Virus record (IMG/VR): IMGVR_UViG_3300044691_000355
Span: 62,001-126,000 of that record
DNA length: 64,000 bases
Reading direction: 5' to 3' (one strand)
Origin: a virus
How positions within the stretch are numbered: the stretch's first letter is position 1; each line of letters opens with the position of its first letter. Below the pieces are notes generated by a model, which was not told the DNA's origin, did not search any database, and saw nothing but the letters and a program-made list of their open reading frames with translations. Positions 1-64,000 of this stretch are shown piece by piece. The position numbers and the translations under genes are program-made.

Positions 1-1
1 C

Positions 2-433
2 GGCATCGAGGACATCGGCTTAGATGAGCTGGCGACCATTCGCGGCATGATCACGGCAATCAAGGATGAGGGCGTCACCATCGAGGATGCGTTCGCGCCG
101 AAAGAGGCGGCGGTGGGCAAGCCCAGGACTGCGGAGCCCAAGGCGAGGACCAGCGCGAAGACCACGGACCCAGACGCCTTCAAAGTCGAGCGCGAGCCCG
201 GCACGGATGATGAGCCGCCCCCGCCCGCCGGTCGCGTGCGGGCTCGCACGCAAGATGCCCAGCCTGTGGTGACTGCCTCGCAGCGCGGCAAGCTTGAGGC
301 CAAGGCCACGGCTGAGGGGATCGATATCAAGGCGCTGTGCACACATTTCCGAGTGGAGGTTTTAGATGACTTGCCTCAATACCAGTACGCGGCGGCATAC
401 ACCTGGCTTGGAAGTGTCGCAGCCCCTGCTTGA
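2..433 (+). CDS. C-terminal part of a phage recombinase, probably RecT-like (5' end outside the window)
   Basis: The reading frame is open from base 2, so the start lies upstream. The first residues (IEDIGLDELATIRGMITAIK followed by DEGVTIEDAF) resemble the end of a RecT-type annealing domain. A Pro/Arg-rich linker follows, then a small C-terminal domain (about residues 90-143) with a THFRVEVLDDLPQ...YTWL pattern, often seen at the ends of phage single-strand annealing proteins. The next gene is an exonuclease, which fits a two-component annealase/exonuclease pair. The core domain is not visible, so the family call is an inference from the tail alone; Erf or Sak-type annealases are alternatives. 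Confidence 0.55.
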   Translation, partial: GIEDIGLDELATIRGMITAIKDEGVTIEDAFAPKEAAVGKPRTAEPKARTSAKTTDPDAFKVEREPGTDDEPPPPAGRVRARTQDAQPVVTASQRGKLEAKATAEGIDIKALCTHFRVEVLDDLPQYQYAAAYTWLGSVAAPA

Positions 434-1043
434 TTTCGACGAGGCAACACACACCTACCGCGATTCGCGCGGTGTGGTGGTGCCTGGCGTCACCTCGGTG
501 CTGGAGCCCTTGCAGTTGTACGACTGGGAGGACAACCCCTTCATCACCCCCGATGTGCTTCAGCGGGCGCGTGACTTCGGGCGGCACGTGCACTTAGCGG
601 TGCACCTCTTCAATATTGGCGAGCTGATCGAGGAGGAGTTGGACCCGGCGCTGGTTCCATACCTTGCGGGCTGGAAAGCGTTTCTCTTTGAGACGGGCTG
701 CACCATCACGCATTCCGAGCAGATCGTGCATCACAGACGCTACGGCTACGCGGGCATGCTCGATTCGCGCGGCCTTCTGTCGAAGCGGCATTGGCTTATC
801 GATGTGAAAACGGGGAGCGTGATTCCCTGGACGGTCGGCTACCAGACGGCGGCGTATCAAGAGGCGCTGCCACCCGATGAGCGGCCGAAGAACCGGCTCG
901 CCGTGCAGCTACTTGAGAATGGGCGATTTCGCATCCATGAGCAAAAGGATCAAGGCGATTTTCAGATTTTTTTGAGTGCGTTGAACATTTTCAAAGCGAA
1001 GGCGCGCAAAAGGGTACCTATCAATGTCAGCGAATACTGTTAG
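414..1043 (+). CDS. PD-(D/E)XK phage exonuclease
   Basis: Predicted dsDNA exonuclease partner of the upstream annealase. The N-terminus has LLDFDEATHTYRD and PGVTSVL, typical of Cas4/RecB-like phage nucleases. The catalytic core shows GYAGMLDSRGLL followed by WLIDVKTG (the D...D-x-K signature), then a conserved YQTAAYQEA helix near residue 160. I prefer GTG 414 over ATG 366: residues before 414 look unrelated to the fold and would overlap the upstream gene by about 70 bp. At roughly 209 residues it is the usual size for this family. Confidence 0.8.
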   Translation: MSQPLLDFDEATHTYRDSRGVVVPGVTSVLEPLQLYDWEDNPFITPDVLQRARDFGRHVHLAVHLFNIGELIEEELDPALVPYLAGWKAFLFETGCTITHSEQIVHHRRYGYAGMLDSRGLLSKRHWLIDVKTGSVIPWTVGYQTAAYQEALPPDERPKNRLAVQLLENGRFRIHEQKDQGDFQIFLSALNIFKAKARKRVPINVSEYC

Positions 1044-1851
1044 AGAGCCACCTGTCAGGGTGGAACTCCACGATAAGCATGGCTATGTCGCGCCGTTCAC
1101 CCCGGACCTCGCCTCAGACCCCACGGTGGTGGCACTGCGCCCGGCCTTGGGCTCGAAGACTCTGCTGATCAAAACGGCGGACGATTACGAGTGCGCGTCC
1201 ATGGTGCTGATGCAAGTGAAGACCTCGCTCGACATCATCGAGACGGCGCGCCTGAAAATCACGGTGCCCTTGAATGCGGCCTTGAAGGCGGCGAACGAAC
1301 AGGCGCGAACGGCGAAGGCTCCGTACCTCAATGAAGAGCAGATCATCAAGACGGCGCTGCTTGCCTACGATGATATCGAGGAAGAGGCGCGCGAGGATGA
1401 GCAGCGCAAGGCCAATGCCATCGCACGGGCGGAACAGGATCGCTTGGAGGCGATTGCCGATGCGGCCCGAGAGAAAGCGGACACGGCGGCGCGCGAGCTG
1501 CGCGAACAGGCGGAGGCGGCGCAGGCCAAGGGCGATGTGCGGGCGGCCGAGAAACTTTTAGGGCGCGCCTCAACGATTGAGAGCACGGGGGAAGCCAAGG
1601 CGGACCTGTACAACGAGCGCGCGTCCCAAGTGGTTGCGATGGTCTCCAGTCGTGCACCGCCGAAGGTGACCGGCATCGCGATCCCGAAAGTCTGGGACTT
1701 CGAGGTGATGGAGGAGGACAAGGTGCCCCTCGCCTACCGCCCGGTCGATGAGACGCTGATTCGCAAAGTGGTGACGGCCTTGAAGGGCCTCACCAACATT
1801 CCCGGCGTGCGCGTGTTTGAGCGCAAGCGCATCTCGGCGGGACGCGCCTAA
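1024..1851 (+). CDS. Coiled-coil phage protein of the recombination operon
   Basis: A 275-residue protein. The N-terminal 110 residues are globular. The middle (about 115-200) is a long charged Ala/Glu/Arg-rich coiled coil, and the end (about 210-275) is a second globular part ending in PGVRVFERKRIS. It overlaps the exonuclease gene by 20 bp, so the two are translationally coupled. Similar coiled-coil proteins commonly sit beside phage annealase/exonuclease pairs, but I do not recognise a biochemical activity. Confidence 0.7.
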   Translation: MSANTVREPPVRVELHDKHGYVAPFTPDLASDPTVVALRPALGSKTLLIKTADDYECASMVLMQVKTSLDIIETARLKITVPLNAALKAANEQARTAKAPYLNEEQIIKTALLAYDDIEEEAREDEQRKANAIARAEQDRLEAIADAAREKADTAARELREQAEAAQAKGDVRAAEKLLGRASTIESTGEAKADLYNERASQVVAMVSSRAPPKVTGIAIPKVWDFEVMEEDKVPLAYRPVDETLIRKVVTALKGLTNIPGVRVFERKRISAGRA

Positions 1852-2100
1852 ATGGGTGATGTCGCTGACATGGTGCTCGATGGCACGCTGTGCGAGGGCT
1901 GCGGCGTGTACATCGAGGGCCCGTCCGATGGCGTCCCACGCCTGTGCTCATCGTGCGATAGCGAGGGCGCGCTCGTCGAGGAGGGCTGTCCGGGGCCTGG
2001 GTGGACTGAAAAGATATTCCATTGGGCCAAGTGCACGGTGTGCGGCAGAACCGTCAAGGCCGTCGGCCTGGCTCAACACATGAGCGCCAAGCACCCGTAA
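1852..2100 (+). CDS. Small protein with cysteine pairs, probably zinc binding
   Basis: 82 residues beginning directly after the preceding stop codon. There are CEGC and CSSC pairs in the first half and CTVC...H...H near the end, suggesting two treble-clef or C2H2-like zinc sites. No catalytic motif is visible; the function is unknown. Confidence 0.6.
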   Translation: MGDVADMVLDGTLCEGCGVYIEGPSDGVPRLCSSCDSEGALVEEGCPGPGWTEKIFHWAKCTVCGRTVKAVGLAQHMSAKHP

Positions 2101-2150
2101 TACTTTTGTCACTCGGCAGGGATCGCCAACAAACTCGAAAGGGAACTTGT

Positions 2151-2528
2151 ATGGCGACTGTCGAAGATGAGACCCGCGCGCGGGCTCGCAATTCCGACCC
2201 CTCCTCCAGCCACCTAGCTGCTGGTGATATGAACGCCACGGGACGCGCCAAGCGACAGCGCGCGCAGGCCTACAACGTCGTGCACGAACATGACGGCCTC
2301 ACCTCGCGCGAACTCGCCCGCTTCATGGCGAGCGATCAGGTAGGCGTGATGAAAAAACACGATCTTCTGCACCGTCGCTTGCCGGAGCTGCGCGAGGAGG
2401 GCTGGATCAAGAACGGCAAACACTTGCGCATGTGCGCGGTCTCCAAGCGGCGCGCGATGACGTGGTGGCTGGTGGTCCCGCGCCCGGATCGGCAAATGGA
2501 TTTCTTCGATGATGGGTCGCGGCTGTGA
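2151..2528 (+). CDS. Winged-helix DNA-binding-like phage protein
   Basis: 125 residues starting at ATG 2151, preceded by GAAAGGGAAC as a plausible ribosome binding site. The centre (about 40-100) reads as a winged helix: LTSRELARFM as the first helices, then LLHRRLPELREEGWIKNG as recognition helix and wing. Module C has a comparable protein at 63442. Likely a small regulator; the target is unknown. Confidence 0.6.
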   Translation: MATVEDETRARARNSDPSSSHLAAGDMNATGRAKRQRAQAYNVVHEHDGLTSRELARFMASDQVGVMKKHDLLHRRLPELREEGWIKNGKHLRMCAVSKRRAMTWWLVVPRPDRQMDFFDDGSRL

Positions 2529-2887
2529 AGCCAGTACGTTATGCGGATCGACGCGTTGCCCTCATCGCACTCCTGCGTGGCGAGAAAATCCCGCCACGAA
2601 TTGCATGCAAGGGCTTGCGACCGAAACTCGCGTCCTATCTGTTGGACCTCGTTTTAGAAGAAGAGCACCTGAGCGACGCTATCCTGTTCGACCTAGAGTT
2701 AGCGTATCGCGACGTTTGCGAGGATGAGTTGGTCTATGCGCTGCGTCGCCCGAAGGAACGCGCCTGGCGTCGGCATTGCGCAAACATCAGCGGGGCGAAT
2801 GCCACTCATCGCGTGGGCCGCCCCATTCTTGACGCGCAGGGATTCGTGCTGATCTATCCCACGGAATCTACTGTAGGTTCCACGTGA
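2525..2887 (+). CDS. Hypothetical phage protein
   Basis: 120 residues from GTG 2525, overlapping the previous stop by 4 bp. It is Arg-rich with alternating acidic helices (LVLEEEHLSDAILFDLELAY). The next gene begins in its last bases, so it belongs to one operon. No family recognised. Confidence 0.55.
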   Translation: MKPVRYADRRVALIALLRGEKIPPRIACKGLRPKLASYLLDLVLEEEHLSDAILFDLELAYRDVCEDELVYALRRPKERAWRRHCANISGANATHRVGRPILDAQGFVLIYPTESTVGST

Positions 2888-3498
2888 AGCAAGTTTATCC
2901 CTTGAACTGGCCGCCATCGTGGAGGCGCACGCTCGCCGATCAGCGCACGCACGCACGCTTCAACAGCACCAGGGATGGGGGCGGCAGGAATGACGTGACG
3001 ATGCGCGGCGCGCTGGAGCGGATCGAATACGAGATGAGCATGATGCGCATCTTGCTCGCGGATGTGGTCGTGACCACGAATCATGCCGTGCGCCGTGACG
3101 GCTCGGACTACGCGAAGCCCCCGCCCCTCACTGATCCGGGCGTTGCTGTGTACTGGAAACACAAGGGCAAGCACGAGCGCTGCATGGCGATTGATCGATA
3201 CGACACTATCGCCGGGAACCTCGCGGCCGTCGCTGCATCCCTGTATGCGCTGCGCGCGGTCGAGCGTCACGGTGGAGCTGAGATCATGGACCGTGCCTTC
3301 ACCGGCTTCGCCGCGCTGCCATCGATTGAGCAATGGTTCCAAGTCCTGGGCGTGAGCGCGAACGCCAACAAAGAGGAAATCGACCGAGCATTTCGCCGCC
3401 TCGCGAGCGCCCATCACCCCGACAGGAGCGATGAGAATGATTCCGTGATGGGGCGCATCAACCGCGCCCGCGATCAAGCCATGGAGCAATTTGAATGA
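2884..3498 (+). CDS. J-domain (DnaJ-like) phage protein
   Basis: 204 residues. The C-terminal 55 are a J domain: WFQVLGVSANANKEEID, a helix, then the HPD tripeptide in HHPDRSDEND and a final helix. J domains stimulate the ATPase of host DnaK-type chaperones. There is no G/F region or zinc domain, so this is a J-only adaptor. The N-terminal 140 residues are unrecognised and may bind the client. Phages with RecT-type early operons often carry such proteins; the client here is unknown. Confidence 0.75.
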   Translation: MKQVYPLNWPPSWRRTLADQRTHARFNSTRDGGGRNDVTMRGALERIEYEMSMMRILLADVVVTTNHAVRRDGSDYAKPPPLTDPGVAVYWKHKGKHERCMAIDRYDTIAGNLAAVAASLYALRAVERHGGAEIMDRAFTGFAALPSIEQWFQVLGVSANANKEEIDRAFRRLASAHHPDRSDENDSVMGRINRARDQAMEQFE

Positions 3499-3905
3499 AC
3501 CCAGCCGTCAAAGCACAGGTGCGCGCCCGCGCCACCTCGAAAATCGATTTGAAAGCCATCACGCCGGAGCAAGCGATCTATGCGGTCTTGGATCGCGCGC
3601 TGCTGTGGGCGGTGCTTGAAAATTCCTGGTGGCGCAATGCCCTGCCGGGTTTTATCTACGTTCTCCTCCCCGCCTCCATGCTCTCTGCGTCGCTCTGGGC
3701 ACTGCAAGTGCGTGGCTGGGCCGCCTGCATACCGCTAGGAGCTGCAATTCTGCTTCTCGGCGCGCTATGGCTGAACTATTTGATCACCCTCGCGCACGAA
3801 GGCGTCGAGGCGCGCATCGTGGCCAGCATGCACCGCGCGGTGCAGCCAGCGGTGTATGAGTTTCCGGCTACACCGCCGGGAAACTTCGGTGAGCCCACCC
3901 CATGA
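3495..3905 (+). CDS. Membrane protein with two predicted transmembrane segments
   Basis: 136 residues, start overlapping the previous stop. Two hydrophobic segments lie at about residues 52-72 (FIYVLLPASMLSASLWAL) and 76-100. The N-terminus is basic and the C-terminus is hydrophilic. The function is unknown; it is far from the lysis genes, so a holin role is unlikely. Confidence 0.55.
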   Translation: MNPAVKAQVRARATSKIDLKAITPEQAIYAVLDRALLWAVLENSWWRNALPGFIYVLLPASMLSASLWALQVRGWAACIPLGAAILLLGALWLNYLITLAHEGVEARIVASMHRAVQPAVYEFPATPPGNFGEPTP

Positions 3906-4159
3906 TCAAGCACAAAGAAATAGCCGGTCCCTCCTGCCTCACGCGCGCCGACATCAATGAGCCGCTCTTCGTGCTGCGCGCCAATGATGAGCTTGCGCCG
4001 CTGATCGTGCGCCGCTGGGCGAACCTCTACATCTCCTCCAAGGGCGTGTTTGCGACGGAAAGGCAGATCGCCAAGTTCAGCGAAGCGATGGCGCTCGCCA
4101 TACAGATGGAGAGCTGGAGGGCGGCGCGCAACATTCGCGATGCGGCCGCGAGCAAATGA
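3902..4159 (+). CDS. Hypothetical phage protein
   Basis: 85 residues, overlapping both neighbours by 4 bp. One predicted helical domain (ERQIAKFSEAMALAIQMESW). No family recognised. Confidence 0.5.
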   Translation: MIKHKEIAGPSCLTRADINEPLFVLRANDELAPLIVRRWANLYISSKGVFATERQIAKFSEAMALAIQMESWRAARNIRDAAASK

Positions 4160-4386
4160 CGATGCGCACGATGATCTTCGGCACCTACACGGCGGCGCAA
4201 AACTACGCTCGCGAGCACAGCCTATCGCCAAAAGACTGGTTGCACGGATCGAGCCGCGCCCGCGTCATGGGCCTCAACACCAATGAGTTTCATACCGTAA
4301 TCGTCGGCACCGAACTGGACGCGGCGGCAACCGAAGCGCTACGGGCATGGAATTTACGAAAGAGCATGTACGCAGGTGCCAAATGA
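4156..4386 (+). CDS. Hypothetical phage protein
   Basis: 76 residues, ATGA overlap with the upstream gene. The mixed alpha/beta pattern (HTVIVGTELD) shows no recognisable motif. Coding status rests on the tight operon spacing. Confidence 0.5.
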   Translation: MTMRTMIFGTYTAAQNYAREHSLSPKDWLHGSSRARVMGLNTNEFHTVIVGTELDAAATEALRAWNLRKSMYAGAK

Positions 4387-4643
4387 GACCGGACTTTTCC
4401 AGCAAGCGCTTGAGCACGGCGGGGGAATGGTCGCTGATCAGGGACCTATATGCCGAAACGTATCCGGTGCGGCCCTTGCTGAATCACGTTGACGAACTGG
4501 CGGCGGCGCTGAGAGAAATAGGCGACAAGGTGCCGTGCATCAACCAATTCGGGTTTTGCGCTTCGTGCAGCGCACGAGCTGCCCTCGAACGGGCAGGATT
4601 GCCGGTTACAACTGCCGATACAGGAGAGAAGCATGCGAGTTAA
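4383..4643 (+). CDS. Hypothetical phage protein
   Basis: 86 residues starting at ATG 4383, coupled to the previous stop. It has a CINQFGFCASC cysteine cluster in its second half. The function is unknown. Confidence 0.5.
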   Translation: MRPDFSSKRLSTAGEWSLIRDLYAETYPVRPLLNHVDELAAALREIGDKVPCINQFGFCASCSARAALERAGLPVTTADTGEKHAS

Positions 4644-4914
4644 CGTCTACGCCGAAGAGATGACCGATAAAATCGAGATCATCGAAAAAACCACCGCCGA
4701 TGGAATGTTCACCGGCCTGCGCTTCTACTTGGAGCTTCCCGTCACTGTTCCCCAGAGTCATGGCGGGTACACGGTCCACAAGGGTCCGTTCATGCACAAC
4801 CCCAGCGACAACGACTCGGCCGCCGTGACCTTTTGGGGTAAGCAAGACTTGCGCAACGTGCTGCGGATCGCGCTCGAAAAGCTCGACGCACACTACGGCC
4901 CAGACAGGCCATGA
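4633..4914 (+). CDS. Hypothetical phage protein
   Basis: 93 residues with an alternating beta-strand pattern (KIEIIEKTTADGMFTGLRFY). It overlaps the previous gene by 11 bp and the next by 4. No family recognised. Confidence 0.5.
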   Translation: MRVNVYAEEMTDKIEIIEKTTADGMFTGLRFYLELPVTVPQSHGGYTVHKGPFMHNPSDNDSAAVTFWGKQDLRNVLRIALEKLDAHYGPDRP

Positions 4915-5099
4915 AAATCATCATCACCGATGATCGCGTGGAAATTTATCGCGAGGGCTTGCCATATGGAGACTCGCCCGGTAATTCGTGCCGCGAGTTT
5001 GCGGAGTGGGCCATGCAGTGGGGAATCAAGCGGCTCGCTACGGAGACGGCGGCCGGAATCGCGGTGCCCGGCACACAGAGGTCACAGCTATGCGATTGA
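4911..5099 (+). CDS. Hypothetical small phage protein
   Basis: 62 residues overlapping the upstream stop. It begins MKIIITDDRVEIYREG, a beta hairpin-like start, and ends just inside the MazG-like gene. The function is unknown. Confidence 0.45.
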   Translation: MKIIITDDRVEIYREGLPYGDSPGNSCREFAEWAMQWGIKRLATETAAGIAVPGTQRSQLCD

Positions 5100-5413
5100 T
5101 GACGGAGCACTTCAATGCACTGACGCCTGCCGAGGCCGAACGCCTGGCGCTGCTGGCCGAAGAATGCGGTGAGTGCATTCAGGCTGTCGGTAAGATTCTG
5201 CGCCACGGCTACGAGTCGCAGCACCCGGAAGGAATTCACCACGGGGCGACGAACCGGCAAAGGCTCGTTGAGGAAATGGGCGACGTGCAGGCCGCAATGC
5301 TGATGCTTTGCGAGGGCGGCGATGTGAAGCATGCCGACATCCACATGGCCTGCGTTGAAAAGCTCGTGCGCGTGCGGCGTTACCTACATCATCAAGATGC
5401 ATTGCACCTATGA
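5090..5413 (+). CDS. MazG-like nucleotide pyrophosphohydrolase
   Basis: 107 residues from ATG 5090. The all-alpha NTP-pyrophosphohydrolase signature is visible as EECGECIQAVGK near residue 24 and RLVEEMGDVQAAML near 60, giving the E-x2-E...E-x2-D metal site. Such enzymes hydrolyse (d)NTPs or alarmones; phage copies are thought to adjust nucleotide pools or blunt the stringent response. It is short for full MazG but usual for phage versions. The substrate cannot be read from sequence. Confidence 0.8.
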   Translation: MRLMTEHFNALTPAEAERLALLAEECGECIQAVGKILRHGYESQHPEGIHHGATNRQRLVEEMGDVQAAMLMLCEGGDVKHADIHMACVEKLVRVRRYLHHQDALHL

Positions 5414-5586
5414 AGCGGTTCCTGATCATCCACGTCATGCCCGGCGGCAGCGAAGAGCGCTATGAGATCACGGCGCGCAACTACCGCACGGCGTGGCGCA
5501 ATCGCGCCGAGCACGCCATGCACCTGGAGGATACCCGGTGCATCGTGATCCATGAAATCCACGAACCCGCCGAGGCAACGCCATGA
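5410..5586 (+). CDS. Hypothetical small phage protein
   Basis: 58 residues, ATGA overlap at both ends. It starts MKRFLIIHVMPGG and contains an ITARNYRTAWRNRAEHAM helix. No family recognised; its position in the overlapping series supports it as a real gene. Confidence 0.5.
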   Translation: MKRFLIIHVMPGGSEERYEITARNYRTAWRNRAEHAMHLEDTRCIVIHEIHEPAEATP

Positions 5587-5789
5587 GCAGCATCACCATG
5601 CGGATCACTATCAACGATGTCGATGGCGAGCGATGCGGCGTGACTGTCTCTACCGAGTCGTTTACCCCGAGCGATACACCCGACCATGTGGGCGAGTGCT
5701 GGGTCGGAATCTGCACGGCAATCAATCTGTACATGCGTGAGAACGGCTCCCCTCTCTTTAATTGCTTGAAACCCGAGGTACGTCAATGA
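5583..5789 (+). CDS. Hypothetical small phage protein
   Basis: 68 residues in the overlapping operon. Beta-strand-rich start (MSSITMRITINDVDG) and two cysteines near the end. The function is unknown. Confidence 0.5.
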   Translation: MSSITMRITINDVDGERCGVTVSTESFTPSDTPDHVGECWVGICTAINLYMRENGSPLFNCLKPEVRQ

Positions 5790-6040
5790 ACATTCTGCAA
5801 AAGATCGTTACGCCGGGATTCATCGCGTTCAACGCGCATTGCTGGGCTGCCTACGCGCTCGTGTTCACGTTTCATCACTGGTGGGTGGTGGCCGCTGTGA
5901 TTGTGAGTGCAGGCATCAAGGAGTTCTACATCGACAAGCACGATGAAGTTGCGCAAAGTTTTCGTGACAACCTGACCGACTTTGCGGGCTATATGACTGG
6001 TGTGGTTGCGGCTCTGGCCATGCTGCGGGTGATGTCATGA
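5786..6040 (+). CDS. Small membrane protein
   Basis: 84 residues from ATG 5786. Hydrophobic stretches at about residues 12-45 (WAAYALVFTFHHWWVVAAVIV) and 66-83 flank a charged loop. Probably an inner-membrane protein of unknown role. Confidence 0.55.
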   Translation: MNILQKIVTPGFIAFNAHCWAAYALVFTFHHWWVVAAVIVSAGIKEFYIDKHDEVAQSFRDNLTDFAGYMTGVVAALAMLRVMS

Positions 6041-6450
6041 GCCGCTCCGGGTACAGCGACGATTGCGAAAACGTGGCGATGTGGCGCGGCGCGGTGCTAA
6101 GCGCGATCCGGGGCAGGCGCGGGCAGGCATTCCTTCAGGAAATGATGGAGGCATTGGACACGCTGCCGGAAAAAACTCTTGCTGCGAATAGCTTCACCAA
6201 AGAGGGGGTCTGCGCACTCGGGAGTGTGGCGCTGAAGCGCAAGCTCGATGTCAGCGCACTGGAGCCGGATCACTACGGCGACGTTAATCGCGATGCGGTC
6301 GCCGACGTGTTCGGCATCGCGCCAGCGATGGCGGCCGAGATCATGTACGAGAATGACGAAGAATCCCGCTGGCACAATGAAACGCCGGAGGAGCGCTTCT
6401 GGCGCGTGAGGACCTGGGTTTTGAGCCAAATTAAAGCAAGTACAGCTTGA
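6037..6450 (+). CDS. Hypothetical phage protein
   Basis: 137 residues, last of the overlapping hypothetical series before the excision/integration block. The predicted fold is helical. The AVADVFGIAPAMAAEIMYEND segment could be a helix-turn-helix-like pair, but the match is weak. Its final codons overlap the palindrome at 6438-6457. Confidence 0.5.
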   Translation: MSRSGYSDDCENVAMWRGAVLSAIRGRRGQAFLQEMMEALDTLPEKTLAANSFTKEGVCALGSVALKRKLDVSALEPDHYGDVNRDAVADVFGIAPAMAAEIMYENDEESRWHNETPEERFWRVRTWVLSQIKASTA

Positions 6451-6457
6451 TGTACTT
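6438..6457. promoter_or_regulatory. Perfect inverted repeat (candidate operator) upstream of the excisionase-like gene
   Basis: AAGTACAGCTTGATGTACTT: 7-bp arms AAGTACA/TGTACTT around a 6-bp centre, lying over the end of the previous gene. A TATAAT box follows at 6464-6469. The position suggests control of the excisionase/integrase pair, but I see no well-spaced -35. Confidence 0.45.
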
Positions 6458-6469
6458 TTGGGGTATAAT

Positions 6470-6700
6470 GTGAGGCTAGCGACACTCGCGGAATATCGGC
6501 GACTGGTGTACGCGGAAGGCAGCGGCCCCGCCTTGAACACACTGCGCAAGCGCATCAAAGATATTCCCGGCGGGCGCATGGAGTTGGGTCGCTACTATGT
6601 GGACCTCGATGAGAACGAGCGTCAGCGGGGGATCAAGAACCCGACGGCAAAACGAATTGCCGAACTGCGCGCGAGTCCTCTGTTGAAGAACCTGCTGTGA
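6470..6700 (+). CDS. Excisionase-like / AlpA-like small DNA-binding protein
   Basis: About 76 residues from GTG 6470 (preceded by GGGG; TTG 6458 is an alternative). LATLAEYRRLVYAEGSGPAL followed by LRKRIKDIPGGRMELGRYYVDLDE has the helix-turn-helix plus short wing of small phage excisionases. It directly precedes and overlaps an integrase gene, the usual xis-int order. The role as recombination directionality factor is inferred. Confidence 0.6.
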   Translation: MRLATLAEYRRLVYAEGSGPALNTLRKRIKDIPGGRMELGRYYVDLDENERQRGIKNPTAKRIAELRASPLLKNLL

Positions 6701-7872
6701 GGATCGCGATGGCACGACCGAGAAAACCGGGGACAGATTTCCCGCCGAACATGTACCGGGATGGCAGCGGCTTTCGCGTCGTCAATCCGCTCACGGAGAA
6801 GAAAATTCGCGTGCCTGACGAGGCCACGGCGCGCGCCATCGCTGAGCAGTTCAATGAGCTGCGCTGCATGGAGCATAAGCAAACCGTAGAGCGCCGCTAC
6901 GGTAAAAAAACCGCCGCCGATGTCGTTGACATGTTTCTCGCCGATGAGGTGCCCGGCAAACCGTGGAAGAATGGCACGCGCGCCAATCATGTGTACAAGC
7001 TCAAGCGCTTTAAGAGGCAATTTGGCGAGCATGAATTCGCACGGGTCGATTGTGTGATGCTGCGCGACTGGCTCAAGAGCTTCGTCCGCTCGGCAGGCCT
7101 GTGGGGCAAATACCGCGACACCTTAAGCCTGATGTGGGCGTTTGCCATCAGCGTCAATCTCGTCGGGGAGAACGAGCCGCTCAAGGTTCTGGCAAAGTAC
7201 ACCGGCCCGAAGGTGGCCGCGAACCGCACCCAGCGCCGCCCGCTCGATGTGGCTGCCTACAAAGCGATCTATGAGCACGCCCCGGCGTACCTGCGCCTCG
7301 CCATGGACTTATCGCTTTTGACCCTCCAGTCGCGCAATGAAATCATCAACATGGAGCACACCGATTTCGATGATGGCTACCTGTTCGTGATCCGGGAGAA
7401 GACCGCCTACAAATCGAACATGGCTTTCATCAAGATCGCCCTGACCGAGGAGTTGAAGTACCTGCGCCAGCGCGGCCGGATGCTCGACAATGCCGCAAGC
7501 CCGTACCTCGTCCATCGCAAGCCGTTCAAGAAGTACAAGCGCGCCCCCAGGGAGGGTGAGACCGCCATGCCGCATTGGACGTGGATCACCCCGAACTTCC
7601 TCTCCAAGGCGTTCAAAAAGGCGCGCAACAAGACTGGGCTCTGGGAGGGGGTGCCACAGGTGGAGCAGCCGGGCTTTCATATGATCCGCAAATTGGGTGC
7701 CCAGCTTGCCGAGGACCGTGGCGTGCCCACCGGGGTCATTCAGGCCCTCATGACGCACTCCAGCCCCGAGACCACGATGATCTACCTCGACCGGGGAGAG
7801 GCGGCGCTGACGGCCTCTGACTTCGTTCCCACGGCCACCCTGTTCACCCTCAAGGAGGCGCTGGGCCGATGA
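6697..7872 (+). CDS. int: Tyrosine-recombinase integrase of module A
   Basis: 391 residues. The N-terminal part (about 1-65) is an AP2-like or arm-binding region, 70-165 a SAM-like core-binding domain, and 185-375 the catalytic domain. The catalytic series is visible as R in TLQSRNEI (about 212), H and R in FHMIRKL (about 327-330), H in LMTHSSPET (about 353) and the nucleophile Y in TMIYLD (about 363). It would integrate and excise the element at the tRNA-Val site about 160 bp downstream. GTG 6697 overlaps the excisionase-like stop; ATG 6709 is an alternative start. Confidence 0.93.
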   Translation: MRIAMARPRKPGTDFPPNMYRDGSGFRVVNPLTEKKIRVPDEATARAIAEQFNELRCMEHKQTVERRYGKKTAADVVDMFLADEVPGKPWKNGTRANHVYKLKRFKRQFGEHEFARVDCVMLRDWLKSFVRSAGLWGKYRDTLSLMWAFAISVNLVGENEPLKVLAKYTGPKVAANRTQRRPLDVAAYKAIYEHAPAYLRLAMDLSLLTLQSRNEIINMEHTDFDDGYLFVIREKTAYKSNMAFIKIALTEELKYLRQRGRMLDNAASPYLVHRKPFKKYKRAPREGETAMPHWTWITPNFLSKAFKKARNKTGLWEGVPQVEQPGFHMIRKLGAQLAEDRGVPTGVIQALMTHSSPETTMIYLDRGEAALTASDFVPTATLFTLKEALGR

Positions 7873-7940
7873 TCATCATGGTGTACTTGGGACGCGCTCA
7901 ATTGAGGCGCGCTGAGCCCTCAAAAGCGGGTCGGTACATC

Positions 7941-7972
7941 TGGGTAAAACGTTTTACCCATAGTTTTACCCA
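7941..7972. promoter_or_regulatory. Cluster of integrase arm-type-like repeats beside the attachment site
   Basis: TGGGTAAAACGTTTTACCCA is a perfect 20-bp palindrome, followed two bases later by another GTTTTACCCA. That gives three copies of one decamer in 32 bp, between the integrase stop and the tRNA-like core about 60 bp further on. This spacing and copy number suit the arm-binding sites of a tyrosine integrase. A replication or regulator site cannot be excluded. Confidence 0.55.
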
Positions 7973-8029
7973 GGCATTTTTCGCGCCGTCGAAAATCGCG
8001 GCCAACTACATGAATTTGATCGAGAAAAG

Positions 8030-8074
8030 TGGTGCGCGCTAGTGGGATCGAACCACTGACCCCCACCATGTCAA
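8030..8074 (-). other. Attachment-site core: 3' half of tRNA-Val(GAC)
   Basis: Read on the - strand, the segment gives the anticodon loop TTGACAT, the 3' anticodon strand GGTGG, variable loop, a paired T arm with TTCGATC, acceptor strand AGCGCGC and ACCA. The left half of the anticodon stem, the D arm and the 5' acceptor strand are absent, so it cannot make a tRNA. A 3'-half tRNA next to an integrase gene is the classic attP or attR form. The integrase lies on the CCA side. Confidence 0.85.
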
Positions 8075-8198
8075 AATTGGCGCGCACGGCGGGCAATGCC
8101 ACGGATTCTATAGTAATAGTGGTATTTAGCGCCAGGCTCAAAAGTAACTTGCGTATCCCTAAATTGTCGTTTAGAAACCATCACGAACAAAGGACACC

Positions 8199-8894
8199 AT
8201 GATGGACACAGCCACATCAATTTCACACCCCCACCTCCTGCGCCCTGGCATGCCCCCAGTGCCGCGCCGGATGAAAGGCCTACGCATCAGCGACAAGGGG
8301 TATCCCGTGCCCTGGTTCGTCGAGTGGATCGACGGCAAGCCGGATTTTCGCGTGATGAGCGCAGAGAAGATGCTGACCTCTATCAGGTTCGGGAACTGCT
8401 GGCTATGCGGCATCCCCGTGGGGGTACACAAGACCTTCGTCATTGGCCCCATGTGCGTGGTCAACCGCACCACGGCCGAGCCACCTAGCCACCACGACTG
8501 CGCGGCGTTCGCTGCAATGGCCTGCCCGTTCCTGACCCTCCCGAAAGCGAAGCGCCGCGAGGCAAACCTACCCAACCACGTGGCCCCGGCGGGCTTCATG
8601 ATCGCTCGCAATCCGGGTGCAACATGCTTGTACACGACGAATTCTTTCAAGCCCTACAAGGCGCACACCGAGACCGGTGGCGGCAGTGGCATCCTCATGG
8701 AGCTGGGCGAGCCTACCTCCGTCGAGTGGTACGCCCTGGGCCAGCGCTGCGGGCGCGCGGCGGTGCTGGAGTCAATCGACAGCGGGATGCACCTCCTATG
8801 GGCGGCAGCGCACATGGACCGCGACATCATTCAATCGCTGGTGGACCTTGAGAATGCCTACGCGCGCGCGATGTCGCTGCTGCCAGCCGAATGA
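8199..8894 (+). CDS. Hypothetical phage protein with cysteine/histidine motifs
   Basis: 231 residues, the first gene of module B, with AAAGGACACC before ATG. A CWLCG motif (about residue 67), FVIGPM, EPPSHHDCA and MACPFL suggest one metal-binding fold. FMIARNPGATCLYTT and WYALGQRCGR follow. I recall similar proteins among phage hypotheticals, but no activity is known to me. Bases 8075-8198 upstream hold no gene. Confidence 0.6.
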   Translation: MMDTATSISHPHLLRPGMPPVPRRMKGLRISDKGYPVPWFVEWIDGKPDFRVMSAEKMLTSIRFGNCWLCGIPVGVHKTFVIGPMCVVNRTTAEPPSHHDCAAFAAMACPFLTLPKAKRREANLPNHVAPAGFMIARNPGATCLYTTNSFKPYKAHTETGGGSGILMELGEPTSVEWYALGQRCGRAAVLESIDSGMHLLWAAAHMDRDIIQSLVDLENAYARAMSLLPAE

Positions 8895-9184
8895 GCGCCT
8901 ACGTGATGCAACTGGTCTGCCTGGCTAACGGCGAGGCATCACCGCACGATGGCACGTACCTAGTGCGGTACGAACCTCCGGCGATGCGCCCCGATGCCTC
9001 GGGCTACGAAGGTGGGACGCTCGTCACCACGCGCGTCGTCGCGGAAGCGCATAAATTTTCCGACTCGGTTGAGTTGCTTGAGTGCTGGCGCAAAGCCAAC
9101 GGGACCCGCCCGTATGACGGCAAACCGAATCGGCCGCTGACGGCATACACGGTTGAGGCCGTGCCACTGGACGAGCTGAAATGA
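8891..9184 (+). CDS. Hypothetical phage protein
   Basis: 97 residues, ATGA overlap with the preceding gene. Beta-rich start (YVMQLVCLANGEASPHDG) and an LLECWRKANG...YDGKPNRPLTAY segment. No family recognised; overlapping spacing supports it. Confidence 0.55.
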   Translation: MSAYVMQLVCLANGEASPHDGTYLVRYEPPAMRPDASGYEGGTLVTTRVVAEAHKFSDSVELLECWRKANGTRPYDGKPNRPLTAYTVEAVPLDELK

Positions 9185-9417
9185 TCGCGAAGTGCCAGCG
9201 TTCGCTTTCGACTAACGAACCGGATGGCCCGCAGCTTCTGATCTACAACCATGCCAGAGATTTAATGTGGATGGGCGCAATCCCGGATGAGTGGAACGAT
9301 CTATTCGGACCGACCATCGCGCCGTGGGACAATCGTTTCTTTGCTGAGGTCCGGTGGGCTGACCTTGTTCGCCCGCCACTATTCGTCCGTAAGCTACCGG
9401 AGCAAGACTGGAAATGA
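9181..9417 (+). CDS. Hypothetical phage protein
   Basis: 78 residues, overlapping both neighbours by 4 bp. Trp/Phe-rich second half (WADLVRPPLFVRKLPEQDW). The function is unknown. Confidence 0.5.
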   Translation: MIAKCQRSLSTNEPDGPQLLIYNHARDLMWMGAIPDEWNDLFGPTIAPWDNRFFAEVRWADLVRPPLFVRKLPEQDWK

Positions 9418-9917
9418 CCCCTGAGTTCCGCAAGTTCTACGATTCCATGCTCGAATGCGTCGGCGCGCTGATCGCGCTTGACCCGCCAGCCGATTCCCCC
9501 GAGGGGCGGTTGCTCGTCGGGCTAGCCACGTCGCTGGAGGAGTTTGAGAAAACCGAGTTCCCGTTCACTGAACGGGATGTGCGGACAGCGACAGGGGCGC
9601 ACCTTGACGCGCTGATGGGTATCCGACCGCCGGGGGTGACTGACGCCGAAGTGCGCAGCCTTTCCGGCATGGAGGCAATTCTCGCGATTGCCGATCTGCG
9701 CGCTCCTGACGGGACCGTGTACCCAGCCGAAGAATTGAAAAGGACGGCTAATGGCCGGACAACATTCTGGGACGAAGCGCGCCAAGCATTGATCTATCGC
9801 GGGCCGGTGCCGCCACCCTCCTACACCTGCCGGTTCTGCCAGCGCGTCAGCTACAACGGGAACGACATCGCGCAGCGCTATTGCGGGCACTGCCACAAGT
9901 TCGCAATCAACCAATGA
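9414..9917 (+). CDS. Hypothetical phage protein with C-terminal zinc ribbon
   Basis: 167 residues. The body is helical; the last 30 residues hold CRFCQ...YCGHCHK, a four-cysteine zinc ribbon. It is part of the overlapping B operon. A nucleic-acid or protein contact role is possible but not shown. Confidence 0.55.
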   Translation: MTPEFRKFYDSMLECVGALIALDPPADSPEGRLLVGLATSLEEFEKTEFPFTERDVRTATGAHLDALMGIRPPGVTDAEVRSLSGMEAILAIADLRAPDGTVYPAEELKRTANGRTTFWDEARQALIYRGPVPPPSYTCRFCQRVSYNGNDIAQRYCGHCHKFAINQ

Positions 9918-9927
9918 GCGCCGCTGG

Positions 9928-10083
9928 ATGGAACTTGAATACTACCGCGACAAAAGCCACGTGATCGTCATCGGGCTATTCGAGGATGGTGCCCTGGTTA
10001 CATGGGCGATCTTTTGGAATGGGAAGCCGCGCTCAGGCCGATGGCCGAAACGTCGTACTCCCAGCGGAGAGGTGAAGCCGTGA
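9928..10083 (+). CDS. Small hypothetical phage protein
   Basis: 51 residues from ATG 9928, below the size at which it would be called automatically. It reads MELEYYRDKSHVIVIGLFED then GALVTWAIFWNGKPRSGRWP, a plausible small beta domain, and its stop overlaps the next GTG start. The alternative ATG 9914 gives only 16 residues. Confidence 0.5.
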   Translation: MELEYYRDKSHVIVIGLFEDGALVTWAIFWNGKPRSGRWPKRRTPSGEVKP

Positions 10084-10346
10084 AGCTACCGGAAGTGGAT
10101 GCCGTCAATATCAATGAGCTATCGACGGAGGCGCGCACCGCGATTACCGATGCGCTCTTTGATGACGGCTGGGACGTTGGCAAGTCGTGGATTGACTTCG
10201 ATATGTGCTGCGGCATCTGGTTCCGATTGAAGTACGCGAAGGATGACCCTGACCTATTCCCCAAGGGCAAGTGGGCTACCTTGCAGCGTTTCGAGCAATT
10301 GATTGAGCAGGCAGTACGCTCACAATCTGATGCCGGGGTGAAGTGA
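10080..10346 (+). CDS. Hypothetical phage protein
   Basis: 88 residues from GTG 10080, coupled to the previous stop. It has a helical start (INELSTEARTAITDALFDDG) and an aromatic centre. The longer frame from 10002 would run through the gene at 9928, so I prefer 10080. The function is unknown. Confidence 0.5.
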   Translation: MKLPEVDAVNINELSTEARTAITDALFDDGWDVGKSWIDFDMCCGIWFRLKYAKDDPDLFPKGKWATLQRFEQLIEQAVRSQSDAGVK

Positions 10347-10624
10347 TGGCCATACATATCAAGACGGTCGAAGACTTGACGAAAGCCCTGGCATTGTTCG
10401 ATCCGCAGACGCCTATCATATCCGTGTTCGAGGGTATCTTTGGGCCGATCACTGTCTATCGTAGCGACCCGCAATCCTGGTACGGAAAGCATTTGCCGGG
10501 GCCGGTAGCGCATTGTGTGCTTGAGCCGGAGAATTTGACTTACGAGAGCGACACGTCGGACGGGTTCATTCCTATTGATGATCCTGATGCCGCAACGGTC
10601 AAGGCTCCAGGGACTTCGCCATGA
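10343..10624 (+). CDS. Hypothetical phage protein
   Basis: 93 residues with an LTKALALFDPQTPIISVFEG start, seen in small phage proteins of unknown role. ATGA overlap upstream. Its last 26 bases overlap a - strand gene that ends at 10599. Confidence 0.55.
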   Translation: MMAIHIKTVEDLTKALALFDPQTPIISVFEGIFGPITVYRSDPQSWYGKHLPGPVAHCVLEPENLTYESDTSDGFIPIDDPDAATVKAPGTSP

Positions 10625-10778
10625 GATCCCAATACTCAGCCTTTTCAGCAGCGTCCATCCCGGCTTCATCCTTACCCTTGGCAAGCAGCTCGATCGCGCG
10701 TCGCGCCCACTTGTCACGCTTGACGCTGTATTCGACGTGGCGGCGGAAGCGCTCTACGAGGTCTGTTTTTGGGCGCAT
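10599..10778 (-). CDS. Small antiparallel gene upstream of the HerA-like ATPase
   Basis: 59 residues on the - strand: MRPKTDLVERFRRHVEYSVK, then a basic helix, AIELLAKGKDEAGMDAAEKA and EYWDLMAKSLEP. The composition is that of a normal soluble helical protein, while the + strand reading of the same bases is a Ser/Arg-rich shadow. It is divergent from the ATPase at 10806; an ATTATAAT palindrome at 10801-10808 could give a -10 box. The function is unknown. Confidence 0.55.
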   Translation of the reverse strand: MRPKTDLVERFRRHVEYSVKRDKWARRAIELLAKGKDEAGMDAAEKAEYWDLMAKSLEP

Positions 10779-10805
10779 GGCTGATTATGCACACGGAAAA
10801 TTATA

Positions 10806-12638
10806 ATGAAGCAAATACGGATTGGCTCTGTTTCTATCCCGCTCGATAGCTATGTCGTGGGAGGAACTGCGTTATTGGGAATCAGGGAATCTGGAAAAAC
10901 CTACGCGGCCAAGGGCATCGCTGAACAACTCCTTGATTATAAGATACCGATTGTCGTCTTCGACGCCATTGGCGTCTGGAGGCACTTAAAAGTCGCGCGC
11001 CCCAGCGCTGGCGGCCGGGGCTTCAAGATCGTCATTGCTGGCGGCGAGAGCGCTGATCTACCACTGACGCCGGCCAGCGCACCGGCTATTGTTCGCGCCG
11101 CGATCGCTGAGAACATCCCGCTCGTCATCGATTTGTACGATCACAAGCTGTCGAAGGCTGACTGGCGTCGCATCGTGCAGCATTGCTTCCGCACGTTGCT
11201 CTACGAGAACAAGGGGCTGCGCCATATTTTCCTCGAGGAAACCGCGGAGTACGCGCCTCAAAAGGTCATGGACGGCGAGACCTATGCCGAGGTAGAGAAA
11301 CTTGTGCGCATGGGCGGCAACAAGTCGCTTGGTATCACGCTGATCAATCAGCGGGCACAGGAAGTCAACAAGGCTGTCTTGGATCTCTGCGAAAATCTCG
11401 TGCTGATGCGCCAACGCGGCGCCCACGCCATCGGGGCGCTGGAGAAGTGGATCGACAAGCTGGAACCTGATATCGCCAAGACCATCGCAACCGAGATGCC
11501 GCACATGGAAGCCGGTGACGCCTGGGTATTCAGCGGCAGCGCCGAAACCGCCAAGCGCACACACACTGCGCATATCCTTTCGTATCACCCGGATCGCCGC
11601 AAACCACAGACGAAGGCGACAGCGCCCGATCGTATTGCTGACACCGTCGACTTTGTGTCGAAGCTCGCTGGAGAGTTGAAATCGCTGACGGCTGAGGCGG
11701 CGGCAAACGATCCATCGACGCTCAAGCGGCGTATAGCCGAGCTGGAGCGCCAGGTGAAGGCGGCGCCCGCCAAGGCGACAGCAGCGGTCACTGATTCGGC
11801 CACCGGCAGACGTCATGCCGCTCAGCTCGTAAAACTCACTGCATTGATCGAGGAGCTTATGAAATTCGTCGTCACGATCAACGCCAAGGACTTCACGGCC
11901 AAGGCCGGCGAGAACGTCGACGGAGATGCGCTACAGAAGGCGATCGAGGCGGCCGTGGTCCGCGCTCGGCAACTGATTGAGCAAAGCATGGAGGCGCGTA
12001 ACCGTGAGCTGCAGGCGCTGCAGCGAGACGGCGGCCGACTGGTGGCACGCGTGCAAAAGCTGCTCGAATCCCAGGACGTCAAGATCGACGTCGACGTAAA
12101 GCACAATGAACCATTCACCGTGGCGCCGACGCAGCGGCCAGCGCCGGCAGCCAGAAAGACCAATGGGTCATCCAGCGATATTGGCTCTGGCGGCAAGCGT
12201 CGAATGCTCACCGTACTGGCGCAGTACCCTGAAGGTATGCACCACGGCAAGCTGTCGATTCTTACGGGCCTTTCGTCGCGCTCCGGCACCTGGAGCACCT
12301 ATCTGGGAGAACTTCGCACCAAAGGATGGGTGGAGGGGCGCGACCATCTGAAAGTCACGGAAGACGGATTGCAGGCGCTAGGCGATTGGCAGCCACTGCC
12401 GACAGGCCAACAATTGATTGAGTATTGGCGGCAACGGCTGGGCGACAGCGGCAAGCGAAAGATATTTGATGTCGCAGTAGCGGCCTATCCGAATGCTGTC
12501 GTCACCGAAGAGGTAGCCGAGCAAACCGGTTTATCTGCGCGCAGCGGAACGTGGAGTACATATCTCGGCGAGCTGCGCACGCTCGGGCTCATAACCGGCC
12601 GCGGCGAAGTGCGCGCCAGTGAGGATTTGTTCTCATGA
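10806..12638 (+). CDS. HerA/FtsK-type ATPase with duplicated C-terminal winged-helix motifs
   Basis: 610 residues. N-terminal P-loop ATPase: Walker A GIRESGKT at 25-32 and Walker B HIFLEE at about 140-145, then the INQRAQEVNKAVLDLCENLV segment typical of HerA/DUF87 hexameric translocases. A coiled coil fills about 300-400. Two near-copies of GL(S)xRSGTWSTYLGELRT occur at about 487 and 575, each followed by a short wing, so the end is a tandem winged-helix array. Known relatives pump DNA or work with nucleases. The neighbouring nuclease is the GIY-YIG fusion at 12802; partnership is inference. Confidence 0.75.
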   Translation: MKQIRIGSVSIPLDSYVVGGTALLGIRESGKTYAAKGIAEQLLDYKIPIVVFDAIGVWRHLKVARPSAGGRGFKIVIAGGESADLPLTPASAPAIVRAAIAENIPLVIDLYDHKLSKADWRRIVQHCFRTLLYENKGLRHIFLEETAEYAPQKVMDGETYAEVEKLVRMGGNKSLGITLINQRAQEVNKAVLDLCENLVLMRQRGAHAIGALEKWIDKLEPDIAKTIATEMPHMEAGDAWVFSGSAETAKRTHTAHILSYHPDRRKPQTKATAPDRIADTVDFVSKLAGELKSLTAEAAANDPSTLKRRIAELERQVKAAPAKATAAVTDSATGRRHAAQLVKLTALIEELMKFVVTINAKDFTAKAGENVDGDALQKAIEAAVVRARQLIEQSMEARNRELQALQRDGGRLVARVQKLLESQDVKIDVDVKHNEPFTVAPTQRPAPAARKTNGSSSDIGSGGKRRMLTVLAQYPEGMHHGKLSILTGLSSRSGTWSTYLGELRTKGWVEGRDHLKVTEDGLQALGDWQPLPTGQQLIEYWRQRLGDSGKRKIFDVAVAAYPNAVVTEEVAEQTGLSARSGTWSTYLGELRTLGLITGRGEVRASEDLFS

Positions 12639-12799
12639 TGTTCGACGCCCGCCTACGCGAGATCAAAAAACGCAACCTTGAGCATTTCAAGAAGTTCGGG
12701 GCGCTGTCTTCCGATCCGCAGGCCAACGATATCCGCGACATATTGGAGCATGTTGATGAGTTGAATGAGGAATTGGACCGCGTTGGTGAGGAGTATTAG
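12635..12799 (+). CDS. Small acidic helical protein
   Basis: 54 residues beginning inside the ATPase stop (CATGATG) and ending just before the next gene. Basic start (RLREIKKRNLEHFKKFG) and acidic end (ILEHVDELNEELDRVGEEY). Tight coupling suggests co-expression with the ATPase. The function is unknown. Confidence 0.5.
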   Translation: MMFDARLREIKKRNLEHFKKFGALSSDPQANDIRDILEHVDELNEELDRVGEEY

Positions 12800-12801
12800 A
12801 G

Positions 12802-13299
12802 GTGACGGGATTCCTCACTGATGAACAAGTGCGGGACTACACCGGGAAGTTGCAGCCAGCAGCTCAAGTGCGCGTGTTGAACAAGCACGGCATCCGGCAC
12901 AAGGTAACGGACTTCAATCGCGTTCTAGTCACGTGGAATGCCGTCAACGGGATAGAGGACGAGCCCATGCCAAACGCCGCGACCGAGGCCGCGCGCGCAC
13001 CGCTACTGAGCTTGGATGCGCTACGCGTGTTGCCCACTGATCTTCATCATGTCGGGAGCGGCGTGTATTTTTTGTGGGATCAAGAGTGGCTTGTGTACGT
13101 TGGGCAATCTAATTGCATTCCAGATCGAATCCGCGCGCATCGCAACGCGAGGAACGGTCTGCGCCCAGGCAGGGTTATTCACTTCGACAGGCACACCTAT
13201 CTGCTGCTTGAGAGCGCTGGCGATATGGATACCGTCGAGGCTCGGTATATCCATCATTACAATCCTGAGTTCAATGTGCATTGCCGAAGTGACACATGA
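12802..13299 (+). CDS. DUF4224 / GIY-YIG nuclease fusion
   Basis: 165 residues from GTG 12802. Residues 1-50 (FLTDEQVRDYTGKLQPAAQV, then RVLNKHGIRHKV) match the DUF4224 module that phages carry near integrases. The second half is a GIY-YIG-like nuclease: GVYFLWDQEWLVYVGQS near 95-110, a conserved Arg in IRAHR, and a glutamate in TVEARYIHHYNPEFN as likely metal ligand. In place of GIY-YIG it has GVY...VYVG, within known variation. Nuclease activity is predicted, not shown. Confidence 0.7.
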   Translation: MTGFLTDEQVRDYTGKLQPAAQVRVLNKHGIRHKVTDFNRVLVTWNAVNGIEDEPMPNAATEAARAPLLSLDALRVLPTDLHHVGSGVYFLWDQEWLVYVGQSNCIPDRIRAHRNARNGLRPGRVIHFDRHTYLLLESAGDMDTVEARYIHHYNPEFNVHCRSDT

Positions 13300-13676
13300 A
13301 CGAAGAAAACCCTATGAGCGAAAATCACACGATGAGTTTGGCGCAAGCCGCTGAATTCCTGCGGATTCACCCTGAGACTCTTGCGGCTCGCGCCAGGGCT
13401 AACGAGATCCCTGGTTGCAAGGTTGGCAGGTCCTGGGTTTTCATGCCTGAATTATTGAGGGAGTACCTGAGATGTCGATCTACCGCCGCAAAGGAACGCC
13501 CAACTGGTGGATCAGCATCAGCGTCGCTGGCCGAAAGACTCGCCGGACGACTGGCACAGCGGACCGCGAAAAAGCAAAGGAGTTCGAGACAAGCGAGCGC
13601 GAACGGCTCTGGCGAGTCCACAAGCTCGGTGATACAGGTTACGTTCGGTGGGCCGAAGCGGCAGCAAGATGGTTAG
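13296..13676 (+). CDS. Excisionase-like helix-turn-helix protein
   Basis: 126 residues if read to its stop. Residues 8-58 form a MerR/excisionase-type domain: MSLAQAAEFLRIHPETLAAR, then IPGCKVGRSWVF and LLREYL. It precedes the integrase in the usual order but overlaps it by 205 bp. The overlapping tail is low-complexity Ser/Arg/Gln. ATG 13314 is an alternative start. Confidence 0.65.
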   Translation: MNEENPMSENHTMSLAQAAEFLRIHPETLAARARANEIPGCKVGRSWVFMPELLREYLRCRSTAAKERPTGGSASASLAERLAGRLAQRTAKKQRSSRQASANGSGESTSSVIQVTFGGPKRQQDG

Positions 13677-14506
13677 CCGATGTTCCAGAGTCATCGAAGG
13701 CGAAAGAGCTTTCGGTACTCAACTGGTTCAAACAGCACCTTGAGCATGAGCCGCTACGCGCGATCGACCGCGACGCCATCCAGGTGCTCCGTGAGCTCTG
13801 CCTCGACGGCCGCGCCAAATCCACGGTCGATAGACATATGGCCATCCTCCGCGCGGTACTTCGTAAGTGCGTCGAGTGGGGATACCTCGAGGCTGCGCCG
13901 CCGGTTCCGATGTACAACGCGCGCCAGGGAGATTTTCGTTGGCTCACTCATGCAGAGTTCGACGCCCTACATAAGGAACTGCCTCCACACCTTCAGCTTG
14001 CAGCTGACTGCGCCGTACGCACCGGCCTGCGGATGCGCTCCATGCTTCGGCTCACGTGGGACCGTATCGACCTTCGCAAGAAACGGTTTTGGGTACCAGG
14101 CATGCAAATGAAAGGCAAGTTCGCCCACGGCATGCCGATCAATCGTGAGATGGCCAAATTGTTCCGCAAGCTCAAGACCGCGAACCCATCTGGCGATCGC
14201 GTCTTTCAGTTCAACGGCGAACCCATCGATGATTGCAACACGGAGGCGTTTAAGAAGGCCGTGGCGCGGTCCGGCGTCGGGCCGCTACGTTGGCATGACC
14301 TACGCCACACGTTCGCTTCGTGGGCTGTGCAGAATGGCGTTACGCTGCAAGAACTCATGCAGCTCGGCGGCTGGAAAACGTTCTCGTCGGTCCTTCGATA
14401 CGCGCATTTGGCGCCGGATCACCTAGCTGAAGCAGCAGAACTGGTGCGACATTCAGGACACAGTAGACACAGGAGTTCTCCACGTGGAACGCGAAAAACT
14501 CCTTAA
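13472..14506 (+). CDS. int: Tyrosine-recombinase integrase of module B
   Basis: 344 residues. The arm-binding region (MSIYRRKGTPNWWISISVAG) is followed by a core-binding domain (about 55-140) and catalytic domain (about 150-320). The catalytic residues are R in TGLRMRSML, K in MKGKFAHGM, H-x-x-R in WHDLRHTFASW, a W in the LGGWKT position where many integrases have H, and Y in VLRYAHL. The stop is only 6 bp from the tRNA-Ala core, so that core is its attachment site. It is unrelated in detail to the module A integrase. Confidence 0.93.
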   Translation: MSIYRRKGTPNWWISISVAGRKTRRTTGTADREKAKEFETSERERLWRVHKLGDTGYVRWAEAAARWLADVPESSKAKELSVLNWFKQHLEHEPLRAIDRDAIQVLRELCLDGRAKSTVDRHMAILRAVLRKCVEWGYLEAAPPVPMYNARQGDFRWLTHAEFDALHKELPPHLQLAADCAVRTGLRMRSMLRLTWDRIDLRKKRFWVPGMQMKGKFAHGMPINREMAKLFRKLKTANPSGDRVFQFNGEPIDDCNTEAFKKAVARSGVGPLRWHDLRHTFASWAVQNGVTLQELMQLGGWKTFSSVLRYAHLAPDHLAEAAELVRHSGHSRHRSSPRGTRKTP

Positions 14507-14512
14507 GAATCA

Positions 14513-14560
14513 TGGTGGAGGAGAAGGGGATCGAACCCTCGACCTTCGCATTGCGAATGC
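14513..14560 (-). other. Attachment-site core: 3' half of tRNA-Ala(CGC)
   Basis: On the - strand: anticodon loop TTCGCAA (anticodon CGC), 3' stem TGCGA, variable loop, T arm GAGGG-TTCGATC-CCCTT, acceptor strand CTCCTCC and ACCA. Identity fades within the 5' anticodon strand, and the D arm and 5' acceptor are absent, so it is a remnant and not a gene. As with tRNA-Val, the integrase lies on the CCA side. Bases 14561-14742 to the right hold no gene that I can see. Confidence 0.85.
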
Positions 14561-14742
14561 TATCTGGCGTCCGCTTGATAAGCAAATCAATCACTTATGG
14601 ATGGTCAAAACAGTAGTATCCAGCGTATTCCAGTCAAGCAATAGCACGATCCGGCCACACCAAAAAGGGACGCGAATCAGGGGCACCCTGCACACCGTCC
14701 ACGGCTAGAATGCGCACCATCGCAGGGACATGGAGAATCGCG

Positions 14743-14847
14743 ATGCTTGAAACGGAACCCAATAAAGGGAATCTCCGCCGCCGTGACTACGTGTTTTTAA
14801 TTATCGCCATCGCAATTCTTGCGTGGTTTGGGATCACGCTTCCGTGA
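14743..14847 (+). CDS. 34-residue single-pass membrane peptide
   Basis: ATG 14743, preceded by GGAGAATCGCG (a fair ribosome binding site). MLETEPNKGNLRRRDYVFLI then IAIAILAWFGITLP: charged start and one transmembrane helix. It is too short to assign; possibly a small membrane effector. Confidence 0.4.
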   Translation: MLETEPNKGNLRRRDYVFLIIAIAILAWFGITLP

Positions 14848-14903
14848 GCGACGCAGTGTGGGCTAAAAAGCTCTGCATCGGATGCTGATCGGAAAAAAAC
14901 CGG

Positions 14904-14978
14904 TTGACATTTCGCGACCGCTGTTTTGGAGCGGTGGTATAATTGCGGGCAACGCGGTGTAACAAGCACCGCGCGCCC
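14904..14978 (+). promoter_or_regulatory. Extended -10 promoter with operator-like repeat and 5' leader hairpin
   Basis: TATAAT at 14938-14943 is preceded by TGG, an extended -10. TTGACA at 14904-14909 is 28 bp away, too far to be its -35. An inverted repeat ACCGCT/AGCGGT (14917-14935) sits just upstream. The transcript start would be about 14950, directly followed by a stem CGCGGTG/CACCGCG (14953-14973) with flanking GGGC/GCCC pairing. It would drive the cassette at 15009-16797. Confidence 0.5.
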
Positions 14979-15008
14979 TAAGCACAACGATCTGGATTGG
15001 AGAACGCC

Positions 15009-15080
15009 ATGCCTGCCTCGAAGAATATCACCAACTGTTTTCTCCACCGGCATTTGTCGGCCGATGGCACGTTGCTGTAA
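15009..15080 (+). CDS. 23-residue leader-like peptide
   Basis: ATG 15009 has a good ribosome binding site (GGAG 7 bp upstream) and lies between the leader hairpin and the gene at 15098. MPASKNITNCFLHRHLSADG then TLL. It could be a leader peptide or a small gene; no regulatory codon run is apparent. Confidence 0.35.
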   Translation: MPASKNITNCFLHRHLSADGTLL

Positions 15081-15097
15081 AAAGACAGAAGCGAATC

Positions 15098-15907
15098 ATG
15101 GCGCATAACTCCACAGTGCCCGAATGTCTCAGCGACTGGTCTAAGCACCAATGGGAAAATTCCTCCAACCCGAATCACAAGCATATCTGCAAGCTGTGCG
15201 GCACTTACGAATTGAAGCCCGTAAGGACTTGGGAAGCGAGTCTCGAAGCATGCGCTAGTAGCGTGACCGTCAAGCCGGGCGATACCGTCGAAGCTGTGCT
15301 TGAGTTCACCGAAGGTGATTGCGTCGCCAAGGTCGTGGGAATCAGTGTTAAAGAACAGCGGGCGCCTAAAACCGTGGCAACGCCTGAGCGATTGAAGCTC
15401 GAACAGCAGGCCGAAGCGCTGTACGAGTTCTATCGCAAAGAGCATCAGGGCACGTGCCCTGACGTTCCGTGGATTGGCCTGTTTGGCGATACGCAGGAAA
15501 TGTGGATAAAGGAAGCTGAGAAGGCGAATAAGCTGTCGATAAGCGATGACGCGGCGGCGGAAGCGGATATCAGACGCGGCGAACAGACCTTACGCTATCA
15601 CCTTAAATTCGGCGTGGATGAATATGAGCAGGTATCGCGTTCGGCTTACGAGTACGCGCTTGCCTACATCGCAACTTTAGAATCGACGTTGCGCAAAGAA
15701 TGGCAGTCGATTCAGACCGCGCCGAAAGATCAAACAGACGTGCTGGTTTGGCTGCGCGGCAATCGCTCTGAGCAATTCAACGAGCGCGCCATGGTATGCC
15801 GCCACGATGGCTATTCTGGCTGGTGCATCCCAGGAGTCGGCGGCTTGTCGGCGTCGCATTGGATGGCTGCTCCGTGCGCGCCAGACGCAGCGGTTAAGCA
15901 GCCGTGA
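15098..15907 (+). CDS. Phage protein with C-terminal DUF551-like domain
   Basis: 269 residues. The N-terminal region has an HICKLC zinc-like pair (H-x2-C-x2-C) and a small beta segment. The middle is helical (TPERLKLEQQAEALYEFYRK). The last 65 residues fit DUF551: WQSIQTAPKDQTDVLVWLRG, then GYSGWCIPG and SASHWMAAP. DUF551 is common in phage early regions and its role is unknown. Confidence 0.65.
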   Translation: MAHNSTVPECLSDWSKHQWENSSNPNHKHICKLCGTYELKPVRTWEASLEACASSVTVKPGDTVEAVLEFTEGDCVAKVVGISVKEQRAPKTVATPERLKLEQQAEALYEFYRKEHQGTCPDVPWIGLFGDTQEMWIKEAEKANKLSISDDAAAEADIRRGEQTLRYHLKFGVDEYEQVSRSAYEYALAYIATLESTLRKEWQSIQTAPKDQTDVLVWLRGNRSEQFNERAMVCRHDGYSGWCIPGVGGLSASHWMAAPCAPDAAVKQP

Positions 15908-16212
15908 GCGAAGACATCGAGAAACTTAGAGCGTTCGCCGAAGCGTTGGCCGCTCCTGAAAAGCTATCGCGACTTTTCACAGCGGTTTGCAATGAGAACG
16001 CCGAGCTGAAACGCCTGTTGGTTGCCGCCATCGAGCACTTGAATTTTTGCGTGCGTGGCTATGAGCGTGGATATCCCAAGTTTAAGGATTCCTGCACGCG
16101 CGAGGTAATCAAACACTGGGAAGTTGAGGCGAGAAAATTGGCTCCGAAAGATTCGAGTCACGTTATTCTCGAAGACTGCGCTGGCGATACAGGAGCGGGT
16201 CATGCCGATTGA
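15904..16212 (+). CDS. Hypothetical phage protein
   Basis: 102 residues from GTG 15904, overlapping the preceding stop. It is helical (IEKLRAFAEALAAPEKLSRL). The function is unknown; it is coupled to the next small gene by an 11-bp overlap. Confidence 0.5.
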   Translation: MSEDIEKLRAFAEALAAPEKLSRLFTAVCNENAELKRLLVAAIEHLNFCVRGYERGYPKFKDSCTREVIKHWEVEARKLAPKDSSHVILEDCAGDTGAGHAD

Positions 16213-16384
16213 CAATGCTGCTTTTACGAAGTGGCTGACTGAGTTTGAGGCTGCTCTGATTGAGAGTGGTATGCCGGAACCGCAGGCCAAGCGCTTCCGC
16301 GGCGAGTACTTCAACGACGCACTGGCGCATTTCGCAGCGGGCGACAGTCCATCCGATGCCGCCGTCAAACAACTGCTTGGTTAA
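16202..16384 (+). CDS. Small helical phage protein
   Basis: 60 residues from ATG 16202, preceded by GGAGCGGGTC. Two or three amphipathic helices (FTKWLTEFEAALIESGMPEP; ALAHFAAGDSPSDAAVKQLL). No family recognised. Confidence 0.5.
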   Translation: MPIDNAAFTKWLTEFEAALIESGMPEPQAKRFRGEYFNDALAHFAAGDSPSDAAVKQLLG

Positions 16385-16399
16385 CGACGCAGGCAGCAA

Positions 16400-16597
16400 A
16401 TGACCCAAGTCCATCAATGCGGTTGCTATCACTGCGCGAGCGGCAGGACCGATCCAACCTCAGGATGGCCAGAGACCATGACTCGCATGATCGTATGCGC
16501 GACCTGCGGCAACAAGCGGTGTCCTAAATCAACTCACCACAAAAACGCCTGCACCAATTCTAACGATGCAGGTCAACCGGGAAGTCGATACGCATGA
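16400..16597 (+). CDS. Small cysteine-rich protein, probably zinc binding
   Basis: 65 residues with CGCYHC, CATC and C/H residues near NKRCPKSTHHKNAC. Two zinc knuckles are likely. ATG 16400 follows GGCAGCAA. The function is unknown. Confidence 0.5.
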   Translation: MTQVHQCGCYHCASGRTDPTSGWPETMTRMIVCATCGNKRCPKSTHHKNACTNSNDAGQPGSRYA

Positions 16598-16797
16598 CCG
16601 ACGAAGAGGCATTTTTTGAGGTTTGGTTCCAACTTTACCGGCGCGACCAGTGGAAGATATCTCGACCGGATCGGGCCAACGAGCCGCCTAGCGAAGCCTT
16701 TTGCATGGGGCTGCGCGGGCATTACCTTACTGGTTGGCTGGCCCGCGCGTCGCTACACGTGACACAAGCAGAACGAGCTATCCCCAAGGCTTCTTGA
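16594..16797 (+). CDS. Hypothetical phage protein
   Basis: 67 residues, the last gene of this + strand cassette; ATGA overlap upstream. Its final 20 bases overlap the end of the - strand late operon, so the two converge with no terminator between them. Confidence 0.5.
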   Translation: MTDEEAFFEVWFQLYRRDQWKISRPDRANEPPSEAFCMGLRGHYLTGWLARASLHVTQAERAIPKAS

Positions 16798-17029
16798 ATA
16801 TCCGCAGGATATTTGATGCGGTCGTGTCGGTCTCTTCGACCTGCACGCCTGTCTGACGCGCATCGATCGGCTGGGTTCTGTCGAAGTTCGGCATGCGCTG
16901 TTGAGTAGGCGGCGGATTCGGCGCGGCTTTCTTGGACTGATAGTCAAACCAATCCTGCGACGTCACGGAGCTGGGCCGCGCCCTGGCATCCCTGACTGAA
17001 GTCCTGCGGTTCGTGGCGATGGGTTTCAT
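16778..17029 (-). CDS. Hypothetical protein at the end of the late operon
   Basis: 83 residues, hydrophilic and apparently disordered (SKKAAPNPPPTQQRMPNFDR). Its start overlaps the previous stop. It is the last late gene, after the lysis block. The function is unknown. Confidence 0.5.
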   Translation of the reverse strand: MKPIATNRRTSVRDARARPSSVTSQDWFDYQSKKAAPNPPPTQQRMPNFDRTQPIDARQTGVQVEETDTTASNILRIFKKPWG

Positions 17030-17271
17030 GCGGCGGCCTTGCGCGCCACGCTACGCATTTCGATCGGCCTACCGAAACAGCGGGCAAAGGCTTGGCCGTA
17101 ATCCATGCCGCTATCGCGGAACGGCGCGCGCACGAGTTTGCCTGCATAGATCGCGACGCGGATGCGTTCGCTGCGATCGATTAGGCTCAAGCCTGTTAGG
17201 CAGCCGCCGACAGAGAATTCCCTGATGAAGTCTATCTCCAGATCGCGGTCAATATGCGTGAGGCGGATCAT
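17026..17271 (-). CDS. Hypothetical late protein
   Basis: 81 residues from ATG 17271, which overlaps the stop of the 53-residue gene upstream. The longer frame to 17442 would cover that gene. Beta-strand pattern (LEIDFIREFSVGGCLTGLSL). The function is unknown. Confidence 0.45.
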   Translation of the reverse strand: MIRLTHIDRDLEIDFIREFSVGGCLTGLSLIDRSERIRVAIYAGKLVRAPFRDSGMDYGQAFARCFGRPIEMRSVARKAAA

Positions 17272-17429
17272 GCAGCCAGCCGTCGCATGGGTTCCGGCAG
17301 ATAGGCGCGCGGCGGCACTACCTGCGTTCGCGCCGCATAGATGGCCTCGATACGCGCATACCAACGGGCAACTTCCGCGGCGCTCAAATAGCATATGTGG
17401 TAGCGCGTCGAGCGCTCGCGCGCATTCAA
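17268..17429 (-). CDS. Small hypothetical late protein (TTG start)
   Basis: 53 residues, starting at TTG 17429 inside the spanin stop (TTGA) and ending in the next ATG (ATGA). It reads as a soluble protein (YHICYLSAAEVARWYARIEA), unlike the Cys/Gly-rich alternative frame over the same bases. The start codon is inferred from coupling. Confidence 0.45.
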   Translation of the reverse strand: MNARERSTRYHICYLSAAEVARWYARIEAIYAARTQVVPPRAYLPEPMRRLAA

Positions 17430-17926
17430 GACTTGCCGCCACACAGCTTGTACTGGGCCTCGAGCAAACTATGGAGGTAGGTTACTTCGGCGTCGGCGTT
17501 GTGTCCGGACTGCACGTCGGATCGCTCAATGGCCTTCCAGTCAGGTTGCACCACGCTTGGCGTCTCTGGAGTTCGTAGGACGGCGGCTGGAGCGCTCGGG
17601 CTGGAATGGCTTCGGGCAGCGGGCACGGCGCTTGGACAAGCCTGGGGCTGCACGCTTGGAGGCAGGGAAGGCAAAGCGCCAATAGGATCTGATAGGGACG
17701 CATCAAGTTTAGCTCCTGCTTTCTTGTCGTCGGCCGATTGCGTGGCCTCGACCTGGGTGTTATGAACTTCCGCCTTGGCGACGACGGTCGCATCGGCCTT
17801 TTCGATCTTCTGCTCCCCCACCGATCGCTCGTGGAGCGTGTATACGCCAAATGCCGCCAGCAGCACCGCTACCGCGGCGATCTTGATGTACGTGAGGTAC
17901 GGATTGATCAGCGTTGCAATGCTCAT
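17426..17926 (-). CDS. Rz: Rz-like inner-membrane spanin
   Basis: 166 residues. One N-terminal transmembrane helix (about 14-30, IKIAAVAVLLAAFGVYTL) is followed by a charged periplasmic region, the layout of an i-spanin. It joins the inner and outer membranes with its partner to complete Gram-negative lysis. The partner Rz1 is embedded in it in another frame (17482-17703). The Pro/Ser-rich centre coincides with that overlap. Confidence 0.75.
   Translation of the reverse strand: MSIATLINPYLTYIKIAAVAVLLAAFGVYTLHERSVGEQKIEKADATVVAKAEVHNTQVEATQSADDKKAGAKLDASLSDPIGALPSLPPSVQPQACPSAVPAARSHSSPSAPAAVLRTPETPSVVQPDWKAIERSDVQSGHNADAEVTYLHSLLEAQYKLCGGKS
17482..17703 (-). CDS. Rz1: Rz1-like outer-membrane spanin lipoprotein, nested in Rz
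   Basis: 73 residues from ATG 17703. MRPYQILLALCLPCLQAC is a lipoprotein signal with the lipobox cysteine at residue 18, followed by a Pro-rich mature part, as in o-spanins. It lies wholly inside the Rz gene in a different frame, the nested arrangement known from lambda-like phages. The longer open frame to 17850 is Arg-rich and is not part of the gene. Confidence 0.75.
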   Translation of the reverse strand: MRPYQILLALCLPCLQACSPRLVQAPCPLPEAIPARALQPPSYELQRRQAWCNLTGRPLSDPTCSPDTTPTPK

Positions 17927-18282
17927 TGCGTGTCGTCCTTCAATTTAGCCTTCGGCGCATCCTTCGGCGGGTTGACGATTTTGATGAGCATCTTGACCAT
18001 GCTGTCATACAGCCCGAACAGGCCATACAGCAGCCCCTTATTCATCTCAGTCTCGTGGGCGAGGCTGCCAAACGTGTTGGTGACATGCTGCCGGGTCATC
18101 TCTTGCTGGTCGGCGACGATTTTGTGAAGCGCGCCGACATCTCCCTGCGGAATGCCGCCGATGTGCGCGCCTAGCCTATCGATGTGGTGCTTGTACCAAA
18201 ACAGCCCCACCAGCAGGCATAGCAACAGGAAGACGCTCAAGCCTGAAAGCCAGAGTGTCAATTCTGCGTGGTCTGTCATCAT
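17923..18282 (-). CDS. Membrane-anchored lysis-region protein
   Basis: 119 residues from ATG 18282. There is one N-terminal transmembrane helix (LTLWLSGLSVFLLLCLLVGL), then a long helical tail. It lies between the spanins and another membrane protein; a holin or antiholin accessory role is possible but unproven. Confidence 0.55.
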   Translation of the reverse strand: MMTDHAELTLWLSGLSVFLLLCLLVGLFWYKHHIDRLGAHIGGIPQGDVGALHKIVADQQEMTRQHVTNTFGSLAHETEMNKGLLYGLFGLYDSMVKMLIKIVNPPKDAPKAKLKDDTQ

Positions 18283-18653
18283 CGGCGTCTCCTTCCTGCT
18301 TCGTATTCTATTTTTTCGCGCCACTCACGCTGGCGGTCAACCTCTGTTTTGATGGTGTCCACTGAGCCATTCATGACGGCCTGCCCGGTAACGAGCTGCT
18401 GCAACAGTTCGTCGGTTTTCTGTTCATGCGCTTGCTGCTGAGCGGATAACTCTTGAAGGTGCGCAATGTTCTTTTGCGTCCCCACCCACGCCGTGACGGC
18501 AAACACGAGCATCCCGCCAGTGCCGACAATGGCGCCCCACGCAGCCGCAGGGGTGAGGCGGTCCCTGACGATCCTAGGCAGCCAGGCGAGGCCTGGAGCG
18601 TAGCGTTGGACCGCCGCGGTGGCGCCAAAGTCGTGCTCGCCATTCTCACTCAC
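18279..18653 (-). CDS. Membrane protein with coiled coil (holin/antiholin candidate)
   Basis: 124 residues from GTG 18653, preceded by GAGGGCGGCC. The transmembrane segment at about 37-57 (AAWGAIVGTGGMLVFAVTAW) is followed by a coiled coil (LQELSAQQQAHEQKTDELLQ). This resembles small phage proteins found with endolysins. The exact role is undetermined. Confidence 0.55.
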   Translation of the reverse strand: MSENGEHDFGATAAVQRYAPGLAWLPRIVRDRLTPAAAWGAIVGTGGMLVFAVTAWVGTQKNIAHLQELSAQQQAHEQKTDELLQQLVTGQAVMNGSVDTIKTEVDRQREWREKIEYEAGRRRR

Positions 18654-18678
18654 GGCCGCCCTCGATCGCTGCGCGCCG

Positions 18679-18930
18679 TTACGCGGCTGGCGGTTGAGCG
18701 GCTTGGATCTGCTTTGCCTTTTTCCCCGTAAACCAGCCGCGCAGAATCACCAGCCCGAACAACGCAATCCCGATCTTTGGCGCCCACTGCTGGCCCAGGT
18801 ACGTCTGCGCCGCATCCCGTATCGGCGCGGGGTCCATCAGCGCGACCGTCATGGTGCCGCCGCCGAGTGCGCCCAGTGCTTTGGTGAGGTGATCGGCAAT
18901 ATATCGGTAGACAGTTTTCAGCGCATTCAT
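18679..18930 (-). CDS. Holin-like membrane protein
   Basis: 83 residues from ATG 18930. A hydrophobic Gly/Ala-rich segment (LGALGGGTMTVALM) and a second helix (IGIALFGLVILRGWFTG) are followed by a short charged tail. Position next to the endolysin gene makes it the best holin candidate here. Bases 18931-18996 contain no gene. Confidence 0.55.
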   Translation of the reverse strand: MNALKTVYRYIADHLTKALGALGGGTMTVALMDPAPIRDAAQTYLGQQWAPKIGIALFGLVILRGWFTGKKAKQIQAAQPPAA

Positions 18931-18996
18931 GGAACACCGCAAGTGAGAACGACGCTGCGTTATAGCGTCCCGCGACGTGTGTTGCCATGCCGTGGT

Positions 18997-19548
18997 TCAC
19001 GCAATCGCCTCGACGAATTGCGCGATTCTGTTGGCCCATCCCAAGGCGTTGTCGGCCTGCAATTCAAAGCCCGCCAGCTTTGCCAGCGCCAGTTTGGCGT
19101 CATGCGTCACCAGCGCGCCGTAGAGGCGGATCCGCGCACCGCACACCAGCATGCGCAGCGCCAAAGGGTCATGAGAATTGATCGCCGACAGCGAGACAGG
19201 GCCCAAATGGCCATCGGGAAATACGCCAACCGCACGCTGCACCATCTTGGACGCCTCTTCCTGGCTATGCTGGACCCCGGCATCGACCACCAGCGCCTGC
19301 AGGTTGTGGTCCGTAATCTGGCCGAACCCTGGCGCGTCGACGTACATGTGCTGGTAGATGCTGCGCGCCGTCTGTGGGTCCAGCTTCCTGAGGTCGTCCA
19401 CCGACGTAGCCGCTGGCGCACGGTAGGCGCGTAGCGTCGCGAGCGTGATGCCGCAGCACGTGGGACCCCCTTTGTCGTCCGGCCGGTCGGTGAACTTCAC
19501 GCCTTCGGCAACCAGGATCGCGTCGATGATGTCGCTGGCCAGGATCAC
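18997..19548 (-). CDS. GH108-type endolysin
   Basis: 183 residues from GTG 19548, which overlaps the upstream stop (GTGA). Residues 15-40 (VAEGVKFTDRPDDKGGPTCC then GIT) carry the catalytic Glu and the D-x-G-G-x-T signature of glycosyl hydrolase family 108. The rest, about 75-180, fits the peptidoglycan-binding domain usual in this family. There is no signal peptide, so a holin is needed for export. The open frame extends to 19656 but that part is antisense-like filler. Confidence 0.8.
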   Translation of the reverse strand: MILASDIIDAILVAEGVKFTDRPDDKGGPTCCGITLATLRAYRAPAATSVDDLRKLDPQTARSIYQHMYVDAPGFGQITDHNLQALVVDAGVQHSQEEASKMVQRAVGVFPDGHLGPVSLSAINSHDPLALRMLVCGARIRLYGALVTHDAKLALAKLAGFELQADNALGWANRIAQFVEAIA

Positions 19549-19736
19549 GCGTGCGGTCCACGAATCACGTACCCAAGCAGCGTTCCGATGAGTAGCCCAA
19601 CTGCCAGCGCTATGCATACGAGCACGATCGCTTCCTCGCGATTCGCCGCGAACCACAGTTTTGCTTTCGACGTTTGCTTGTCGAGTTCGGCTTTGGCCGC
19701 TGCCTCAGCCTTTTTTTCCAAGTCAGATAAGCCCAT
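19545..19736 (-). CDS. Small membrane protein upstream of the endolysin
   Basis: 63 residues: an Ala/Lys-rich helix (LEKKAEAAAKAELDKQTSKA) and a C-terminal transmembrane segment (EAIVLVCIALAVGLLIGTLL). Translationally coupled to the endolysin. A holin or pinholin-like role is possible. Confidence 0.5.
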   Translation of the reverse strand: MGLSDLEKKAEAAAKAELDKQTSKAKLWFAANREEAIVLVCIALAVGLLIGTLLGYVIRGPHA

Positions 19737-19737
19737 T

Positions 19738-19899
19738 TTACAATCTCCCTGCGAGTAACAAAATTATCAGGATCAGCAGCAATAGCCCACCGCCGCAGAA
19801 TCCATAGGTATGCGGGTAAAATCCGCCGAAGCCGCCCGCAAGAATGAGCACGATCAGCACGATCAGCACAATGGTGAGTGCGCTTGTTCTGATTTTCAC
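19738..19899 (-). CDS. DUF3309-like hydrophobic peptide
   Basis: 53 residues from GTG 19899, with AAGGAG 8 bp upstream. Two hydrophobic runs (TIVLIVLIVLILAGG and GGGLLLLILIILLLAGR) surround a Gly/Tyr/Pro centre (FGGFYPHTYGFCG). This is the pattern of DUF3309-type proteins, whose role is unknown. Confidence 0.55.
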   Translation of the reverse strand: MKIRTSALTIVLIVLIVLILAGGFGGFYPHTYGFCGGGLLLLILIILLLAGRL

Positions 19900-19911
19900 G
19901 GTAAGTTCTCC

Positions 19912-20076
19912 TTATATAAAAAATGGGAACAAAAACGCCACCACCACGGAGGCGTAGCCTAGCGAATCCCAATTAGGTGTAGTGCGTGGCGCTGCAAATG
20001 CAAACCTAAAACCGTTGAACAAGAAAAACACGAACGCGAGAACCAAGAAACCATTATGAACATAGGTCGTATGCAT
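19912..20076 (-). CDS. Small membrane protein
   Basis: 54 residues from ATG 20076, preceded by AAGGAGAATTCC. Two hydrophobic segments (FLVLAFVFFLFNGFRFAFA and YASVVVAFLFPFFI). It is transcribed between the tail fibres and the lysis block; role unknown. Confidence 0.5.
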   Translation of the reverse strand: MHTTYVHNGFLVLAFVFFLFNGFRFAFAAPRTTPNWDSLGYASVVVAFLFPFFI

Positions 20077-20086
20077 GGAATTCTCC

Positions 20087-20929
20087 TTACGTTGCCGTGA
20101 AAACAATCGACTGTGAGGCGCCTCCCGCACCAGCCGCCTGGATGACGCCCATCGTGCGCAGCTGCGACTTTCTCCGGAACAGCTGCAGGCGGTCCTGGTA
20201 GAGGCTCAGGATCTCGCCAGGGGTTAGCATGCGACGCCAGATGGCGATTATCTCGACCTGCTCTGTCAACGATACCGCGCCGCTCATGCCGGACTGATTG
20301 CCGCCGAGATAGAGCGTCTGCGCGGCGTCGGACCCCTGAATGCCGGAACCGGCGGACAGGGTTATAGAAGATGCCTGTCGGCCATTGATGTAGGGAATGC
20401 CGCAGCCAGCCGTGGCGGTGTCAGTGCCGTCATTGACTACGCATGCGTGAACCACTTCGCCGGTTACACCGGCGAGACTCGTCGCACACAGCCAGTTAGA
20501 GGCAGCATGTTCTTTTCGTAGCCGTATCGCGGCGCCGCTGATATCAAAATCCCAACCCGCGTTGACCGAGTTGTTATCGTTGCGCGCGGCCAAAGGGCCT
20601 GACTGAGTATTGTACTTAAACACGGCATAGGCAGTCATCGGCGCATTGCGCCCAATGTCCACGTTCTGCGAATTGGCGCCCAGGGCGATGTAGCTCGCCG
20701 TAGCGCTCGCGCCACCGTTGAACTTCATAACGCGCCCACCGCCAGCGCCGCCAGCGTTAACCGCCATAAAGTCCTGCGTCGGTGGCGTTGTCCCGGAGAG
20801 CACGCCGAAAGCGCCGCTGATCAGCTCGCGGTTGCCTGCACCGTGCCACAAGATCGCAAGCTGGTCACAGATAGGACTCGCTCGATCGAACCAGAAGGGT
20901 GAGAAAGAATCGCGTTGTAAGCCGCGCAT
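20087..20929 (-). CDS. LamG/concanavalin-like tail protein
   Basis: 280 residues. The core (about 70-250) has the strand pattern of a LamG-type jelly roll: MTAYAVFKYN, WDFDISGAAIRLR, GYIN-like turns, and VEIIAIWRRMLTPGEILSLY at its end. This fold binds glycans. It is the last of a series of tail proteins, so a receptor-binding role is likely. Confidence 0.6.
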   Translation of the reverse strand: MRGLQRDSFSPFWFDRASPICDQLAILWHGAGNRELISGAFGVLSGTTPPTQDFMAVNAGGAGGGRVMKFNGGASATASYIALGANSQNVDIGRNAPMTAYAVFKYNTQSGPLAARNDNNSVNAGWDFDISGAAIRLRKEHAASNWLCATSLAGVTGEVVHACVVNDGTDTATAGCGIPYINGRQASSITLSAGSGIQGSDAAQTLYLGGNQSGMSGAVSLTEQVEIIAIWRRMLTPGEILSLYQDRLQLFRRKSQLRTMGVIQAAGAGGASQSIVFTAT

Positions 20930-20932
20930 CGC

Positions 20933-21397
20933 TTAGCCCACCGTGCCCCAAACTTCGGTCGTCGTGCAGCTATTGCCGCTCCCTGATAAGGCCGCGCCAG
21001 AGTCGTTCTTAACTACAATCTTGAAGTACGGTGGTGGCGTACCGCCAAAAGCCGCGGCAACAGAAAACTGTCGGCGCACTAACTCTGAGTTGTTCGGGCA
21101 AGGCATCACGCCGAGTACCTGCATCATCGTATCGTGCGTCGTGTCGGTGACGCCGGAATTCGCGGTGTCGTAATTAGTGCCGTCGCGACTGCCGATGATA
21201 AAGATAATGATCTGCTTGTTGCCGGCAACCGTGCCGACGGTAACGCCCAACTCGAGGATCACGTCCAGCGGATTATCAGTGCTGATCTGAAATGCGCTAC
21301 TGGTCGCATAGTTTGGACCTGCCGCCAGCGAATTGAGCGTGATCGTCAACGCCGCCGCCACGCTGTTATAACTAGCTTTTACTGCACTGCTTGGCAT
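20933..21397 (-). CDS. Hypothetical virion-associated protein
   Basis: 154 residues, a single beta-rich domain (VAAALTITLNSLAAGPNYAT; VILELGVTVGTVAGNKQIII). It is placed between tail-fibre genes and separated by only 3 bp from the LamG-like gene. A minor tail or fibre-associated protein is likely. Confidence 0.5.
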   Translation of the reverse strand: MPSSAVKASYNSVAAALTITLNSLAAGPNYATSSAFQISTDNPLDVILELGVTVGTVAGNKQIIIFIIGSRDGTNYDTANSGVTDTTHDTMMQVLGVMPCPNNSELVRRQFSVAAAFGGTPPPYFKIVVKNDSGAALSGSGNSCTTTEVWGTVG

Positions 21398-21421
21398 AAA
21401 TAAAACCTCTTTAAATGATGA

Positions 21422-22975
21422 TTACCGTGTTCCAGCGAAGGCCCAGCCCATATTGTCGGCCGTCACATCTGGCGTCGCTGGCAACACAAGGTCGAACGTA
21501 TCGCCTGCAGCAAAGGTTTTCGACGTGCCGCCGCTCGTCACGAACGTTGCCACGCTACCGCCGATGGCGAAAGTGGCCGTGCCGATCGACGAGCCATTTT
21601 TCTGCACGTCAACAGCGAGCGAGGCGGTTGCCGTCGTGCCGCGTAACTTCATGTAGCAACCTGCGAAGTTCGCCGCAAACGTCACCGCTTGCAAGATGGG
21701 AACCGACATGATGACTTTACTTGCCGCCGCGGTCGGCATTCCTGAAAAGAAACCACTTGGTGCATACGGCGCGCTCACCCACAGCGGATCTGCGCCAGTT
21801 CCCTGCGTTTGCAGGAACTGCCCTTGCGTACCAGCAGCGAGCGCAGCCCACGCCGAGGCGCCGCGATAGAGCGTCATGCCGCGCGTCGAGCCTAAGATGT
21901 GATCGAGGATCGCGGTCAGTGTGCCGGCGGCGGCGGCCGCGGAACCGCCTGACACATTGGCAAGAATCGTGCTGTCAGCTTGTGCCGCAAGCGTAGGATT
22001 TGGGTACGTCCCCGCCAATGCGCCACCCGCCGCGCCACTCGGTGCCGCGCCCGTGATGGCAACAGACGCCGCAGCCGTTAAACGCCCTGCCGCGTTGACC
22101 GTGAACTGCCCGACGTGCGTGCCGTCGCCATAGGAGGCGGCGGTTACAGTGGTTGCTGCCAGCGTGGGGTTAGGGTAGGTGCCGGTGAGCTCACCGCCTG
22201 CTGACCCGCTCGGGGCTGCTCCAGTAATCGCTACAGAAGCTGCGGCGGTCAGTCGTCCATCGGCGTCGACCGTGAATTGACCGGTGTGGGTTCCGTCTCC
22301 GTAACTGCCCGCCGTGACTGCGGTAGCCGGTAGATCCGCCGCAACCAGTGACCGAAATGCCGGTGTGGCAGAGGCGCCGGTAGTAGGCCCTGCGTAAATC
22401 TTATTGGCAGTCTGATTGCCGGTGACGCCGACAATCAACGTCTCATCGGCTTCGAGACGATCATCGAGCGAATCGTAAGTGGCGCTCAACGCAGTGCTCG
22501 ATTGCGCGTCTTCCCAATCCTGGTAACTCCACACGATCGGCGCTATCGCAGTGATCGCGCCAAATGCCGTGCCGGTCCATACGACGGAATACAGCGCCAA
22601 TATTGATGTCGCTTGAATGGACGGCGAACCGACCGCATCGACTCCGATGTAATAAGTGCCAGCCGCCTGGCCGCTGAAATTAATATCTGTCGTGCTGAAT
22701 TTATTGACGATCTTGCCAAGGTCTGGACGCCACACATAGCCTGCCTGCAATGTCATGATCGTGGTGGCAGTCGTTTGAGCGTAGCTGTTTGAACCGATAA
22801 ATGCGGTTTGTATGCCGAACAGTGCATTCAAATATGGACCGGGACTGGCGCCTGTGACTGAGATCGCCATCTGTAGCGCGTTGATCGACAACCGCAAAGC
22901 GGCATTGTTGGCGTCGTGCTTGGCAATATAGTTGATGTCACCATTGGCAAAGTCTTGGAGCACGATATCCGTCAT
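21422..22975 (-). CDS. Tail fibre with tandem repeats
   Basis: 517 residues. The N-terminal part (about 1-190) would attach to the tail. Residues about 220-340 contain a tandem repeat: SYGDGTHxGQFTV..[20 protein letters not shown] followed by GTYPNPTLA, twice, with a partial third. Such repeats form fibrous shafts in phage tail fibres. The end is a globular beta domain, presumably the receptor-binding tip. Confidence 0.7.
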
Positions 22976-23490
22976 GAGGTAATTTCCTTGAGTACGCCGC
23001 CTTGAAATAAGCCGACAGCCCCGTAGGGGATGATTCCGTAAGTGCCGTAAATCATGAGTTCGCCGTAGGTGAGCGGTCGCGCCACGAGCGAAAGGTCTTG
23101 AATCGTGCCGAAAGCGAAGGTGTCTAGGTTCACTGTGAACCGCGTATAGGTACCCGGCATCTCACTTGAGAAGCCCACCACCTGATAGAAGCCGTTGGCC
23201 GTGCGCCTCAAAGTCACCGCGCTCCCGGCATCAGCAAAAATCAAGTCGCGGTTATTGCGAGCGATCTGCACATTGCGCAGAATCGCATCGAGCCCAACCC
23301 CTTCTGTGGTGATGGGATTTCCGAGACTGTCAAACCCAGCCGGAGGTTGTAACCCGATATCCACGTCAACGACGTACACGACGTTAGTGCCATCCGTGGT
23401 CAGCAGCGCAGGTCGCGACAGCACCTTGCCCTGAATCTCCGTGGCCGACTCGGTGATCTGGTTTTGGGTCAGGTAGGTGAGAACTGACAT
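22972..23490 (-). CDS. Tail/baseplate protein
   Basis: 172 residues, overlapping the fibre start by 4 bp. Beta-rich; [20 protein letters not shown] and a short repetitive end. Probably a connector between tail tip and fibres. No named family recognised. Confidence 0.5.
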
Positions 23491-24963
23491 TTAAGCCCTA
23501 AAGCCATTGATGTTTAGCAGCGCTGAAGCGCCATACGTTAAATTGCGCTGGTAGTCCGTCACGTAAATGCGTGAACCGTCCGGCAGCTCCACGATGTCGC
23601 CGGGCTCGATGCGCGGGTCATCGAGGATCTGCGCGTTATAGGTCGCAGACGCGCGGAACAGGTAGATCAGTTCACGCGCGGCAAACGCCCTGGCGTGCGC
23701 TTCATTCATCACGAAATCATTCGCGATATCCTGATTCTGAATCAGCCAATCTGGCACACCGGACGCGATCGCTTCTGTCGTATTGCGCGCATTGACAAAA
23801 TCGTACGGCACCCCGCGTATCTCATATATGCCTGTGCCCAAGCTCATCATGGTGAGCAGCACGGCGACAGTACCAAGCGTTTCGATTAGACGCCCTATCG
23901 GTATGGTGAAACCGGCAGACGCAATAAATCCGCCGACAACCACACCGTCAGGAATGAATGACGAAGCAATCATGGCGCCTAGCCCAACCGTTGCAAGTGT
24001 CGGTGCCCATGCCGACGTGTGGACTTGTATCTGCCCATGAACCTGATCAAACACGACATAATTTTCTGAGCAAAACGAAAACAATCCAGAATTAGCAGAC
24101 TGCCTGATGACCAGATAGGTATTTTTGGCGCGCTGCGTATGATCCTGACTGAACCATATGTCCAAATTCTGATGTAGTTGAAAAAATCCGGCCGTGATGT
24201 TGGCCGTAGCGATCACCTGATCCTGATGCACGACTTCAGACAGATTAGGATCGAGCCACAGAATCCGCACAGACGTAAACGCGGTGGTCTTCTTTGACCC
24301 GGTGATAGCGATCACGCGGTCTTGCGTCAGCACAATATCGGAAGCCCTCGCAAGGTTGCGCGAGATGCCTTTGAGCACGCCGCGCGCGTCCACGAAGGGA
24401 TCGATGCCAGATGAGAGCAATGCGCCCGTCAGCATGCCCCAAGCGTCCATGTTGGATAACTGCAAGTTGGTGTGCACAGTGTAGATGCTCGTCATCGGTA
24501 GCGCTATTTCGAGCGGCGTCAATCCGACCGATGCCGCGATGTCTGTGGCGATCTGGATGACGGGCGTTCCGGCGGCATATAGGTTGGTGACACGCTTGAT
24601 GCTCTTCCACGCCGGTGTGTTGTCGCGCGAGTACGCCTTGATGCTCAGCAAGTGATTGCCGCTCTCCATGGTGTAATTGCTGATCGAGTCGATGATGCCG
24701 ACCCACAGCGTTTGTCCGAGCATCTGCACCTCGATCAGTTCGCCGGTCTGCGGCTGGTTGGTGCCGTTTAATTGCGTGTGATAGGTGAATTTGATATCGG
24801 CGTCTTTGGAGGTGTGCTTGCTTCCCGCAGACACGTATGCCGTTAAGTCGATGGCATCTGTCGCGGTGCCATTGATAATTTGCGCAAACGTCGCCGTGGG
24901 GTGGCGGATCACGCTGAATGAGCGATTAGAGTCTTTCGGGAATGGCTGCCAGCGCGGGTCCAT
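23491..24963 (-). CDS. Tail hub / tail-tip protein
   Basis: 490 residues from ATG 24963, which overlaps the preceding stop (TGATG). It begins with DPRWQPFPKDSNRSFSVIRH. The first half has the strand pattern of a phage tail hub (TGELIEVQMLGQTLWVGIID). A hydrophobic Gly-rich segment at about 325-380 resembles a membrane-inserting or packing region, followed by a final beta domain (EPGDIVELPDGSRIYVTDYQ). Position after the tape measure and tip proteins supports a baseplate role. Confidence 0.6.
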   Translation of the reverse strand: MDPRWQPFPKDSNRSFSVIRHPTATFAQIINGTATDAIDLTAYVSAGSKHTSKDADIKFTYHTQLNGTNQPQTGELIEVQMLGQTLWVGIIDSISNYTMESGNHLLSIKAYSRDNTPAWKSIKRVTNLYAAGTPVIQIATDIAASVGLTPLEIALPMTSIYTVHTNLQLSNMDAWGMLTGALLSSGIDPFVDARGVLKGISRNLARASDIVLTQDRVIAITGSKKTTAFTSVRILWLDPNLSEVVHQDQVIATANITAGFFQLHQNLDIWFSQDHTQRAKNTYLVIRQSANSGLFSFCSENYVVFDQVHGQIQVHTSAWAPTLATVGLGAMIASSFIPDGVVVGGFIASAGFTIPIGRLIETLGTVAVLLTMMSLGTGIYEIRGVPYDFVNARNTTEAIASGVPDWLIQNQDIANDFVMNEAHARAFAARELIYLFRASATYNAQILDDPRIEPGDIVELPDGSRIYVTDYQRNLTYGASALLNINGFRA

Positions 24964-25529
24964 CAGGGTGCTCTTCCTAAGATGCGCATGGTCAAGGTCA
25001 CTGGCTCCGTCACCCAATTGTCATCGTTGGCGTAATGGTTGAGCACCGTGCCGTCGTAGCGCTCGCGGATGTTTTTTAAGCCTGAGCCAACGCACACATT
25101 GATCATGATCACTTGAAAGCCAAGCGTTGTCGCGTAGTTGGGCCACCACTGCACGGGTGTACCTGTCACAGGGTCAGGTGGGTTTTGCCAGAATGCGAGT
25201 ACATGACGCAGCCACGTGGCGCTGACGTTAGGGTCATTAATCCAGTGCTCCTCGACGATTACGTCGCGGATATCGCCCTGCCACAGCGTGTTGATGGCGC
25301 CTTGCAGCGTCTTCTGCGTGCTCCACGTCGGCGCGATGATCACGTCCTGGTCGAGATTCACCCACTCATCCGGCGAGTAGTCGTAGTCAAGGGTGCCAAG
25401 CGTCGGATGAATCAGCCGACCGAGGCCGGTGCCAGGCGAGATGAGCGGCAGGATCGGAATCGGTACGGTTTCGGTGACGACAGAACCCGCACCGATGGTA
25501 AAGGTAGAGGAACTTGAAAGTGTGCTCAT
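24963..25529 (-). CDS. Minor tail protein
   Basis: 188 residues. Contains GRLIHPTLGTLDYDYSPDEW and repeated Trp/Tyr-rich strands, a pattern of siphovirus tail-tip proteins. Overlaps both neighbours by a few bases. The exact position in the tip is unknown. Confidence 0.55.
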   Translation of the reverse strand: MSTLSSSSTFTIGAGSVVTETVPIPILPLISPGTGLGRLIHPTLGTLDYDYSPDEWVNLDQDVIIAPTWSTQKTLQGAINTLWQGDIRDVIVEEHWINDPNVSATWLRHVLAFWQNPPDPVTGTPVQWWPNYATTLGFQVIMINVCVGSGLKNIRERYDGTVLNHYANDDNWVTEPVTLTMRILGRAP

Positions 25530-27097
25530 GAGTGGTGTGCCGGTGCTGATAGGTAGGCCACGTTCGTCGTGTTGCCGCTGTTGTCTTCAATGCTCAAGCC
25601 GCCGATCGTCGCGCCGCTGACACCAAGATCAGCCAACGGAATCTCATACACGGTGTAGTTAGGCGAACCGCTGCTCCAGTTGATGCCGTAGTCCGCATCG
25701 CAGTAGGTGAGGCTTCCCGCGGAGATCGTGATCGGTGTGCCGGTGGGTGAACCTGAAGTGTCGTAATACTGAACTTTCCAGTCATTGCCGGTCAGTGTCG
25801 GCGTGATTGCGAAGGTCAAATGAGTATGCGGCGTAAGATCGAAGCCGCCCGCAAAGTTCACGCGCCACTTGGCGTGGGCGGCGGTCATGGTGAGTTTGAT
25901 CGCCTGCATCTGCGTTTGCAGCCAAGTACTGCAACAGCTTTGGCCGGTGAAATTGCCGCCCGGCGAGCTGACCGTCCACGACGTACCGGAACCGCTGGCT
26001 ATCGTGCCCCACACGACGGGCTGTGCGCCGGTCTGGAAGTAGACTAATTGCTCACCGATGACGGGCGTAGAGCCTGTCAACCCCGATATCGTCAAAGCCG
26101 AACCGATTAGCGTGCCGGTGAAAGAATTGGCCTTTGGCGGCTGATTGCACGAGTACAGCGCGGAGTTGACGGTGGTCGGATTGAACGCATAGTTCGCGGT
26201 TAGGCCTGTGCTCGCATCCGTCCATCCCGCTTGAAGTCCCGCAACGTTCGGATCACCGTTGTGAATCCACGAAAGATTTCCGGCGACAAACTGAACGTTG
26301 TCCAATTGAAAACTTAGGCCAGTCGGGAAATTGCCATTGTCTTGCATCGCGAACTTGTAGTAGTTTCCCGAACCCAGCACGCCGAAAAATGACAGCGGGA
26401 CCTTCAAGCCGGTAAGCCACGTGTTAGGCGTCAGCGTGCCGATGCCGGGAACGTTTGGCAGCGAGTTGCAGTAGGCGCAGACATTGATGTCGTTGCCAGT
26501 CGAGCGGGTTGCGTGGCCGCTGACGCCGATGTTCGACCCAGTGGCGCAGTACAGGTCAAACTGCAGGTACGTATACTGAGATATGTCCTGTCCGTTCGGG
26601 GGCGACACCGCCCAGTTGGTGGCCTGCTGCCAGCCGCTAGCCGGATGCACCAAATTAGATTGGGTATGACCAGGTTGCGGATTCCCGGTGTAATTATAAT
26701 CGTGCGCCGGTGTGGCGCCGTACGAGTAATCAGTAAACGCAGGCCACTTGCTCGTATCAATCACGCCGTTCGAGTACATCATCAAATTGCCGCCGCCGCC
26801 GATGATGTATGAGGCGCTGCCGATGGAACTTGGCGTATGGCCCGGCGCGGTTGCGAGCACTCTAAGGATTTGGCTTGAACTCACCGTGATCGGTGTCGCA
26901 TACACCGTACTTCCGGTTGTCGGCGTCGAACCGTCGACGGTGTAGTACATCGTGTTACTTGGCGTCGCACACGATGGTGTCACGGTCTGCGCAGTTAAAT
27001 ATGAACCGGCAGCTGGCGAGAACGTGGGTGTCGCCGTTTGCGGAAGCGATGCCGCGACCACGTTTAAGTGATACGTCTTCGTGATCGAGCTTGGCAT
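25526..27097 (-). CDS. Tail protein with chitobiase-type and carbohydrate-binding-like domains
   Basis: 523 residues. Residues about 15-97 match a CHB_HEX_C-type module (ATPTFSPAAGSYLTAQTVTP, then YYTVDGSTPTTGS and AYIIGG-like end). The remaining 420 residues form two beta-sandwich-like regions (YLQFDLYCATGSNIGVSG; LSFQLDNVQF), typical of carbohydrate-binding modules. It follows the glycosidase gene at 27108, so it may help that enzyme hold a surface polysaccharide. Confidence 0.6.
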   Translation of the reverse strand: MPSSITKTYHLNVVAASLPQTATPTFSPAAGSYLTAQTVTPSCATPSNTMYYTVDGSTPTTGSTVYATPITVSSSQILRVLATAPGHTPSSIGSASYIIGGGGNLMMYSNGVIDTSKWPAFTDYSYGATPAHDYNYTGNPQPGHTQSNLVHPASGWQQATNWAVSPPNGQDISQYTYLQFDLYCATGSNIGVSGHATRSTGNDINVCAYCNSLPNVPGIGTLTPNTWLTGLKVPLSFFGVLGSGNYYKFAMQDNGNFPTGLSFQLDNVQFVAGNLSWIHNGDPNVAGLQAGWTDASTGLTANYAFNPTTVNSALYSCNQPPKANSFTGTLIGSALTISGLTGSTPVIGEQLVYFQTGAQPVVWGTIASGSGTSWTVSSPGGNFTGQSCCSTWLQTQMQAIKLTMTAAHAKWRVNFAGGFDLTPHTHLTFAITPTLTGNDWKVQYYDTSGSPTGTPITISAGSLTYCDADYGINWSSGSPNYTVYEIPLADLGVSGATIGGLSIEDNSGNTTNVAYLSAPAHHS

Positions 27098-27107
27098 TAG
27101 ATATTCC

Positions 27108-29885
27108 TCATGAACTGTCCGTGAGCGTCACAGCAATGGTGTTCATCGATGTGCTCATCGGCGGCATACCGGTTATCGTCCATGTCGTCGTATCGCTACT
27201 AATCGTCGGCGGCGTTGCCCATGACGGAACCCCTGTAGCGCCCCATACATACGGCTTCACGCCACCACTGCCGGTGAGCGTTTGCGTATACGCCACGCCT
27301 TCTTCTGCATCGGGGAAATCTGGCGATGGCTCCATATCCAATGGATCTGGCGTCGGCGCGACACTGCCGCTCCAATAGGTGTAGTCGAGCGTGCCCGCAG
27401 GATCGCCCGCAGATCCAAATATCTGCACGGCAGCCGATGCAGAAATAACCGTGGTCGTGCCGCGATTCAGTTTCAGTATCGGAGTACCGGCTGCGAGCGG
27501 CATCGTGTACACGCTCAATCCGGCAGCAGCCGCGAACGTTGCGGATGCCGTCCCCACGCTGATCGTGATCGTGCCCGGCGCCGTCAGCATCGCGACCACT
27601 TCTATCAGATCGGACGGCGTACCAGCGACGCACGTGAAGTTGTCCACTTGACTCGGATGCGCGGCGCCGATCGGCATGCGTCTATAAAAATAGTACAGCC
27701 GATCTGCAACAATGGTCGGTGGCGATCCGGTCAAATACGATGCGGCGTAATACGCGCCCAGGTCTGAAAACCCATTGCCCATGTTTGGATTCAGCGTCGC
27801 ATCCGTGCACGGCTGGATTTGGCTTGACTCTGAGAAGTCGCTCCACGTCACATACTGCACCCAGTCCGAGCCGCCATTAATCGCGCTCTCCCACGACTTG
27901 CGCATGGTTTGGCTATTGTTAGCTTCCCAAAATATTTGGTCTTTCGACCTGAATTGCTGCATCGAAATCGGCATCATGTACTTGAGGCCGTTGCCGTGGG
28001 CGATCGTAGGATTCGGCTGTAGCGCGATCGCGGCACTCGGTATCGCGGTTCCCCATGCGCCGAGGCCATAGCTCACCGGATCAAGAGAACCCGCATCGGA
28101 CGGACCACCGAGCAACACAGGAATGAATTTGGTGGTGATGCCAGCGCCAGCCAAAGTGGTCATCATCGACGTCCAATACGATGCCGCCTGCAGGTCTGCC
28201 TTATAGGCCGCGAATAAAATCTCACCGGTCGATAGCGTGTAGATGCATGGCTTGCTGGCGACCGCTTCAATAATCGACGCTGCGTCTGCCGCGCTGATCG
28301 CGCCCAATGACACCATGTCGAGCATGACCATAATCATGAATCGAGCGTCAACCACCGCAGCCGCCGCCAACAACGTTTGCAGTTTGCCGGTAGGGCTCAA
28401 GGCATCGGCGAGATTTAAGACATCGAATGCGAACGCCGTGATGCCGCGCGCCATCGCCATGCGAACTTCAGTTTCCATGTTGTCTTGCACGTAGGTGCTT
28501 GGCGACCCAGGCACTACCGGCAGCGGCCGCTGCCGCAAATAGCCGCCGTATGCCTCGTGACTGCCTGCCTCGCCCAGGGGGTCAAGAAACTGATTGTTGT
28601 AGTAGTCCATCGCCGCTGGCAGGTTGTCGAACGACAGTGGGAAGAAACCAAAATAATGGGCAAATACGACTTTGGATGACCCGAACATCGTGGCCAAATC
28701 CGGCATCAGGAAGGGCAAGCCAGCGACAACTCCACCTCCGCCGCCACCACCTCCGCCGCCACCACCTCCGCCGCCACCACCTCCGCCGCCGCCCGTTCCA
28801 TCATCGAGCGACGCCGTCACGACTACAGTTCCCGAGTCTAGGTCCGTCATCATGGAAACCGCCTCACCATCGCCATCGGTGATTGCCGGGAAGCCCACGA
28901 ATTCGACGATATCGGTACTCGGCGTGAAATCGATGATGGCACCGCCGATCGGTTCTCCAAGATCACCGAACAGGCGTGTCAACACCGGCACTGAGTTGTA
29001 TTTGCGCGGTGCTGCTAGCGGAATCGGGTCCATCAAGCCGGTAGCAATCGGCATCGGAAAATAGCCGTTGATCGTGCTGGTGTTTTGCCCAGTGGTATCT
29101 GGCGGCGTGTAAACCCAGGATAAAAAGCGTCGATACTTCGTGTCCCACGTGACGGTGACGCCAGGTAGCGCTGGATTGAACGCATCTTGAATCCGAAAGG
29201 AGGACAGCACGATGCCTAACGTGTAGTCGATCAAGCACATCACATGATCCGCGGTCATCACGTAGCAGCGGCCCGTGGACTCAGGCATGATCTGCACCAG
29301 ATTGGCGGGCAGCGTGACGGTGCTAATCAATGCGCCTGTGGCCAAATTGTGGATACGCAACTGATTGGCGACGTTCGCGCCCAGCAGCACTAAGTTATTG
29401 GAGGCGTCAATATTGAAAGCATCCACCGACGTAATGCCCGCGAACAACGAGAAGTCAAAAGCCACGACGCCATCGCTGGTGACGCCAAGCACAGGGTCCA
29501 CCTGGCACTTGAAGACTTTAAACGTCTCATCACAGCGGTAGATGGTGCCGTCGAGCGCTTGCGCGAATCGCGAGAAAATAAACAGCGTTGCTGTCGAATC
29601 GATGCGGCCTAAGTATTCACCTGTGGTCGCGTTGAAGCGATACAGCGTGTAGTTAAAGCCTGGAAAGAACACCATGTTTTGCGTAAGCCACAAGTAGATC
29701 ACTTCGTAGCCGTCAACCAATTGCTCTTGGTTCAAGAAAATGACCGTGACACCTAAGCCGTCATACTCTTCGCCATAGATGCGCGGCGGCGTGGTCAACT
29801 CGGAGTGATAGATTTGCGCGCCGCCCGAGATGTTTCCTGGCAAGCGGTAAGCGAAGGGCTGAGATTGAAAGGTTTCGAGCAGCAT
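27108..29885 (-). CDS. Tail tip protein with GH71-like glycoside hydrolase on a polyglycine linker
   Basis: 925 residues. Residues about 1-290 are propeller-like repeats (IDASNNLVLLGAN; TGRCYVMTADHVMCLIDYTL). A Big_1-like Ig domain follows at about 295-365, then 21 glycines. The next 370 residues resemble family GH71 alpha-1,3-glucanases: VVFAHYFGFFP, MAMARGITAFAFDVL and FMIMVMLDMVS as TIM-barrel strands. The end (about 845-925) is an Ig-like module (WGATGVPSWAT...TTTWTITGMPPM) also found in the neck protein at 39303. It is probably a virion depolymerase. Confidence 0.65.
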   Translation of the reverse strand: MLLETFQSQPFAYRLPGNISGGAQIYHSELTTPPRIYGEEYDGLGVTVIFLNQEQLVDGYEVIYLWLTQNMVFFPGFNYTLYRFNATTGEYLGRIDSTATLFIFSRFAQALDGTIYRCDETFKVFKCQVDPVLGVTSDGVVAFDFSLFAGITSVDAFNIDASNNLVLLGANVANQLRIHNLATGALISTVTLPANLVQIMPESTGRCYVMTADHVMCLIDYTLGIVLSSFRIQDAFNPALPGVTVTWDTKYRRFLSWVYTPPDTTGQNTSTINGYFPMPIATGLMDPIPLAAPRKYNSVPVLTRLFGDLGEPIGGAIIDFTPSTDIVEFVGFPAITDGDGEAVSMMTDLDSGTVVVTASLDDGTGGGGGGGGGGGGGGGGGGGGGVVAGLPFLMPDLATMFGSSKVVFAHYFGFFPLSFDNLPAAMDYYNNQFLDPLGEAGSHEAYGGYLRQRPLPVVPGSPSTYVQDNMETEVRMAMARGITAFAFDVLNLADALSPTGKLQTLLAAAAVVDARFMIMVMLDMVSLGAISAADAASIIEAVASKPCIYTLSTGEILFAAYKADLQAASYWTSMMTTLAGAGITTKFIPVLLGGPSDAGSLDPVSYGLGAWGTAIPSAAIALQPNPTIAHGNGLKYMMPISMQQFRSKDQIFWEANNSQTMRKSWESAINGGSDWVQYVTWSDFSESSQIQPCTDATLNPNMGNGFSDLGAYYAASYLTGSPPTIVADRLYYFYRRMPIGAAHPSQVDNFTCVAGTPSDLIEVVAMLTAPGTITISVGTASATFAAAAGLSVYTMPLAAGTPILKLNRGTTTVISASAAVQIFGSAGDPAGTLDYTYWSGSVAPTPDPLDMEPSPDFPDAEEGVAYTQTLTGSGGVKPYVWGATGVPSWATPPTISSDTTTWTITGMPPMSTSMNTIAVTLTDSS
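28731..28793 (-). repeat. Tandem repeat encoding 21 consecutive glycines
   Basis: The + strand shows a 15-bp unit CCACCACCTCCGCCG repeated about four times, read on the - strand as uninterrupted glycine codons. It joins the Ig-like and glycosidase parts of the protein. Such a repeat can change length by slippage without changing frame only in 3-bp steps, so linker length may vary. Confidence 0.9.
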
Positions 29886-30811
29886 CAGAAGTTAAACTGC
29901 GCGTCGACGGCGACGCTTCCCGATGAGCCCACAGGGATGATCAATGTGTTGATGGCGGTCCCAGTGGCATCGGTCGCGCTTTGTGGTTCAGCCAATGTTC
30001 CGGTACCCGACCCAATTGACCAATTGATCAATTCGCCTACACACGGCTCACTTTGCGCGCCGAGTAATTGCACGCTGACTTGAGAGGCGATACCTGCCCC
30101 GACAGAAGGTGAGGCAACAGGGTTTGATAACGAATCCGGTGCCGTCGCATCCGCCAAGATTTTTATCTGCTGAGATTTCATCTCGACAAAGACATCGTAC
30201 TTCGGCACATACCAACAGCCGTCTGGCGCCTCACCGATAAATAACGTCGCGCCAATTTGCGTTTTTAAGGACACATCATAAAAGCGTATCTGCCCGGCAT
30301 TGAAGATGAGGCAAATTTCGGTGGTCGAGCGCCCGCGCGACACATTGACCAGCGTGCCGCCCGTGAAAGGTGCGGCAAAGGTGTACTCAGGCGTAAACGT
30401 CGTGCCGTCGTGCGTGGCCAGCACTTGCACATCGGAACCGGTGTTATAGAAAGCCAAATACCGATCCGCTGCGATCACCTTGATGCGAAATACTGAAACG
30501 CCCGTGAGCAAAGAAACTGGGTCCGGATTGCCAGCCAGATAATTGAAGTTGAAAAGATCCGTGACCGTGGCGACCGCAAGACCGCGGACACTGCGAAGGT
30601 CGAGGACGGGGCTAAAGCTCGAGCCGTTGAAAGTGCTGCGCGGACCTTGCGCATTGCCGTCCATCTGCACCGCGTAGAATCCATAGGCTGAAACAGGATT
30701 TACTACTGCCAGCAGCCCCAACCCCCGCATCCACGTATAGCCGGTGACGGATGCGACCGGCACACCGCCGACGTTGACATTCACAGGTCCGTATAAGACC
30801 TCAAGCGCCAT
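29885..30811 (-). CDS. Tail protein with propeller-like and Ig-like (Big_1) domains
   Basis: 308 residues. The body has repeated beta strands similar in style to the N-terminus of the neighbouring 925-residue protein (FYNTGSDVQVLATHDGTTFT; CLIFNAGQIRFYDV). The end, about 235-308, is a Big_1-like Ig domain (VSVQLLGAQSEPCVGELINW, then SGTGTLAEPQSATDATG). Tail-tip decoration or carbohydrate contact is likely. Confidence 0.55.
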   Translation of the reverse strand: MALEVLYGPVNVNVGGVPVASVTGYTWMRGLGLLAVVNPVSAYGFYAVQMDGNAQGPRSTFNGSSFSPVLDLRSVRGLAVATVTDLFNFNYLAGNPDPVSLLTGVSVFRIKVIAADRYLAFYNTGSDVQVLATHDGTTFTPEYTFAAPFTGGTLVNVSRGRSTTEICLIFNAGQIRFYDVSLKTQIGATLFIGEAPDGCWYVPKYDVFVEMKSQQIKILADATAPDSLSNPVASPSVGAGIASQVSVQLLGAQSEPCVGELINWSIGSGTGTLAEPQSATDATGTAINTLIIPVGSSGSVAVDAQFNF

Positions 30812-31022
30812 ACTGCGCCTCGATCACCGCCGTGGTGCCGGATGTACCTGGGACGTACTTCGCCGCAGCTCGCCCCTGGGCATCGGTGAAATGAGTGATC
30901 GGCGTTAAGGTGCCGTCTCCGGAGGCGATCGACCACGTAACCGCTCGATTCGGCAAGCCTGACAGCACCACCATAGCCCCGGTCGAATCGGCGTAGACGC
31001 TGGACGGATAGACGGTCAGCAT
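30801..31022 (-). CDS. Single Ig-like (Big_1-type) domain tail protein
   Basis: 73 residues amounting to one bacterial Ig-like domain: MVVLSGLPNRAVTWSIASGD, GTLTPITHFTDAQGRAAAKY. The fold is complete, so this is a stand-alone decorating module and not obviously a fragment. It overlaps the tape-measure stop and the next gene. Confidence 0.6.
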   Translation of the reverse strand: MLTVYPSSVYADSTGAMVVLSGLPNRAVTWSIASGDGTLTPITHFTDAQGRAAAKYVPGTSGTTAVIEAQYGA

Positions 31023-34000
31023 CAGCGTTTCGCGTACGCGTCGACGATGTAGCGGTCGATGAAATCCTGCATCGTCATGTTCGCGTGTTCAGACGACAGG
31101 ACCAAATTGACAGCGGTCGGAGCGCCCTGGCCGGCGTAGCGTGGCGCGCCGACGCCTCCAGACACTTGCCCAGCCGCTCGTGGCATCGACACGCTTGGCG
31201 TGTTCGTGGCGGGCGCCGCAGGTAGCACGATGCCGCCGTCGGCATAGCCTTGCGCAGAGAACATCCGTGGCACGGCGTAAGCGCTGCCGAGCTGCGCCAG
31301 CCTGCCGGTGCTTTCAGGCCCGGTCGGGCCGCCCGGATAGACGAAGCCGCCGCTGGAATAGCCGCCCTCGCCCCAGGACGACACCGCGGCCATGCCCTTG
31401 TCATTGAAGGCGGTCAGGAACTGCATGGCCCCTGGCTGACTCACCACTTCGGCCCGATGCACGAATTCACCGGCATGCACGACGCCTGCAGGCTCGTATT
31501 TGCCGCCGGCCCCGGTGTAGCCGCCGGCGTCGTAAACCGGTGGCAACGTCGAGGCAAGGCCTGAGATGGTAGTGGGATCCAAGGCTGGCGCGGTGGCTGA
31601 GATGGCGCCGCTAGTCAGGTCCGGACCCGCACCGCTCGAGGGTCCTTTGAGCCCCTTCGTCGCTATGCCCGCGAGGCCCATCACCAATGAAAAAATGCCC
31701 TTATCGCTGTTCGTTTTGCTGTAGGTATTACTGCCGCCCGCAGCCAAGCCCGTGCCCGGTTGTGTCGCGGCGTTACCCAGGCTGGCGATAAATTGGGTGA
31801 TCGTCTGTCCGGCGATCTGCCCGCCTTGCGCCATCGAGGCGGTAAGCGTGCTACCCGCTTGGTTGCCGCCCGTGTTGAGCGCCGTGTTGATCGTGGCGCC
31901 GACCTGATTGACCGATGTCGGCGAGATTGTGGCGGCCGGCGCATCCGCGGGGGTCAATCCCGAAAAGGCAGGCGATTTGACCGCGCCGCCATCGGCGTAG
32001 CCAGCTCCCTTGACGAACCCGCCGCCCGCGTAACCAGCGACAGCTTGCATGCCGCGATCGTTGAAGTCAGACAGGAATGACAGCGCGCCGGGCTGCCTGA
32101 CGACCTCAGCGCGGTGCACGAACTCCTGGCCATGCACGATGCCCGCCGGTTCTCGCGTACTACCTGAGCCCGTGTAGCCGCCCGTGGCAAGGGGCACCAA
32201 CAGCGATGTAGCGTCCGGGCTTACCGCAGGCGTCCCGCCGCCAAGCCCGAACAGAGGGCCTAAGTCGCTTCCGCCGACAGAGCTCGGATTGGCGCCCGAC
32301 AGCGATTCGGTGATGGCGGTCGCCAAGGTGGTCGCGCCGGTCGCGAAAGATGCGCTTAAGGCCGTCGACACGGTGCTCGAGCCAGCGGTGAACGCCGCTG
32401 AGATGGGCGCCGCGCTGGCCGCCGCACCCGCGATCCCCGTGGCACCGGCAACGCCAGCCGTCGGCGGTTTGATACCGAAAAACCCAGCAACGGACGGCAG
32501 CACGCCTGCAAAGCCACTCGGCTGCGCGCCACCTGGAGCCGATCGAGGGCTGAACAGTGACGTGCTCAAATCGTTGACCAGCCCCTTGGTGAACGTCGAG
32601 ACAAAGGCATGCTCCAGCGACTTCTCGATATTCTTGACCGCTTGATTGGCCGTCTCGGTTTTCTCGATCACGCCATCGAGCGCGGAGGACACAGAGCTTT
32701 CAAACGCGCCCTTCATCGCGGCGGTCAGTTCGCTTGTGTGCGTCTTAAGCTCAAGTATCTTGAGGCTTAGCTCACCGATTTTTTCACGGTACGCATCGGC
32801 CGCTGGTCCGCTTTGCGCATTGGCCAATGCCTGGTAGATCGGGATTTGTTTAGCGAGTGATTCAGCTTCGGCATCGTTAGCGGCGATGATTTTTTGTTGA
32901 GCCGCGGCGTGCGAGATTAACCCGGCAGACTCTTCGATCTGCACGGTCTTGGACACCGTGGCGTTGGCCTTTTCCGAAACAGAGATGGCTTTGTCAGCCT
33001 CGGTGGCCTTATCGGCAAGCTGAGCCACCGCTTGTAATTGCGTGGTCGCATCCTTCAACTGACCCACAAGTCCGATAAACGCGGCCTTGCCGGAAGCCTG
33101 GGATTCGGCTTCCAAGTCCTTGAGCGTCCTATCCCACTGTTTATGAAACGCATCGATTTCGGATTGCGCCGTGTTGCCTTGAAGCCGGGCGGTCTGCGCC
33201 TGCACACCTTCGATCTGGCCCGGCAATGTGGCCTGATCTTTTTCGGCACGAAGGTCGGCCGCTGCCTTGTCGGCCGCTGCGGCGTCGGCGAGATACTTAG
33301 TTCGCAGCGACAGGGCGGTATTGATGCCTGCGGCGGTTTTTAAGTACTCATTCGCAGCGTCAACGTTTTTAGTTTCCGCAGAAGCAAGGCCCGCGGCGAC
33401 GGCGAGGCGCTCAGATTCCGTGCGACTGATTTCCTCTTGCAAGGTAAGGTCTTTGGCATTTAGCGATTTGTCTGCGGTGGCACCTTGCTCGGCGACATCG
33501 GCACGCGTGGCCTTTTGAAACAGCACCGCGCGTTCCGGCTGGCTGATCTTGGAGGCTTTGGTGGCATCCGCGAGGTATATCTTCAACGCCTCGACGTTCT
33601 TATTCTCATCCGCGACCAGACCTTGGGAGATGTTGCGCCGCTCGTTTTGCGCGCGGTTGATCGCTTCATCCAACTGCAGGCTCTTTTCCTTGAACGTGTT
33701 TTCCTGCTTGCCGAGCTGCTGGTTGATCGCGGTAATACGATCTTGGAATACCGCGCGATTCGCAGGATCAGTGATTTCACCCGGCGTATTCAGGGCCTTT
33801 TGCAGCGCCTCACGCTTTACGATCAGTTCTTGTATGACGGCTGATTGCGAGCGCAAGCCTTGCGTCAATTTATCGACGCGCTGAAATTCTTGGGCGAGCG
33901 ATGCTGCGGTGGCTTGTGATTGCGCGGTAGCGGCTGCTTTCGAGGCGGTGTTGGCTTGCTCGGTACCGGTGCTTGCCGTGACACGACCCGGGCCGCCTGC

Positions 34001-35896
34001 CGTGGTCTGCGCCCTGCCTGCCAATGCCTGTAATGGGCCGGGCAGAATGGCGGTAATCGCCGGATTGGCGAATATGGCTGCAAAGGTATCATCCAGACCC
34101 TTGCTGCCATCGCGTACCGCATTGATGGCCTTCGCCATGGCGTTGAATGATCCGGTCAGCGTGGCAAGCACACCCGTGATCACTGCTGACTCTGAGAACT
34201 GCGTCGATGCGCCGTGCCACGCATTGCCGAGATTTTGAATCGAGGTCTGAAGCGGCGTTAGGTTCTGCTGTGCCAACCCCTTCGTTTTTTCCTGCAAGGC
34301 ATCGATAAGCGCCGCGCTGGCTTCGGCTTCCTTGCCCTCATTGTGCAAGCGCTCAATGGTCAACTGCTGATCCGGGGTGAGCGCAATATGCGCCTGCTGC
34401 AAGCGGCGCAGACCTTCGATCGGGCTTTCGAGCGCTCCCGACAGAACTTTCGCAGCTTCCGGTACCTTGACACCGAGCGCTGCGGCTAGATCACCGAGAA
34501 TCGATGCGGCTTCCTTAAATTGAGCCACGTCCGCGAACGGCGCACGGACCAACGCATCAACCGACGCAGTGGCTTCCCCGCGATTGACGCCGTGCAATTG
34601 CTGGATGAGATCGATGGTCTGGCGAATCTGATCATCCGAGACCAACGCGCTTTTGCCCGTCGCGGTCAGTGCAGTCTGAATGAGTTTGACAGACTCGGCG
34701 GCCTTTTCGGCCTGATAGCTGAGGACGCCCAACGTTGCTGCGGTTGCGGTAGCCGCGACGCCTGCGATGATCAGTGGGCTAGACAATGCCGCCATCGCAA
34801 GCGCAGCGAGATTGCCTTGCTGCGCGAGAAGCGTGAACGATCCTGGGATTCGCGAGTAACGACCCGCCGACAACTCGCGCAAGATCGTGAGGCTTTCACG
34901 GATCTGCAGCGAACTCAACTGCACGGCCTTACCGCCTTCCTTGACGGCTTTGCCAAGCAAATCTTCGGCCTTGGCTGCGGCTTTCGCTTCGGCTTCACTC
35001 GCCTGCAGCGCGGTCAGCTTGTTGGCGAGACCCACTGCCAGCGTCGATTCTTCCTGGCTTAAGCCTGCCTGCGCCGCGCGGTAGGCGGCGACTTCTGCGG
35101 GCGATTTACCGAACAGGTCAACTTGTTCTTTGAGTCCCGCGGTGAGCGGCGATAAATTCGTATTCGCGGCTTGCGCCGCGCGGCCAACGTCGGCATACGC
35201 CGTCTCCATCTGCTTGTTCTGCGCGATGACAGTGCCAGCGGTACCGGTAAAACTGCTTGCCGCGCGCTCCGCTTCAGTGACCGTGTTGCTGAGCGAAGCG
35301 GAACGGATGATGGCCACGCGCTTAAGTTCGTTCTCAACTGCCGCAGTCGCCGTTTCCGCAGCAACCACACGCTCCGCCGACGCAGAGAGCGCCTTGCTGT
35401 CATCCTCGATCTGCTTGGCATCGCTCGCCGCGGCGACGCCTCCGCCAGCCGCTGGATTGATAGCGGCGGCCACCGATGCAACCGCGACAGCAGTGCGGTC
35501 CGGTATCGCACCAGCCGGGGCAAGCTCAGCCGGCGTCTGCGCAACAAAACGCCCGCTGGCATCCCGCCCAGCTCGCGCGGTGGCCTGCTGCGCACTCGCA
35601 AGATTCTTCTCAGCGCTCGCCGCCTGGTTGGCCGCTGTCGCTTCATCCTTGAGCTTTTGCGCCAACTGGCTCGAGCTGCTGATCTCTTGCGTGGTGGCTT
35701 TGGTGGCGTCGGTTACCGCCGACGTCATCGCTTTGGTTTGCGACGTGGCGGAGGACTGCGAACCCTTCAACGCATTGGTAGCCGCATCCGCACGCGCAGC
35801 CGATGCCGTGAATTTGTCGAGCGCCGCAGCTCCTGCAGTTGCACTGGTCGCATCGACTGCGATCTTTAGGCCAGCGACTTCGGTTGACTCAGCCAT
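31022..35896 (-). CDS. Tape measure protein
   Basis: 1,624 residues from ATG 35896 (GAGGG about 10 bp upstream; the frame is open to 35920). Almost wholly helical, Ala/Gln-rich, with coiled coils (about 60-420 and 640-1000) and a hydrophobic segment near 375-400 (ALAMAALSSPLIIAGVAATA). The C-terminal third carries two copies of a GGYTGxG...EPAGVVHxGEFVHRAEVV segment (DNA about 32095-32190 and 31440-31530). It sets tail length, which at about 0.15 nm per residue implies a tail of roughly 240 nm. Confidence 0.92.
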   Translation of the reverse strand: MAESTEVAGLKIAVDATSATAGAAALDKFTASAARADAATNALKGSQSSATSQTKAMTSAVTDATKATTQEISSSSQLAQKLKDEATAANQAASAEKNLASAQQATARAGRDASGRFVAQTPAELAPAGAIPDRTAVAVASVAAAINPAAGGGVAAASDAKQIEDDSKALSASAERVVAAETATAAVENELKRVAIIRSASLSNTVTEAERAASSFTGTAGTVIAQNKQMETAYADVGRAAQAANTNLSPLTAGLKEQVDLFGKSPAEVAAYRAAQAGLSQEESTLAVGLANKLTALQASEAEAKAAAKAEDLLGKAVKEGGKAVQLSSLQIRESLTILRELSAGRYSRIPGSFTLLAQQGNLAALAMAALSSPLIIAGVAATATAATLGVLSYQAEKAAESVKLIQTALTATGKSALVSDDQIRQTIDLIQQLHGVNRGEATASVDALVRAPFADVAQFKEAASILGDLAAALGVKVPEAAKVLSGALESPIEGLRRLQQAHIALTPDQQLTIERLHNEGKEAEASAALIDALQEKTKGLAQQNLTPLQTSIQNLGNAWHGASTQFSESAVITGVLATLTGSFNAMAKAINAVRDGSKGLDDTFAAIFANPAITAILPGPLQALAGRAQTTAGGPGRVTASTGTEQANTASKAAATAQSQATAASLAQEFQRVDKLTQGLRSQSAVIQELIVKREALQKALNTPGEITDPANRAVFQDRITAINQQLGKQENTFKEKSLQLDEAINRAQNERRNISQGLVADENKNVEALKIYLADATKASKISQPERAVLFQKATRADVAEQGATADKSLNAKDLTLQEEISRTESERLAVAAGLASAETKNVDAANEYLKTAAGINTALSLRTKYLADAAAADKAAADLRAEKDQATLPGQIEGVQAQTARLQGNTAQSEIDAFHKQWDRTLKDLEAESQASGKAAFIGLVGQLKDATTQLQAVAQLADKATEADKAISVSEKANATVSKTVQIEESAGLISHAAAQQKIIAANDAEAESLAKQIPIYQALANAQSGPAADAYREKIGELSLKILELKTHTSELTAAMKGAFESSVSSALDGVIEKTETANQAVKNIEKSLEHAFVSTFTKGLVNDLSTSLFSPRSAPGGAQPSGFAGVLPSVAGFFGIKPPTAGVAGATGIAGAAASAAPISAAFTAGSSTVSTALSASFATGATTLATAITESLSGANPSSVGGSDLGPLFGLGGGTPAVSPDATSLLVPLATGGYTGSGSTREPAGIVHGQEFVHRAEVVRQPGALSFLSDFNDRGMQAVAGYAGGGFVKGAGYADGGAVKSPAFSGLTPADAPAATISPTSVNQVGATINTALNTGGNQAGSTLTASMAQGGQIAGQTITQFIASLGNAATQPGTGLAAGGSNTYSKTNSDKGIFSLVMGLAGIATKGLKGPSSGAGPDLTSGAISATAPALDPTTISGLASTLPPVYDAGGYTGAGGKYEPAGVVHAGEFVHRAEVVSQPGAMQFLTAFNDKGMAAVSSWGEGGYSSGGFVYPGGPTGPESTGRLAQLGSAYAVPRMFSAQGYADGGIVLPAAPATNTPSVSMPRAAGQVSGGVGAPRYAGQGAPTAVNLVLSSEHANMTMQDFIDRYIVDAYAKR

Positions 35897-36583
35897 TGCT
35901 CGATTTCCCTCTAATCCCATCCAACGTCATCAGTGCCATCGCTTCCCACGGTGCGAGCCGCCGTCCTGTCATCGCACACCACGCCTGAATCGACTGCCAA
36001 GTGATCGTCCCTGTCGAAAACTCCTGCAAATACTCGATCAAATACGCGAACTCTGCAGGCTGCTCTGTGAACGTAATGCCTAGCCGGCTTTGCGCTCTTT
36101 CAACATCGGCAGCTCCGATATGTCGCTCACTGGCACCTGCGAGTCGGCGTCGCTCGTCGGCCCAGGCGTAGAGGCTGGCGAGTCGAGGCCGAAAAAACGG
36201 CTGCGGTCCGTCGTGACGTTCGGAATCGCGAGCTTGATGGTCGGCGAGTTCTCCAGCAGCGCGCGCAGTGCCGTGGGTGTGAACTCATCCTCGAAGCTCC
36301 AGCCGATCACCAGCTTCTCGACGTAATCGACCAGCAGTTCATCCGCCAGCGCGTCGCGCAGTTCTTTGTCTTCATCCTTCTCGTCGGTTGCATCCTTTGG
36401 CGCCGAGGACTTCAAGTCCGCAAGTCCGCGGTTCAGTTCCGCGACCGCTTTGCCGAACCGCTTGCTATCGGGCCCGATGACCAAGAGCCATTCGTCAGAC
36501 TCTGTTTTGCCGTCTGCCTTGAGCAAGGGGACCTTGATTCCCGCTTCGCTTTTCGGAACCGTGTAAAAATCTGTGACCTTCAT
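35889..36583 (-). CDS. Frameshifted tail assembly chaperone (gpGT-like fusion)
   Basis: Predicted -1 frameshift product: 131 residues of the gene at 36080-36583, then 100 residues read in the -1 frame. The extension begins RPRLASLYAWADERRRLAGA and ends in GITFTEQPAEFAYLIEYLQE, TGTITWQSIQAWCAMTGRRL, APWEAMALMTLDGIRG. It has no start codon of its own and stops 7 bp inside the tape-measure gene. This copies the lambda G/GT arrangement: gene order, size and position directly before the tape measure all agree. The fusion would load the tail tube subunit onto the tape measure. Confidence 0.85.
36080..36583 (-). CDS. Tail assembly chaperone (gpG-like, unshifted product)
   Basis: 167 residues, acidic, with a helical centre (LRDALADELLVDYVEKLVIG) and a disordered Pro/Ser/Asp end downstream of the slippery site. 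The unshifted form is expected to be the major product and helps the tail tube assemble around the tape measure. It is not part of the virion in the lambda model. Confidence 0.75.
   Translation of the reverse strand: MKVTDFYTVPKSEAGIKVPLLKADGKTESDEWLLVIGPDSKRFGKAVAELNRGLADLKSSAPKDATDEKDEDKELRDALADELLVDYVEKLVIGWSFEDEFTPTALRALLENSPTIKLAIPNVTTDRSRFFGLDSPASTPGPTSDADSQVPVSDISELPMLKERKAG
36191..36197 (-). promoter_or_regulatory. Programmed -1 frameshift slippery heptamer (T TTT TTC)
   Basis: On the - strand the zero-frame codons are CGT TTT TTC GGC (residues 129-132), giving the canonical X XXY YYZ heptamer. Slippage back by one base reads TTT TTT CGG and enters the only long alternative frame, which stays open for 100 codons to 35889. 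Zero frame ends 108 bp later at 36080. Confidence 0.85.
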
Positions 36584-37137
36584 TCGCCTGCCCTCTTAAG
36601 TGATTTCACCGCGTCTTTTGCTTGATCGCCGCCACTGAATCCCAAACTGACGTCCACGATGCGCGCGACTCGTTCGCGGCTCGACAGCCTGCCGATGGCA
36701 TCGTGGAATAAGTACACCTGGCGCAAGGTGTAATTTCTGATCTTGTCGAGCGTGTGGCCGTGGGAGATGAGGCCCTGCATGACGCTCGACCAGCGCTCGG
36801 TTGAGCGTCCTGGCTTCGGCGCTTCCTGCGTAAACCAACTCTTGTTCGCGCGCTCGAACGTAACGGCCAGCGCCGTCAACGTCGCGTCATTCAAACCGGC
36901 GATTTCCAGCGGATCGCGACCGCAGTTCTCCGCGATCAGATAGATGAGGTCCGCGCTATCGCCTTCCTTGTATTTATCAACCGCTTTGCGCGCCGCTTCG
37001 CCTAAGCGCAGGCCCTCGATGATGGTGTACTCGTGTATTTCGTAGCGAATAGAGGACACGGAGACGGAAAACTCCGGGAACAGTATCTCGAAGTCTTCCG
37101 CCCCGCGGTTTACCCGCGGCGCGATCTGCCGCGCCAT
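36580..37137 (-). CDS. Tail assembly-related protein
   Basis: 185 residues between the tail tube and chaperone genes. Helical; SVSSIRYEIHEYTIIEGLRL and LTALAVTFERANKSWF are its clearest segments. Its position suggests a tail assembly or completion role. No named family recognised. Confidence 0.55.
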   Translation of the reverse strand: MARQIAPRVNRGAEDFEILFPEFSVSVSSIRYEIHEYTIIEGLRLGEAARKAVDKYKEGDSADLIYLIAENCGRDPLEIAGLNDATLTALAVTFERANKSWFTQEAPKPGRSTERWSSVMQGLISHGHTLDKIRNYTLRQVYLFHDAIGRLSSRERVARIVDVSLGFSGGDQAKDAVKSLKRAGE

Positions 37138-37140
37138 TGA

Positions 37141-37899
37141 CTACACTGCTACTTCGTTGGTGACGATCCGCCCGAATCCACCCATGTTGGCGATATTCGC
37201 GTTGATGGTGTCGTACAGGATTGCGCCGGTAAGATCGAAGCCGCCCCAGTCGGCATCAATCAAGCCAAACACCTTCGCAGGCGTGAACTGCACTCGGAAC
37301 AAATCCACATGCACTGCATCGCCCGTGAACGTGTTGACGCCATCGAATATCACGTACCGCTCTGGCGGCGTGACCTGGCTCATCATTTCGATTGCCTCGA
37401 CCGTCGCGTAGGTATATGCAGCGTGGTACGGCTGCACACCGATGGCTGTAAGCATCGTCACGACGCTACCGGTCAGGGAGTAGTCGGTGCCCGCCACGAG
37501 TGTGATAGGTGAGCCGGTGCTATCGGTTATCACCAGCGCGGAAACGGCCGTATTCGCGAGTTGCACCGCATCTCCAGCGACGAGACCAGTCGGGAATGCT
37601 TCCGCCGTTACCGTGCCACCTGCAATCGATGCCTTTGAACCGTACAGAGCCAACACGAGATTTTCCCAATGGAACTCGGTAATTGACATGTTCAATTCGC
37701 CCTTGCGCTCTTTCATGAGGCGGCCATACAGCAAGCGCTGCCCACTGAATGACTCGTACTTGTCGCTGATGTTCGGCGTCAAAGCGACTTCGGCTTTTTC
37801 GGTGTTGCCGAGCCAGGTCAGCTTGCCGGGCTTGCCGGTCGTGCCGTCGCGCAAAGCGGTGTACACCTTGCCCTGTAGAGAAAATAATTGGTTAGACAT
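37141..37899 (-). CDS. Major tail tube protein
   Basis: 252 residues from ATG 37899, with AGGAG 10 bp upstream; the open frame to 38013 is not needed. MSNQLFSLQGKVYTALRDGT and PERYVIFDGVNTFTGDAVHV fit phage tail tube subunits, ending with AILYDTINANIANMGGF. It stacks as hexameric rings around the tape measure. An internal segment (about 85-140) resembles an inserted beta module. Confidence 0.75.
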   Translation of the reverse strand: MSNQLFSLQGKVYTALRDGTTGKPGKLTWLGNTEKAEVALTPNISDKYESFSGQRLLYGRLMKERKGELNMSITEFHWENLVLALYGSKASIAGGTVTAEAFPTGLVAGDAVQLANTAVSALVITDSTGSPITLVAGTDYSLTGSVVTMLTAIGVQPYHAAYTYATVEAIEMMSQVTPPERYVIFDGVNTFTGDAVHVDLFRVQFTPAKVFGLIDADWGGFDLTGAILYDTINANIANMGGFGRIVTNEVAV

Positions 37900-38025
37900 C
37901 GCGGTAAAACTCCTAGGAAATATAGGGGGGTTAAAACGGACCTGGTATTCAACGTTGCCGCAGTCACCGACCGCGAAGAAACACCCGGCCGCGCACCGCG
38001 AGGCCAGAAACAAAAAACTGAAAAC

Positions 38026-38598
38026 TCAAACTTTCGCATCGCGAATGATTCCCCCGATGCGCGCAATATTCGTGCGGACCATGCCGTGTGGCGCTTGCCG
38101 CGAGTAGCCACCGCTCGAACGGATTTCGTAGACTGCTGGTTCGCGCGTTCTGGAACCCAGTGCGAGCGATTGCCGCAGGCCGATGTTGCCGGAAAAGCCA
38201 CTGAGGCCAAGCGAACTCACCGCCGCACCGCGACTGACGAGCGTCCCGCGCTTCGGCGGATTCGGGTATCCGCCGAATTCGAGCACGGTGATGTAGGGAA
38301 GATTGTTGGTGAGCCACGTGATCTTGCCTGCGCCGCCCATGTTGGCTGTGATCTCGCCAATCGCAGCAGAGCCAGATGGGTCCAAGCGCTCCACCGTGCC
38401 GGTCGCGGCAGTTCCAACGGTCGTCTGCCAATTTCCGCGTGCTCGCCCGGTGTCTACAGGTGTCGCCTTGATGATTCCGCTGAACAGAGCCAAAGTGATG
38501 CCGCGCACGTTCTTATCGACGCTCCCCTTCGCCTTCTTCGCCCATTCGGCGACTTGGAGGCCGAAAGAACCGCCTTGCAAATTGATGGTATCTGCCAT
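38026..38598 (-). CDS. HK97 gp10-like neck protein
   Basis: 190 residues. FSGIIKATPVDTGRARGNWQ is the hallmark TPVDTGR motif of the HK97 gp10 / tail completion family, and YITVLEFGGYPNPPKRGTLV its second conserved segment. It acts at the head-tail junction. Gene order before the tail tube agrees. Confidence 0.85.
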   Translation of the reverse strand: MADTINLQGGSFGLQVAEWAKKAKGSVDKNVRGITLALFSGIIKATPVDTGRARGNWQTTVGTAATGTVERLDPSGSAAIGEITANMGGAGKITWLTNNLPYITVLEFGGYPNPPKRGTLVSRGAAVSSLGLSGFSGNIGLRQSLALGSRTREPAVYEIRSSGGYSRQAPHGMVRTNIARIGGIIRDAKV

Positions 38599-38601
38599 GG
38601 A

Positions 38602-38874
38602 TTACTCGCGCGGCGCGTTGAATCCGGCATTGATGTTGATCGTCACTTGCCGAAATCCTTCCGGTGTCGCATGAACAGAGCCGTTCACCGACAACCCGCA
38701 GTCACACGTCGGATCATCCATCAGCACATTGGTGAACGCCGCGACCGCTTCGCGCGCCGCTGGCATATCGGCGGCGTGTACAGGCTGCGCCAGCAAGATC
38801 GCATCGAACTGCTCGTTCGCCAGGGTGACGGCTTCCGCCTTCGTGGCGGCCTTTACTGAAAATGAATAGCTCAT
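38602..38874 (-). CDS. Hypothetical neck-region protein
   Basis: 90 residues with one alpha/beta domain (MSYSFSVKAATKAEAVTLAN; RQVTININAGF). It occurs between two head-tail junction genes. The function is unknown. Confidence 0.55.
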   Translation of the reverse strand: MSYSFSVKAATKAEAVTLANEQFDAILLAQPVHAADMPAAREAVAAFTNVLMDDPTCDCGLSVNGSVHATPEGFRQVTININAGFNAPRE

Positions 38875-38892
38875 GTTTATTCTCCTGTGATT

Positions 38893-39306
38893 TTAAGAAA
38901 ATTCCCGATCGACGCTGCCGTCGAACGTGATGGATACCGCTGCGCTTTGATAGCCGCCGTAAATGCGGATCACGCCATCATCTGATTTCTTGACGCGCAA
39001 TTTTTGCGTACCCGCCGTGTTGGTGAATAGCCGGCGCGGCTTGTAATAACTCAAGATCTGATCGATCAAGCCGGCCAGATCCCCGGTGCCAACATTCATG
39101 TCGCCATTGCAGTCGACCTGCAAAATGCGAATGTACTTATCGGCGGTTTGCAGGCGCTGATCGCTGCTGACCGGCATGATCGTCGCGTAGGCCCACAACC
39201 CAGCATCGGGCGGAGTAAACGCAACACCCTCATAGCCGACCGGACACGCCAGTCCTAAATCCTTGAAGGACTTCATGATGACGCCGTTGAGCGCGGTGAT
39301 GCTCAT
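38893..39306 (-). CDS. Tail terminator-like protein (DUF4128-like)
   Basis: 137 residues, beta-strand/helix alternation with WAYATIMPVSSDQRLQTADK near 40 and ITFDGSVDREFS at the end. Size, position between neck genes and fold pattern fit the DUF4128 tail-terminator group. It would cap the tail tube. Confidence 0.6.
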   Translation of the reverse strand: MSITALNGVIMKSFKDLGLACPVGYEGVAFTPPDAGLWAYATIMPVSSDQRLQTADKYIRILQVDCNGDMNVGTGDLAGLIDQILSYYKPRRLFTNTAGTQKLRVKKSDDGVIRIYGGYQSAAVSITFDGSVDREFS

Positions 39307-39962
39307 TTGCGCATTGTCAGCACGTAGGCGATGGCTACTGTGGTCGGCTTGATGATCTTCGGCTCACTTAAGATCTGCCACGTCTCAGAGCTATCAGCGA
39401 GTGACAGAACGATGGTATCCATCTCGGTGTCCATCGGCGGCGTGCCAGATAGCGTCCAGGTCGTGGTATCGAGACTGATGGTCACCGTTGCCCACGAGGG
39501 CACGCCAGTGGCCGACCAGATGTAACGTGGTGTGCCACCGATTGCGGTTTTGGTCGCGGTGTAAAACACGCCTTCGATCGCATCCGTAAAGTCGGCATCC
39601 GGCGTCATCGTCAGCGCCACGGCGGGAACGGGTACGACGATCTTGTCGGTGAGCAGGGGCTCGACGGTGCTGCCGTCAGGGTTCACAGCCGCGATGATCA
39701 TCTGCCGATCCTGGCTTAAGACGTCGCTTACTTTCGCGACACCGCCGACGCCGCGGCCAACCACTTGATAGTCCGCGGAACGCGCCTGCCACAATCCTAT
39801 CGCCGGCAAATCTACTGTGGTCTCGCCCGTGATTTTCCCTGACTCTGGATCGTAGGTGCCGGGCACTTTACGGCGCACGATTACGGGCATGCCGCTACCT
39901 TTGGGCGGTGGACTGAGCAGCCGCGTCGCAATCTTAGCCATTTTGTTGTAGTCGATCGCCAT
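39303..39962 (-). CDS. Head closure protein with inserted Ig-like domain
   Basis: 219 residues. The flanks (about 1-110 and 193-219) make a normal small neck protein (TYDPESGKI; ETWQILSEPKIIKPTTVAIA). Between them, about residues 115-192 form a putative Ig-like module: EGVFYTATKTAIGGTPRYIW, SATGVPSWATV, TTTWTLSGTPPMDTEMDTIV. The same module ends the tail enzyme at 27108. The insertion lies in a loop, so the Ig domain should stand out from the neck. Confidence 0.7.
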   Translation of the reverse strand: MAIDYNKMAKIATRLLSPPPKGSGMPVIVRRKVPGTYDPESGKITGETTVDLPAIGLWQARSADYQVVGRGVGGVAKVSDVLSQDRQMIIAAVNPDGSTVEPLLTDKIVVPVPAVALTMTPDADFTDAIEGVFYTATKTAIGGTPRYIWSATGVPSWATVTISLDTTTWTLSGTPPMDTEMDTIVLSLADSSETWQILSEPKIIKPTTVAIAYVLTMRK

Positions 39963-40480
39963 CAGGCACGTATCGCGCGGATGTAGCGCGGAGTTGTCAG
40001 CGCGATTACATAGCGCTCCGCTTTTTCGATGACGGCGTATTTCAGCACGCGCGCGTTATTTTCGTAGGTCTCAGTTACCGCGCCAGAGATTGCGTCAGAA
40101 GCGATGCTGCCGTGATCATTCGGAAAAGCGGTCGGCATTACATCCTGGCCAGCGAGCGCATACAACTCGCACGCTACAATATCCTGGAGGATGAGCAGCT
40201 GCTTCGGCAGTTCGGTGTATTTGTAACAGTATCCTTCAACATTGACCTCGCGACGAGGCCACGCGACGTCCTGGTCACGGGAGTATTTGAATCCCAACCA
40301 ATTCATCCCGCAGCGCCGCTCCATATAGTCCATCGAGTTGAGCAGCAGCACCCCGCAGTCATCGTCCGAGGTCGGCAGCGGCAGAGCACGCTCCGCGGCG
40401 AATGAACGGAGGTCGGCGACCGATTGATATGAATTAGCATTCGCGACGACGGTGCCGTCCTCGACGACTATCGTAGTCAT
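39962..40480 (-). CDS. Head-tail adaptor (DnaT-like domain)
   Basis: 172 residues. VEDGTVVANANSYQSVADLR and ILQDIVACELYALAGQDVMP are characteristic of the putative DnaT-like / gp6-type adaptor proteins that follow capsid genes. It forms the ring joining portal and neck. Confidence 0.75.
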   Translation of the reverse strand: MTTIVVEDGTVVANANSYQSVADLRSFAAERALPLPTSDDDCGVLLLNSMDYMERRCGMNWLGFKYSRDQDVAWPRREVNVEGYCYKYTELPKQLLILQDIVACELYALAGQDVMPTAFPNDHGSIASDAISGAVTETYENNARVLKYAVIEKAERYVIALTTPRYIRAIRA

Positions 40481-41334
40481 CGGCGTCCCCTACGAAATGC
40501 AGGCTTCGACGGTTCAGGCGGCGAAGGCAGCGGCGCCTCTTCAGTCAGCACTGGGAGCGCCTCGACAGCTTCAGGCGGCGTGCCGGTGAGTAAATGCAGC
40601 GTCACGAAACGCGCCGCGCTCCCTTCACTCATTTCCTCAACGGTCCACTGCCCGTACGCGAGCCGCGCGAAATACTCATGCCGATTGTCCGGCGTTACAT
40701 CCTTGTACATCGCATCCGGCGCGTGCGCCTCGACCCACACTCCGGCCAACCAGGCTTCATTGCCCAAGTTGGAGTTCCACGTCACGATCTTGCCTGCACG
40801 CGCCAGCAGCTCAGCCACTGATTCCTTCGGCGCTTCCTCACCCATTAGCGGGTGCGCACGGTACTCGATGTCGGGAAACTGAGATACAAAGGCATTCCAT
40901 TTCTTTTCCGTGTCGAAAGGGTGCGCCTGATCCCCAATCAACTGCCCTGCCAGCACCGCAGGTCCATCGCCATCACGCATGGCTTGCATCGGTAACCCAA
41001 GCGCAACGAAGCGATCATCGGAACATGGGAAGACGGGGATGCGATTGAGTCCGCCCAGCGACAATTGCCAATACTCATCGCGCTTCAAGTACCCAAAGTC
41101 GAGCACGAGCACAGGCACGCCCGCGCGCTCGTATTCATCCAAGATCACTTTTCCCTTGCCGCGCAGCCCAAACACCGCCACCAGCGTGAAAATCGATTCG
41201 CGATCATTCGCGCCAAAATCGGAGAGCGAACGGTGAGACACCGTATAACCCACAGAGGCGAATCCCCGCCCCAGCGCGATCGCCGGGGGGAAGGAGCCGT
41301 GTGATGAGTAAATGCCGATTCTTAAAGGAGCCAT
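40477..41334 (-). CDS. Glycosyltransferase-like protein between capsid and adaptor genes
   Basis: 285 residues with a double-Rossmann-like pattern: start RIGIYSSHGSFPPAIALGRG, second domain LAGQLIGDQAHPFDTEKKW, then EYRAHPLMG and VTWNSNLGNEAWLAGV. The RxHP and N-S-N-x-G-x-E-A segments resemble GT-B-type glycosyl or glycerophosphate transferases. A Pro-rich basic tail ends it. An enzyme of this kind inside the head operon could modify virion protein, but no substrate is evident. Confidence 0.45.
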   Translation of the reverse strand: MAPLRIGIYSSHGSFPPAIALGRGFASVGYTVSHRSLSDFGANDRESIFTLVAVFGLRGKGKVILDEYERAGVPVLVLDFGYLKRDEYWQLSLGGLNRIPVFPCSDDRFVALGLPMQAMRDGDGPAVLAGQLIGDQAHPFDTEKKWNAFVSQFPDIEYRAHPLMGEEAPKESVAELLARAGKIVTWNSNLGNEAWLAGVWVEAHAPDAMYKDVTPDNRHEYFARLAYGQWTVEEMSEGSAARFVTLHLLTGTPPEAVEALPVLTEEAPLPSPPEPSKPAFRRGRR

Positions 41335-41359
41335 TCGCCCTCCTGCTTTGGCAGCAAGC

Positions 41360-42352
41360 TCAACGGGATTGAATCGTGACGCCCGCCCAGTTCTTGAACG
41401 AGGTCATCGCAGTGTCCCAATTGGAACCGGTGGCAATGGCTGAATCGGCCGGATTGGCGCCGCCGTTGGTGATGTCGTATTTGAAGCCCTTGACGCCAAG
41501 GTTGTACGCAAATTCCCCCTGGTAACGCACCACCAAGTTCTCAAGGCCTGTGATGTCGATCACCACCAATTCCTCCTGCTCCGTGCTCTCGACCAATGCA
41601 CCACCCACCGTCAACCCCAGCGTGTAGTAGTTCGTAAACGCCGTCGAACCCGAGCCACCCGAGACGACCAAGGCATCGGAGTCGGTGACGATGACCGGGC
41701 GATTCATGGTGACCGGCTGGCCCTGGGCCACGTTGAAGTTAGACACGTTTAAGATGTTCGCCGTGATCTGATTAGCAACCAGGTCATAGTACGGTTTCGA
41801 GTGCATGATCCAGGCGACGACCTGATCGGCCGCATCACCGAACTTGGAAAGTCCAGATACCAGCCCTGCGGTATTGAGCGTGCCGTTGGTCGGCACCGTG
41901 TACAGGTTGGTGGCCTGATTGGCGAGCGCTGAACGCGTCGCGCGCAACGCACTGTTGAGCATGTCGAGCTGCATCGCAATTGCCGACTGCTGACCCAGGA
42001 TGAACGACAGTTCCTCGCTGGTCTTACCCATCGCGATCTTACGGAATGCGTCGCGGGTTTGACCGACAGGGCCGATCTTCCGATTGAGCTTAACGCTGAT
42101 GATCTCATTCTCGGCCAACGCCAAATCGGTCGCCGCGCTCGTGGAAGTCGTATCGCGCCGAGAAATGAGGTTGGTGACGCTCGAGAAGAATGCAGCCTGT
42201 GAGAAATCTCCGCGCCGCGAGATCGTGTTCAACACGATTGCCCCACGCGAAGCGTCGTTGAACGCCTTACTGTTCTGCGTGAGGACTTCGACAATACCGG
42301 ACTGGTACTGTTCTTGGTAGACGACGAAATCTGATGCTTTACCGATAGCCAT
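41360..42352 (-). CDS. Major capsid protein
   Basis: 330 residues, follows the scaffold gene with AAAATCGTCATGG context. ASDFVVYQEQYQSGIVEVLT at the start and IISVKLNRKIGPVGQTRDAF are in the N-arm region; VNQ-like WIMHSKPYYDLVANQIT and NRPVIVTDSDALV fit the A domain of HK97-fold capsids. Size, position and absence of proteolysis motifs support the call. Confidence 0.85.
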   Translation of the reverse strand: MAIGKASDFVVYQEQYQSGIVEVLTQNSKAFNDASRGAIVLNTISRRGDFSQAAFFSSVTNLISRRDTTSTSAATDLALAENEIISVKLNRKIGPVGQTRDAFRKIAMGKTSEELSFILGQQSAIAMQLDMLNSALRATRSALANQATNLYTVPTNGTLNTAGLVSGLSKFGDAADQVVAWIMHSKPYYDLVANQITANILNVSNFNVAQGQPVTMNRPVIVTDSDALVVSGGSGSTAFTNYYTLGLTVGGALVESTEQEELVVIDITGLENLVVRYQGEFAYNLGVKGFKYDITNGGANPADSAIATGSNWDTAMTSFKNWAGVTIQSR

Positions 42353-42394
42353 GACGATTTTGCTCCGTAAAAATTAAAAGATGGGGAAATGCCT

Positions 42395-43150
42395 TTAGTC
42401 CATCGGCAGTTTTTCGTATTCCTGCCGACCGTGCTCACTGATGTATTCGGACTTCTCTTTCGTCGACATCTTTGAGCGCGGCTTATTGCCTGGAGTGGCA
42501 CCGCCACCTTTGCCTCCGCCGGAACCTCCGCCAGAAGCCCTCGATCCGACCAACAGCGGTGCAAACCGCGTATCGGCCATAAATTCTTTTTTCAAATCAT
42601 CGATCGTCATCGCGGAAGCCTTGCCTTCCTTGTCAACGACCACAGTCGTGCGCTTCCCGTCGCGCGTCTCAATGCGCAAACGCCGTTGTATGTGAGGGAA
42701 TAACACATCCTCACTTCCCGGCAATGCAATCGACGCAGCGAGCGATGTCGCATGACGGTCGACCATCTCCCGCGTCAAATCCGCCTCCATCGAGGCAAGT
42801 GCGGGCTTGTACTCGTTATCTTTGGCGGCCTGAGCGGCTTCAAATTTCTCCTGCCAACTCTTGTTCAGCGAGTCAACATCACCCGACTTCTTTGCCAATT
42901 CCAATTTCGCCACCCGTGTCTCTTCGTCCTTCACCGCCTGCGCCGTTTCTATATCAGACAACTTCTTGGCGAGCGCCTTGCGTTCGGTTTTTTCGCGCTC
43001 GTGCGCCCGGCGCAGCTCCGCGGTGTCCTCCGCCCCTCCGCTGTTAGGCTCAATCGCCAACTTGAATCCCAATTCCGCGTCTTGGACGTATTCACCGCGA
43101 AACGCTTCTGGGACTTCTTCGAGTGTTTTTACTGCAAATTTCAAAGACAT
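42395..43150 (-). CDS. Scaffold protein
   Basis: 251 residues from ATG 43150 (the frame is open to 43231). MSLKFAVKTLEEVPEAFRGE is a typical phage scaffold start, followed by a long charged coiled coil (about 45-130) and a Gly-rich segment (SGGGSGGGKGGGATPG) before a basic end. It organises capsid assembly. Confidence 0.75.
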   Translation of the reverse strand: MSLKFAVKTLEEVPEAFRGEYVQDAELGFKLAIEPNSGGAEDTAELRRAHEREKTERKALAKKLSDIETAQAVKDEETRVAKLELAKKSGDVDSLNKSWQEKFEAAQAAKDNEYKPALASMEADLTREMVDRHATSLAASIALPGSEDVLFPHIQRRLRIETRDGKRTTVVVDKEGKASAMTIDDLKKEFMADTRFAPLLVGSRASGGGSGGGKGGGATPGNKPRSKMSTKEKSEYISEHGRQEYEKLPMD

Positions 43151-43163
43151 GTGAGCACCGCTC

Positions 43164-43388
43164 CTAGTGTAAAAATACGGGCAGTGCCCGCGTGACGGCG
43201 TGTGCATCGCACGCGCCAAGATTCTCGTCATCCTCGTGAACGATGATCCGTGCGTCCACAGGATCTCGGTACGGACGGCACCAGCACCACAGCGCCGGAT
43301 AGTGCGCGACGGCTATATCGTCTGCGTCGACTGGCAGCACGTGCTTATCGTCGCAATCCTCGTCAACGAACACGCCCCAGCGGTTCAT
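43164..43388 (-). CDS. Hypothetical small head-region protein
   Basis: 74 residues, acidic and Cys/Trp-containing (ALWCWCRPYRDPVDARIIVH). The start overlaps the MuF-like stop and the stop precedes the scaffold. The function is unknown. Confidence 0.5.
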   Translation of the reverse strand: MNRWGVFVDEDCDDKHVLPVDADDIAVAHYPALWCWCRPYRDPVDARIIVHEDDENLGACDAHAVTRALPVFLH

Positions 43389-45421
43389 AGGCCGGCTCGC
43401 TTGAATGCAATTGGATCGCTGGCGCGCATCTCATCGAGGGTCATTGGGGCGAACTTCTTATCGACTTGAAGTGCTGAAAAGCGCTCCGCTGATAGGCCGC
43501 CGTCGCGCAACAGCTTGCCGCGGGTGGGTCCGATCGCGAGGTCTTGGAAATTTGCTGGTTGGGTTTTCAGCCAATCGTAATAGCTCAAATCCGCAGAGAC
43601 TTGCTGACCGCCTTCAGCACCTTTGGATGCGCGCGTCGCTCCCTCGTCTAAAAACGCGTACTCGTCTTTCAGAACCGGGACCATTGTGCAGCGACAGTTG
43701 TGCGTTATAATTCCATTCGCGACGTAAAATCCTTTTTCAGTCTCAAGGTTGTACACGTGACCAGAAAACTTACGCACTTCAATCCCGACGACGTTGTCAA
43801 ACTCTACCGCTCCAAAATGCCCACTGGAGATATCTGCGCCAAGCTGCGCATCTCCAAAACCGTCATGTACAGGGCGCTCACCGAAAAGCACTGCAAGATG
43901 TTTTCCAAAAGAGAGATCGCGCAGGGCGCTGTTCCAACCCAGCGAATTCTTTCGCTTTACCGTAGCGGCATTGGAATGAGCGGCATCCAAAAGAAAACCG
44001 GCGTCGGCCGGGTTGCCGTCAAATCCATCTTGCGCAAAAATGGCGTCAGTATTAGGGGGCGGTCGGATCAGCAACAAGCGAGAATGGATCGCGCAACACC
44101 GGAAGAACGCAAGCGGCTCACTAAACCATCGCACGATGCGGCCCGCGGCAGTACGCACACCGAAGAGCATCGTTGCAAACATGCAAAGACACGAGAGGAT
44201 CGGCAAACACACATTTCCGAATACGAGAGGCTCCTTGCAATTGCGCTCAAACAACGAGGACTCACGCCCATCTGCCAAAAAGCGGTTGGTCGCTACAATT
44301 GCGATATCGCCATCGATTCCATCGCCGTGGAAATCTTCGGCGGTGGTTGGCACTGGCATGGCGCGCATCTCGATGGAAGCGAAAAACGCATACGCTATAT
44401 CCTCAATGCGGGCTGGCACTTGCTGATGATTCACATCACCGATGACGCTGGTTTCGACGGCATCGCAAACCACGTCGTCGCCTTCCGCGATGAGATGCGC
44501 AGCGATCCAGCCGCGACTCGTCAATACCGGGTGATTCGCAGTAACGGACAGGCTCTTTCCGCCGGCCGTGCGAATGACGACAAGATGTCCATCGAATGGG
44601 CGTTTACTAACACCCGTGATCTTGTAACGGGACGATACAAGAGCGTCCCCAGGCACGCAATTAATATGGAGGGGCGGGCGGGGTCCGCGATCAGCGGGGA
44701 ACTGCCGTAGGTCGAGGCTGCGACAGCTCGGACAGCTTCTTTTATCGAGCACGCTCAACCATTGATACGCCTTGATGATGTCGGCATTGGCGGCGAATGA
44801 TTCCAAGCGCGCCACCGTCGCCACATGCTGAACTGCGGTGCGTACAACCGCTTCGGCATGGCGCGAGGTGACGTTGAGAAGCCCATCCTGATAGTTGCGC
44901 GCATGCGAGCCTCGCAGCTCTGAAATGATCGACTGATTGGTCTTGCCCTCAAACACACCGCGGCGAATCGTGCCGTTCACGCCGCGAACTTCCGTTTGCG
45001 TCCAGTTCTCGATGAATGACTTCAGAAGCGCGCCGCGGCCGCTGCCTTTCACGCCCAATGGCGTTGCAAGAATGGCCGCGCGAATCTGCGTGATGCTAGG
45101 AATGACGGCATCGAAGGTTGTGGCGGCGTCTAGCGCACCAGATGAAAATCGCGCTTCATGCCGCGCGAATTCCTCCAAGTTGAGCAGCAGTTGCTTCGAG
45201 TAGCGGTTCAGAATCCCATCCATCAACGTATCAACCGTCGATAGCAGTTGCTCCATGCGCTCGCGCGCTAGGCCGGTGACGCTAGAGTCCGCCATGGCAT
45301 CGCGCAGCGCGCGGTCCATTTCCTTCAGAAACGGCTTGAACTTCGCGACCTCGCTGCTCGATAGGCGCTGAATCAGTACCTGATGACGCAGAAGCGCATC
45401 TTGTAGCGGGACGGCGGCCAT
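43385..45421 (-). CDS. MuF/SPP1 gp7-like head morphogenesis protein carrying an intein
   Basis: 678-residue precursor. N-extein 1-254 is a MuF-type minor head protein (RRGVFEGKTNQSIISELRGS; HAEAVVRTAVQHVATVARLE; then CPSCRSLD). The intein covers 255-575. The C-extein (576-678) begins CRCTMVPVL. Removal of the intein restores LHIN-CRCTMVP, the conserved metal-site-like motif of this family, giving a 357-residue protein. It helps join portal and capsid interior. Translation overlaps the small gene upstream by one base. Confidence 0.85.
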   Translation of the reverse strand: MAAVPLQDALLRHQVLIQRLSSSEVAKFKPFLKEMDRALRDAMADSSVTGLARERMEQLLSTVDTLMDGILNRYSKQLLLNLEEFARHEARFSSGALDAATTFDAVIPSITQIRAAILATPLGVKGSGRGALLKSFIENWTQTEVRGVNGTIRRGVFEGKTNQSIISELRGSHARNYQDGLLNVTSRHAEAVVRTAVQHVATVARLESFAANADIIKAYQWLSVLDKRSCPSCRSLDLRQFPADRGPRPPLHINCVPGDALVSSRYKITGVSKRPFDGHLVVIRTAGGKSLSVTANHPVLTSRGWIAAHLIAEGDDVVCDAVETSVIGDVNHQQVPARIEDIAYAFFASIEMRAMPVPTTAEDFHGDGIDGDIAIVATNRFLADGRESSLFERNCKEPLVFGNVCLPILSCLCMFATMLFGVRTAAGRIVRWFSEPLAFFRCCAIHSRLLLIRPPPNTDAIFAQDGFDGNPADAGFLLDAAHSNAATVKRKNSLGWNSALRDLSFGKHLAVLFGERPVHDGFGDAQLGADISSGHFGAVEFDNVVGIEVRKFSGHVYNLETEKGFYVANGIITHNCRCTMVPVLKDEYAFLDEGATRASKGAEGGQQVSADLSYYDWLKTQPANFQDLAIGPTRGKLLRDGGLSAERFSALQVDKKFAPMTLDEMRASDPIAFKRAGL
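43697..44659 (-). other. Intein in the MuF-like gene
   Basis: 321 residues. Cys1 starts block A (CVPGDALVSS). Block B shows T-x-x-H in SVTANHPVLTSRGW. Block F/G is FSGHVYNLETEKGFYVANG then IITHN, with the penultimate His and last Asn, and the +1 residue is Cys. All residues needed for class 1 splicing are present. The sense-strand middle (about residues 335-545) has no LAGLIDADG or HNH motif that I can see. The opposite strand codes for an endonuclease. Confidence 0.92.
43757..44710 (+). CDS. Vsr-like (EDxHD-type) endonuclease encoded antisense within the intein
   Basis: 317 residues from GTG 43757, with AAGG 8 bp upstream; the frame is open from GTG 43700. Two helix-turn-helix segments open it (DDVVKLYRSKMPTGDICAKL and ILSLYRSGIGMSGIQKKTGV). 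The nuclease core follows: E in SEYERLL, D in YNCDIAID, then AVEIFGGGWHWHGAHLDGSE and ILNAGWHLLMIHI, very like Vsr and DUF559 enzymes. It shares codon boundaries with the intein frame. The last 40-50 residues are complement of intein block A/B and may be passive. Confidence 0.75.
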   Translation: MTRKLTHFNPDDVVKLYRSKMPTGDICAKLRISKTVMYRALTEKHCKMFSKREIAQGAVPTQRILSLYRSGIGMSGIQKKTGVGRVAVKSILRKNGVSIRGRSDQQQARMDRATPEERKRLTKPSHDAARGSTHTEEHRCKHAKTREDRQTHISEYERLLAIALKQRGLTPICQKAVGRYNCDIAIDSIAVEIFGGGWHWHGAHLDGSEKRIRYILNAGWHLLMIHITDDAGFDGIANHVVAFRDEMRSDPAATRQYRVIRSNGQALSAGRANDDKMSIEWAFTNTRDLVTGRYKSVPRHAINMEGRAGSAISGELP

Positions 45422-45624
45422 TATTTGCGCACCTTTGCGCCCCTGGCAAAGCCTTTTCGCTTTTTATTTTTAAAAGCAGCAATGACTTCCTTTTTCGGAT
45501 TTACGAGCGACCGCAGCGCTTCATTATCTCCACGACGAATGCCGCGTGTAACAGTAGTTTGCGTGCCTTTGCCCGCTGGATGATGTTTCTTCTCGCCGCC
45601 TGCGTTGAAGTTGGGAATCTTCAT
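45421..45624 (-). CDS. Small basic head-region protein
   Basis: 67 residues, 30% basic (FKNKKRKGFARGAKVRK at the end). It may bind DNA or act during packaging, but nothing specific is visible. Overlaps both neighbours. Confidence 0.5.
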   Translation of the reverse strand: MKIPNFNAGGEKKHHPAGKGTQTTVTRGIRRGDNEALRSLVNPKKEVIAAFKNKKRKGFARGAKVRK

Positions 45625-45959
45625 GGCTCGTCATTCCCGCCGGTATCGACGCAGCGGCCCGCGCGAATGTATCCATGCCAGCCGCAGTGCGCAGAGCAGT
45701 TGATCGAGGGTGAGAACGTGGGGCACTGCCGATCGCCGTCCCAATCCCACTGCGGCCGGCCGCCGTTATTGCCTTGAGGGTCGCGCGGAATGTTGTGACC
45801 TGAGTTCGCAATCAGCAGATTGCCGCAGGTCATCGGCTCCATGGCAGCATGCCGGTTGCGGTTACCACGTACACAGCGAAACGTGAAGCGCTGCGGCACT
45901 TCGCCGGGTGGGCAGTGTTCGGCGTCGAGGCGCAAGAATTGCACGTGCGCTTTGCTCAT
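45621..45959 (-). CDS. DUF6527-like protein
   Basis: 112 residues. RPQWDWDGDRQCPTFSPSIN followed by C...CGWHGYIRAGRCV fits the W-x-W-x-G...PT-x-x-PS pattern and C/H ligands of DUF6527, small metal-binding phage proteins of unknown function. Confidence 0.65.
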   Translation of the reverse strand: MSKAHVQFLRLDAEHCPPGEVPQRFTFRCVRGNRNRHAAMEPMTCGNLLIANSGHNIPRDPQGNNGGRPQWDWDGDRQCPTFSPSINCSAHCGWHGYIRAGRCVDTGGNDEP

Positions 45960-46195
45960 TGCCGGATCGCCCGTCCGATCGGCGTGTCTTTATTGGCCAG
46001 CGGGATTTTCAAATCGCAATGCTCGGAACGGCACGAAGGACTCGTTTGCCGATGATCGTTGCAGACAGATTCCTGCACGTGGTGCATCCACGCCACCACG
46101 TCTTCGCCAACACTGCGCTCACGCACGTGAATCTCACGCTCATTCACGCCGCAGTGGCGGCATGTATAGACGATGGGGACGGTGATGCCGGTCAT
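45956..46195 (-). CDS. Small zinc-finger-like protein
   Basis: 79 residues with CRHC near residue 12, an HH...H...C cluster in the middle and SCRSEHCD near the end. Probably zinc binding. The role is unknown; overlaps the DUF6527-like start. Confidence 0.5.
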   Translation of the reverse strand: MTGITVPIVYTCRHCGVNEREIHVRERSVGEDVVAWMHHVQESVCNDHRQTSPSCRSEHCDLKIPLANKDTPIGRAIRQ

Positions 46196-46196
46196 G

Positions 46197-46379
46197 TCAA
46201 TGGCTACTCACGCGTTGCCAAGTTATGGTTTGAATCACCCGCTGGCAGCGCGAACAATGAACGGTGCCGTCATCATTCAAGAAGAAAAGTTGCGATTCGC
46301 ATGCGCCGCACGTCCAGACGCCATCGCGCTCCAGCACGACGCGCTCTATCCCTTTCTCTCTGACCAATGCACCGCTCAT
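46197..46379 (-). CDS. Small zinc-ribbon protein
   Basis: 60 residues: WTCGACESQLFFLNDDGTVH then CSRCQ, a four-cysteine zinc ribbon. Its start overlaps the stop of the 50-residue gene upstream. Function unknown. Confidence 0.55.
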   Translation of the reverse strand: MSGALVREKGIERVVLERDGVWTCGACESQLFFLNDDGTVHCSRCQRVIQTITWQRVSSH

Positions 46380-46528
46380 GAGCGATTCCTCTTTCGCGCA
46401 GCACGCGCAGCCTTAGCTTTGGCGCGACTGGCGGTGCGGCGCTTAGCAAACTCAACGGTTTCACCCAATCGACGGTGCTCTTTGGTCAAGCGTATCGGGC
46501 CGTGATATTCGCCGGTGAGTACGCTCAT
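46376..46528 (-). CDS. Small basic protein after the portal gene
   Basis: 50 residues: MSVLTGEYHGPIRLTKEHRR, then a Lys/Arg/Ala-rich helix (AKRRTASRAKAKAARAARKR). ATGA overlaps join it to the portal stop and the zinc-ribbon start. The basic helix may contact DNA. Confidence 0.55.
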   Translation of the reverse strand: MSVLTGEYHGPIRLTKEHRRLGETVEFAKRRTASRAKAKAARAARKRNRS

Positions 46529-48153
46529 AGCGCGCCGCCCACGTCATTCGGTTCATTCGGGGCGCCCTCTGACTTATTGGCCGCGAGTGCGGTAGGCAAC
46601 AGCGCGCCACCAAATAACGGTGGTGGCCGTACGGGGTCCTGTGAATCCAGTTCCTCCTGAATCTCTTCGTCCGTTTTCTCAGGATCAATCAGCTCCATGT
46701 TGCGCAGCGCTTGCCAGAAATCGGACTCCGGCAGCTTGCCTGCCTGCACCATGGTTAGCAGCGCTGACAAGGTTGGCGCATCGATATTCGTGCCCAAGAA
46801 GTTCGTGTTGATCTCGAAGGAATTATCATCCGCATCATCATCGCCGTCGGCATTCGCGACAAGCGTCACATTCTCGAACTTCGCCGCCCACGACAAGCAT
46901 TTCGAGAGCGCCATCGACACGTTGTTACAACTCAACGTCAGCACCGAATGCGCGCTCGCATCCTCGCTATTTTGCTGCGTAGCAGTCTTGACGACACCAT
47001 TGTTGTTGAGTAGTCGCGCGCCCAAGGAAGCCATCTGCTGCTCTTTGTCGAGCATGGCCATGCGCGCGAGCGTGTTGGGCTGCGCCTGGAGCACACCCGC
47101 GGATCCGCCGACTGGAATCGGCAAGATAGAACGCGAGCCGACCACGATGCCTTTTTCCTCGAGGTCAGTGAGCCAACGCTCATCCATCCCCGACATCCAG
47201 AACTGCGGCTGTCCGACGATGTACGCCGAGTCCTCATAATCGGCAGAGTTGCGGTAGTGCGCGATGTTGAGCGAACACAAATCAAACAGCGGAATGGGTC
47301 CGATGTAGTGACTGTTGTTGTGCGCACCAATAAAGGAAAACGGGATTTCATCCCACGGATTTCCGGCACCATCAAACACCACGGACGGCCCCTCGTGCAT
47401 GTACCAGCCTTGCGAGGAGATGCGCCAGAGCTCTTGCGTGTAAACGCGCCCTTTACCGTTCCAGTTCAACGTCGACAAGGTAGAATCTTCCCAGGGCAAA
47501 TACGCTGCATCGCCATCGATCAAGCGCAGCACCCGATACTGATCCATGCATGGCGCCACCCACTGCGTATCTTCTTCCCACGTCTCGCGCAGCACCAAGA
47601 GCGCGGTCAGCTGCTTGGCGCCGCGCTTCACGGAGCGCCAGTTGATGATGTCGCGCGCGCCGTAGAAGTTCACGATCACGCGTGAATCTCCCGCGATCTG
47701 CTGCGCTTTCGACACCAGCCCATTGGTCTGCGGATAATCAACCAGCACACCCGCACGCCCCATTTGCAGCACTTCAGCAAGGCATTGCTGCGCAAGCTGC
47801 ACGAGCGAAAGGCCTGAGCCGGTGATGTCGGTCGACAGGAACTCGAGCGGCGGCGGCAGGGTCAGCGTCGGATCTTGATTGAACGCGAGTCCAAGCAACG
47901 CCGACAGCGTGCGACCGCTGGCGTTGTAGTAAACGGCGCGTTTGACGTACTGGCTGTAGCGAAGCTTGTTGTCTTCGGACTTATCGTGCGGATTTGGCTT
48001 CGGCAGGTAGCGCTCGGGAAAGAGCTTGACGGCCGCCTCACCAGCGCACGCATCCGCAACCAAGTCCCACTGCCATAAGTGCATCGCGTATTCGTTGCGC
48101 GGCGTCTCGACCGAGTTTGGTCTGACTGAGGCGAGTTCAGCGGGTACGCTCAT
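46525..48153 (-). CDS. Portal protein (DUF4055 family)
   Basis: 542 residues. LWQWDLVADACAGEAAVKLF, RYSQYVKRAVYYNASGRTLS and LQMGRAGVLVDYPQTNGL are portal features of DUF4055 proteins, and IPLFDLCSLNIAHYRNSADY the later conserved block. It forms the dodecameric ring through which DNA enters. Directly follows the terminase gene. Confidence 0.85.
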   Translation of the reverse strand: MSVPAELASVRPNSVETPRNEYAMHLWQWDLVADACAGEAAVKLFPERYLPKPNPHDKSEDNKLRYSQYVKRAVYYNASGRTLSALLGLAFNQDPTLTLPPPLEFLSTDITGSGLSLVQLAQQCLAEVLQMGRAGVLVDYPQTNGLVSKAQQIAGDSRVIVNFYGARDIINWRSVKRGAKQLTALLVLRETWEEDTQWVAPCMDQYRVLRLIDGDAAYLPWEDSTLSTLNWNGKGRVYTQELWRISSQGWYMHEGPSVVFDGAGNPWDEIPFSFIGAHNNSHYIGPIPLFDLCSLNIAHYRNSADYEDSAYIVGQPQFWMSGMDERWLTDLEEKGIVVGSRSILPIPVGGSAGVLQAQPNTLARMAMLDKEQQMASLGARLLNNNGVVKTATQQNSEDASAHSVLTLSCNNVSMALSKCLSWAAKFENVTLVANADGDDDADDNSFEINTNFLGTNIDAPTLSALLTMVQAGKLPESDFWQALRNMELIDPEKTDEEIQEELDSQDPVRPPPLFGGALLPTALAANKSEGAPNEPNDVGGAL

Positions 48154-49604
48154 TACATTGCGGTCCTCAAATTGATTGACATAACAGTCGGTTTGGTGGC
48201 GAGAATGCGATACTTGGCGGCGTCAAAATCGTGGTCCTCAGAATTCGTATCGACAACATCAGGATCCTGTTTGTCCCTCGGTAGCACGGGCCAATGCGCA
48301 AGCGCGGCCCGGCAATGCTCCATGATGTACAGCGCGGCATCCTCCGGGCGGGCTTTCCCGGCTTCCCGAATTCGTGCCCGCATCAGCTCGAGGCCGATCT
48401 TTCTGGTACCGGGCGACTTATCGCTTTTCTCCCAACTGACGCCCTCTTTCAGCATCTCATCGGCAATCGTTGGGGTTCCTGGCATATTGACGGCACTGAT
48501 CTGGTTGTCAGCAGGACCGGGCCGGGGATGACTCGCAAACCATTTCGCCGTGACCAATTCCAACTCCCGCGCCTTGATGCCCTTCGCGACATCCCGCGGC
48601 GACATTTTTATTCCCTTGTTGGTTTCTCCGGCCAGCGCGCCGTACCACTCATGCGCAAGAATCAGCGAGCCCTTCGGTGGGCAGAACACCCGGGCGTCGG
48701 GGAGCCTCGCTTCCGTCCCATCTGCCTGGCCCCACCACAGCACCGAGAAAGGATGCGAGCCACCCCAGTCGTGCGAGCGATCCAGGCGCCAGGAATGCGG
48801 GATGGCGAACCGCGGCAGTATCAACCGCTCGCTCCACACGTCATCGAGTGCGCCGCCGGCGACGATGTTCCAGTCGCCCCCGAGCATCGCCTTCACCAGC
48901 GCGGCATTGCCTAAGCCTGCAAGGCGATCCTCATACCCCGAGTTGTAGGTAATCGGGTTGTCCTTGAGCAGCGCCGGGATGAACTGGCGAAGCATGCCGC
49001 CTTCTTTCGCGGGCATCCGTGAGATGGCCATCGGAGCGGCGAGGTCCACAAATGCGGCCTTGACCCAGTTGTGCCCAATGCCGCCGGGGTTTGTTCCGGC
49101 CAGCATCCGCGGGAATTGGCCGCGAAATTGCTCCGGGATATCCAAACTGCCCAACCGCAACCGGCCGCGCAAGAATCGATACATCGAATCCGGCCAGTGC
49201 GTAATTTCGTCGATCATCAGGACGTGGATGTCAGCGCCCTGGTAATTGAAAACATCCTTCTCGTGCTGGCAGTGGCACAAGTGGATCCGCGAGCCGTTCC
49301 AAAAGCTGATCCCGCGCCGCTCGCCGCCGAAGTTCACCGAAGCAATCTTGTCCTCAATCCACGGCGCCAAAAGCTCGAGGAAGCTGCCAGCGCCTTCCAT
49401 GTGGTTCTGCCACAGTTCCGGGAAGGTCCGCCGGAACAGGTACACCTGCAGGCCTGGTATCGCGCCACACCAGATAATCGCAGCCACTCGCATCAAATAA
49501 CTTTTGCCCGGGCCAGCAGCGCCGCCGAATAAAACCTCAGTCGCTTTTGACTGGAGCGCCTGCACCTGCTTCGGGAACATCCCCAAGTTCAGTTCTGCTG
49601 CCAT
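48153..49604 (-). CDS. terL: Terminase large subunit
   Basis: 483 residues. Walker A in VLFGGAAGPGKSYLMR (about 24-39), Walker B in HVLMIDEITHW (about 130-140), coupling motif in AGTNPGG (about 170). The nuclease half has DHDFDAAKYRI near the end and DWGGSHPFSVLWWGQ (about 265) as the first acidic cluster. Motor and headful or site-specific nuclease for packaging. Confidence 0.92.
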   Translation of the reverse strand: MAAELNLGMFPKQVQALQSKATEVLFGGAAGPGKSYLMRVAAIIWCGAIPGLQVYLFRRTFPELWQNHMEGAGSFLELLAPWIEDKIASVNFGGERRGISFWNGSRIHLCHCQHEKDVFNYQGADIHVLMIDEITHWPDSMYRFLRGRLRLGSLDIPEQFRGQFPRMLAGTNPGGIGHNWVKAAFVDLAAPMAISRMPAKEGGMLRQFIPALLKDNPITYNSGYEDRLAGLGNAALVKAMLGGDWNIVAGGALDDVWSERLILPRFAIPHSWRLDRSHDWGGSHPFSVLWWGQADGTEARLPDARVFCPPKGSLILAHEWYGALAGETNKGIKMSPRDVAKGIKARELELVTAKWFASHPRPGPADNQISAVNMPGTPTIADEMLKEGVSWEKSDKSPGTRKIGLELMRARIREAGKARPEDAALYIMEHCRAALAHWPVLPRDKQDPDVVDTNSEDHDFDAAKYRILATKPTVMSINLRTAM

Positions 49605-50067
49605 CTTTCATCACCACGTTGATGACAGGAATGAGGGGGATACCGTCCTTACCGGTCAGTTCGTGAACCTGCTTGGCCCGCCACTCTTCACCGCGCCGAT
49701 TGGTGAGCCACAAGGTTGCCGCACCGACATCCGGCGGCACATGTTCGGTGTAGGGCACGATGACCGGCACGCCCTCGTATTGCATGATCTTCACCGCCGC
49801 GTGCGAGTAGCCAACCGCGCGGTGGTAGAGGGATGATTCGACTCGATCGTCGGATAATTCCTTGCCCACCTTGAGCGCCTGACTAAATTCTGGGAATAGC
49901 GCTTTCCATCGGTAGAGGGTCCGGACACAAACGCCTAGGTCCTCGGCCACCTCAAAATCAGTTGCTCCGCCGATGCACAGATTCGCCGCACGCTGACAGA
50001 ACTCAGGCTCGTAGTCGGTTGGTCTGCCGACCGGAAGCAGGTCCTCCGGATCCTTTGGCTGGGTCAT
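49537..50067 (-). CDS. terS: Terminase small subunit
   Basis: 176 residues. N-terminal helix-turn-helix: CIGGATDFEVAEDLGVCVRT followed by LYRWKALFPEF, then a central oligomerisation region and a typical PPDVGAATLWLTNRRGEEW motif. It recognises phage DNA to start packaging. Overlaps the large-subunit gene by 68 bp. Confidence 0.88.
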   Translation of the reverse strand: MTQPKDPEDLLPVGRPTDYEPEFCQRAANLCIGGATDFEVAEDLGVCVRTLYRWKALFPEFSQALKVGKELSDDRVESSLYHRAVGYSHAAVKIMQYEGVPVIVPYTEHVPPDVGAATLWLTNRRGEEWRAKQVHELTGKDGIPLIPVINVVMKDGSRTELGDVPEAGAGAPVKSD

Positions 50068-50070
50068 GAA

Positions 50071-50295
50071 TCAACCCGTTATCTTGGCGACCGCCGCCAG
50101 TATCGCCGCGGCATCCAGTGCGGAACGATCGGCAGCTTCGGTTCGTTCTTGAGCTTTACCAGCCAACCAGCTCGCTAGTTCCTCAGGTGGAAACCCCACG
50201 AAACTATCCTCGACCGGCGCTTTGAACATACGCACCGCGAACAGCGCAGCGGTCAAAAGCGCTAATTGCTCCTGTGAGCTGAGATCCTCCGCCAT
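50071..50295 (-). CDS. Hypothetical protein before the terminase genes
   Basis: 74 residues from ATG 50295, first gene after the terminator at 50314-50340. Helical (SSQEQLALLTAALFAVRMFK; ALDAAAILAAVAKITG). The longer frame to 50391 crosses the terminator and is rejected. The function is unknown. Confidence 0.55.
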   Translation of the reverse strand: MAEDLSSQEQLALLTAALFAVRMFKAPVEDSFVGFPPEELASWLAGKAQERTEAADRSALDAAAILAAVAKITG

Positions 50296-50313
50296 ATCAA
50301 CCACTCCGAAGGT

Positions 50314-50340
50314 AAAAAAGAGCCGACATTCATCGGCTCC
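50314..50340 (-). terminator. Rho-independent terminator between the leftward early and late genes
   Basis: On the - strand: GAGCCGA, loop TGAATG, TCGGCTC, then six T. A perfect 7-bp GC-rich stem. It would stop transcripts from the replication operon before the terminase genes, so it is a likely target of the Q/sigma-like protein at 50564. Confidence 0.85.
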
Positions 50341-50547
50341 AAGGTTTGGGACCGCTCGCACAGAAGGGGATGGGAAATCTGTCGATCCCAAAAACAGTTA
50401 TGAAAACCCCACGGCCCGTACATGCTTGGGCTCGCGGCTGTGCCGCTCCAATTCCCTCACGGTATTTTGGAGATGTTGAGCCATTGCAGTTATGTGCGCC
50501 GTGGGATTTGGTCAACGAAATCAGTCGAACCAGCCGCTCCTGAAACG
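50341..50547. other. Intergenic region between two terminators
   Basis: About 207 bp between the two - strand terminators. No convincing gene; the only small frame is 28 residues at 50398-50484 (MAQHLQNTVRELERHSREPK) with no clear ribosome binding site. As the start of the late operon it may hold the late promoter, but I cannot point to one. Confidence 0.4.
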
Positions 50548-50577
50548 CAAAAAGCCACGCTTTTTAGGCGCGGCTTT
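50548..50577 (-). terminator. Rho-independent terminator after the Q/sigma-like gene
   Basis: On the - strand: AAAGCCGCGC, loop CTAAAAA, GCGTGGCTTT followed by TT. A 10-bp stem with one G-U pair; the stop codon of the gene at 50564 lies in the loop. Confidence 0.8.
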
Positions 50578-50980
50578 CGGTTCCAAATCCTGAAGAGACA
50601 GTTTTTGAGCTTGCGCGCTTTATACCCCCTGATGGTGCGCCGACGCAAGGGTTTCGCGCCAATTCGTGATGGACTGCTACTTCGGCACGCTTTAGACGCT
50701 TCATCGCCGACCATCGACTACGTCCCAATCTTTGCCCTATTTTGCTGAAAGATCGGTGCCGTTGGTAGCGCTGAATGATCACGTCGCGATCCTCGTACGG
50801 CACGCGGCAGATGGCTTCCTCAATCAGCCAGACATCTGGCGGCACGTTGCCCAAGCCTATCAGCGGACTTCGCAACGCGCGGTTGCCGAAACCTGGGCTA
50901 TCGACCGGATATCCGATGTGGTGCGCTTCGCCCCAGTTGGCCCAGGCCACCAGGAGCTTGATCGTGCCGATCACGCTCAT
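50564..50980 (-). CDS. Sigma-region-4-like protein, probable late regulator (Q-like)
   Basis: 138 residues. The centre holds a sigma70 region 4-like helix-turn-helix: PYEDRDVIIQRYQRHRSFSK then IGQRLGRSRWSAMKRLKRAE. It is the last gene of the leftward early operon, right before the terminators and the late genes, the position of antiterminator Q. Late activation is inferred from position and fold. Confidence 0.6.
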   Translation of the reverse strand: MSVIGTIKLLVAWANWGEAHHIGYPVDSPGFGNRALRSPLIGLGNVPPDVWLIEEAICRVPYEDRDVIIQRYQRHRSFSKIGQRLGRSRWSAMKRLKRAEVAVHHELARNPCVGAPSGGIKRASSKTVSSGFGTESRA

Positions 50981-51447
50981 GCGACAGTCACCAAAGACAG
51001 TTGCGCTTGCTCGACTTGACGAATCTCGATGCGCACACCCGGCGAGTTAAGCGCGTCGACATCCTCACCAGGATATACTTTGGCCAAACGAGAATATTCA
51101 ACCACCCTCGCGTCATCTGCCCAAATTCCTGCAGTTGTGAGTGCGTCACAAGTGGACCGCGCCAACTTATCCAAATCGGGAGTACGCATCGGCCACGTGC
51201 GCTTGCGTTTCGGCGCTGACTGCGGCTTGGGCATCGTGAACACCATGCGAACGATAAGCGCGCCGTCGAGTGGCGCAGCACCGTTCTTCGCTTCGATCGC
51301 TGCGGCCACAACGTCTTGGCGCCACGGGCGAACTTTTTTAGACGACTCTACGAGCTTCGCGTGTTCGCGACCGTCTTTGCCGGTGAACGTGCCGACATAG
51401 CGTTTTGACCCCTGAGGTCCTGGTGAACCCATAACGATTATGAGCAT
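50977..51447 (-). CDS. rusA: RusA-family Holliday junction resolvase
   Basis: 156 residues from ATG 51447. MLIIVMGSPGPQGSKRYVG start, and RTPDLDKLARSTCDALTTAG followed by IWADDARVVEYSRLAK, which holds the conserved acidic residues (D-x-D and DD) of RusA. It resolves branched DNA before packaging. The Asn usual in PDxDN is Lys here (PDLDK). Confidence 0.85.
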   Translation of the reverse strand: MLIIVMGSPGPQGSKRYVGTFTGKDGREHAKLVESSKKVRPWRQDVVAAAIEAKNGAAPLDGALIVRMVFTMPKPQSAPKRKRTWPMRTPDLDKLARSTCDALTTAGIWADDARVVEYSRLAKVYPGEDVDALNSPGVRIEIRQVEQAQLSLVTVA

Positions 51448-51923
51448 TGAACGCTCGCTAGTTTCCTCTGTCTCCATTGACGCAAATAAGCAATCCGCGC
51501 TTCACGAGTCGCCTCGTTGTACTCAGCCAAGCACACTGGGCAACGCCTTTGATGGCCGTTGTGAACAAACGCATGACCTTTTACGCAAGTCATTCGTCCA
51601 GCGGGAGTGAGCGGCGAACGCAATAAATTTTCTAAGTAAGTTACAGGCTCAAGATGATTTGGATTTACGCAATGGCGAATCCTGCACAGATGATCTAACA
51701 ATAAACCTGAAGGTGTAACACCACGCAACAGCTTATAAAGCAACACATGTGCCTGATAGGTTTTATTGTTCAGGCTTGCCCAGCCATAACCATCATCACT
51801 CTTCGATCTAGTCCACAACCAACAATCACCAGGACCAGCGGCTATATTGCGGCGTATATGACGTGGCAGCGATTCTGGCAATGTGGTTGATTGCCACTCT
51901 GTCAACGGCAGAGGTTTACTCAT
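51438..51923 (-). CDS. HNH endonuclease (homing-type)
   Basis: 161 residues. CWLWTRSKSDDGYGWASLNN, then AHVLLYKLLRG and LLLDHLCRIRHCVNPNHLEP with VTYLENLLR: the DHLC...C-x-NP-x-HLE pattern of HNH homing enzymes. C-terminal CVKGH...CPVCLAEYN is a zinc finger. It precedes RusA and may be a free-standing mobile gene. Confidence 0.85.
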   Translation of the reverse strand: MSKPLPLTEWQSTTLPESLPRHIRRNIAAGPGDCWLWTRSKSDDGYGWASLNNKTYQAHVLLYKLLRGVTPSGLLLDHLCRIRHCVNPNHLEPVTYLENLLRSPLTPAGRMTCVKGHAFVHNGHQRRCPVCLAEYNEATREARIAYLRQWRQRKLASVQCS

Positions 51924-51965
51924 ACCACCCCCGTTTCTGGCATGCCGTGAACGATAATGAGCATT

Positions 51966-52163
51966 TTATTTCTTGGGCTCACTGGTCTGGATTACCCAAT
52001 CAAGGAATTTCAAGAAAACGGCGACCGGCAGATAGATCCAAAACAGAAATATCTGCAGATCCCCGGCGCCGCTGTGCTTGAGCAACCAGTAAAGCAGGTA
52101 ATACCAAATCGGCACGACGATCATGAGCGTGAGCAGACTGGATATTATTTTTGCAGCTTTCAT
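51966..52163 (-). CDS. Small membrane protein
   Basis: 65 residues from ATG 52163, two transmembrane segments (IISSLLTLMIVVPIWYYLLY and FLFWIYLPVAVFLKFLDWVI). Role unknown. Confidence 0.55.
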   Translation of the reverse strand: MKAAKIISSLLTLMIVVPIWYYLLYWLLKHSGAGDLQIFLFWIYLPVAVFLKFLDWVIQTSEPKK

Positions 52164-52164
52164 C

Positions 52165-52373
52165 TCACGTAACCTCTGCAGTTCTGCAAACACGCCGTTT
52201 CGTCGATTTCAGCCACCGCAAAAACGTCTTCACCTGGCACTCCCTGTGAACATCGCCGCCGCGCGAATAGATCACGTGACCGTTACCGACCGCGAGCACA
52301 TAGCGCATCCGCTTGCCGACGATGTAGCGCCGCTCGACTTCGATTGGGGGGGGGTAGACGCATCGTCGCTCAC
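52165..52373 (-). pseudogene. Small gene broken at a C9 tract
   Basis: GTG 52373 overlaps the preceding stop (GTGA) and starts MSDDASTPP in one frame. The following protein-like segment, IEVERRYIVGKRMRYVLAVG, GHVIYSRGGDVHRECQVKTF, LRWLKSTKRR, is in another frame and runs to a stop 1 bp from the next gene. The switch is exactly at nine C (G9 on the + strand, 52346-52354). Adding one C would give about 69 residues. Sequencing error, phase variation and decay are all possible. Confidence 0.6.
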
Positions 52374-52948
52374 GAGTTCAGGCCCGCTCGATCCTGCGCC
52401 GGCTTGCGGTGGGTGCGCTTCGGTGGCTTCACCGACGCAGCGGCCTTCTCCCGCGGCTCAAAATCAAAATACAACTGCCCCGACGATTCCACCAGCCGCC
52501 GCGCCTGCATGACTTCCGGACTCGCCTCGCCATGGCGCTGCGCAACCTCATCGAACCACCCAAAAAATCTATCATGCTTGCGCATCAGCAGTTTCGGCCG
52601 GTCGAGAACATCGCACACCATTTCGCCAGTGTCCTTGTCGATCTTGCGCGTAAGGTGGGTCAACTCGTGATCGACCAGCGCGTCGCGCTGACGTTGCGAA
52701 AGAGCTAACCAGCCAGCTCGGTCAATCACAATCGTTGCGTCAGCAATACCCAACGCGCGATCCTTGAGCGGCGTGATGCGCACGACTGCGCCCGCCGGAT
52801 ATCCTTGGTGTTTCAGCACTGGGAACGTTGACTCTAAGTCGAAAATGAAAAGCGCTGAGACGGTCACGTCCTCGAGATCCGTGTGGTGGGCGGCTTGGAT
52901 TTTCTCGATGCAGGTGGTTGCGTCAGGTGCTTGGCTGTAGGTTTTCAT
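52370..52948 (-). CDS. Putative phage metallopeptidase
   Basis: 192 residues. RDALVDHELTHLTRK near residue 93 gives an HExxH zinc site in a helix (H-E-L-T-H). The N-terminal domain has GIADATIVIDRAGWLALSQR. This fits the PhageMetallopep family (PF18894-like). The C-terminus is basic and disordered. Targets are unknown. Confidence 0.7.
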   Translation of the reverse strand: MKTYSQAPDATTCIEKIQAAHHTDLEDVTVSALFIFDLESTFPVLKHQGYPAGAVVRITPLKDRALGIADATIVIDRAGWLALSQRQRDALVDHELTHLTRKIDKDTGEMVCDVLDRPKLLMRKHDRFFGWFDEVAQRHGEASPEVMQARRLVESSGQLYFDFEPREKAAASVKPPKRTHRKPAQDRAGLNS

Positions 52949-53210
52949 GCTTGGTTCGCTTTGCGTTTATTTCCAGTGGTTGACCGAATGCTTTTGCGAA
53001 CAACGCGGCAAACGTCGCATGCCCGCGCTCGCCGTACGTCGTGTGCATCAAACTCAAATCATGCTCGATGATCGCAGCGGCCAGTCGATTACGAGCCGCG
53101 GTAAAATCTCCGCCGATGCATACCGGGATTCCAAATTGCTTGCGCAAGCGGCTCGCGAAAAACAGCAGTTTGTCGAGCTCGGTGAACTGGTCTTGCGCGA
53201 CGGTGCTCAT
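52923..53210 (-). CDS. Hypothetical phage protein
   Basis: 95 residues; LDKLLFFASRLRKQFGIPVC and GERGHATFAALFAKAFGQPL are clear helices. Overlaps the metallopeptidase start by 26 bp. The function is unknown. Confidence 0.55.
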   Translation of the reverse strand: MSTVAQDQFTELDKLLFFASRLRKQFGIPVCIGGDFTAARNRLAAAIIEHDLSLMHTTYGERGHATFAALFAKAFGQPLEINAKRTKHENLQPST

Positions 53211-53812
53211 GCGTGTAAGTCCGGTAATTGTTCCTGCACGGCTTCGGCGTTGCGCTGCTGATGTGGGGTTGGCCCGCGGCGAAAACTACTCATGGCTTCG
53301 CGGTGCACGTCGGTATCAGCCAGCATTGCGGCGACGCTGAATCCAAGCCTCGTGCCATCATCGAAATCAATGACGACGCCCGTGCATTCGGCGCATTTCT
53401 CGAATCCCTTTGGTCTGGTTGCGTCCCACCATTCGCGATAGACATACGTCCAAGGTCGTGAGTATTGCCAGAGTTTCTTTAGGTCGTTCTCAACCACAGC
53501 GGCTGAAAATTTTTGGTGCATTTTCAGCATCGCGTATTCGCAAAGTTGCTCTTGCAACGTCGCAATTGGCTTGGTCTGCGCGATCGGCATGTTGACGCAG
53601 GTCTGCAGGAACTGACCTAACGTCGGCGGGTGTATCGGGCTTACCGAGATGATTGCCCTGATGCCGTACGTGATCTGCTCATCCGTCAGATCGTCAACGG
53701 CGTCTTGCCATGGCTTAGGTATGTCGGCGCCGTAGGTTTCGGCAATACGGGTTCCGTAGCTTTGAATCAATCGGTCCCAAAGCCGGTCGGCGCGTTTATT
53801 CTTGGTTGCCAT
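53207..53812 (-). CDS. Replication-associated protein (possible helicase loader-like)
   Basis: 201 residues from ATG 53812, overlapping the DUF1376-type gene. MATKNKRADRLWDRLIQSYG, then DAVDDLTDEQITYGIRAIIS and a PPTLGQFLQTC motif, as in phage proteins next to DUF1376 genes, sometimes annotated as replication protein P-like. Assignment is from context. Confidence 0.55.
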   Translation of the reverse strand: MATKNKRADRLWDRLIQSYGTRIAETYGADIPKPWQDAVDDLTDEQITYGIRAIISVSPIHPPTLGQFLQTCVNMPIAQTKPIATLQEQLCEYAMLKMHQKFSAAVVENDLKKLWQYSRPWTYVYREWWDATRPKGFEKCAECTGVVIDFDDGTRLGFSVAAMLADTDVHREAMSSFRRGPTPHQQRNAEAVQEQLPDLHA

Positions 53813-54548
53813 TGCGCATGTCCTGAATTTCTTGGAAGCGGGTTTTGCGCGGCGGCTTTCCTTGCGGTGAGCGCTCCTGTCGATCGCGCATTCGGTTGCG
53901 CCAAGTGGCAATCCAGTCGGCTTTTTTTCCCTTGGCGCCTGGCACACCCTTCCAGTAGTCGACGAATTCAGCGGTCGCCTCGTCAAGATTGACGTTCGGC
54001 GCTTTGACCTTAGCCCACTCTCGCAGCTCGCCTGTTATCTCAAACGGAAGCGGTATCCTAGTCCCGGCATCAGCGCGCTGGCGCGCATCTGATTTGTCTT
54101 TATCTTTGTCTTTTCTTAATTCTTCATTGGAGTCTGGAGTCTGGATAGTGGAGTCTGGAGTCTGGATAGCTTTAGACCTGGGTTCTTTTTTTAAACCCAC
54201 TGGGTTTTTAGTTGATAACCCACTGGGTTTCTTAGGTCTTCCACCCTTGCTACCGTTTTCGCGGGCTATGTCACTCAATTCACTAGCTAAAGTCATTTCC
54301 TCGAAAGCGCGTCCATTCACAAATCCGCTTTCAGTTCGCGTCCAAAATAGAGCCGCTACTTTATCAATGGCTTGACGCTCTTTTTTTTCAAACGCGCGAC
54401 AAATTCGATACAAATCGCGTCCAATCGGAAGCGGTTTCTCGGTTCCATAGTAAGCGTGGAGCATCAAAAGATATGCGCCGTGCTCGATCATCGACAGCGA
54501 TCCGGTCTTCTTGGCGTAGTCCCCAATGTGGTGCTTGTAGAAATTCAC
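53796..54548 (-). CDS. DUF1376 (YdaU-like) replication protein
   Basis: 250 residues from GTG 54548, which overlaps the HNH stop (GTGA). MNFYKHHIGDYAKKTGSLSM then IEHGAYLLMLHAYYGTEKPL is the DUF1376 domain. The centre has a low-complexity repeat (IQTPDSTIQTPDSNEE) and a C-terminal helical part. Family members act like phage replication initiators. Confidence 0.8.
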   Translation of the reverse strand: MNFYKHHIGDYAKKTGSLSMIEHGAYLLMLHAYYGTEKPLPIGRDLYRICRAFEKKERQAIDKVAALFWTRTESGFVNGRAFEEMTLASELSDIARENGSKGGRPKKPSGLSTKNPVGLKKEPRSKAIQTPDSTIQTPDSNEELRKDKDKDKSDARQRADAGTRIPLPFEITGELREWAKVKAPNVNLDEATAEFVDYWKGVPGAKGKKADWIATWRNRMRDRQERSPQGKPPRKTRFQEIQDMRNGNQE

Positions 54549-54862
54549 TGGAGCGCCACACGCCAACCATACGGCCTGTGATCAATGGTTTCTGGTCCCT
54601 TGGACGAATTACGCCAAGCACAAAGAGGCTGGATGTTGTCGATACCGTCTGATCCGCACAGGTAGATTGGGACGATGTGATCACGATCCTGATGCCCATC
54701 GCGGCCACAGCGAACGCATTGGAATTGACAGAATCGCCGCAGCGCCTGCCACTGCGCCGGCGTGTGTGTGGCAATGGATCGCGCTGCCTTGAGTCGCGCG
54801 TGCCTGATCTGACGCAGTTGCCGCCGTTGCAAATAGCGATCATGGTCTGAAGTAAGCGCCAT
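54545..54862 (-). CDS. HNH endonuclease
   Basis: 105 residues from ATG 54862 (GTG 54865 is also possible). CVRCGRDGHQDRDHIVPIYL then DGIDNIQPLCAWRNSSKGPE is a complete HNH motif, though the usual second cysteine pair appears as LCAWRN. A nicking or packaging role, as for phage HNH proteins, is possible; a homing origin also. Confidence 0.8.
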   Translation of the reverse strand: MALTSDHDRYLQRRQLRQIRHARLKAARSIATHTPAQWQALRRFCQFQCVRCGRDGHQDRDHIVPIYLCGSDGIDNIQPLCAWRNSSKGPETIDHRPYGWRVALQ

Positions 54863-54999
54863 CACCTCCGCACCCTCGCCCGCCGGTTAGCGTAACGCTG
54901 CAGCCGATACCAAATACACAATCGGCATTCGTACGTATCAGCCAGGATCATGAGCCGCCCTATGCGCGCGATCATCCGGTCGTTGGCGGCTGGCGTCAT
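54862..54999 (-). CDS. Small basic protein
   Basis: 45 residues from ATG 54999: MTPAANDRMIARIGRLMILA, then CRLCIWYRLQRYANRRARVR. Overlaps both neighbours. Function unknown. Confidence 0.45.
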   Translation of the reverse strand: MTPAANDRMIARIGRLMILADTYECRLCIWYRLQRYANRRARVRR

Positions 55000-55124
55000 G
55001 ATGGGATGGCTCCGCGCGCTGTGGGGTACCTGACAAAAGCGCATGCGCTATCGACGGAGACGAGTACCTGGCACAGCTTGCGGCTGCCGTAACTCATTCT
55101 GGCTTGCTGAGCGGGATCGGTCAC
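54996..55124 (-). CDS. Small hypothetical protein (GTG start)
   Basis: 42 residues from GTG 55124, which overlaps the previous stop; its own stop overlaps the next ATG. VTDPAQQARMSYGSRKLCQV. Support is mainly translational coupling. Confidence 0.4.
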   Translation of the reverse strand: MTDPAQQARMSYGSRKLCQVLVSVDSACAFVRYPTARGAIPS

Positions 55125-55357
55125 AACGGTTGGAGCCGGAAAAGATAAGTGCCGCAGGGGCGGGAGGGATACTCCATGCGCCCCATTGGCTTCGCGTGTA
55201 CGGGAACCGGCACCGCAAGCACTCCGGTGATCGGCGGCGTCCCGCTCGAGCCGGCTACAGAGATTCCACGCGCTTGCGGACACTGGAATCGGTATGACTC
55301 TTTCAGGGCTGCCGCCCCAAGGTCCCCTTGTGTATTTGTGTTTGCGGCTCGCGTCAT
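55121..55357 (-). CDS. Hypothetical phage protein
   Basis: 78 residues from ATG 55357, overlapping the preceding stop. MTRAANTNTQGDLGAAALKE and VLAVPVPVHAKPMGRMEY. No family recognised; the longer frame to 55480 is Arg-rich and runs antisense-like through the previous gene. Confidence 0.45.
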   Translation of the reverse strand: MTRAANTNTQGDLGAAALKESYRFQCPQARGISVAGSSGTPPITGVLAVPVPVHAKPMGRMEYPSRPCGTYLFRLQPL

Positions 55358-55905
55358 CGCCGCCCTCCCCGTCTCATCCCGTTGTCTTCCGTGGGCGTCC
55401 CGCCTAATTCGGTCTGCGTACCGTTGGCGCGGGGAACCACCCAAAGCGCCGGGCCGCGCCGCACGTTGCAGTGGTGACATACCGCGTCGACCTGCAGCGG
55501 CTTTAAATAATCTCGATGGTCGTAGACTGTTGCGCGTTTACGCTTGCAATCTACGCAGATGGTAGTGCCATCGAGATAAGGAAGCTTTCCAGTTGCCTTG
55601 GCAATGGATACCAACGCGATCGCGCGGCGCTGAGCCTGTTTGTAGGTTGATGCCGTGGCCCTAACCGCGGGCGCAAGCAGCCCAAGTTTTCGTAACGCCT
55701 CGCGATGAACTGCGCGTCGTTCACTTGCTAGTTGGCGCTGGCATGCATTGCATACCGTTGTTAGTTTGCGACTGAACATCGGTTCCGTGCACCGCGGGCA
55801 CGCATGCAACTGTCGTTGCGATGAGCCGCGCTGACACCATCGAGCCGACGCCCAGTTGAATCGAGCCACCGGCTTCGGGCGATTCCATACGAGATGCGGC
55901 CTCAT
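55354..55905 (-). CDS. Zinc-finger / HNH-like (treble-clef) protein
   Basis: 183 residues. An N-terminal CPRC...CNAC zinc ribbon, a helical middle, and ICVDCKRKRATVYDHRDYLK followed by VDAVCHHCNVRRGPAL, a treble-clef resembling HNH or endonuclease VII folds (C-x2-C...DHRD...C-x2-C). Nuclease activity is possible. Confidence 0.6.
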   Translation of the reverse strand: MRPHLVWNRPKPVARFNWASARWCQRGSSQRQLHACPRCTEPMFSRKLTTVCNACQRQLASERRAVHREALRKLGLLAPAVRATASTYKQAQRRAIALVSIAKATGKLPYLDGTTICVDCKRKRATVYDHRDYLKPLQVDAVCHHCNVRRGPALWVVPRANGTQTELGGTPTEDNGMRRGGRR

Positions 55906-56132
55906 TTGCGCCGACTCCCTGACTGTCCCTGCGAATCCCCGTCATGGCCCTCGCTTGGGGCCAGCGCCAGAAGTAACTTGGCCTTCCGCACGGCAACAAT
56001 GGCTATCTTGTGCATTTCGTCTCTAAGGACTTCCTGCTTGGTTCGCCCACTTTCGCGCGCTTCGGATTCCAGATAAGCCATCGTTTCATTGGTGATTTTC
56101 AGCCGTTTCAAGTCGTCGAGAGGCAGGCTCAT
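55902..56132 (-). CDS. Small DNA-binding-like protein
   Basis: 76 residues: LDDLKRLKITNETMAYLESE, ARESGRTKQEVLRDEMHKIA. The helix-turn pattern with E-S-G-R-T-K-Q-E-V-L resembles ribbon-helix-helix proteins. Early in the leftward operon, so a regulator is likely. Confidence 0.55.
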   Translation of the reverse strand: MSLPLDDLKRLKITNETMAYLESEARESGRTKQEVLRDEMHKIAIVAVRKAKLLLALAPSEGHDGDSQGQSGSRRK

Positions 56133-56212
56133 GCGCGCAGTCCTTCGCGAAAATATGTCCAGTTAATTGATGAATATGTGCAGTCACGCGGTTTGAGGTA
56201 TCCCTGTCCCAT
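56129..56212 (-). CDS. 27-residue peptide
   Basis: ATG 56212, stop overlapping the next start (ATGA). MGQGYLKPRDCTYSSINWTY. Weak evidence beyond coupling; it could be leader sequence. Confidence 0.3.
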   Translation of the reverse strand: MGQGYLKPRDCTYSSINWTYFREGLRA

Positions 56213-56229
56213 TCGAGGCGCGGCCGCGG

Positions 56230-56421
56230 TTAGACGACGGCTTGATCGTGAAAATAGGCCGCGAGCTTTTCGATATGGCTCACGCCAGGATCCGCAATTT
56301 CCCCGCTGGCGATCTTTTGAATCGTGCGATTCGATACGCCAGTGGCTTCCGCAATCGCTGGCCAAGTGCCCTTGCTGTCTTGAAGACGCGAGATGACGAA
56401 CTCGTATAGCGACTGTTTCAT
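56230..56421 (-). CDS. Cro-like helix-turn-helix regulator
   Basis: 63 residues from ATG 56421. MKQSLYEFVISRLQDSKGTW then PAIAEATGVSNRTIQKIASG: a lambda-repressor-like helix-turn-helix. First gene of the leftward early operon, divergent from the repressor gene, with the promoter/operator at 56432-56458 only 4-11 bp upstream. The frame to 56565 is antisense to the repressor and is rejected. Confidence 0.7.
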   Translation of the reverse strand: MKQSLYEFVISRLQDSKGTWPAIAEATGVSNRTIQKIASGEIADPGVSHIEKLAAYFHDQAVV

Positions 56422-56431
56422 GCGGTCGAAT

Positions 56432-56458
56432 CGTATACCCAACTTTGGGTACACGCAA
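56432..56458 (-). promoter_or_regulatory. Leftward early promoter with operator in the spacer
   Basis: TACCCAACTTTGGGTA (56436-56451), a palindrome with 7-bp arms. On the - strand TTGCGT (56458-56453) and TATACG (56437-56432) flank it with a 15-bp spacer. The expected start of the mRNA is a few bases from ATG 56421. Confidence 0.7.
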
Positions 56459-56497
56459 CCCAGAAACGAAGTTGGCGATGAAATATTGTTTGCGCGT

Positions 56498-56854
56498 ATG
56501 CCAAAAAAAGAAGGCAAGCGGGGGACGCGGCCAGCATCTGCACCGGCGAAAAAATTGCGAGGCATCTTAGCGCGTAACGTCGAGCTATTGATTGATCGCG
56601 ATTACCCCGCCAATCGGTATTCAACCGAGTCCGCGCGCCTGCAGAAGGTGGCGACTGATGCCGGAGTATCCTGGTCATCCGTGCAGCGCGCCCTTAATCC
56701 CAATGTTGGCAATACGCTGGACGTGCTCGCCGACTTGGCCGGACTGTTCACCATAAAACCGCACGAATTGCTCGACCCGGAGCTCGCCGATCGCCTCGCA
56801 GAGGCCATCGAGGAAAGCGCCAAAAAACCAGGATCACAGGGCAATCCATCCTGA
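56498..56854 (+). CDS. Repressor-like helix-turn-helix protein (CI-like, no peptidase domain)
   Basis: 118 residues from ATG 56498; a TATTGT -10-like box ends 9 bp upstream, so its message may be leaderless. AKKLRGILARNVELLIDRDY, then YSTESARLQKVATDAGVSWS with SVQRALNPN is a helix-turn-helix domain like that of CI. There is no S24 autocleavage domain, so classical RecA-triggered cleavage is not expected. It probably binds the two palindromes flanking it. Confidence 0.7.
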   Translation: MPKKEGKRGTRPASAPAKKLRGILARNVELLIDRDYPANRYSTESARLQKVATDAGVSWSSVQRALNPNVGNTLDVLADLAGLFTIKPHELLDPELADRLAEAIEESAKKPGSQGNPS

Positions 56855-56947
56855 ACGATAGCGAGGTTTTGAGCCTCCTAGAATCGGGGAAACTCCCCGC
56901 CTCCGCATGCCGGGATCCCTCACACCTTAAAAATAAATTTTAGCTCA

Positions 56948-56988
56948 TACCCATTTATGGGTTGACTGTACCCAACTTTGGGTATAGT
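56948..56988 (+). promoter_or_regulatory. Rightward early promoter with tandem operators
   Basis: TACCCATTTATGGGTT (56948-56963) and TACCCAACTTTGGGTA (56969-56984). TTGACT (56962-56967) and TATAGT (56983-56988) have a 15-bp spacer filled by the second palindrome. The transcript would start near 56995, two bases before ATG 56997, with no ribosome binding site, so the first gene is probably leaderless. Confidence 0.75.
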
Positions 56989-56996
56989 GTCGTTAC

Positions 56997-57230
56997 ATGG
57001 TCAACAAAGACGACATGAGCGAACACGACTTGGCACTGCGAACCGCCCAAGGCTTCGCCAAGCTATTGCGCGACATCTATTCCGAGGAAACACTGCTGGA
57101 TCTGGCCGCGCTGAAATTGAAGCGCATGTCGACGCCTGACGGTGAGACGCTGCCGGGGCACGAACGCGCCCGCTCCTGGTTCGACGAGACCATGCGCCGC
57201 GGCTGCACGGATGAGGCGCCGCCGCTATGA
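56997..57230 (+). CDS. First gene of the rightward early operon, hypothetical
   Basis: 77 residues. DMSEHDLALRTAQGFAKLLR and LLDLAALKLKRMSTPDGETL. A possibly leaderless message (see promoter). Its position as first early gene suggests a take-over or regulatory role, but no motif is seen. Confidence 0.55.
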   Translation: MVNKDDMSEHDLALRTAQGFAKLLRDIYSEETLLDLAALKLKRMSTPDGETLPGHERARSWFDETMRRGCTDEAPPL

Positions 57231-57520
57231 CCAAACTGCACCCAATCTTTGAGCAGGCGCTTGCGCCGTTCTTCCCGCCCATCGCGGATCGTAGCGTACG
57301 CATGGCCCGCTGCGGCTGCGGCAAGACAGAGCCATCATCAAGCAAGCTCGCGTTCTTTGAGCCGTGCGGCGATGGCTCAAAAGTGGCGACCGAGACCTGC
57401 ACGTGCGGCTATCACCGCGTCGCGCACCGGCCGGATTTCCAGCATGCATGCGCGCAGTTCAAAGCGAAAGGCGCGCAGCAATTTGACCGCTTTTATTGTG
57501 GCTGTCGCGGGTGGGACTGA
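57227..57520 (+). CDS. Cysteine-rich, zinc-binding-like protein
   Basis: 97 residues with CGCG, CGDG, CTCGYH and YCGCRGW: two or three zinc sites. ATGA overlap upstream. Function unknown. Confidence 0.55.
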   Translation: MTKLHPIFEQALAPFFPPIADRSVRMARCGCGKTEPSSSKLAFFEPCGDGSKVATETCTCGYHRVAHRPDFQHACAQFKAKGAQQFDRFYCGCRGWD

Positions 57521-57521
57521 G

Positions 57522-57656
57522 ATGACCAGTTCCTCCCTCCGCCTCGCCGCCCTGGTCGTAATCTCCGTCGTGATGGGCCTGGGCTATGCGCCGGTCGCTG
57601 AATTCATCGCGCGGAGCATCTGGCATCTCGCACGCATCGTCGGGGGTGGCACGTGA
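57522..57656 (+). CDS. 44-residue membrane peptide
   Basis: ATG 57522. MTSSSLRLAALVVISVVMGL then a second helix (AEFIARSIWHLARIVGG). One predicted transmembrane segment; its stop overlaps the next GTG. Role unknown. Confidence 0.45.
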   Translation: MTSSSLRLAALVVISVVMGLGYAPVAEFIARSIWHLARIVGGGT

Positions 57657-58000
57657 GCGGCACGGATCTCAGGCTCAAGGGTAAGTCTCCGTTCAGTCGA
57701 CTGCTCGACCTGCAGGCGTACGGTAACGTCTATCTACACGCCTCGGTCTATCTGCGCGCCAAGTGCCCGAAGATGGTGGCGTACGCCAGTGCAAAGCTAT
57801 CCGACTGCTATCTCTTATTGCGCAAACATGGCAGTCCGTATAGCCACGGCCTGTGGGTGGGACACGCCTGCTTTGACGTGAGCGAGGGCGAAGCGCAGCA
57901 AATTCGCGCGATGTTTGAGCCGCTTGGCCTTCGCATCGAGAGCGAGATGGCGCGGGGAATCGAACTGCGATCGAGCGCGGACGCGGCGGTGCATCCGTGA
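57653..58000 (+). CDS. Hypothetical phage protein
   Basis: 115 residues from GTG 57653. SPFSRLLDLQAYGNVYLHAS and HGLWVGHACFDVSEGEAQQI; a mixed alpha/beta domain. No family recognised. Confidence 0.5.
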   Translation: MSGTDLRLKGKSPFSRLLDLQAYGNVYLHASVYLRAKCPKMVAYASAKLSDCYLLLRKHGSPYSHGLWVGHACFDVSEGEAQQIRAMFEPLGLRIESEMARGIELRSSADAAVHP

Positions 58001-58197
58001 GCCTCGTCGACCAAACCGCGACACTGATGGCCGCGCAGCTCGTGGAGTTGAACAGAATCGTCAACTCACCGCGTTCAAGCGCTGAGATACGCTCGCTCGC
58101 CCTCTCGCTTGCCTACGAGTACGGCAAGCTCGATGGCCGAAAGCTAGCCGCGGACAACATCGCGCGAACGTTGCATATCGGCGCGGTGCGGCCGTGA
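57997..58197 (+). CDS. Small helical phage protein
   Basis: 66 residues from GTG 57997: helical (AAQLVELNRIVNSPRSSAEI). Overlaps both neighbours by 4 bp. Function unknown. Confidence 0.5.
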   Translation: MSLVDQTATLMAAQLVELNRIVNSPRSSAEIRSLALSLAYEYGKLDGRKLAADNIARTLHIGAVRP

Positions 58198-58427
58198 GCC
58201 GTCGCCGAATCCGTAGCGTCGAATATCGCGCGCGCCGCCAAACGCTTCACGCCGGCCGCCATTACTTCATCGATGAGCCGCTGCCCGGCGGCGGTGAGCC
58301 CGCGCCGTATCTTGCGGGATCGCGCGTGACCGAATACCGCCGCGGCGTCATCGTTTCGGTCGACATCGATCCTGGCGCGCATGCCGACGGCGTGTCGATC
58401 AAGCGCAGCATGTCGGTGCCGTCATGA
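58194..58427 (+). CDS. Small basic phage protein
   Basis: 77 residues from GTG 58194. Arg-rich start (RRRIRSVEYRARRQTLHAGR) and a beta-strand end. Function unknown. Confidence 0.45.
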   Translation: MSRRRIRSVEYRARRQTLHAGRHYFIDEPLPGGGEPAPYLAGSRVTEYRRGVIVSVDIDPGAHADGVSIKRSMSVPS

Positions 58428-58744
58428 AATCGCCGTCAATCTCGGGTGAGGCGTTTGCGGGGAAGCCAGCCTATGTAGGTAAGTCGCTGCACGTCGCTGT
58501 TGACGCTCTTAGTCGCGACCAACGCTATTCAGTCTGGACGAACGATGGAGAAAATCCCATCGCGTACTGCGTCGACGCGGGTACTGCGCACTTGCTGGCC
58601 GCCGCGCCCGATCTGGCCGATGCCACGCGTGATCTGCTCAAGGCGTTTCGAGATTGCGTCGGTGCCGCGGCATTTTGGGAATTTGAGCAGGGCAACCGGG
58701 CTGTACGCGCTGCGCAACGCGCGCTCGCGAAGGTGTCCGCATGA
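58424..58744 (+). CDS. Hypothetical phage protein
   Basis: 106 residues. DAGTAHLLAAAPDLADATRD resembles the 'LIAAAPDLLEALK' segment of a very common phage early protein group of unknown function. Confidence 0.6.
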   Translation: MKSPSISGEAFAGKPAYVGKSLHVAVDALSRDQRYSVWTNDGENPIAYCVDAGTAHLLAAAPDLADATRDLLKAFRDCVGAAAFWEFEQGNRAVRAAQRALAKVSA

Positions 58745-58917
58745 GCCTGGAACTCGCCGCCGCCCTAGCGCTGCTGATCACTTGCATCGTCGGCGTTGGC
58801 GTCTGCGTAATCATCAAACGCCGCAAGCCAACGCTTCTACAAGCCCCTGAGCGCGCGGCTATTCGCGAAGTCTACGAGCATGCGCACCGCGTCGGGAATA
58901 TGCGGGGGGTGAAATGA
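58741..58917 (+). CDS. Small membrane-anchored protein
   Basis: 58 residues, N-terminal transmembrane helix (LELAAALALLITCIVGVGVC), basic stop-transfer (IIKRRK), helical tail. ATGA overlaps at both ends. Function unknown. Confidence 0.5.
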   Translation: MSLELAAALALLITCIVGVGVCVIIKRRKPTLLQAPERAAIREVYEHAHRVGNMRGVK

Positions 58918-59903
58918 ACGCAGCGCTCATCGATGTAGGGACGCTCGATCGCCAGACCTACTTGGGCGGCGGCGATATCGCAGGCGTCCTAGGGTTATCG
59001 CCCTGGACGTCGCGCCTCGGCGTGTTCCAGAAAAAGACTGAAGTTCAAGAGGATCGACCGTCTTCAGGCAAGAAGAAACTCTTCAGCCGCGGCAAGGTGT
59101 GGGAAAAAGTCGTAGGCGAAATGCTCGTCGCCGAACTCGAAGCGCGCGAGCACACCGTTGAAGTCTTGAGCACCAATCACCGCTATCTCGATCCCGCTGT
59201 ACCCTACTTCGCCGCGGAGATCGACTACGAGATACGGCTCGACGATATTCCCGGCATCGTCAACGTGGAATTGAAGACAGTCCATCCAAACGCATCGCGC
59301 GAGTGGGGAGAGTCGGATACGGACGAATGCCCTGTGCACTACGCCGCGCAAGCCATGTGGGGCTTAGGTATCACGGGGCGCACGTGCTGCCTGGTCGCGC
59401 CGCTGTTTGGCGCCGATGAAATCCGCGTGTATCCGATCGTGCGTGACGAGGCGACCATCGAGGGCATGCGCAAAATGGCGCGCGAGTTTTGGGAGCAGCA
59501 CGTCATTGCACGCGTGGCGCCGGAGCCAGTCGATCTGCGCGACGTCGACCGGCTGTTTAAGCGCGAGGCCGATAGAGGTGTTGTCGCTGACGAGTGGGCG
59601 GTCGAACGGCTCATGCGCTACCGCGCCTGCGATGCGGAAATCGAGGCGCGAGCGCTGGAGCGCGATGTACTTGAATTTCAGCTTAAGCGCTATATGGGCG
59701 CTGCGAACACGCTCACCCTGCACGGATCGGATACGCCAGCGATCACCTGGAAATCAAGGCCGAACGCGCATTTAGATCAAGAACGCCTCAAGGCCGAATA
59801 TCCGAAGCTGCACGCGCAATTCTTAAAGCGCGGCACCTCACGAGTTTTTCAAGTCAAGACAACGGCTGCGAGCAAAGCGGTCAACACCATAGGAAACGTA
59901 TGA
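58914..59903 (+). CDS. YqaJ-type viral recombinase / exonuclease
   Basis: 329 residues. GGGDIAGVLGLSPWTSRLGV is the YqaJ start; RGKVWEKVVGEMLV, then EIDYEIRLDDIPGIVNVELK with E-x-K as catalytic end of the PD-(D/E)XK fold, and HYAAQAMWGLGITG as conserved helix. It degrades dsDNA 5'-3' to make single strands for RecT, encoded next with ATGA overlap. Confidence 0.88.
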   Translation: MNAALIDVGTLDRQTYLGGGDIAGVLGLSPWTSRLGVFQKKTEVQEDRPSSGKKKLFSRGKVWEKVVGEMLVAELEAREHTVEVLSTNHRYLDPAVPYFAAEIDYEIRLDDIPGIVNVELKTVHPNASREWGESDTDECPVHYAAQAMWGLGITGRTCCLVAPLFGADEIRVYPIVRDEATIEGMRKMAREFWEQHVIARVAPEPVDLRDVDRLFKREADRGVVADEWAVERLMRYRACDAEIEARALERDVLEFQLKRYMGAANTLTLHGSDTPAITWKSRPNAHLDQERLKAEYPKLHAQFLKRGTSRVFQVKTTAASKAVNTIGNV

Positions 59904-60976
59904 ACCAACCCATATCATCGGCGGATCGATTGCGTTCGGCTGCGACCGGGCAAGTCGCGAAGCGCGTACCCGAAAGCCTGCCGGAAATGCTGAACGCCTA
60001 CGGCTCGCAGATCGCCGCTGCGCTCCCGCGTCACATCACCAAGGAGCGCATGATTCGCATCGCCCTCACCGCGTTTCGGCAAAACCCGAAGCTCGCGGCC
60101 TGCGATCCGAAGTCAGTCTTTGCCTGCGTCATCATGTCGGCGCAATTGGGGCTCGAGGTCGGTGTGCTCGGTCAAGCATACTTGGTGCCCTACAAGCAGC
60201 GTGACGGCAGTTTTATTTGCACATTCATCCCCGGCTGGCAGGGATTGCAGGACCTGGTGAACCGCTCAGGCCGGGCGACGACGTGGACGGGCGCGGTCTA
60301 CGCTGGCGATGAGTTTGATTACGAATACGGCTCTAGCCCGATGATCCATCACAAGCCCTGCGGCGAGGATGACCCGGCGGCGATGACGCACGCGTATGCA
60401 ATTGGCCGCGTGCGCGGCGGCGAGTACCCGATCATCGAGGTGTGGCCGGCGCTGAAAATCAAACGCCACCGTGACCGGTACAACAAGGTCGGCGATAAGC
60501 ACTATTCGTATGAGAACGCGGAGATGTACGCGCGCAAAGTGCCGCTCATGCAAGTGTTCAAGTACGTGCCGAAGTCGGTCGAGATGGCCACTGCGCTGGG
60601 GCTTGACTTCGCGGCCGACGCCGGTACGCAGATGATCGACTTGAAGGATGCGGTCGAAGGTAATTTCCTACCACCTGTCGCCGAGCAAGACCCGGCGCAG
60701 GAAACCGAGAAAACGGGTAGCGATGCGGGCAATGGCGCGATGCCGTCAACTGGCAGCACGGAATCCGTCGACCCTCGCCGCGAAATCGACCAGCCAGGAA
60801 TCATCGCGACGCTGCGCAAGGCTGCTACCACCGACGAGCTGGCCACGCAATGGGATCTGGTGCGCTCGATCTATAAGGCCGCCGGCAAAGAAATTCCGAT
60901 AGATATCGAGGCCTGCAAGCACGATCACGGAGAAACGCTCAAGCAGCGCGAAGCCAAGGCGACGAAAGGCAAATGA
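59900..60976 (+). CDS. recT: RecT-family single-strand annealing protein
   Basis: 358 residues. RIALTAFRQNPKLAACDPKS, then SVFACVIMSAQLGLEVGVLG and AYLVPYKQRDGSFICTFIPG are the RecT core. WAL-like PALKIKRHRDRYNKV and YENAEMYARKVPLMQVFKYV follow. The last 100 residues are a linker and small C-terminal domain. It is a second annealase beside that at base 2, and the two ends look unlike one another. Confidence 0.9.
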   Translation: MNQPISSADRLRSAATGQVAKRVPESLPEMLNAYGSQIAAALPRHITKERMIRIALTAFRQNPKLAACDPKSVFACVIMSAQLGLEVGVLGQAYLVPYKQRDGSFICTFIPGWQGLQDLVNRSGRATTWTGAVYAGDEFDYEYGSSPMIHHKPCGEDDPAAMTHAYAIGRVRGGEYPIIEVWPALKIKRHRDRYNKVGDKHYSYENAEMYARKVPLMQVFKYVPKSVEMATALGLDFAADAGTQMIDLKDAVEGNFLPPVAEQDPAQETEKTGSDAGNGAMPSTGSTESVDPRREIDQPGIIATLRKAATTDELATQWDLVRSIYKAAGKEIPIDIEACKHDHGETLKQREAKATKGK

Positions 60977-61018
60977 TCCGCGTTCCTCAGCGCCAAAGCA
61001 ATCACAGGAGAATAATTC

Positions 61019-62341
61019 ATGCGCATCGTCCGACTTGAGTCAGAAGGGATAAAACGCCTCTACGCGGTGTCGATCACGCCAGATGGCAATGTGGTCGAGG
61101 TCACTGGAAAAAACGGCGAGGGGAAAAGCAGCACTCTCGATTCGATATGGTATGCCGTCGGCGGCTCGGCTAATATCCCCGCGCAGCCGATCCGCAAGGG
61201 CGCGCAAGAGGCCCGCATCCGTCTCGACATGGGCGAAATCATCGTCACGCGCAAGTTCAAGCGCAAAGGCGAGCACGAGTACACGACGTCCGTGACTGTC
61301 GAGAATGCCGACGGCGCGCTGTTCAAGAGCCCGCAAGAGCGGCTGAATGCGCTGTTCTCCGCGCTGACTTTCGATCCGCTGGATTTTCTGCGCGCGAAGC
61401 CCAAAGACCAGTACGACATGGTGCGTGTCTTCGTGCCCGACATCGATTTCCAATTGATCGAGGATCAGAACCGCGGTGACTTCGAGCGGCGCACCGAAGC
61501 CAATAAGCGCCTTGCTGAAGCCAAGGCGGCAGCGGGGCTGATCGTCATTCCCAATGATTTGCCTGACGAGGCGGACGAAGCGGCGTTACTCGACCAGATG
61601 ACGAACGCAGCCCAGCATAACTCCAACATCGAGCGCGAGAGCGAGCATCGACAGCAGCGCGCCGCCGACATCGAGCGTGCGCTTTTGAAGGTTGGCCAAT
61701 ATCGCGATGAGCGGGATGCGCTTCGCAAAAAGGCGGAGGCGATGGAGGCGGCTGCAGTCGCGCTGGAGCAGCAAATTGCGTTGGATGAGACGAGCCTGAA
61801 ATCCGCCGGATCGCTGGCCAAGCCCATCGACGTGGCCCAGGTCCGCCTGCAGCACGCCCAAGCCCAGGCGGCAAACCAGCGCATCGCTAAGGCCGCGGAA
61901 GACCAGCGCCGCAAATCATCGCTTGAAAAAGTGGCTGGCGATGCCGCGCTGCTGTCGGATGAACTCACGAACCGGATCGCGGCGCGCAACAAGACGAAGC
62001 ACGACGCCATTGCAGCGGCGAAAATGCCGGTCGAAGGGTTGGGATTCGGTGACGGCTACATCACGCTGAATGACCTGCCGTTTGATCAGGCATCCAGTGC
62101 CGAGCAATTGAAGGCGTCGGTGGGCATCGCCATGCGCACCAATTCCAAGCTGCGCGTGATCCTGATCAAAGACGGCTCGCTGCTGGATGCTGATAGTTTC
62201 GCGCTGCTGACGGAGCTGGCGGAAGAAAACGGATTTCAGGTGTGGGTTGAATCGGTGTTCGCGCATAGCGAAGCGGCGCTAGTCATCGAGGACGGGCGCG
62301 TGAGGGCAAAGGTCAACGCCGAAGAAGAAGCGACCGCATGA
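61019..62341 (+). CDS. SMC/RecF-like ATPase of the recombination operon
   Basis: 440 residues, with AGGAG before ATG. Walker A in GKNGEGKSSTLDSIW at about 30-45, a coiled coil from about 160 to 335, and a C-terminal ATPase lobe with LRVILIKDGSLLDADSFALL in the Walker B region. The place of the usual D-E pair is K-D-G, as in some phage AAA_23-type proteins. It may act in DNA end processing with YqaJ and RecT. Confidence 0.75.
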   Translation: MRIVRLESEGIKRLYAVSITPDGNVVEVTGKNGEGKSSTLDSIWYAVGGSANIPAQPIRKGAQEARIRLDMGEIIVTRKFKRKGEHEYTTSVTVENADGALFKSPQERLNALFSALTFDPLDFLRAKPKDQYDMVRVFVPDIDFQLIEDQNRGDFERRTEANKRLAEAKAAAGLIVIPNDLPDEADEAALLDQMTNAAQHNSNIERESEHRQQRAADIERALLKVGQYRDERDALRKKAEAMEAAAVALEQQIALDETSLKSAGSLAKPIDVAQVRLQHAQAQAANQRIAKAAEDQRRKSSLEKVAGDAALLSDELTNRIAARNKTKHDAIAAAKMPVEGLGFGDGYITLNDLPFDQASSAEQLKASVGIAMRTNSKLRVILIKDGSLLDADSFALLTELAEENGFQVWVESVFAHSEAALVIEDGRVRAKVNAEEEATA

Positions 62342-63027
62342 ACGCTGTCGTGATAGATACAGAAACGACCGGCGTCGGCGACGAGGATCAGATCCTTGAG
62401 GCGGCATGGACAGAAACAATGCCCGCGCCACGCGCGCTCGACGACTTCTCGCCGGTACAGGTCACATCGAAGCGCTACGGGGTAACGCGGCCGATAGGGC
62501 TCGGCGCAATGGCCACTCACCACATTATTGAGACCGACGTTGATGGTTTGGCGCAGTTCCCCGGCTTCCATCCGGTCGATGACATCGAGTACATCGTTGC
62601 GCATAACGTCGATTTTGATTGGCGGATGATGGGCTCCCCGAAGGTGCGCCGCATCTGCACGCTCGCCCTTGCCCGCTCGCTGTGGCCCGACATCGACTCT
62701 CACTCACTCGGCGCGATGGTCTATCACTTATCCCGCGACAAAGCCCGCGCCCGCGAAATCGTCAAAGGCGCGCATTCCGCCGAGGCTGACGTGCGGATGA
62801 TTGTCGATGTCTTGCTGCCGGAAATCCAGATCAAGTTATTGCCGCGCGCCGAGACCTGGGCGCAGTTGTGGGAGATTTCGGAGGCGGCGCGAATCCCGAC
62901 GGTAATGACATTTGGCAAACACAAGGGCACGCCAATGGGAAATGTGCCCGCCGATTACAAGCGCTGGCTCCTGAATCAGCCGGACGTCGATCCGTATTTG
63001 GCGATTGCGTTGAGGGCGCGGTCGTGA
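62338..63027 (+). CDS. ExoX-like DEDDh 3'-5' exonuclease
   Basis: 229 residues. Exo I: VIDTETTG (D and E at about 7 and 9). Exo II: AHNVDFDWRMM (about 88). Exo III: HSAEADVRM (about 145-153). The C-terminal FGKHKGTPMGNVPADYKRWL with LLNQPDVDPYL is the DUF3820-type tail of E. coli ExoX. Trims single-stranded 3' ends. ATGA overlap with the ATPase. Confidence 0.88.
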   Translation: MNAVVIDTETTGVGDEDQILEAAWTETMPAPRALDDFSPVQVTSKRYGVTRPIGLGAMATHHIIETDVDGLAQFPGFHPVDDIEYIVAHNVDFDWRMMGSPKVRRICTLALARSLWPDIDSHSLGAMVYHLSRDKARAREIVKGAHSAEADVRMIVDVLLPEIQIKLLPRAETWAQLWEISEAARIPTVMTFGKHKGTPMGNVPADYKRWLLNQPDVDPYLAIALRARS

Positions 63028-63269
63028 TCGTCACGGAAGCCGAGGCGAAAAACCTGTGGTGCCCAATGGCGCGCATCGCCCCTGTCTATCTAAATAATAA
63101 AGAACCGGCTCCCAACATCCCCGCCGCCAATCGCTTCGGTGACGAGTTCGCTAAATGCATCGCGTCTGAGTGCATGTTTTGGAAGTTCGTCCACCACCCA
63201 GACGGGGGCAACGCCGAAGCATACGGCACCTGCGGTTTCGCCAACGAAGTGCTGCCGGTGGTCCTGTGA
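63024..63269 (+). CDS. Hypothetical cysteine-containing protein
   Basis: 81 residues from GTG 63024, overlapping the exonuclease stop. EAEAKNLWCPMARIAPVYLN and CIASECMFWKFVH, a possible zinc or Fe-S-like four-cysteine set (CPM...C...C...CGF). Function unknown. Confidence 0.55.
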   Translation: MIVTEAEAKNLWCPMARIAPVYLNNKEPAPNIPAANRFGDEFAKCIASECMFWKFVHHPDGGNAEAYGTCGFANEVLPVVL

Positions 63270-63445
63270 GCCGCGAGGATCTTGTCGTCGACATCGTGCT
63301 AGACCGCCTAGACGATCTGTTCGACAGGCGCCGCAGAAAGCCGCACTCGATATCGCGGGCGATCATGAAAGACGCGGTGCTGCGCGCGGCCATCACGATC
63401 GCGGAAAGCGTCAAAGACGGTGAGAAAAATAAGGTGAACGGGTGA
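63266..63445 (+). CDS. Small helical phage protein
   Basis: 59 residues from GTG 63266. LVVDIVLDRLDDLFDRRRRK then ISRAIMKDAVLRAAITIAES. Overlaps both neighbours. Function unknown. Confidence 0.5.
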   Translation: MSREDLVVDIVLDRLDDLFDRRRRKPHSISRAIMKDAVLRAAITIAESVKDGEKNKVNG

Positions 63446-63750
63446 ACGCGCGCGCAGACTTCGATGGGCCCGACTACTCGCGCACGCTCGACCATGCGCG
63501 ACTCACCGGCCAACTATCGCGCGTGTTCACGCTGATGGTTGATCGTCAGTGGCGCACGCTGGATGAAATTGCGCGGGCGACTGGTGCCCCGGCCGCGAGC
63601 GTCAGCGCGCAGTTACGGAATTTACGCAAACAACGCTTTGGTGGCCACGCTGTTGAGCGCCGCGCGCGCGGGAATCGCGAGCATGGTTTGCACGAGTACC
63701 GACTGATCGTGCGCGTCGTTGAGCCCACTGAGCAAATGGCACTTATATGA
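63442..63750 (+). CDS. Winged-helix protein
   Basis: 102 residues from GTG 63442. FTLMVDRQWRTLDEIARATG, then APAASVSAQLRNLRKQRFGG and a wing ending HEYRLIVRV: a MarR-like winged helix found in many phage early operons. A regulator role is likely. Counterpart of the protein at 2151. Confidence 0.65.
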   Translation: MNARADFDGPDYSRTLDHARLTGQLSRVFTLMVDRQWRTLDEIARATGAPAASVSAQLRNLRKQRFGGHAVERRARGNREHGLHEYRLIVRVVEPTEQMALI

Positions 63751-63932
63751 GCTATGTGTACAGGCAAACCGAGCAGAAACTATGGACCGTGGGTTACTAC
63801 GACCCCAAAGATAAATGGCATTCGGAAAGCGATCACGCATCGTCCGACGCGGCGGCTGATCGCACCGCGTGGCTCAACGGCTCGACGGTTCAAAAACTTG
63901 GTGTGTCGGCTGATGCAAAGGAAGCTAAGTGA
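63747..63932 (+). CDS. Small hypothetical phage protein
   Basis: 61 residues. SYVYRQTEQKLWTVGYYDPK, a small beta-sheet-like start frequent in short phage proteins (W-T-V-G-x-Y-x-P-x-G/K), with a helical end. Function unknown. Confidence 0.55.
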   Translation: MSYVYRQTEQKLWTVGYYDPKDKWHSESDHASSDAAADRTAWLNGSTVQKLGVSADAKEAK

Positions 63933-64000
63933 TGAACATCAAGCAATCTGATGGATACAAAACACTGCTGGCCGCGGTGGAGCGTGACGAGCAGAAACAC
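63932..64000 (+). CDS. Partial gene running off the window
   Basis: Starts at ATG 63932 inside the previous stop (TGATG) and is open to the end (23 residues: MNIKQSDGYKTLLAAVERDE...). Nothing can be assigned. Confidence 0.4.
   Translation, partial: MNIKQSDGYKTLLAAVERDEQKH

What the first reader, a model, noticed from the sequence alone, without database searches (positions are those of the whole stretch)
43697..44710. One DNA segment coding for an intein on one strand and a homing-type endonuclease on the other
Seen: the - strand gives a 321-residue intein with Cys1, T-x-x-H, terminal His-Asn and +1 Cys. The + strand gives a 317-residue protein with two helix-turn-helix segments and a Vsr-like nuclease core (D...EIFGGGWHWHG), with its own AAGG-spaced GTG start inside the complement of the splicing block. 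Known: inteins usually carry in-frame LAGLIDADG or HNH nucleases, and EDxHD/Vsr-like homing enzymes are known as free-standing genes near split inteins. Inference: here the mobility enzyme is antisense to the splicing domain, so both products are constrained by the same bases. I know of no described example. The two frames share codon boundaries, a register in which long antisense frames arise easily in GC-rich DNA, so the case rests on the motif match and not on ORF length.
Basis: partly seen in the sequence, partly recalled or inferred. Interest (0 to 1): 0.95.

Follow-up and report, generated by a model that had tools for sequence, protein, structure and literature searches.

The report
Intein with antisense homing endonuclease gene
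A self-splicing protein insert (intein) in a phage head gene carries, on the opposite DNA strand, the gene for the DNA-cutting enzyme that probably spreads it; the signals for expressing that enzyme appear to be written into the complement of the splicing motifs, and the arrangement recurs in over 100 phage and prophage sequences.

Summary
Window 43697-44659 (-) is a 321-residue intein in a MuF-type minor head protein. Window 43757-44710 (+), in the exactly complementary codon register, encodes a 317-residue protein with helix-turn-helix repeats and an EDxHD/Vsr-like nuclease domain.

Relatives were found in viral contigs, GTDB genomes and isolated phages. In 108 of 109 loci the nuclease lies in an open antisense frame. 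Substitution patterns switch strand along the DNA: the - frame is conserved in exteins and splicing blocks, the + frame in the intein middle (35 of 35 disjoint pairs). The + protein folds confidently by AlphaFold; the - strand middle does not.

The complement of the splicing motifs supplies a TATAAT box, a Shine-Dalgarno site, the start codon and often the stop codon, with codon choices far from synonymous expectation. Near-identical Salmonella phages with and without the intein differ at the insertion and its flanks, a co-conversion footprint of homing.

Gordonia phages carry a different antisense endonuclease (LAGLIDADG-like by motif) in inteins at the same MuF site, so the arrangement probably arose twice. 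Cleavage and expression are inferred, not shown. I found no published description, but one relevant 2025 preprint could not be read.

The parts
43385..45421 (-). MuF/SPP1 gp7-type minor head (head morphogenesis) protein gene, host of the intein
   Evidence: Phage_Mu_F 9e-10, phageSPP1_gp7 3.2e-13, phrog_241 3.5e-128; between portal (DUF4055, 46525-48153) and major capsid (Gp13-like, 41360-42352) genes
43697..44659 (-). Intein, 321 aa, inserted before the Cys of the MuF 'H-x-N|C-R-C' motif
   Evidence: Cys1, TxxH, HN, +1 Cys; AlphaFold HINT part mostly pLDDT 80-97, closest solved structures mycobacterial RecA mini-inteins
44474..44659 (-). N-terminal splicing block (intein residues 1-62)
   Evidence: Conserved in the - frame across loci
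43697..43810 (-). C-terminal splicing block (blocks F and G, last 38 residues)
   Evidence: intein_Cterm match; conserved in the - frame
43757..44710 (+). Antisense endonuclease gene, 317 aa, GTG start; its stop lies 51 nt beyond the intein's N-terminal end here (inside the intein in 65 of 71 relatives)
   Evidence: AlphaFold mean pLDDT 88.4
43784..43885 (+). Helix-turn-helix unit 1 (residues 10-43)
   Evidence: HTH_7; helices in model
43937..44038 (+). Helix-turn-helix unit 2 (residues 61-94); the number of HTH units varies among relatives
   Evidence: Cbp1-like/HTH match; helices in model; alignment A1
44216..44506 (+). EDxHD/Vsr-like nuclease domain; conserved E157 (44225), D183 (44303), E192 (44330), H199 (44351)
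   Evidence: MTES_1575, Vsr; I-Bth0305I and Vsr by profile and fold; conservation
43706..43711 (+). TATAAT, putative -10 element in the complement of block G (codons ATT ATA)
   Evidence: Read; family enrichment 17/60 exact against 1.2 expected
43745..43748 (+). AAGG Shine-Dalgarno-like site in the complement of block F 'YNLE'
   Evidence: SD core of at least 4 nt in 33/60 relatives against 11.2 expected

Best explanation
This is a mobile intein whose homing endonuclease is a separate protein encoded antisense to it. The - strand makes the head protein precursor, from which the intein splices itself out. The + strand gene is probably transcribed from its own promoter in the complement of splicing block G and translated from a Shine-Dalgarno site and start codon in the complement of block F. 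It makes an enzyme with helix-turn-helix units for target binding and an EDxHD/Vsr-like nuclease domain. That enzyme most likely cuts intein-less MuF alleles at the conserved H-x-N/C-R-C site in mixed infections, and repair copies in the whole element with its flanks. Shown here: the two coding frames, their strand-specific conservation, signal enrichment, presence/absence, and a co-conversion footprint in relatives. Inferred: promoter activity, cleavage, target site, and that this enzyme causes the homing.
For: Relatives of the + protein: 12 viral contigs by direct search, 201 by profile, 9 GTDB genome contigs, 121 phage records; host genes are MuF/minor head proteins where scanned. In 108 of 109 loci the antisense frame has no stop across the nuclease. 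Codon-position divergence with a frame-neutral aligner: in the intein middle + third positions vary most in 35/35 disjoint pairs (p=6e-11), while exteins and splicing blocks show the reverse. Stops: 254 antisense stops expected, 0 seen, in 71 loci. Fold: + protein pLDDT 88.4 with I-Bth0305I, Cbp1 and Vsr among the top PDB matches; - intein HINT part confident, residues 127-268 almost all below 50. Signals: block F Leu is CTC in 44/63 against 22% use; block G Ile codons ATT 47/57 then ATA 32/40; Leu2 TTA/CTA 36/37, with the + stop facing residue 2 in 35/71. Of 31 block F/G sites from control intein searches only 1 has an SD core there, and the median is 7 antisense stops per 220 codons. Mobility: intein-free Salmonella phage TUMS_E6 and intein-bearing sidste have near-identical far extein windows but 63-82% identity next to the insertion, where sidste matches coliphages Snoke and E2010 at 93-95% in the upstream flank.
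Against: No expression or cleavage data. Matches to Vsr and I-Bth0305I are weak (profile E 0.004-0.06; Foldseek E 0.006-0.03, probability 0.99-1.00). The conservation of residues 190-196 is partly ascertained, because the scan pattern used that stretch. Signal tests treat loci as independent after removing near-duplicates only. The window's + gene lacks the usual stop inside the intein. One relative (Acinetobacter phage BUCT629, L108) is a free-standing gene beside an intein-less MuF gene, so the antisense position is not obligatory for the enzyme. Retrieval by the + protein favours intact copies; degenerate copies were sought only through the N-block search and the loci fetched from it.
Confidence: 0.9

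Rival explanations
1. The + frame is a by-product: a long antisense ORF in GC-rich, shared-codon register with no function.
For: The register favours long antisense ORFs; other antisense ORFs of 180-323 aa exist in the same window.
Against: Those controls match no profile, whereas the + protein and 41 of 56 relatives match nuclease domains; the + frame, not the - frame, is the conserved one in the middle; the arrangement holds in 38% GC DNA (L013).
Confidence: 0.01
2. The + gene encodes a real DNA-binding nuclease, but with another role (for example regulation, or exclusion of other phages) rather than being the agent of intein mobility.
For: Multiple HTH units and Cbp1/resolvase-like DNA binding; no cleavage data.
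Against: It lies within the intein in 65/71 loci, in MuF hosts, and the intein moves with co-conversion; homing-endonuclease-type fold.
Confidence: 0.07
3. The intein moves, but the + nuclease is now mostly inactive and movement is by ordinary recombination between co-infecting phages.
For: Divergent active-site variants exist (for example L016 VAVEVHRTAQYP, L109 VAVEVVTGGG).
Against: Active-site candidates are invariant in the main family, and silent change in the + frame dominates even in close pairs.
Confidence: 0.1

Closest known systems
Canonical mobile inteins with in-frame endonuclease (for example PI-SceI; PMC3943268)
   Same: HINT splicing domain, insertion at a conserved motif of a host gene, endonuclease carried by the element
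   Different: Here the endonuclease is a separate protein on the opposite strand; the - frame middle is a poorly folding spacer; expression signals lie in the complement of splicing motifs
EDxHD homing endonuclease I-Bth0305I (PDB 3r3p)
   Same: Vsr-like nuclease core in a multidomain phage homing endonuclease
   Different: I-Bth0305I is listed as a mobile intron protein and reviewed with group I intron enzymes (PMC3943268); this one is antisense to an intein and uses tandem HTH units
Out-of-frame HNH 'ShiLan domain' (PMC11855218)
   Same: Homing-type element whose endonuclease is in another frame of an uninterrupted host ORF, GTG start
   Different: Described in a third frame of the methylase gene, no intein or splicing motifs, HNH type
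Antisense homing endonuclease genes in nuclear group I introns (Dsq.L2066, Dir.S956-2; PMC9548176)
   Same: Endonuclease gene on the strand opposite to the host gene; an internal promoter was suggested for Dir.S956-2
   Different: RNA intron, no second protein-coding frame under the endonuclease gene
Gosselin et al. [quoted passage not shown]
   Same: Cited by PMC11855218 for overlapping reading frames in actinobacteriophages; could cover the Gordonia cases
   Different: Text not available here, so overlap with this finding is unknown

Membership tests
Intein (protein splicing element) | Cys/Ser1, TxxH, terminal His-Asn, Cys/Ser/Thr +1 | tested here: met
Intein (protein splicing element) | HINT fold | tested here: met
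   AlphaFold HINT part mostly pLDDT 80-97; Mtu RecA mini-intein best fold match, probability 1.00
Intein (protein splicing element) | Splicing activity | not testable with these tools
   Needs expression
EDxHD/Vsr-like homing endonuclease | Vsr-like nuclease fold | tested here: met
   3r3p probability 1.00, 1cw0 probability 0.99; profile E 0.004-0.06: weak scores
EDxHD/Vsr-like homing endonuclease | E-D-x-H-D catalytic residues | tested here: inconclusive
   E157, D183, H199 conserved; no conserved final Asp identified
EDxHD/Vsr-like homing endonuclease | Site-specific cleavage of the element-free allele | not testable with these tools
   Needs purified protein
Mobile (homing) element | Present/absent alleles at one exact site | tested here: met
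   816-nt insertion present or absent in near-identical Salmonella phages
Mobile (homing) element | Co-conversion of flanking DNA | tested here: met
   Upstream flank of sidste matches other intein-bearing phages, not the near-identical intein-free phage
Canonical intein with in-frame endonuclease | Endonuclease domain in the splicing frame | tested here: not met
   No endonuclease match within the - frame intein middle; it has pLDDT below 50

The most novel reading that the evidence does not exclude
A widespread family of phage inteins is a two-strand selfish element: one strand encodes splicing, the other a complete, self-expressing homing endonuclease gene whose promoter, ribosome site, start and often stop are the complement of the splicing motifs themselves. 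The arrangement arose at least twice, with EDxHD/Vsr-like and with LAGLIDADG-like enzymes.
Probability: 0.75. Interest if true: 0.93.

Novelty: new variant of a known kind. Interest (0 to 1): 0.88.

Why it matters
It would be a clear case of long antisense protein overlap under measurable selection in both frames, in isolated phages that can be tested in the laboratory. It suggests how an intein endonuclease can be expressed apart from the late head protein, and it links splicing-motif codons to transcription and translation signals. It also means that inteins annotated without an endonuclease may carry one on the other strand; in most of the phage records fetched here the + gene is not annotated.

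Tried and rejected
Chance antisense ORF: rejected by profile matches, strand switch and stop avoidance. GTG 43700 as start: not favoured, since the family start lies at the block F site. The sigma-70 pattern scan of the window found no two-hexamer promoter before the gene; the -10 case rests on family codon bias. Degenerate + frames: none among the loci fetched through the intein N block; those without the usual + match carried divergent + nucleases or, in Gordonia phages Barsten and Nordenberg, another antisense endonuclease. Plasmids: only 2 records match. Pfam gave no hit for the Barsten antisense protein; PHROG 5046 and a cyanophage endonuclease did. Literature searches for antisense endonucleases in inteins found no description; the key preprint is not held.

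Full report
What is there. The window (G000:C1:62001-126000 of a 132,772-base virus record) contains on the - strand a head gene block: terminase-like, DUF4055 portal, MuF head protein, Gp13-like major capsid. The MuF gene (43385-45421) contains a 321-residue intein (44659..43697) with Cys1, T-A-N-H, His-Asn and +1 Cys and profile matches to intein splicing regions. On the + strand, with the same codon boundaries, 43757-44710 encodes 317 residues.

The + protein is real. Alone it matches HTH_7 above the Pfam cut-off, PHROG 1303 (DNA binding, 3e-10) and, weakly, MTES_1575 and Vsr. A profile of 15 relatives finds Cbp1 (2e-7), I-Bth0305I (0.004) and Vsr (0.004) among solved structures. Scanned singly, 41 of 56 relatives match MTES_1575. 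AlphaFold gives mean pLDDT 88.4, and Foldseek lists I-Bth0305I, Cbp1 and Vsr at ranks 2-4, with probability 0.99-1.00 but modest E-values. By contrast the - intein is confident only in the HINT part; residues 127-268 fall almost wholly below pLDDT 50.

The arrangement is widespread. Relatives occur in viral contigs (201 by profile, 80 kept), in genome contigs labelled Rubellimicrobium, Gemmatimonadales, Ornatilinea, Firmicutes, Lamprocystis, Micromonospora, Scytonema, PVC group and Solirubrobacterales, and in phages of Salmonella, Pseudomonas, Klebsiella, Gordonia, Vibrio, Escherichia and others. In 108 of 109 loci the nuclease sits in an antisense frame without a stop. The hosts are MuF or minor head proteins where scanned.

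Selection switches strand. With an aligner that weighs both frames equally, + third positions change most in the intein middle, while - third positions change most in exteins and splicing blocks. Over 35 disjoint pairs the middle shows 35:0 and the C-splicing block 2:30. Given local codon use, 254 antisense stops are expected in the middles of 71 loci and none is seen. The middle is therefore coding on +, and - is kept open.

Expression signals in the splicing motifs. Block F reads H-V-Y-N-L-[EQ]-T; its complement reads GAGGTT-GTA-GAC-ATG or similar, a Shine-Dalgarno site and start, with ATG or GTG opposite the His position in 57 of 67 loci. Leu is CTC in 44 of 63 cases against 22% use in exteins. 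Block G reads G-I-I-[TA]-H-N; its complement reads TGT-TAT-AAT, with Ile codons ATT (47/57) then ATA (32/40). Synonymous resampling gives 1.2 exact TATAAT against 17 of 60 observed, and 11.2 SD cores of at least 4 nt against 33. Where an exact TATAAT is found, 17 of 23 lie 45 nt before the start. The + stop faces intein residue 2 in 35 of 71 loci; when that residue is Leu its codon is TTA or CTA in 36 of 37. Of 31 block F/G sites recovered from PF14890 searches (two of them family members), one has an SD core there, and antisense stops have a median of 7 per 220 codons. A -35 element was not found; the promoter is an inference.

Mobility. Salmonella phage TUMS_E6 has an intein-free MuF 98.3% identical in protein to sidste's spliced sequence. 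Far extein windows are 0.93-1.00 identical in DNA, but the last 120 nt before the insertion are 0.63 and 0.82 and the first 60 after it 0.78. In that upstream flank sidste is 0.93-0.95 identical to coliphages Snoke and E2010 and Salmonella phage LSPA1, whose more distant N-extein is only 0.43-0.82; the inteins are 0.93-0.99 identical. This is the expected footprint of homing with co-conversion (principle stated in PMC3943268).

A second case. Inteins at the same MuF site in Gordonia phages Barsten and Nordenberg carry an unrelated antisense endonuclease: PHROG 5046 at 2.5e-15 and a cyanophage endonuclease at 2e-6. Its frame is conserved over the splicing frame in the middle (codons 91-240: 45 changes at sense position 1 against 11 at sense position 3). 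The LAGLIDADG assignment rests on motif reading, since Pfam had no hit.

An exception. Acinetobacter phage BUCT629 (L108) has a free-standing relative just downstream of an intein-less MuF gene, a plausible ancestor or escapee.

Limits. No activity has been shown. Retrieval by the + protein favours intact copies, and part of the active-site conservation is built into the scan pattern. The E-D-x-H-D motif is only partly matched. Priority is uncertain because the 2025 actinobacteriophage intein preprint could not be read.

Noticed in passing
L113:2549-3226 (-), L117:2546-3223 (-): Inteins at the same MuF site in Gordonia phages Barsten and Nordenberg carry an unrelated antisense endonuclease (PHROG 5046, LAGLIDADG-like by motif), also under antisense-frame conservation.
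   Followed up: partly
L108:1821-2711 (+): Acinetobacter phage BUCT629 has a free-standing relative of the nuclease directly downstream of an intein-less MuF gene; the antisense frame has 11 stops.
   Followed up: partly
Alignment A1; L002, L007, L010, L012: The number of helix-turn-helix units in the + protein varies among relatives, so gains or losses of units must also have kept the intein frame open.
   Followed up: no
window 58914-62341 (+): YqaJ-like exonuclease, RecT and an AAA_23/SMC-like ATPase gene: a phage recombination set that could serve double-strand break repair.
   Followed up: no
window 45621-45959 (-): Small DUF6527 gene (9e-10) between the MuF and portal genes.
   Followed up: no
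window 2884-3498 (+): ORF with a DnaJ domain near its C-terminal end (2.4e-9).
   Followed up: no
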